Below are positions 1-18,736 of a stretch of 18,736 nucleotides of DNA, one piece after another. The position numbers and the translations under genes were made by a program. Source of the stretch: Spartobacteria bacterium (lineage in GTDB: Bacteria; Verrucomicrobiota; Verrucomicrobiia; Chthoniobacterales; Chthoniobacteraceae); NCBI GenBank assembly GCA_025350985.1, contig JANXWU010000477.1, forward strand, positions 1 to 18,736. Direction: 5' to 3'. Position 1 is the first letter of the stretch. Every line of letters begins with the position of its first letter. Under the pieces are notes generated by a model. The model made no database searches. It worked only from the letters and a program-made list of their open reading frames with translations, and had not been told where the DNA came from.

Positions 1-194
1 TTGCCACGCAAGCGCGGCAGTTTCGCTCCGTCGAATCGTTGGTGCGGGCCGGCGAATCCGACCGGGTTGTGCTCACGGGCGCGCAGTTCGAACTCGACAC
101 GACCGCCGCGGCGCGTCTGGACGCCTTGATCGAAACCCAGCTCTCGCTCGGCGCGCTCGAAGACGCCGTGCAGCTTTCCCTCGACCGCGAATGA
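1..194 (+). CDS. TolC-family outer-membrane efflux protein, C-terminal fragment
   Basis: The 3' end of a gene that begins before the window. Codons start at base 3 and end at TGA 192-194, giving about 63 residues. The last part reads as a helix ending in LSLGALEDAVQLSL. This resembles the C-terminal ends of TolC/CusC-type outer-membrane factors, where a long helix closes with an ALGALEDA-like stretch before the stop. TolC-family proteins form the trimeric outer-membrane duct of tripartite efflux pumps. The stop overlaps the next start codon (ATGA, 191-194), so translation is probably coupled to the adaptor gene. The order outer-membrane factor, adaptor, RND pump matches known cus/czc-type operons. 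The family call rests on a short tail plus strong context; the substrate is not visible. Confidence 0.72.
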   Translation, partial: ATQARQFRSVESLVRAGESDRVVLTGAQFELDTTAAARLDALIETQLSLGALEDAVQLSLDRE

Positions 195-1207
195 AACGCT
201 TCCACTTTCTTTTTAGTTTCACGCTGCTCCTGGGCGCCGCCCTTTTTGTCGCGTGGGTGTTTTTGAAATCACCTGGCTCGGAAAAAAAGGACGACGACAA
301 AAAGGACGACGCTGAAAAATCGCGCATCGGGCTCAACGAAAAGGGCGAGACGGTGATCAAGCTCGATGCAGAAATGCAGAAGCGGCTCGGCCTTGGTCTG
401 GTGCCCCTGGCCGAAGCCACGAACCGCGCGCAAATCGCTGCGTTCGGACGAGTCGTCGATCCGTCGCCGCTGATGATGCTTCACGGCGAATTGGCGACGG
501 CGGAATCTGCGCTCACGAGTTCCAAAGCCGAGGCGGAACGGCTGACCAATCTTTTTAAAAGCGGGGAAAATATCGCGCGTAAAAATCTGGAAACCGCGCA
601 GACGCAATTCCGCTCCGACGAAATAAAAGTGCTCGGCCTGCACCGCCGTCTCTCGCTGGAATGGGGCGAGGGCATCGCCCGGCTCGGCTCGGACGGGTTG
701 CACGATTTGCTCGACGCGCTGGTGAGCGGGCACGTCGCGTTTGTGCGCGTGGATGTGCTCGCGGGCGACGCACTCACGCGCGATCCATCCGCCGCGCGCG
801 TCGCAATTCTCGGTCGTGAAGAGCAGCCGATGACCGCCGCCTCGATCGCGCCCGCCGTCGCGACGGATCCGAAAACGCAGGCACAGGGATTTCTTTTGCA
901 AATAAAAGATCCGCCCTTCCCGCTCCGCTCCGGCGCGGCGGCGAGCGCCTGGATCGAGCTTCCCGGCGACGAGCAAAAAGGGGTCGTGATCCCGCGCGAT
1001 GCCGTCGTGCGACACGTCGGTGCGTCGTGGGTTTATGTCCAGGAAAGCGACGGCGAATTTGTCCGGCGCGAAGTCGCGCACGCCGTGCCCGCGGAAAAAG
1101 GCTGGTTCGTCCCGCACGGATTCGAGCCGAAGGAAAATGTCGTCGCCATCGGCGCGCAGGCGATTCTTTCCGAGGAACTAAAAGCGCAGTTTGGCGGAGG
1201 AGATTAG
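191..1207 (+). CDS. RND efflux periplasmic adaptor (membrane fusion protein)
   Basis: 338 aa. An N-terminal hydrophobic segment (about residues 5-25) anchors or exports the protein. It is followed by a Lys/Asp-rich linker (about 31-45). A helical hairpin typical of adaptors lies around residues 95-160, then beta-rich domains, including the VVIPRDAVVRHVGASWVYV stretch (about 260-280) usual for the membrane-proximal part of CusB/CzcB-like proteins. It should bridge the inner-membrane pump and the TolC-type duct. At 338 aa it is shorter than many CzcB/CusB proteins. I see no clear lipoyl half-motifs beside the hairpin: the segment FGRVVDPSPLMML runs straight into the helix. The ATG overlaps the preceding stop by 4 bp. 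The RND pump follows after 4 bases. Metal or drug specificity cannot be read from the sequence. Confidence 0.88.
   Translation: MKRFHFLFSFTLLLGAALFVAWVFLKSPGSEKKDDDKKDDAEKSRIGLNEKGETVIKLDAEMQKRLGLGLVPLAEATNRAQIAAFGRVVDPSPLMMLHGELATAESALTSSKAEAERLTNLFKSGENIARKNLETAQTQFRSDEIKVLGLHRRLSLEWGEGIARLGSDGLHDLLDALVSGHVAFVRVDVLAGDALTRDPSAARVAILGREEQPMTAASIAPAVATDPKTQAQGFLLQIKDPPFPLRSGAAASAWIELPGDEQKGVVIPRDAVVRHVGASWVYVQESDGEFVRREVAHAVPAEKGWFVPHGFEPKENVVAIGAQAILSEELKAQFGGGD
1196..1203 (+). promoter_or_regulatory. Ribosome binding site of the RND pump gene
   Basis: GGAGGAGA lies 8 bases before ATG 1212 and inside the last codons of the adaptor gene. It decides the start of the pump at 1212. A longer reading from TTG 1191 would put this Shine-Dalgarno sequence inside the coding region. 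Confidence 0.8.
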
Positions 1208-1211
1208 CGAA

Positions 1212-4200
1212 ATGCTGAGCGCTCTCGTCGGCTTTTCGCTGCGCTACCGCGGCGTCGTTCTCGCGCTCGCCGCCCTCCTGCTCGCGTATGGCTGCTACGT
1301 CGCGACGCAGGTGAAGCTCGACGTTTTTCCCGAGTTCGTGCAACCGCAGGTCAGCATCCAAACCGAAGCTCCCGGCCTCGCGGCCGAACAGGTCGAGGTG
1401 CTCGTCACCCGGCCCATTGAAAGCGCGGTCAACGGCGCGGGCCACATGGAATCGGTGCGCTCCGATTCCATTCAAGGTCTCTCGATCGTCACCGCCGTTT
1501 TTAACGAGGACGCGAACATTTTCACCGCCCGCCAGATGCTCGCGGAAAAACTCGCCGAGCTGTCGGGCGAGCTGCCGACCGGCGTGAAGTCACCGAAAAT
1601 GTCGGCGCTGACTTCTTCCACGATGGACCTGTTGAAGATCGGCCTCGTGTCGGAAAAACTTTCACCGATGGAGTTGCGGACGTTCGCTGACTGGACGCTG
1701 CGCCCGCGTCTGCTTTCCGTTCCGGGCGTGGCGAAGATCAGCGTCTTTGGTGGGGAAGTGCGGCAACTGCAAGTGCAGGTGCAACCGGAGCGGCTCATCG
1801 CTTTTGATCTGTCGATTCAGGACGTGCTGGCCGCTGCGAAAAATGCCACCGGCGTCCGCGGCGCGGGGTTCATCGAGACGGCGGCGCAACGCATGGTGAT
1901 CCAGACCGAAGGCCAGTCGCTCACTCCCGAGGCGCTGGGCAGCGTCGTCGTCGCACAGCGCAACGGAACGAGCATCCGCCTCAAGGATGTGGCGCGGGTG
2001 ATCGCCGCCGGCGAGCCGAAGTTCGGGGACGCGCTCATCATGGGGAAGCCCGGAATCTTGATGACGATGGGCGGCCAGTTCGGCGCGAACACGATGGAGA
2101 CGACGCTCGAAGTCGAACGCGCGTTGACCGAATCTAAACCGGCGCTCGACGCCGCGGGCATCACGGTTTTCCCACAGCTCCATCGCCCGGCGACGTTCAT
2201 CGAAAACGCGATTCACAACGTCAATCACTCGCTGCTCCTCGGCGGCGTGTTCGTCGCGGTCGTCCTGGTTTTGTTCCTGCTCGATGTCCGCATCGCTTTC
2301 ATTTCGTTCGTCTCGATTCCGCTCTCGCTGCTCGCCGCGGTGATCGTGCTCGACCGCTTCGGCGCTTCGATCAATACGATCACCCTCGGCGGTTTCGCCG
2401 TCGCCATCGGCGTCGTGGTCGATGACGCGATCATCGACGTGGAAAACATCCTGCGCCGCCTGCGCGAAAACCTGCACGCGCCCCACCCGCGCCCGCTGTC
2501 CGAGGTGATCCTCGACGCGTCCATCGAAGTCCGCGGCGCGGTCGTTTACGCCACGTTCATCGTCGCACTGCTCTTCCTGCCGGTGCTGATGATGACCGGT
2601 CTGCAAGGCCGTTTTTTTGTGCCGCTCGGCGTCGCGTTCATCCTCGCCACGCTCGCCTCGCTGGCGGTGGCGTTAACGGTGACGCCCGCGCTTTGCCTCG
2701 TCCTGCTCTCGCGCAACCAGCCGCACGAGGAGCCGATTTATCTGCGCTGGTTGAAAGCGGCGCACGCGGAAATTTTGCGGACGTGCAGCAAGTCACCGGG
2801 ACTGCTCATCGCCTCCGCGCTGGCTCTGCTGCTGGTTTCGCTGGCCACGCTGCCATTTTTTGGCAGCCAGTTCCTGCCCGATTTTCGGGAGGGACATTTC
2901 GTGCTGCAAACTGAAAGCGCGCCGGGAACTTCGCTCGCGGAGACACTGCGAATCGGACGGCAGATTTCGGCCGAGTTGCTGAAAAATCCGAGCATTGCGA
3001 CGGTCGAGCAGCAGGTGGGACGAGCCGAGATGGGGGAAGACACCTGGCCTCCGAGCCGGAGCGAATTTCACATTGAACTCAACCGCTCCTCGGGCGCCGA
3101 TGAAGAGAAGGTGGAGCAGGAGATTCGCGACACTCTCGAGAAATTTGCCGGCCTTCAGTCGGAGGTAAAAACTTTTCTCGCCGACCGCATCGGCGAAAGC
3201 ATGTCGGGCGAAACCGCGCCGGTCGTCGTGAATATATTTGGCGAAGACCTCGACGTGATCGACGCCAAAGCGCGAGAGGTCGCGAGTGTCCTCAAGGCGG
3301 TGCCAGGCGCGGGCAAAGGCGTGAAACTCAAATCGCCGCCGGGGGCACCACGCATGACCGTCCGGCTGCGTCCCGACCGGCTGACGCAGTTTGGTTTTCG
3401 TCCGCTCGAAGTGATCGAAGCGACCGAGACGGCGTATCAGGGCTCGGTCGTCGCGCAGGTGTACGAAGGCGCGCGCGTGTTCGATCTCGCCGTGATTCTC
3501 GACCCGGCGAGCCGGCGCGACCCCGAGGCCATCGGCTCGCTGACGCTCTCCAATGCGGACGGAGTGCGGATTCCGCTGCGGCAGTTGGCGGAGATTTTTC
3601 CGACGAGCGGACGGCACTCGATCCAGCACGAAGGAACGCGGCGGCGGCAGGTTGTGACCTGCATTCCGGAGCGCGACGTGGCGTCGTTCGTGGCCGATGC
3701 GAAACGCGCAATTGCCGAAAAGGTGAAGTTTCCCAGCGGCGTTTATGCGACCTACGGCGGCGCGGCAGAGCAGGAGGCGAAGGCGCGGCGCGAGTTGCTC
3801 CTCCACTCGCTCATTGCGGGCGCGGCGGTCGTTTTACTTTTGTCGGTCGTTTTTAGGAATCCACGGAATCTGTTGCTCGTGCTCGCAAATCTCCCGTTCG
3901 CTCTCGTCGGCGGATTGCTCGCCGCGTTTGCCAGCGGAGTGCTGGCGCATTTCGCGAAAGCTGCCGAGCCCGGCGCGTCGTTGGCTACGCTTTCGCTCGG
4001 CTCGCTCGTCGGCTTTGTCACGCTATTCGGCATCACCATGCGCAACTCCATGATGCTCCTCTCGCACTACGAACATCTCGTGAGCGTCGAAAGACAGACG
4101 TGGAATTTCGATTGCGCGATGCGCGGCACCAGCGAGCGGCTCGTTCCGATTTTGATGACCGCGATTGTCACGGCGCTCGGTCTTTTGCCGCTGGCTTTCG

Positions 4201-4370
4201 GCAGCAGCAAGGCGGGCAGCGAAATCGAAGGACCGATGGCGATCGTCATCCTTGGCGGCTTGCTCACTTCCACCGGACTGAACCTGCTCGTGCTCCCTGC
4301 ACTGGCGCTGCGGTTTGGCAGGTTTGGGTGGACGGATGCAACGGAGAAAACTGAATCGATCAGCGGGTAA
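1212..4370 (+). CDS. RND efflux pump, CusA/CzcA-like inner-membrane subunit
   Basis: 1052 aa, the usual length for an RND pump. It starts at ATG 1212 behind a strong Shine-Dalgarno sequence. The layout is classical: TM1 (about 12-30), a large periplasmic loop beginning VKLDVFPEFVQPQV, a membrane block near 335-500, a second periplasmic loop (about 555-850) and a final membrane block to the C-terminus. TM4 carries GVVVDDAIIDVEN at about residues 401-413. The first Asp of VDD (about 404) aligns with the proton-relay Asp405 known in CusA. The pump uses proton influx to push substrates from the periplasm or inner membrane into the adaptor/TolC duct. CusA/CzcA homologues export Cu(I)/Ag(I) or Co/Zn/Cd. 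The substrate here is not determined by what I can see, and a drug-type pump remains possible. It is the last gene of the operon. Confidence 0.93.
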   Translation: MLSALVGFSLRYRGVVLALAALLLAYGCYVATQVKLDVFPEFVQPQVSIQTEAPGLAAEQVEVLVTRPIESAVNGAGHMESVRSDSIQGLSIVTAVFNEDANIFTARQMLAEKLAELSGELPTGVKSPKMSALTSSTMDLLKIGLVSEKLSPMELRTFADWTLRPRLLSVPGVAKISVFGGEVRQLQVQVQPERLIAFDLSIQDVLAAAKNATGVRGAGFIETAAQRMVIQTEGQSLTPEALGSVVVAQRNGTSIRLKDVARVIAAGEPKFGDALIMGKPGILMTMGGQFGANTMETTLEVERALTESKPALDAAGITVFPQLHRPATFIENAIHNVNHSLLLGGVFVAVVLVLFLLDVRIAFISFVSIPLSLLAAVIVLDRFGASINTITLGGFAVAIGVVVDDAIIDVENILRRLRENLHAPHPRPLSEVILDASIEVRGAVVYATFIVALLFLPVLMMTGLQGRFFVPLGVAFILATLASLAVALTVTPALCLVLLSRNQPHEEPIYLRWLKAAHAEILRTCSKSPGLLIASALALLLVSLATLPFFGSQFLPDFREGHFVLQTESAPGTSLAETLRIGRQISAELLKNPSIATVEQQVGRAEMGEDTWPPSRSEFHIELNRSSGADEEKVEQEIRDTLEKFAGLQSEVKTFLADRIGESMSGETAPVVVNIFGEDLDVIDAKAREVASVLKAVPGAGKGVKLKSPPGAPRMTVRLRPDRLTQFGFRPLEVIEATETAYQGSVVAQVYEGARVFDLAVILDPASRRDPEAIGSLTLSNADGVRIPLRQLAEIFPTSGRHSIQHEGTRRRQVVTCIPERDVASFVADAKRAIAEKVKFPSGVYATYGGAAEQEAKARRELLLHSLIAGAAVVLLLSVVFRNPRNLLLVLANLPFALVGGLLAAFASGVLAHFAKAAEPGASLATLSLGSLVGFVTLFGITMRNSMMLLSHYEHLVSVERQTWNFDCAMRGTSERLVPILMTAIVTALGLLPLAFGSSKAGSEIEGPMAIVILGGLLTSTGLNLLVLPALALRFGRFGWTDATEKTESISG

Positions 4371-4410
4371 TCTTCTTGGAAGCAGGAACTCGGGAATAGT
4401 CAAAAGACGC

Positions 4411-4452
4411 GTGTCATTCTGAGCGGAGTGGAGTGAACCGGAGCGAAACGAC
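4411..4452. repeat. Remnant of a dispersed intergenic repeat (TGTCATTCTGAGCGGAG type)
   Basis: The sequence TGTCATTCTGAGCGGAGTGG followed by GGAGCGAAACGAC resembles a dispersed element with a core near TGTCATTCTGAGCGAAG. I recall that core from intergenic regions of many bacterial genomes. Only one copy is present in the window, so the repeat status is from memory and the boundaries are approximate. Confidence 0.35.
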
Positions 4453-4719
4453 AAGGCCGTGCATCCGCTGCGCAACGAGTGGAGCGCGCGCAAAGGCAAA
4501 CGCAACGAGGAGCGTGCCGTGAACGCGCCGCTGCCCGACGACGCCACTGCCGAGAAAAAAGCTGAGCACGAAGCGAAGAAAGCGGCGTTTTAAAAATGGC
4601 TCGCGCAGTTCACGGAAAACGTCGCGAAGCTGAATGCCGACGTGAAAAAATACGACGCGCAGATTTACCAGGCGAATCAGCCGGTGGCTCGGAAGTACGA
4701 GCTGGTGCGCGTGCCGTAG
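4423..4719 (+). pseudogene. Degraded gene fragment with an in-frame stop
   Basis: The 445-base gap between the pump and the methyltransferase holds no intact gene. One frame (codons starting at 4423) stays open from 4423 to 4590, is broken by a single TAA at 4591-4593, and reopens in the same frame until TAG 4717-4719. The two halves read as one charged, helix-prone C-terminal tail: PLPDDATAEKKAEHEAKK before the stop, then KWLAQFTENVAKLNADVKKY and ANQPVARKYELVRVP after it. No start codon with a Shine-Dalgarno sequence precedes it, and the upstream end merges with a dispersed-repeat remnant. I read it as the 3' remnant of a lost gene. I do not recognise the family. A chance open frame is possible, but the protein-like composition on both sides of the stop argues against it. 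Confidence 0.5.
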
Positions 4720-4768
4720 TTTTCGGTGCGCAGCCGGTGTCAGTCTGATCACGGCAGATTGAGAGCCG

Positions 4769-4779
4769 TTGAATTTCAA
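4769..4779. promoter_or_regulatory. Short inverted repeat TTGAA-T-TTCAA upstream of the methyltransferase
   Basis: An 11-base symmetric site lies 36 bases before the last base preceding ATG 4816 and just before the larger palindrome at 4781-4816. It could be an operator half or part of a promoter (TTGAAT as a -35-like box). No convincing -10 element sits at the right distance. Function is inferred from position only. Confidence 0.25.
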
Positions 4780-4780
4780 G

Positions 4781-4816
4781 TGGCGCAAAGACGTCTGGAC
4801 GTCTAGCTTCGCGCCA
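4781..4816. promoter_or_regulatory. Imperfect palindrome ending on the methyltransferase start codon
   Basis: The outer arms TGGCGC (4781-4786) and GCGCCA (4811-4816) enclose inner arms AGACGTC (4789-4795) and GACGTCT (4798-4804) around a TG centre. The final A is the first base of ATG 4816. As DNA this could be an operator bound by the methyltransferase's own N-terminal HTH-like domain. As RNA the hairpin would cover the ribosome binding region. No Shine-Dalgarno sequence is visible before ATG 4816. Confidence 0.45.
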
Positions 4817-5976
4817 TGCAAATTTTCAAACAATCTCCGGGTGCAGTACGCGATGCGATCATCGGAGCTTTGGAATCGGAGCCGGAGGGATTAGCTGTCG
4901 AAACGATTCGTCGCCGCGTGGCCAATCGTCTCGGACCAACGGCGGATTCATCCATTCGATCTTATCTGCGACTCAATACACCCGAAATATTTGTGCGTTT
5001 GGATCGCGGACGTTATGCGCTCGTGGCAAGCAGCCGCATTCGTGAAGAAACTCAAGCCACGCTACAACTGGCGAAAGGAGGAAATGGTCGCTCATCTACG
5101 AATCGCACGGAATCTTTTTGCCACGGGCACGCAACACTTGTTCATACGGATTGTTTCCATTGGCTGGAAGCGCGTGCGTCGCACAGCATCCATGCGGTTG
5201 TCACCGATCCTCCGTATGGTTTGATCGAATACAGCGATCATGAGCAAGCGAAGCTGCGTGCCGGACGCGGCGGAGTGTGGCGGATTCCGCCGAGTTTCGA
5301 CGGGCATCAGCGTTCACCGCTGCCGCGTTTCACAATCCTCACACCGGCTGATGTGAACGCATTGGAACATTTTTTCCATCGTTGGGCACAGGCGATTCTT
5401 CCCGTGCTGGTGCCAGGCGGGCATGTGATCGTTGCATCGAATCCTTTGCTCTCTTATGTCGTCGCCAGTGCAGCAGTGCGAGCCGGGTTTGAGCGGCGTG
5501 GGGAAATCATTCGTCTCACGATGACGATGCGTGGAGGCGATCGACCGAAAGCGGCGCACGAGGAATTTTCCGGGGTGAGCGTGATGCCGCGCTCGATGTG
5601 GGAGCCTTGGCTGGTTTTTCGCAAGCCGATTGAGGGACGTGTGCAAGACAATCTCCGAAGATGGCGCACGGGTGGTTTTCGTCGTCCATCGACAGAGCAG
5701 CCGTTTGGGGATGTGATCGATTCGAGTCCAACACGCGCTACAGAACGTTCACTGGCTCCGCATCCGAGCTTAAAACCGCAAGCGTTCATGCGCCAGATCG
5801 TGCGCGCAGTGCTCCCGCTCGGCGAAGGCGTCGTGCTCGACACATTTGCCGGTGCGGGATCGACACTCGCTGCGGCGGAAGCGGTCGGCTACGAAAGCAT
5901 CGGCATCGAGCGTGATGCGGAATATTTCAAGATCGCGCGACAGGGAATCCCGCGCCTTGCCGCGCTTCTACTCTGA
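4816..5976 (+). CDS. Beta-class DNA N6-adenine/N4-cytosine methyltransferase with N-terminal HTH-like domain
   Basis: 386 aa. Residues about 8-75 look like a small winged-helix domain: helices around AVRDAIIGALE and AVETIRRRVANRLG, a helix SSIRSYLRL, and a wing RLDRGRYALV. The catalytic domain follows. Motif IV is DPPY at 131-134 (preceded by HAVVT). Motif X-like HPSLKP is at 316-321. The AdoMet-binding motif I is LDTFAGAGST at 341-350. The order IV, then target recognition, then X-I is that of beta-class amino-methyltransferases. It should methylate adenine N6 or cytosine N4 and protect DNA from the convergent endonuclease gene, whose 3' end it overlaps by 9 bases. An HTH fused to a methyltransferase is known to autoregulate in some RM systems; here that is an inference. 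The target sequence is unknown. Base composition is visibly less GC-rich than in the flanking operons. Confidence 0.9.
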   Translation: MQIFKQSPGAVRDAIIGALESEPEGLAVETIRRRVANRLGPTADSSIRSYLRLNTPEIFVRLDRGRYALVASSRIREETQATLQLAKGGNGRSSTNRTESFCHGHATLVHTDCFHWLEARASHSIHAVVTDPPYGLIEYSDHEQAKLRAGRGGVWRIPPSFDGHQRSPLPRFTILTPADVNALEHFFHRWAQAILPVLVPGGHVIVASNPLLSYVVASAAVRAGFERRGEIIRLTMTMRGGDRPKAAHEEFSGVSVMPRSMWEPWLVFRKPIEGRVQDNLRRWRTGGFRRPSTEQPFGDVIDSSPTRATERSLAPHPSLKPQAFMRQIVRAVLPLGEGVVLDTFAGAGSTLAAAEAVGYESIGIERDAEYFKIARQGIPRLAALLL

Positions 5977-6576
5977 TTCCCGATAGACCCAGTTTTTACG
6001 CAGCTTCAGAATTCCGTCCCGGTGGAGTGTGGCCGTTCGTGTGCCGAGTTCCCCTCGGGCGTTTTTGCGAAAATCCTCAAGCGTGACATGCCCGAGGTAG
6101 ACTTCTGTGAATCGCATTGCCGCGCGATCGCGAGCCGGTTCGGTTTTGTCGTCGATCCTGTAAACAAACACCGTCATCCATTGTTCTCGTGCGCCATGGG
6201 TGTCCACAGCACCACCAGCCTTCCGTGTTGTCTTTATTTCCACGCCCTCGGTTCCAGCCTTCGCCGCGTCGTTTGGATACGCTCCTTTCACGAGCAAATC
6301 GGGATGACCGTTGAAGTGCTGGTTCTGCGTCAATGTGCGGGAATGTTTTGCCAGGCTCGACGTGAGAAAGTCGGAGAGCACTCCGGACATGATTGCAGGA
6401 CGAAGAATCTCGTCGAGGCGCGCGAGTCCTTTATTCAGAAGGAATGAATTTACGTCGAAGAAGAAATCGTAAACATCCTGCATTGCGAGCGAGAAATCCT
6501 CGATGCGAAGCTCGAATGGCAATTTCGCCGCTGTGTTGAAACACTCTGGCTTTGGACGATGGCGTTCGATCGGCAC
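5968..6576 (-). CDS. Putative type II restriction endonuclease (PD-(D/E)XK)
   Basis: 202 aa from a GTG start at 6576; no clear Shine-Dalgarno sequence is present, so an internal ATG such as 6483 cannot be excluded. Residues 91-115 contain HPD followed 20 residues after the Asp by EIK (D93, E113, K115), then TTRKAGGAVDTHGAREQW. This is the D-X(n)-E-X-K layout of PD-(D/E)XK nucleases. The N-terminal half is helical. The gene is convergent with the DNA methyltransferase and overlaps its end by 9 bases (stops at 5968-5970 and 5974-5976). This is a common arrangement for a type II restriction-modification pair. The enzyme would cut unmethylated target DNA using Mg2+. I do not recognise a named subtype. 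Composition is AT-richer than in neighbouring genes, consistent with horizontal transfer. A different nuclease role is possible, but the pairing supports restriction. Confidence 0.78.
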   Translation of the reverse strand: MPIERHRPKPECFNTAAKLPFELRIEDFSLAMQDVYDFFFDVNSFLLNKGLARLDEILRPAIMSGVLSDFLTSSLAKHSRTLTQNQHFNGHPDLLVKGAYPNDAAKAGTEGVEIKTTRKAGGAVDTHGAREQWMTVFVYRIDDKTEPARDRAAMRFTEVYLGHVTLEDFRKNARGELGTRTATLHRDGILKLRKNWVYRESE

Positions 6577-6650
6577 GGCGGATTAAACGCCATTAGACAG
6601 AGAAGCTGGCAAGGGAATTTTGACCCCTGCAAGTTCTAGTCGATCACAAG

Positions 6651-8846
6651 CTACGGCAGATTCCACCGCTTCCGCGCGATCCACTCGACGCACAGCATCG
6701 CCATCAGGAACAGCAGCAGCGCCGGGTTGTTCCAAAGATCCGTGAGCACCACGCGCGAGAAGTGCGTTTCCTCGACGTGCAAATCCTTCGGCCAGTCGTT
6801 CCACTTTTCGAGTTCGTAAAACTTTCCGCGATTCGTCTCGGCGATCTTTTTTAACAACTCACGGTCGATTGGTTTGCCGGTCAATTCGGTCACGGGTTTC
6901 ACCACGACGAACCGCGTTTCACCTTCAAGCGGTGTCGCGCCAGCCGTCAGTTTCGCCTGTGCCTTGAACACGCCCGCGACGTTCGGATCGACTTCGACGC
7001 GATAGCCGGGCACCGATTTTCCACCCTGCGTCTGCAACGTCGCCGCGCGCATCGTGTAGTTGAAAACCTTGTCGTCCGGCGAGCGCACTTCGACCGGAAG
7101 CGACGCGGGCGGTTTGCTTTTCGCGTCCTGCAAACGCACGACCGCGCGCAGCTCCGGCTTCTCGCCGAGCAGGTAGTTCGACCGCTCGGTGAACAGCTCG
7201 ATCGCGTTGCTGTTTTGTTTGTTCTGCTCTTTTGGAATGAGCCAGTCCATGAGCTGCGACCAGAACGTGTCGTAAGGCGAGCGATCCGCCGACCAGCCTT
7301 TCGCCGCGAGCCGCCAGCGCCAAATCGTGTCAGTCGCGATCACGACCACGCGCCCGCCGCCGAAGCGGTTCGCGACCACGAGCGGATGATGTTTTCCATC
7401 GACGATCATTTCCATCAACACTTCCGCCGTCGGGCTTGTACTTTCGGAAATGTTGACCGTCAGCAGCGACGGAAAATCTTTTACCTGCGCGAAGAGCGGG
7501 CCGAAGACCGGATGATGCAAACCGGTTTCCGTGATCTCGACTTTGAAATTTCCCTCGCGATATTCCGCCGGCGTTTTGATCGGCGCGACCTCACCCAGCA
7601 GCGACTTGCCGAACGCCGCGGAACCGAGCGCGTTCGCACCACCGAGCAGCACGAGCCCGCCGCCTTTATCCACAAAATCGCGAATGCCTTTCGTGCTTTC
7701 CGGCGAGAGTAATTCAGGCGGGAGATCGCCGAGAATCATCACCGCCTGATTCGCCAGCGCCTTTTCGTTGAAGTCCAGTTTTGCCTGTGCCATGCCGCGC
7801 GAATCGAGCGCGACGATGCGTCCGTCGCCCCAGCGCACGAACGAACTGAGCAGCAGGTTGCGGTCAGTCACGATGGCCTTGCGGAGAAATTTGAAATCGA
7901 AGCCGAGCGTGTTCTGCACATAGAGCACGCGGTTACCAGGTTCGAGGACGTTGATGACAAACGGATACGCCTTTGCGTCCTTGTCGGCGGCTTCGTCAGG
8001 CACGCGGATGTCGTAGGAAACCGAGCCGGCTTTCGCGTTGGAAATTGGAAACGTCGCCTGCCGCGTTTGCTCGTCTTCATTGAACGCGACCGTCGTCTCG
8101 CCCGTCTTTTTTCCCTCGCGCCAGATTTCCACGCCGATCGTTTTGCCGCTCATGCCGCTGCATTGAATGCCGATGCGCACCTCGCCATCCACACCCACAA
8201 ACATGCGCGGCGGATAATCCGCCGACGCGATCGACACGCGTTTCGGACGCACTTTCGGCGTGAACGGTTTTTCCAATTCAAACGTGAACACCGGCACCGA
8301 AAGCTGCGCCGATTTCGCCGCACCCGTCGTGTCGAGCCCGTCGGAAAGGAGCAGGATTCCCGACAACGGCTGCCCGCGAAACCGCTCCTGCACTTGGCTC
8401 AGAGCCGATCCGAGATTCGTGATCGCGCCGGTGAACTTCATCTCCGTCGTCTTTGGTTGCTCGAGAATTTCGCGGTCGAAGGTGAACAGCCGCACGTCGA
8501 AATCATGCCGCGCTTTTTGGAGGGCAGGGGACTTCATCCACTCGGCGACCCGCCCCGCGCGCCTCTCCTGCTTCTCGTCCACCGGATCGCTCATGCTCTC
8601 CGACGTATCGACGAGCACCGCGAGTTGCGGCTTGAGAATCTGGACATCGTCATGCTTCCGCTGCGGTTGCAAAAGGATCACGACAAATGCGACCAACACG
8701 AGTAGCCGCAAGCCGCCCGTCAAAGCGATTCGCGCTTTCGACTGCAAGCCTTTCGCAAAACTCCACGCGACCACCCCGACCAGGGCGAGCGCGATGACGA
8801 GCAGCACCTGCCATTTGAAAATCGGATTGTAGAGGACCTCGCTCAT
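6651..8846 (-). CDS. Membrane vWA / glutamine-amidotransferase-like domain protein
   Basis: 731 aa. Two N-terminal membrane segments (about 12-30 and 42-60) precede a von Willebrand type A domain with MIDAS motif DTSES (D80, S82, S84) and LLLSDGLDTTG further on. A beta-rich Ig-like part follows. The next region (about 360-540) has the look of class I glutamine-amidotransferase-like folds: QAVMILGDLPPELLS, GGGLVLLGG and GGGRVVVIATDTIWRW. I see no obvious catalytic Cys-His pair, so it is likely non-catalytic. A C-terminal membrane helix (about 703-725) ends in basic residues. The protein probably sits in the inner membrane with its middle domains outside. It is the distal member of the DUF58/BatA-vWA cluster, separated from it by a RAYT insertion. 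Start ATG 8846. Its exact role is unknown; relatives act with MoxR-type ATPases. Confidence 0.85.
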   Translation of the reverse strand: MSEVLYNPIFKWQVLLVIALALVGVVAWSFAKGLQSKARIALTGGLRLLVLVAFVVILLQPQRKHDDVQILKPQLAVLVDTSESMSDPVDEKQERRAGRVAEWMKSPALQKARHDFDVRLFTFDREILEQPKTTEMKFTGAITNLGSALSQVQERFRGQPLSGILLLSDGLDTTGAAKSAQLSVPVFTFELEKPFTPKVRPKRVSIASADYPPRMFVGVDGEVRIGIQCSGMSGKTIGVEIWREGKKTGETTVAFNEDEQTRQATFPISNAKAGSVSYDIRVPDEAADKDAKAYPFVINVLEPGNRVLYVQNTLGFDFKFLRKAIVTDRNLLLSSFVRWGDGRIVALDSRGMAQAKLDFNEKALANQAVMILGDLPPELLSPESTKGIRDFVDKGGGLVLLGGANALGSAAFGKSLLGEVAPIKTPAEYREGNFKVEITETGLHHPVFGPLFAQVKDFPSLLTVNISESTSPTAEVLMEMIVDGKHHPLVVANRFGGGRVVVIATDTIWRWRLAAKGWSADRSPYDTFWSQLMDWLIPKEQNKQNSNAIELFTERSNYLLGEKPELRAVVRLQDAKSKPPASLPVEVRSPDDKVFNYTMRAATLQTQGGKSVPGYRVEVDPNVAGVFKAQAKLTAGATPLEGETRFVVVKPVTELTGKPIDRELLKKIAETNRGKFYELEKWNDWPKDLHVEETHFSRVVLTDLWNNPALLLFLMAMLCVEWIARKRWNLP

Positions 8847-8877
8847 GTCGGGATGGCGCGTGTGAACGAAATCGAGT

Positions 8878-8982
8878 GCCGGTAGGGATGGCTCTCCGAG
8901 CCGTCCGCCGCGCGTGGCAACTCATTCAGCGTCCGCTTCCAAATTGCGCCCCACGGACGCCTCGGAGAAGGATCCCTACCGA
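8878..8982. repeat. REP pair (BIME-like) downstream of the RAYT gene
   Basis: Two REP units face each other. Unit A (8878-8909) has GTAG at 8882-8885 followed by a hairpin GGATGGCTC-TCC-GAGCCGTCC with one G-T wobble. Unit B (about 8953-8981, inverted) has CTAC at 8976-8979 and a hairpin with three mismatched pairs, so it looks decayed. About 40 bases lie between them, including CGTGGCAACTCATTC (8913-8927). That segment matches the reverse complement of the spacer in the pair at 11795-11900. GTAG at the foot of a hairpin is the arrangement known for REP elements recognised by RAYT transposases. Confidence 0.85.
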
Positions 8983-9021
8983 TGCAACTCATACGCGAAA
9001 AACCGTAGATGTTCGCGCATC

Positions 9022-9513
9022 TCACCATGGCCTGTTTTCGGTCACGTAAGGCCAATCCTCTGCGCGCTCGATCAAGCCCATTCGCACGGGATTTTGCCGG
9101 ATGTATTCCGCCTTTTGCGCATAGCTCTCATCGTGCCGCAGTCGATGATCGAAAAAATCTCGCTGCCATTCGACCTTGGCCGTGCGCGCCGTGAATCGTT
9201 TCCAATCCGACACGACTCGCTCCATGTTTTGATCAATCGGAAATCCGAGCAGTGCGTGAACGTGATCAGGCATCAACAAAAACAAATTCGCGTACCATTT
9301 TTCCGTGCCGTGATTGAATCGAACTGCTTCGAGCAAAATGTTCGCGATCTTCGGCTGGCAAAGCTGATTCCTTCCGCGTTGCTGACAATTGATGGTCACG
9401 AAAAAAATCGAGCCGGCGCTCGATTCCGCCGGCGGCGTGTGCCCGAGCTGTTTTCGCTCGGGCAAATCTTTCGCGGATCGAAAAGCGTCGAAGATGTTTT
9501 CTGGTTCGTTCAT
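9022..9513 (-). CDS. REP-associated tyrosine transposase (RAYT, Y1/IS200-like HUH nuclease)
   Basis: 163 aa from ATG 9513. The HUH motif is HVH at residues 84-86 within LMPDHVHALLGF. The likely catalytic tyrosine is Y137 in the stretch EYIRQNPVRMGL, as in other RAYT proteins; Y131 is nearby. Such enzymes nick single-stranded DNA at the foot of REP hairpins beside GTAG and are thought to spread REP elements. The gene is bracketed by REP units that fit this specificity, including identical 32-base copies at 8878-8909 and 9534-9565 in inverted orientation. An upstream in-frame ATG at 9555 would extend the protein by 14 residues, but it lies within a REP unit, so 9513 is preferred. The gene lies between two genes of a vWA cluster on the same strand, so it may be read from that operon. 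Confidence 0.9.
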   Translation of the reverse strand: MNEPENIFDAFRSAKDLPERKQLGHTPPAESSAGSIFFVTINCQQRGRNQLCQPKIANILLEAVRFNHGTEKWYANLFLLMPDHVHALLGFPIDQNMERVVSDWKRFTARTAKVEWQRDFFDHRLRHDESYAQKAEYIRQNPVRMGLIERAEDWPYVTENRPW

Positions 9514-9533
9514 CGGTGATGCAGCCACGGTTG

Positions 9534-9565
9534 GGCGGACGGCTCGGAGAGCCATCCCTACCGGC
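9534..9565. repeat. REP unit upstream of the RAYT gene
   Basis: This is an exact 32-base inverted copy of the unit at 8878-8909, including the same G-T wobble in the stem. CTAC at 9558-9561 is the reverse of GTAG. It fills most of the 54-base gap between the RAYT start (9513) and the stop of the BatA-vWA gene (9568). The pair of identical units brackets the transposase like terminal inverted repeats. Confidence 0.88.
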
Positions 9566-9567
9566 GC

Positions 9568-11763
9568 TCAATCTGTTTTCAGCATGGGCTGGTCGTGCGC
9601 GTGTTCCTGCACTTCCTTCATCTCGGGACGAAACGAGACGCCGATACGGCGCTTGTTGAGGCGGCCCGTTTTAATGTGCGCTTCGCCGCCCTGCGAACGC
9701 TTGGCCGCGGCGAGATTCGACAGCACGGATTCCGCTGCGAATGCGAGCAGTGCGAGCATGAGCAACAGCGGCCAAAGTGGCTTGTGGCCACGGTCCCGGG
9801 CGAGCCAGAGCCGCAGATTGTCGAAGCCGGTCACGGTTTCATTCGGTACGATTTTCTCCAGCGCTTCGGTCGCGATGGGACGCAGCACCGACTCGCGGCG
9901 ATCGACGTTGACCGCGAAACTTTGCAGCGCGCCTTCGTTGCCCGCGAGCACTTCGTAAAAACCGGCGTGTTCGGCGCGGTCGAGGATCGTCGCCTTTTCA
10001 CCGGCAGGCGCGCCACTCGTGGTGCCATCGGGCATCTTGATCGTGAGCGGCTGATCGCGCGGCAGCGCTGCCGACGCCGGAATCGAATCGCCGACGAAAT
10101 AACTCATCTGCCGTCCCACTTGCGCCGCCGACATGCGGACGATTTGCTGAACGAGCGGGAGAAACGCAGGCGAGAGCGGGAAGTCGCCCCACGCCCGATC
10201 CGGCGACGCGTTGATGATGAGCACGCGCCCGCTGCCGCGAACGCCTTCGATGAGGAACGGCTCTTTGTCGCCAAATGTGACGAGCACTTTCGCGTCCTTG
10301 TTCGGCTTCCACGCGATTACCTTTTTCTGCGGCAGCGCGGGAAACTGCGTGTCGCCGCTCCACAAATCGACGAACAGCGGATGCGTCTTTTCGACCACAC
10401 TCGCGACGAGACGACCTGCCGGAAGGTCATGAAGGCCGCCCGGTTTTGCTGGGAGAAAGTCGATACGCGAGAGGTTGTCGATATTCGTTTCATCGCCGGC
10501 CAGCAGCGCGACCGTCCCGCCTGCCGCCGCGAAACGGTCCAGCTTCACCACGCCGCGGTCGGAGAGATTCGCCGGGTCGGCGAGGAAGACGGTTGAGTAG
10601 TTTTCGATCGGCGTGTCGTCGAGTTCGGTCGTCGAGATTTTCTTGATCGTCGTGTTCTCCCCGCCGCCCGCGAGCAATGCTTTGTGAAGGAAAAATCCGC
10701 TGTGCAATTTCTCCGGTCCGATTTGCTGACCTTCCACGATGACGACGCGCGGTGCCTGAAAGATCGGAATCTCGAAGAAAAACTTGTCGTCGAGCGCGAG
10801 GTTGTCACCCTGAATTTTCGCGATGGCCTGCGCGGTGCGACCCGCGAGCGTCGGCGCTTGGAAATCGAATGGCACTTCGACCGAGCCACCCGGTTCGACA
10901 TCGACTGAACGCTGCGCCGCGCGGTCGCTATTCACGTTGATTTCGAGCACGTCGTGCAGTGGTGCGCTGGAAAAATTCTCGATCCGCGCCGTGCCGCGCA
11001 CGGTCGAACCCGCGCTGACGAAGAGCGAAGTCAGCGCGACGTTTTTGATGCCGGCATTGACCGCCGCCACATCGTCCGGGCGCACGACGACAAGCTTCGC
11101 CTCGGACTTTTTCCACTCGTCGTCGAAGATCGTTTTCGAGTCGAACAGCCACGCGTCTTCCTGGTTGTCGGTGAAGAGAAAAACTTCCGACTGACCCTTC
11201 GGCGCTTTGATCGCGAGCTTGCGCGCTTCGCGCATCGCCGGCGCGAAATCGGTGCGCGCTTCGGTTGGCTGGATTTCCTGAATCGCCTTCCGCACCACGT
11301 CGTGATCGATCGTCGGTTCGGCGATCAAGAGTTGCACGCGGTCATTCGCCGCCATCACCGCAACTTGGTCACCGGCCTTCAGCGAATCAATCAGCAGCAG
11401 CGCTTCTTTTTTCGCCACCTCCAGCCGCGTCGTGTCGCCGGTGCGGTAGGTCATGCTGGCCGAGTGATCGACGATCACGATGACGGAGCGCGGCGCGCTG
11501 CCGCCGAAGAACTTTGCCGCGGTGGAACTCACCACGGGGCGTGCGGCTGCGGCCGCGAGCAGGAGGAAAATCAGGCAGCGCAAAAGAAGCAGCAGCAGGT
11601 TTTCAAACCGTGCGCTGCGGCGTGTTTTCGCCGAGACGATTTTCAAAAAGCGCAGCGTGGCGAATGGCACCTCGATGACGTGCCGTTTCTGCATCAAGTG
11701 AATGATGATCGGCGCGAAAACTGTCGCGAGGCCGGCGAGCATCCAGGGGGAGAGAAAGGCCAT
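9568..11763 (-). CDS. BatA-type membrane protein with vWA domain
   Basis: 731 aa from ATG 11763. The N-terminus MAFLSPWMLAGLATVFAPII followed by HLMQKRHVIEVPFATLRFL is typical of the BatA N-terminal domain. It has a first membrane helix (about 5-24), a juxtamembrane segment and a second helix (about 55-75). The vWA domain carries MIDAS motif DHSAS (D99, S101, S103). Further on come beta-rich domains and a glutamine-amidotransferase-like region with STVFLADPANLSDRG and GGTVALLAGDE. A C-terminal membrane helix (about 675-695) reads PLWPLLLMLALLAFAAESVL. A longer reading to 11868 would translate through a REP pair and is rejected. It follows the DUF58 gene, as in BatA/MoxR-associated clusters, and probably forms a membrane complex with it. 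The physiological role in this phylum is not established. Confidence 0.88.
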   Translation of the reverse strand: MAFLSPWMLAGLATVFAPIIIHLMQKRHVIEVPFATLRFLKIVSAKTRRSARFENLLLLLLRCLIFLLLAAAAARPVVSSTAAKFFGGSAPRSVIVIVDHSASMTYRTGDTTRLEVAKKEALLLIDSLKAGDQVAVMAANDRVQLLIAEPTIDHDVVRKAIQEIQPTEARTDFAPAMREARKLAIKAPKGQSEVFLFTDNQEDAWLFDSKTIFDDEWKKSEAKLVVVRPDDVAAVNAGIKNVALTSLFVSAGSTVRGTARIENFSSAPLHDVLEINVNSDRAAQRSVDVEPGGSVEVPFDFQAPTLAGRTAQAIAKIQGDNLALDDKFFFEIPIFQAPRVVIVEGQQIGPEKLHSGFFLHKALLAGGGENTTIKKISTTELDDTPIENYSTVFLADPANLSDRGVVKLDRFAAAGGTVALLAGDETNIDNLSRIDFLPAKPGGLHDLPAGRLVASVVEKTHPLFVDLWSGDTQFPALPQKKVIAWKPNKDAKVLVTFGDKEPFLIEGVRGSGRVLIINASPDRAWGDFPLSPAFLPLVQQIVRMSAAQVGRQMSYFVGDSIPASAALPRDQPLTIKMPDGTTSGAPAGEKATILDRAEHAGFYEVLAGNEGALQSFAVNVDRRESVLRPIATEALEKIVPNETVTGFDNLRLWLARDRGHKPLWPLLLMLALLAFAAESVLSNLAAAKRSQGGEAHIKTGRLNKRRIGVSFRPEMKEVQEHAHDQPMLKTD

Positions 11764-11794
11764 CAGGGGAGCGTGCGTTGAGAGATCGAGTCGC

Positions 11795-11900
11795 GCCGGT
11801 AGGGACGCTTCTCCGAAGCGTCCGCGGGGTGTTTTTGGTTCTTCCGAGTTGAATAAGTTGCCACGCACCGCGGACGGCTCGGAGAGCCGTCCCTACCGGC
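11795..11900. repeat. REP pair (BIME-like) between BatA-vWA and DUF58 genes
   Basis: Unit D (11795-11827) has GTAG at 11799-11802 and a perfect hairpin GGACGCTTC-TCC-GAAGCGTCC. Unit E (11868-11900, inverted) has CTAC at 11893-11896 and a perfect hairpin GGACGGCTC-GGA-GAGCCGTCC. The 40-base spacer contains GAATAAGTTGCCACG (11851-11865). Apart from one base, this matches the reverse complement of 8913-8927 in the other pair. The whole element is therefore a diverged inverted copy of 8878-8982. It lies 31 bases upstream of the BatA-vWA start and could affect mRNA stability or expression of that gene. Confidence 0.9.
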
Positions 11901-11947
11901 ACGCAGCGTCGTTTCACCCGGCGAAAAAAGTTGGCGGCGCCTCGTTT

Positions 11948-12844
11948 TCACAGACTCATCTTGCGCCGCTCGGCGAGGTATTGCTGGATGAAATCCTCGA
12001 AGCTGTCAGCGGTCGAGACGAGGCGGTAATCGACATTCAGCACGGCGCAGCGCTCGCGATTGTCGTCGATGAATTTTTGTAATTCCTTCTTGTAAGCGGA
12101 ACGCGCCTGCGCCGGATCGATCTCGAGTTTCTCGCCGGTTTCCATGTCGATAAACTCGGAGACGCGGCTCATCGACAGCTCCAACTCCGCCGGATCGAGA
12201 ATCTGCAACACAATCACGTCGTGCATTTTTTTGCGAAAATGCGCGACGGCTTGGAAGACCCCGTCGGGGTCGTCGAACAGGTCGGACATGATGACGATGA
12301 GGCCGCGGCGCGCGAACATTTCGGCGAGCGCGTGGAGCGCTTTGCCGGTGTCGGTCTTGTTCATCGGCTCATTTTTTGAGAGCGTCTCCAAAACAGTGCG
12401 GAGGTGGCGCATTCCCGAACGGCACGGGATGTTCGTGCGCACTTCGTGGTCGAAAATCGTGATGCCGACGGAGTCTTGCTGCCGGCTGATGATGTAACCG
12501 AGCGCGGCGGCGACGTGGCAGGCGTAGCGGTATTTGGTCTTGCCCTGCGACGCGTAGCGCATCGACGCGGAGGCATCGATGACGAAGTTCACACGCAGGC
12601 TGGTTTCCTCCTCGTAGCGCTTGACGAAATACTTCTCGGTGCGTGCGAAAACTTTCCAGTCGAGGCTGCGCAGGTTGTCGCCTTTGACGTAGCTGCGATG
12701 GTCGGCGAACTCCTGGCTCGCGCCTTTGAGCGGGCTTTTGTGTGCGCCAGCGCGAGCGCTTTCGGTGACGTAGCGCGAGCGGATGGCGAGCCCTTCGAGC
12801 TTGCGCATCGCTTCGGGGGTGAGGAAATCGGTGATGCCGGCCAT
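11948..12844 (-). CDS. DUF58 domain protein (vWA-like)
   Basis: 298 aa from ATG 12844. The DUF58 signature is clear: DHRSYVKGDNLRSLDWKVFA (residues 48-67), then KYFVKRYEEE, and a vWA-like core with MIDAS motif DASAS (D90, S92, S94). A later strand reads RGLIVIMSDLFDD. The protein has no membrane segment and should be cytoplasmic. DUF58 proteins usually stand beside a MoxR-type AAA+ ATPase and BatA/BatB-like membrane proteins; the partners are thought to act in chaperone-like assembly or stress tolerance. Here BatA-vWA follows downstream, but no AAA+ gene is upstream: the next gene (12968) is divergent and unrelated. DUF58 is thus the first gene of this cluster, with its promoter in the 123-base divergent gap or supplied elsewhere. 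Confidence 0.92.
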   Translation of the reverse strand: MAGITDFLTPEAMRKLEGLAIRSRYVTESARAGAHKSPLKGASQEFADHRSYVKGDNLRSLDWKVFARTEKYFVKRYEEETSLRVNFVIDASASMRYASQGKTKYRYACHVAAALGYIISRQQDSVGITIFDHEVRTNIPCRSGMRHLRTVLETLSKNEPMNKTDTGKALHALAEMFARRGLIVIMSDLFDDPDGVFQAVAHFRKKMHDVIVLQILDPAELELSMSRVSEFIDMETGEKLEIDPAQARSAYKKELQKFIDDNRERCAVLNVDYRLVSTADSFEDFIQQYLAERRKMSL

Positions 12845-12967
12845 CGGTCAGCGCGCGGTCAGTGCGAGCGCGAAAAGGATGTTTCCCGGACGGGCAAACG
12901 CAAGCGGCAAAGTTGCGGATTGCTTTTCGAGATGCAGCCGCGAAACCTTGGCGGATAGCTTCCCATT
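12845..12967. promoter_or_regulatory. Divergent intergenic region, DUF58 operon and unknown exported gene
   Basis: A 123-base gap between divergent starts should hold promoters for both directions. I see no convincing sigma-70 boxes. A near-direct repeat CGGTCAGCGCG / CGGTCAGTGCG lies next to the DUF58 start (12845-12866), which may be chance in GC-rich DNA. Confidence 0.3.
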
Positions 12968-14230
12968 TTGAAACGCCGTTTCTTCCTTGTCACAGTTCTG
13001 CTGCTCCTGCTCGCAGGCCTGAGTTTTGTTTTCGTTCGTGCGCAACGAGCGAGCGATGAGCGGCGCAGGCTCGCCGCTGAAAAATCAGACGCAAGCCCGA
13101 AAGCCGCATCAACAAAGGCGCGCGAGGCGGCGGAGAAAAAGGCGGAGCTGGTCCGTGAGTGGAACGCAAGCCGCAAGCCGGTGCGCGCGGGGACGAATGC
13201 GGCGGATGTTTACAAGGAGGCCTACGAGCTTTTCGACGCGCTCACGGAAGACGAAAAGAAGATGCTCAAAAACCCGCGTGACGAGGTGGATGCGGATAAG
13301 GCGGCGGAGCTTTTCAAAAAGGTTCAGCCAATTCTCGAACTGATGCGGAAGGCGGGCGGCGCGGAATATTGCGATTGGGGCGTCGGGCCGATGCGCTTTG
13401 ACACGCCGCTGCCGCACCTGCAACAGGCAATGGATCTGGGCAGACTTGGATTGTGGAGCGCGGCCTATCGATTTCAAACCGATCCGCAAGGCGCGCTCGA
13501 CGATCTCGCGGCGCGCACGAAGCTCGGACGCACGCTGCCCGAATCGCTCGTCGGAGTCCTGGTGGCGGGCAGCTTCGATCGCGGGGCAGTCGATTTGGTT
13601 GCGCAAAATGCCCGTGCGCTTGATCCGGCATCCACCACGAAGTTGAACGAAATGCTGCGGGAAAATTTCTACGCCGACGATTTCAAAAAAGCGATGGAAG
13701 GCGAAAGGAGCGGAGTGCTGGCGATGGCTGACGACATCTCAAAGAAGTCGATGGGAGAGACGATGAAGCTTTTCCAAATGACCAATGGCCCATCTGATTG
13801 GGGTGCGGACGCCCAAGGACTCGCGCAGCTCAAAGCAATGGGCTATGAACCGGCGAAGCTGGCGCAGGCGCTGCGGGAGGTGGCGAAAATGGAGGAGCAA
13901 TTCGCGACTATGATCGCTGCACCCGATCCGCAATTCAACGCGTGGTGGCAACAAGTGCAGGCGGGGTTCAGCACCAACGTGTTGGCGAAGATGACGATGC
14001 CTACGATCGTCCCCATGCGTGAGCGGGCGCGCGAGACGCAGGTGCAGCGGGCAATGCTCGGCGCGGGCGTGGCGATTTTCCAGAATGGGCCTGGCCAACT
14101 GGGCGCATTCACCGACCCGACGACGGGCGGTTTGTTCAACTATGCGCCCACACCGGACGGCGGCTTCGAGTTGCGCTCGACGTTTTTGGCGAAAGGCAAA
14201 CCGGTGACGATGAAGTTCCCACCGAAGTGA
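12968..14230 (+). CDS. Exported or membrane-anchored protein of unknown function
   Basis: 420 aa from TTG 12968. The N-terminus KRRFFLVTVLLLLLAGLSFV is a strong signal anchor or signal peptide. A charged, probably coiled-coil stretch (about 28-68, rich in Arg, Lys, Glu and Ala) follows. The rest is mostly helical and soluble-looking, with no membrane helix. Segments such as HLQQAMDLGRLGLWSAAYRF and LDDLAARTKLGRTLPESLVG have a helical-repeat feel, recalling exported hypothetical proteins of Verrucomicrobia and Planctomycetes. I see no catalytic motif. It is divergent from DUF58 and convergent with the gene ending at 14254 (23 bases between the stops). The TTG start is the best match to the signal sequence, since no ATG is available there, and no good Shine-Dalgarno sequence precedes it. 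Function not recognised. Confidence 0.75.
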   Translation: MKRRFFLVTVLLLLLAGLSFVFVRAQRASDERRRLAAEKSDASPKAASTKAREAAEKKAELVREWNASRKPVRAGTNAADVYKEAYELFDALTEDEKKMLKNPRDEVDADKAAELFKKVQPILELMRKAGGAEYCDWGVGPMRFDTPLPHLQQAMDLGRLGLWSAAYRFQTDPQGALDDLAARTKLGRTLPESLVGVLVAGSFDRGAVDLVAQNARALDPASTTKLNEMLRENFYADDFKKAMEGERSGVLAMADDISKKSMGETMKLFQMTNGPSDWGADAQGLAQLKAMGYEPAKLAQALREVAKMEEQFATMIAAPDPQFNAWWQQVQAGFSTNVLAKMTMPTIVPMRERARETQVQRAMLGAGVAIFQNGPGQLGAFTDPTTGGLFNYAPTPDGGFELRSTFLAKGKPVTMKFPPK

Positions 14231-14253
14231 TTTTTGCGGGCGTGTTGGACCGC

Positions 14254-15108
14254 TCAAAACGTCACCACGAAAAGCTGGTCCAGCGCGGCCATCAGTGCCC
14301 ATTTCTGGCCGACAAAAATCAACACGCAGTCATCGACTCTCGCGCCGGCTTGGGCGACGACGGTGCCGCCGGATGCGGTGGATTTGAACTCGAGTGCGGT
14401 CGATCCGGCGACGGAGCGGGCAGTGATTTTCCACGGGCGCGGCGGCGGATTGCGGTCGCCGATGGATTTTTTCAGCGGCGGTAAATTTGGATAATCGGCG
14501 GGGGCGAGCGTGTAGCGCTGCAAGTCGATTTTGGAATAGTTCGCCTTGCCAAGTTTGTAGCTCCAGAGCTTGCCCCACGGGTCGAGCCGCAGCGCATCGG
14601 GGATGTCCTTTGTCACCGCGTCCAGCGACGGTGGGAAATCCACTTTGTCGCCGTAATATTTTCGCAGCACGACATCGATTTGCGTCGCCTCCGCGCGGGC
14701 GAGCCAGAGGCGCGCTCGCTCGCGGATGGTGGCGGCGATCACGTCGTCGCCAGCGAGCGCGGCCAATTTTTTCAAGTCCGCAAGCCAGGCGGATTCGGGG
14801 GCTGCGGAAATGATTTGCAGGAAGACCTTTTGAAAATCGACGGCGGGTTGCAGAGGCGGCGGGAGGCTGGCGGCGTTCGTGGCGAGCGTGCTGAGTTGTT
14901 GCGCCAGCACCGCGGGGTCGCGCGGTGCCTTGAGGTTGGCAGGCCAGACATCAGATGGATTGCCCGCGAGTGATGCCAAGGCCGTTAGGGCCAGGAAGGC
15001 GAACATCGAACACCGAACATCGAACGCCCAACGTCGAAGGACGGAAGCGGTGCGAGGCGAAATACTCTTTCGGTGTTCAGAGTTCGAGGTTCGGAGTTCG
15101 AGATTCAT
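14254..15108 (-). CDS. Exported protein of unknown function with pseudopilin-like segment
   Basis: 284 aa from ATG 15108, supported by GGGAG eight bases upstream. The first ~35 codons are made of a heptamer inverted repeat. A signal-peptide-like segment MFAFLALTALASLAG follows directly at residues 35-49, so an alternative start at ATG 15006 would give a normal signal peptide. The mature part is helical to about residue 150. It then has KYYGDKVDFPPSLDAVTKDI and LRLDPWGKLWSYKLGK (about 150-188). This recalls the C-terminal part of GspG-like major pseudopilins, where a PPSL...DPWG...Y pattern is common. The N-terminal prepilin motif of those proteins is absent, so it is not a pseudopilin itself. 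It lies 50 bases downstream of the MFS gene on the same strand and may be co-transcribed. Function unknown. Confidence 0.72.
   Translation of the reverse strand: MNLELRTSNSEHRKSISPRTASVLRRWAFDVRCSMFAFLALTALASLAGNPSDVWPANLKAPRDPAVLAQQLSTLATNAASLPPPLQPAVDFQKVFLQIISAAPESAWLADLKKLAALAGDDVIAATIRERARLWLARAEATQIDVVLRKYYGDKVDFPPSLDAVTKDIPDALRLDPWGKLWSYKLGKANYSKIDLQRYTLAPADYPNLPPLKKSIGDRNPPPRPWKITARSVAGSTALEFKSTASGGTVVAQAGARVDDCVLIFVGQKWALMAALDQLFVVTF
15001..15108. repeat. Heptamer inverted repeat (GAACNYC type) forming the 5' end of a gene
   Basis: On the plus strand 15001-15024 reads as tandem 7-base units GAACATC, GAACACC, GAACATC. Bases 15069-15092 are its inverted counterpart, with 4 mismatches over 24 bases. 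Further units continue on both sides (to about 15039 and 15108), with 44 bases between the core arms. It coincides with the first 35 codons of the minus-strand gene starting at 15108. The same architecture, with CAAC-type heptamers, occurs at 17934-18041. Confidence 0.85.
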
Positions 15109-15116
15109 TTGAGGAA

Positions 15117-15121
15117 CTCCC
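15117..15121 (-). promoter_or_regulatory. Ribosome binding site for the repeat-initiated gene
   Basis: GGGAG on the minus strand lies eight bases before ATG 15108. It favours a start inside the heptamer repeat over the internal ATG at 15006, so the repeat is probably translated. Confidence 0.55.
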
Positions 15122-15158
15122 AAGTCTGCGGGCTCGCACTGCGCGAGATTTGCCGCCG

Positions 15159-16577
15159 CTACCCCTCCGGCATGGGCCGGCCTTTGGTTTCCGGCAGAAA
15201 CGGCAGCGCGGCGATGCCGACGAGATAAACGAGGCTCATCCAGCAGGCGGCGGAGCGGAAGGCGTCGAGTTTCGCTGCGGTGATCGCAGCTTTGCTCGCG
15301 CCGATTCCCAAGGCGGCGGTCGCGGTGAGCGCGAGCGCGGCCTGAAGTTTCCCCAGCGTGATCGGGCCGGTGGCGGCGATGAAGCGTCCGACGTTGTAGC
15401 AAAAGCTCGTGCCGGTGCTGCGCAAGCGCGTGGGGAAAAGTTCCGGCAGATAAATGGCGAAGCCAGCGAAGAGCGACATCTGGCAGAAGCCCATGATCGG
15501 CGTGAGCACGAAGATGTGCCACGGCTCGGAGAGGAGCTTGAACAGCGCGACGGTGCTCAGGCTCGCGGCGACCGACGCGACGGCGAAGACTGGCTTGCGC
15601 CCGTACACGCGCGCCGCCTTCGTGAACACGAGCATCCCGGCGAACGCGCCGATGTTTTGCATCATCAAATTCACACCGGTCCAGATCAGCTTCATGCCGC
15701 CCTGCTTGTCGGCCGGGACGCCCTGTTGCGTGAGCAGTTTGCCGATCACGTCATTCACCAACTCCGGGCTGAAGAAGCCGATGCCCCAGACGCCGATGAC
15801 GCCAGCCACGCAGAGCATCATCCCGAAGAGCGCGTTCTTCCGCCAACGAGCTTCTCCGAAAAGTGAAACGTAGGAGCCGAAGCGGACGCCGGTGGCGCGG
15901 CCTTCTTCGCGCGCCTTCACCCACTTGTCGGGTTCTTTCAGGCGCATCTGTAAAAAGACACACATGAAGGCGGGCAGCGAGCCGACGAGAAACATCAGTT
16001 TCCACGCGCTGCTCGCGCCGGGTGTCGTGGTTTGATGCCAGCCGATGGCGACAGCGATGAGGCTGGCGGCGACATTGCCGACGGCGGAGAGAGCCTGCAA
16101 GACGCCGAGGGCGCTGGGACGCGAGCGGTCGGGCAATCCATCGGCGACGAGGGCCACGGCGAGACCGAACACGCCGCCGACGCCGAGGCCGGTGATGAAA
16201 CGATAAACGCCGAACTGAAAAACGGTTTGCGACAACGCCGAGAGGCCGGTGAAAACGGAATAGAGCAGCACGGTGAGCGTGAGTGTTTTCGCCCGGCCAA
16301 TGCGATCGCCGACCGCGCCGAAAATCAGGCCGCCCGTCGCCCAGCCCGCGATGAAGACGGCGGTGGCGTTACTGCCGAGTGTCTTGAGCACTTCGTCGGC
16401 GGTGCCCGGTGGCATGAGCGCCTTGATCGCCGGGCCGCGCGCGAGATTGAAAAGCTGCTGGTCGAGGCAGTCGAACAGCCACGCGAGCGAGGCCATGGAG
16501 AAGACGAACCAGTGATAGGGAGTCAGTTCTTGATGCCAACGCGGAGTGGAGGAAGTGACGGGGACGCTGGAGGACAT
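15159..16577 (-). CDS. MFS transporter (sugar/organic-acid symporter-like)
   Basis: 472 aa from ATG 16577, with about 12 hydrophobic segments. The loop between TM2 and TM3 carries the MFS signature GDRIGRAKTL (residues 90-99). The second half has the related YGRKPVFAV, and LPELFPTRLRSTGTS lies before a late membrane helix. The latter is typical of the sugar-porter and aromatic-acid/proton symporter branches of the family. It should sit in the inner membrane and move a small solute with protons. The substrate is not readable from the sequence, though WLFDCLDQQLFN in TM1 is conspicuously polar. A longer reading from 16775 has no membrane-protein character at its start and overlaps the divergent gene, so it is rejected. 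The 284-aa unknown gene follows 50 bases downstream. Confidence 0.9.
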   Translation of the reverse strand: MSSSVPVTSSTPRWHQELTPYHWFVFSMASLAWLFDCLDQQLFNLARGPAIKALMPPGTADEVLKTLGSNATAVFIAGWATGGLIFGAVGDRIGRAKTLTLTVLLYSVFTGLSALSQTVFQFGVYRFITGLGVGGVFGLAVALVADGLPDRSRPSALGVLQALSAVGNVAASLIAVAIGWHQTTTPGASSAWKLMFLVGSLPAFMCVFLQMRLKEPDKWVKAREEGRATGVRFGSYVSLFGEARWRKNALFGMMLCVAGVIGVWGIGFFSPELVNDVIGKLLTQQGVPADKQGGMKLIWTGVNLMMQNIGAFAGMLVFTKAARVYGRKPVFAVASVAASLSTVALFKLLSEPWHIFVLTPIMGFCQMSLFAGFAIYLPELFPTRLRSTGTSFCYNVGRFIAATGPITLGKLQAALALTATAALGIGASKAAITAAKLDAFRSAACWMSLVYLVGIAALPFLPETKGRPMPEG

Positions 16578-16749
16578 GAGGGCGCGAAGTTTGCCTGAGC
16601 GAGGCGGGATTACAAGACCCGAAGCGTGCGGCTTTGGCCAGTTTTGGAAAACCCGGTGGAACCTTTTTTGCCCGCGTGTGTCCAAACTCGCGCCACCGAT
16701 TTGGCGAATCCCTTTTCGCAGACGCGCTCCAATCCTCGCCCTCCATCTT
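16578..16749. promoter_or_regulatory. Divergent intergenic region, MFS transporter and secreted DUF4139-like gene
   Basis: 172 bases between divergent starts (16577 minus, 16750 plus) should contain both promoters. A small palindrome GTTTTGGAAAAC (16641-16652) is the only symmetric site noticed. Clear -35/-10 boxes were not identified. Confidence 0.3.
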
Positions 16750-17931
16750 ATGAAAAACTCGATTCTTCTTTGCACTCTCGCCTGGTTCTTCGCGGCTCAA
16801 TTTGCGGACGCCCGCGTCAAACTCGTGGCGATCCCGGAACGGGCGCGCGTCGTCGTGTCGCTCACCAATCCCGACGCCACGCTGGTCGAGGAGGAGCGCA
16901 TCCTTGTTTTGCAAAAGGGAGTCAACCAGGTCGATTTCGCGTGGGCGGGGGTGAACATCGACGCGACCTCGATTCAGCCGCGCATGATGACCGACCCGGA
17001 CAAGGTGATTGTGCTCAACACGAGCTATCCGCCGAGTGAAAACGCGCTGGTGTGGGAGATCGCCAGCCCGGACGCGCGCGAGCAGCGGGTGCGGATTTCG
17101 TATCTGCTTTCGGGGTTGAATCGCGAGGTCGTTTACAAGGCGGTCGCGGAGTCGAACGAGACGACTTTGACGCTGCGGAACTATTTGCGGCTGCGCAATA
17201 ATTCGGGCGAGGATTTGACCGACGCGGAGCTGAACATCGGCTACGGCGCGACTTTTAAAAAGACCATCGCAAACGAGGAGGTGCTGGAAATGCAAAGCGA
17301 GCGCACGGAGACGCTGCCGATGCAAAAAGTGCTGACGTGGGACGCGGCGCAGCTTCCGTGGGATCCCGAGTATGAGAAGAAAACGGTCGGCATTCCGTTG
17401 AGCTATGTGATCAAGAACGACAAAGCCTCGAAGCTGGGCGAACACACGCTGCTGCCGGGCAAGGCGCGCATTTTCATCAAGACCAAGGAACAGGCCGAGG
17501 AAGGAAAACCGGCGGGCGAGGGGGTGGCGTTCACGGGCGAGGATTGGGCGACGCTGACGCCGGTGGATCGGGAGCTGAAGCTGTTCATCGGGCAGAGCCG
17601 GGACGTGAAAGTCGTGCAGCGGAAGATGAAGGACGACCGGGCGAACATCCGCCGCAACCGCTCCAATCACGACGTGATGTGGGACACGGACGAGGGATTC
17701 AAGATCGAGGTGGAAAACTTCAAGAAAACAGCGGCGAACCTGGTGATCGTCGAGCACATCCCGGGCTACTGGAAGATGGCGCAGTCGTCGGTGCCGTTCG
17801 TGAAAAAGGACGCGTTCACGATCGAGTATCATTTAACGCTGCCGCCGGAATCGACGGGCGCGAAGAAGACGACGGTGACGTTCGATCTGCATCATCTCAA
17901 CGTGCAGGGAAATGAACCCGCGAGTTACTGA
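16750..17931 (+). CDS. Secreted DUF4139-like (mucoidy-inhibitor-A-like) protein
   Basis: 393 aa from ATG 16750. A signal peptide MKNSILLCTLAWFFAAQFADA probably ends at Ala21, giving a mature N-terminus RVKLVAIPERAR. The protein is beta-rich without membrane helices. Key stretches are LVLQKGVNQVDFAWAGVNID, ISYLLSGLNREVVYKA and LRLRNNSGEDLTDAELNIGY. The pattern KGVN..DF.W, then YLLSGL, then NNSGEDL, matches what I recall of DUF4139 / mucoidy-inhibitor-A-like proteins. Function in the family is poorly known. It acts in the periplasm or is surface-exposed. A longer reading from 16546 lacks a signal sequence and is rejected. The next gene is a paralogue whose start lies one base after this stop (TGAGATG), so the two are probably co-translated. 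Confidence 0.82.
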   Translation: MKNSILLCTLAWFFAAQFADARVKLVAIPERARVVVSLTNPDATLVEEERILVLQKGVNQVDFAWAGVNIDATSIQPRMMTDPDKVIVLNTSYPPSENALVWEIASPDAREQRVRISYLLSGLNREVVYKAVAESNETTLTLRNYLRLRNNSGEDLTDAELNIGYGATFKKTIANEEVLEMQSERTETLPMQKVLTWDAAQLPWDPEYEKKTVGIPLSYVIKNDKASKLGEHTLLPGKARIFIKTKEQAEEGKPAGEGVAFTGEDWATLTPVDRELKLFIGQSRDVKVVQRKMKDDRANIRRNRSNHDVMWDTDEGFKIEVENFKKTAANLVIVEHIPGYWKMAQSSVPFVKKDAFTIEYHLTLPPESTGAKKTTVTFDLHHLNVQGNEPASY

Positions 17932-17932
17932 G

Positions 17933-18706
17933 ATGAACTTTCAACTTCCAACGTTCAACGTCCAACTTTCAACGGAAGATGCGTATCCGCGCACGCTTTT
18001 CATTAAACGTTGGATGTTGAAAGTTGAGCGTTGGACGTTGGCCTTTCTCTTCCTCGTTTCCGCCGCGACCGCCTCCGCCCGCATCAACGTCGTCACGCTG
18101 CCTGGCCGCGATTCGACGCAGCTCACGATTTACAATTCCGTCGATCTGACGATGGTTCGCGAGACGCGCAAGCTGACGTTCCGCAAAGGCGTGAACCGGC
18201 TCGAGTTTTCGTGGGCGAACACGCTGATCGATCCGACGTCCGTGGAGTTCCGAGCGGTGACGCACGCGGACGGTGTCGAAGTGCTCGACGCGAGCTTTCC
18301 GCCGCGCGTCGCCAACACGCTGGAGTGGCGGATTCAAAGCGAAATCGCGGGCGAGGTTGAAGTGGAGATTCGCTATTTCACGAGCGGGATTAGTTGGGCG
18401 GCGGATTACGTGGGCGAGGCAGCGCGGAACGAAAAGACGATGGATTTGTCGGGCTACGTGCGGGTGAACAATCACAGCGGCGAGGACTACGAGCACGCGC
18501 AGATTCGGCTGATCGTGGGCACGGTGCGGCTGGTGGAACAGGTGGCGGAACTGGCGCGCCGGGGCGCGAGGGACAAGTCCGGTCCGATGACGCGGACGCT
18601 GTCGGAACTGAGCGACGTAAAAAGGATCTACGGAGTGACATGTATCGACATGCGGGAAAAGCCGAAGGCGAGGGCGAGGAGTTTGCGAAACGCAAGGAGG
18701 TCGTGA
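17933..18706 (+). CDS. Secreted DUF4139-like paralogue, probably frameshifted at the 3' side
   Basis: 257 aa from ATG 17933, one base after the previous stop; ATG 17912 is an alternative in-frame start overlapping that gene. The first ~28 codons are a heptamer inverted repeat (NFQLPTFNVQLST, then KRWMLKVERW). They run into a signal-peptide core WTLAFLFLVSAATASA. The mature part parallels the upstream protein: LTFRKGVNRLEFSWANTLID, IRYFTSGISWAADYVGEA and VRVNNHSGEDYEHAQIRL. The frame stops at 18704-18706, and its last ~25 residues (ending MREKPKARARSLRNARRS) do not look like the family. In another frame, KEVVKESLSEYFLY continues to the window edge and fits the expected continuation. This points to a single-base frameshift, real or a sequencing error, near the AAAAA run at 18619-18623. 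Internal ATG 18014 is a third possible start. Confidence 0.75.
   Translation: MNFQLPTFNVQLSTEDAYPRTLFIKRWMLKVERWTLAFLFLVSAATASARINVVTLPGRDSTQLTIYNSVDLTMVRETRKLTFRKGVNRLEFSWANTLIDPTSVEFRAVTHADGVEVLDASFPPRVANTLEWRIQSEIAGEVEVEIRYFTSGISWAADYVGEAARNEKTMDLSGYVRVNNHSGEDYEHAQIRLIVGTVRLVEQVAELARRGARDKSGPMTRTLSELSDVKRIYGVTCIDMREKPKARARSLRNARRS
17934..18041. repeat. Heptamer inverted repeat (CAACNYY type) forming the 5' end of a gene
   Basis: The left arm contains tandem 7-base units TTTCAAC, TTCCAAC, GTTCAAC, GTCCAAC, TTTCAAC. The core 17948-17974 is inverted at 18015-18041 with about 4 mismatches over 27 bases, separated by 40 bases. It overlaps the first ~35 codons of the plus-strand gene starting at 17933. 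The layout (arms of 24-27 bases, loop of about 40-44) equals that of the repeat at 15001-15108, although the heptamer core differs (CAAC versus GAAC). Confidence 0.85.
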
Positions 18707-18736
18707 AGGAAAGCCTGTCGGAATATTTTCTCTACA
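18619..18736 (+). other. Frameshifted continuation of the DUF4139-like paralogue
   Basis: In the frame with codons at 18691, 18694 and so on, the sequence reads EEFAKRKEVVKESLSEYFLY up to the window end. This matches the style of the family core downstream of the DUF4139 N-terminal half, whereas the annotated frame ends in low-complexity basic residues. A one-base change within the A run at 18619-18623 would join the two frames. The exact shift point is uncertain. Confidence 0.55.

Follow-up and report, generated by a model that had tools for sequence, protein, structure and literature searches.

The 18,736-nt stretch of DNA analysed here (the window) contains two inverted arrays of 7-base units, at 15000–15107 and 17936–18041, each of which covers the 5′ end of a gene. 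This raises the question of what the arrays are and how coding regions came to begin inside them. They are the sole paired short-period arrays within the window. An initial annotation had placed two gene starts in inverted heptamer arrays, and this was borne out by TRF and by a paired-array search (Table 1). The inverted layout that it described also holds, but not its dimensions, as the arms are longer (about 33–41 nt versus 24–27 nt) and the centres shorter (24–36 nt versus 40–44 nt).

Table 1. Coordinates of the two heptamer elements of the window and of the adjoining genes.
Feature	Position	Strand	Remarks
Gene with 5′ end in element 1	14254..15108	-	No Pfam family; likely start 15006, or further up within the array
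Element 1, left arm	15000..15041	.	Tandem GAACNYC heptamers; TRF period-7/14 array 15000–15038; paired arm 15001–15041
Element 1, centre (loop)	15042..15065	.	24 nt separating the paired arms; no S23 gene
Element 1, right arm	15066..15107	.	Inverted heptamers; TRF period-7/14 array 15075–15107; paired arm 15066–15106, complementarity score 21
MFS transporter gene upstream of element 1	15159..16580	-	About 50 nt separate its stop codon and the element
DUF4139-type paralogue	16750..17931	+	Stop codon abuts element 2
Gene with 5′ end in element 2	17912..18706	+	Weak DUF4139; likely start 18014
Element 2, left arm	17936..17974	.	Tandem CAACNYY heptamers; TRF period-7/14 array 17936–17974; paired arm 17942–17974; begins 4 nt past the upstream stop codon 17929–17931
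Element 2, centre (loop)	17975..18006	.	Delimited by TRF and paired-arm search
Element 2, right arm	18007..18041	.	Inverted heptamers; TRF period-7/14 array 18007–18041; paired arm 18008–18040; the ATG at 18014 comes from the arm

When periods 4 to 16 were scanned in the window, a paired array was found only at 7 and at its double. Across a further 48 contigs with 281,796 usable bases, seven pairs were detected at period 7, one of which (L202) was judged spurious, six at period 14, and between zero and three at each of the remaining periods. The Markov control for paired arrays produced one pair in total over ten replicates. Both window elements are predicted to fold as RNA better than shuffled sequences (z of −4.4 and −6.1, with 0 of 200 shuffles as good). 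A comparison of element 1 with plasmid records gave no match.

Both adjoining reading frames are open through the arrays into signal-peptide cores, and starts were called at the innermost ATG codons, 15006 and 18014, by our coding-potential gene caller. The earlier proposal that the repeat supplies the start codon and a leader holds in so far as the frames are open; with the starts called at these internal ATGs, translation of the full array is no more than a possibility. Because 7 is a multiple of three plus one, a stop-free 7-base word is open in all three frames; the strand ATGTTCG gives an ATG in every frame. The best matches of the first gene are in relatives G009, G013, G023, G034 and G027. 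The product of the second is a paralogue of that of its upstream neighbour (37% identity), with a DUF4139 match that lies under the curated cut-off in both. As far as Pfam goes, the two window proteins are unrelated to each other, in agreement with the initial annotation.

The family PF05635 (S23/IVP four-helix bundle) scored over its curated cut-off at six places in this genome, a seventh row being the second piece of a broken copy (C66). All six copies lie within an inverted period-7 array of the same architecture as the window elements, with a different word at each. GAAC and CAAC, taken in the initial annotation as the word of the repeat, are merely two among many words of one architecture. 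Inverted-repeat flanks were found at 68 of 95 S23 loci (6 from this genome and 89 from relatives), compared with 0 of 547 displaced controls, and at 67 of 95 after the gene limits were refined. For named genomes the corresponding counts are 63 of 80 S23 loci and 6 of 1607 displaced controls, and such flanks occur at 5 of 403 other genes. The inverted-repeat test was failed by 27 of the 95 loci, by 17 of the 80 named loci and by 14 of 29 phylum loci. Arm lengths have a median of 33 nt, mostly four to five units; the idea of exact five-unit arms (a pentamer) was discarded as unsupported, since the lengths are too widely spread.

An S23/IVP match is present in 220 of 288 sampled genomes of the phylum. 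S23 cassettes with heptamer arms were also found in Nostoc and Oscillatoria and, by eye, in Planktothrix. Relatives of S23 occur in 23 of 72,556 plasmid records and distant ones in 2 of 50,697 phage records; a link with viruses was abandoned, as two scans of viral contigs confirmed no relatives. The structural model of S23 (pLDDT 95.9) is a predicted four-helix bundle, with TM scores of 0.76–0.92 to chains of its solved relatives 2rld and 2gsc. A weaker resemblance was obtained to Avd (TM 0.75/0.84 for 4dwl and 0.75/0.82 for 8ub7; Foldseek E of 0.05–0.06, probability 1.00). The title of 2rld is 'protein with unknown function', and we know of no function and no catalytic motif for S23/IVP proteins.

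Sequence comparison shows that word and period both go with the lineage of the S23 gene. On the S23 tree, loci with the same period label group together (a value as low was reached in 0 of 500 shuffles for periods 7 and 8, and in 1 of 500 for period 6), and all five called period-6 loci fall in one clade with a support of 100/100. The more alike two S23 proteins are, the more alike are their arms, provided that these are read on the strand of the S23 gene (Mantel r of 0.43, 0 of 2000 permutations); with flipped strands r falls to 0.11. The relation also holds between taxonomic groups as read from record titles. The core over 88 cassettes, GATT[GT]NN, is more informative than that of shuffled arms; arms placed on random strands still yield an A..T core, and the word analysis alone is not proof of a fixed strand. 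The words of the window best match the arms of cassettes L145 and L153, which belong to one S23 clade. The assembly, which covers 88% of the genome, yielded no S23 gene of this clade, and only 7 of 33 array segments of the genome are best matched by one of its own S23 cassettes (p of 0.023). Matching array hits are most numerous in relative G017 (278), which is without an S23 gene of the matching clade. Such genes are present in five genomes, three of which (G028, G011 and G033) are without matching arrays and have cassettes with other words. Label clustering on the tree may stem from near copies, and common descent alone could make arms and S23 gene track each other.

The elements sit between stop and start codons, at 3′ ends and between divergent genes, as well as in frame inside dnaG, uvrA, uvrC and queA, where the inserts were compared against solved proteins. 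These positions support the earlier view of a dispersed repeat class at gene boundaries that is able to supply start and N-terminal codons. The tight placement weakens when all junctions count equally (335 and 105 of 5000 simulations as low). One locus called inside a gene (L177) was excluded, the gene call being judged wrong; on visual inspection this locus is upstream of an exbD-like start. Empty sites were identified in relatives: the pyrB–pyrC gap is 0 nt in three of them, in a gene-level comparison, and the uvrA loop is without the array in 14 of 14 readable relatives. Host regulatory hairpins at operon junctions (terminators, attenuators or mRNA stabilisers), with S23 as an RNA-binding regulator encoded beside its own site, would account for the strong predicted RNA hairpins and the tight stop–start placement, and would suit the resemblance of the S23 model to Avd, part of a solved DGR ribonucleoprotein. 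We consider this reading unlikely, given that arrays occur in frame within the four genes, that the sites are lineage-specific and empty in relatives, and that no common function was noticed in an informal look at the neighbouring genes.

Unit number varies at one site among Planktothrix strains, and at a site common to two species (L013 and L439) the words differ while the arms remain complementary. Both observations favour a local origin of the arrays, through replication slippage and quasi-palindrome template switching; such arrays would be immobile and have S23 genes merely inside some of them. Against such an origin, individual word families are found over and over in one genome, period 7 is dominant and goes with S23 lineage, and inverted-repeat flanks are rare at other genes. 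Formation in place is thus improbable as a full account; slippage probably shapes the arms but leaves their dispersal unexplained.

It is very unlikely that the heptamer repeat inserts at, or is selected at, the 5′ ends of secreted-protein genes, giving them a variable leader, as the initial annotation had suggested. In this genome, hydrophobic N-termini do follow several of the elements, those at the two window genes included (9 of 19 adjacent starts, versus 82 of the 277 remaining genes; odds ratio 2.1, not significant at a Fisher p of 0.12), but G017 shows no such excess (8 of 26 adjacent rows, which are 25 genes with one entered twice, versus 81 of 214 others). Pooling these two genomes gives no enrichment, with 17 of 45 element-adjacent starts versus 163 of 491 other genes (p of 0.52). 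Other elements are found at 3′ ends, between divergent genes or, in frame, within dnaG, uvrA, uvrC and queA. The N-terminal leader is better explained as a side effect of element insertion. Movement of the repeats by the RAYT (Y1 transposase) family, represented in the window by a Y1_Tnp gene at 9022–9555, is less credible still and was rejected on the flanks of that gene alone, because the hairpins near it (8880–8981 and, further off, 11792–11903; CGGTAGGGA class) are of another kind, without period-7 arrays, and heptamer arms go with S23 genes.

The window arrays are probably non-autonomous, ORF-less copies of a short mobile element of palindromic form that an Avd-like protein recognises. 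The element consists of two inverted arrays, mostly of four or five 7-base units (6- or 8-base units in some lineages), around a centre that in the long form, at about 350 nt, holds the gene for the S23/IVP four-helix bundle, a predicted fold relative of the Avd of diversity-generating retroelements (DGRs). Established at the level of sequence are the architecture, the association with S23 genes across many bacterial groups, the way in which word and period go with S23 lineage, the stop–start and in-frame placement and the empty sites in relatives; transposition is what we infer. The S23 protein may bind the hairpin arms, reading word and spacing, and may guide a second enzyme that copies or inserts the element, acting in trans on ORF-less copies. 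Insertion would then have produced the start codons and leaders of the window as by-products.

More tentatively, and with somewhat less than even confidence, we propose a kind of selfish DNA, distributed over many bacterial groups, that conserves a repeat period (of 6, 7 or 8 bases, as fixed by S23 lineage) and not a sequence. A ring-forming S23, proposed because the 2rld and 2gsc entries both hold five chains, would read about five arm units as RNA or single-stranded DNA and spread the element and its ORF-less copies into junctions and in frame into genes, and DGR Avd proteins would then be either a sister lineage or a domesticated offshoot. If so, heptamer arrays point to a little-noticed class of selfish DNA, and many S23/IVP proteins, as the payload of period-locked palindromic elements, would gain a candidate role and a candidate ligand, the arms. 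This would account for the odd heptapeptide repeats that turn up in predicted proteins, and would add a type of element whose arm sequence changes in step with its protein at a constant unit period.

Several known systems share features with these elements. The S23/IVP intervening sequences of 23S rRNA in Leptospira and Coxiella carry the same family in an insertion; the elements described here are instead between or inside protein genes, and Rfam gave no match, and hence no 23S rRNA gene insertion, in the window, the six S23 loci of this genome and three loci of relatives (ten sources). The arrays are tandem heptanucleotides like the cyanobacterial STRR, and to our knowledge a link of STRR with inverted arms and S23 proteins has not been described. 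DGRs differ in having a reverse transcriptase, which the 350-nt centre is without, and resemble the elements in the fold of Avd, as far as the S23 model predicts. REPINs are non-autonomous palindromes whose partner protein, RAYT, is encoded between such repeats. The same arrangement is seen here, except that the partner is a four-helix bundle and not a Y1 transposase, and that a period is shared instead of one fixed sequence; at the RAYT gene of the window itself, the nearby hairpins are non-heptameric. Rickettsia palindromic elements are multi-copy palindromes found in intergenic DNA and also in frame inside protein genes. The present elements are likewise multi-copy, dispersed and partly in frame within genes, and are set apart by tandem 7-base arms, a word that varies by locus and a long form that carries S23.

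The two heptamer inverted-repeat structures that the initial annotation described in the window are real and were recovered by both TRF and a paired-array search, which over periods 4 to 16 returned only period 7 and its double there. Strong RNA hairpins are predicted for both elements (z of -4.4 and -6.1). The reading frames of the two genes stay open across the arrays, with the innermost ATGs (15006 and 18014) being the starts favoured by coding potential. The GAAC element, at the minus-strand gene (gene 1), contains no stop codon over three forward frames and one over the reverse frames together, and the CAAC element, at the plus-strand gene, contains three and four. At period 7 a word without stop codons can be read through in every frame, so the leader of these genes is probably a by-product of the element. 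The second gene ends at 18706, inside a partial DUF4139 match near the contig end (18600-18736), and possibly carries a frameshift. Selection of the repeats at secreted-protein genes, the explanation first offered, was not borne out: hydrophobic N-termini are not significantly enriched after elements (9 of 19 element-adjacent starts versus 82 of 277 other genes in this genome, and 8 of 26 rows versus 81 of 214 other genes in the relative G017; pooled p 0.52). The window's RAYT-like gene and the REP-like hairpins near it and further off are unrelated to the heptamer arrays.

Features located in the window and in other contigs (L numbers)
Feature	Location	Remark
Period-7/14 arrays	15000-15038, 15075-15107, 17936-17974, 18007-18041	TRF
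Paired arms, element 1 (GAAC)	15001-15041 / 15066-15106	paired search
Paired arms, element 2 (CAAC)	17942-17974 / 18008-18040	paired search
RAYT-like Y1 transposase gene	9022-9555	window
REP-like hairpins (CGGTAGGGA class)	8880-8981; 11792-11903	first beside RAYT gene, second further off
In-frame array in uvrC	L192:3366-3507	alignment to solved homologue breaks closely at array
In-frame array in uvrA	L051:1502-1601	alignment to solved homologue breaks closely at array
In-frame array in queA	L031:1487-1599	alignment to solved homologue breaks at array, with a dozen further residues
Single arm in frame in dnaG	L178:5263-5315	10-residue gap versus 5vaz; less clear versus 2au3
S23 cassette between pyrB and pyrC	L066:1462-1864	S23 gene broken

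The window arrays are one of many words used by a shared inverted architecture. Sixty contigs were sampled from the genome and 12 masked ones dropped; the remaining 48 (281,796 usable bases) contain seven paired arrays of period 7, six of period 14 and zero to three of each other period, and ten Markov replicates gave one in total. GAACNYC and CAACNYY arrays recur across the genome, and TTTAGGA, GATTTTC and ATTGCGG, among others, follow the same inverted plan in these unbiased contigs. Centres measure 7-84 nt in ORF-less elements and 339-384 nt in six others; one of the seven period-7 pairs (L202), judged spurious, was omitted from these figures. Array counts may be low because the assembly may break at arrays, as suggested by a perfect CGCTCAA array reaching a contig end (L195:1-109).

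The six long centres contain all six copies of the PF05635 (23S_rRNA_IVP, S23 four-helix-bundle) gene found in the genome, of which the copy on contig C66 is broken. An S23 search over this genome and 56 relatives listed 128 matches; 95 loci were examined (every match of at least 38 bits except one that lies at a contig end, and in addition the weaker first part of the C66 copy), with 32 weaker rows omitted. An inverted repeat links the 160-nt flanks at 68 of the 95 loci (67 with refined gene limits); after displacement within those loci, none of 547 control positions did so. The same flank test is passed by 5 of 403 other genes (2 of 205 in this genome, one being the RAYT gene of the window, and 3 of 198 in G017). 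Among the best 80 of at least 566 confirmed loci in named genomes, 63 pass, and 67 have period 7 and four period 8; 15 of 29 top-scoring phylum loci also pass (30 fetched, one short locus dropped). For the 109 loci of both sets, 6 of 1607 displaced controls pass. Judged from record titles, the 63 belong to Verrucomicrobia, Lentisphaerae and Kiritimatiellaeota, Chloroflexi, Planctomycetes, Deltaproteobacteria, Bacteroidetes, Rhodothermia, Cyanobacteria, Acidobacteria, Ignavibacteria, Armatimonadetes and one CPR genome. On Planktothrix plasmids (L452, L453, L454), an S23 gene with heptamer arrays adjoins drmD (DISARM).

Period and word follow the S23 lineage. A tree was built from 90 S23 domains (five short ones omitted). 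In it, five called and two uncalled period-6 loci form one 100/100 clade, and six of eight period-8 loci share a clade with three period-7 loci and one uncalled locus. Labels cluster on the tree (for periods 7 and 8 none of 500 shuffles is as low, for period 6 1 of 500), although near copies can also produce clustering. Arm similarity grows with S23 identity on the S23-gene strand (Mantel r 0.43, 0 of 2000 permutations; 145 cassettes, pairs below 60% identity) versus r 0.11 on the flipped strand; cross-group pairs at 50-60% identity reach an arm score of at least 16 in 202 of 1077 cases on the same strand versus 19 of 1077 flipped. Shared ancestry of arms and gene could equally yield such tracking; unconstrained DNA, we infer, should be saturated at these protein distances. 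The arm core in 88 cassettes is GATT[GT]NN, much weaker in shuffled arms; its strand is not fixed by word analysis alone, because random-strand arms still yield an A..T core.

The S23 cassettes that best match the window arrays lie in other genomes. Element 1 arms score highest against L145 (22), followed by L149 and L153, with 12 for the best own cassette; element 2 arms match L153 (25), then L072 (15; best own cassette 10). L145, L149 and L153 belong to one S23 clade, and their arms, read on the S23 strand, show GAAC and CAAC words. No S23 gene of this clade was found in the assembled genome, where the clade model recovers only the six other copies. Among 40 family genomes, a 21-base word pattern matches 278 times in G017, 155 in G341, 97 in G035, 27 in this genome and at most five in each other; the clade gene was found in G341 and G035 and not in G017 or this genome. 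G028, G011 and G033 have the gene and no pattern matches; their arms use different words. An own cassette is the best match for seven of 33 own array segments, some of which are doubtful (own cassettes being 6 of 68; p 0.023). Mobilisation of the window arrays in trans is therefore an inference with mixed support.

Most elements lie close to gene ends. Six of 25 paired elements in this genome were called inside genes, one (L177) wrongly; of the remaining 19, 16 have a gene end no more than 30 nt away on one side or both, and 11 have one on both. The median spacer minus element is 17 nt here (12 junctions) and 33.5 nt in G017 (28 junctions), versus 316 and 330 nt predicted by random insertion by length (0 of 5000 simulations as low); when each junction counts once, the simulations predict 64 and 106 nt, and 335 and 105 of 5000 reach a median as low as that observed. 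Starts were assigned by our own gene caller, which can be biased towards starts within arms. The arrays in frame in queA, uvrA and uvrC are among the in-gene cases, and dnaG holds a single arm; all four are conserved housekeeping genes, and the gene names were confirmed by NCBIfam. At an in-gene site common to this genome and G017 (L013:2086-2191, L439:279-385), the words have diverged and the arms are still complementary. In pyrC of G033 (L499) and G004 (L496), an array-type heptapeptide repeat (PQSAIRNPQSAI / PQSEIRNPKSEI) lies in frame near the N-terminus.

Some sites filled in this genome are empty in relatives. In 29 relatives' loci pyrB adjoins pyrC in 26, and no period-7 segment separates them in any of the 26; the gap is 0 nt in G035, G341 and G025, an overlap in three, and short or long in others. 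Where this genome has its period-7 cassette, L505 and L506 have period-8 repeats; period-8 arrays also occur at gene junctions of relatives in L219 and L220. The uvrA loop lacks an array in all 14 relatives readable by anchor (29 loci examined). Gene 1 homologues follow a different upstream gene, with junctions of 2 nt (G034) and 7 nt (G027) or a short period-8 array (G023, G013), which shows lineage-specific arrays at the gene start, not an empty form of the window site.

The predicted model of an own S23 protein (pLDDT 95.9) matches the S23 entries 2rld and 2gsc; its similarity to Avd 4dwl and the DGR complex 8ub7 is weaker (Foldseek E 0.05-0.06). Because of these S23/Avd fold matches and the five chains in both S23 entries, we propose that a ring of S23 might read successive arm units in the hairpin and guide copying or insertion by another enzyme. 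Unit number differs between Planktothrix strains (e.g. CCCCAAT runs of 4 and 2 versus 6), where slippage probably alters it; template switching could keep arms complementary. Palindromic elements within genes, heptamer STRRs, and S23 genes carried by inserts of 23S rRNA are each known. We know of no element joining inverted heptamer arms to an S23 gene, and provisionally regard the joint element as new.
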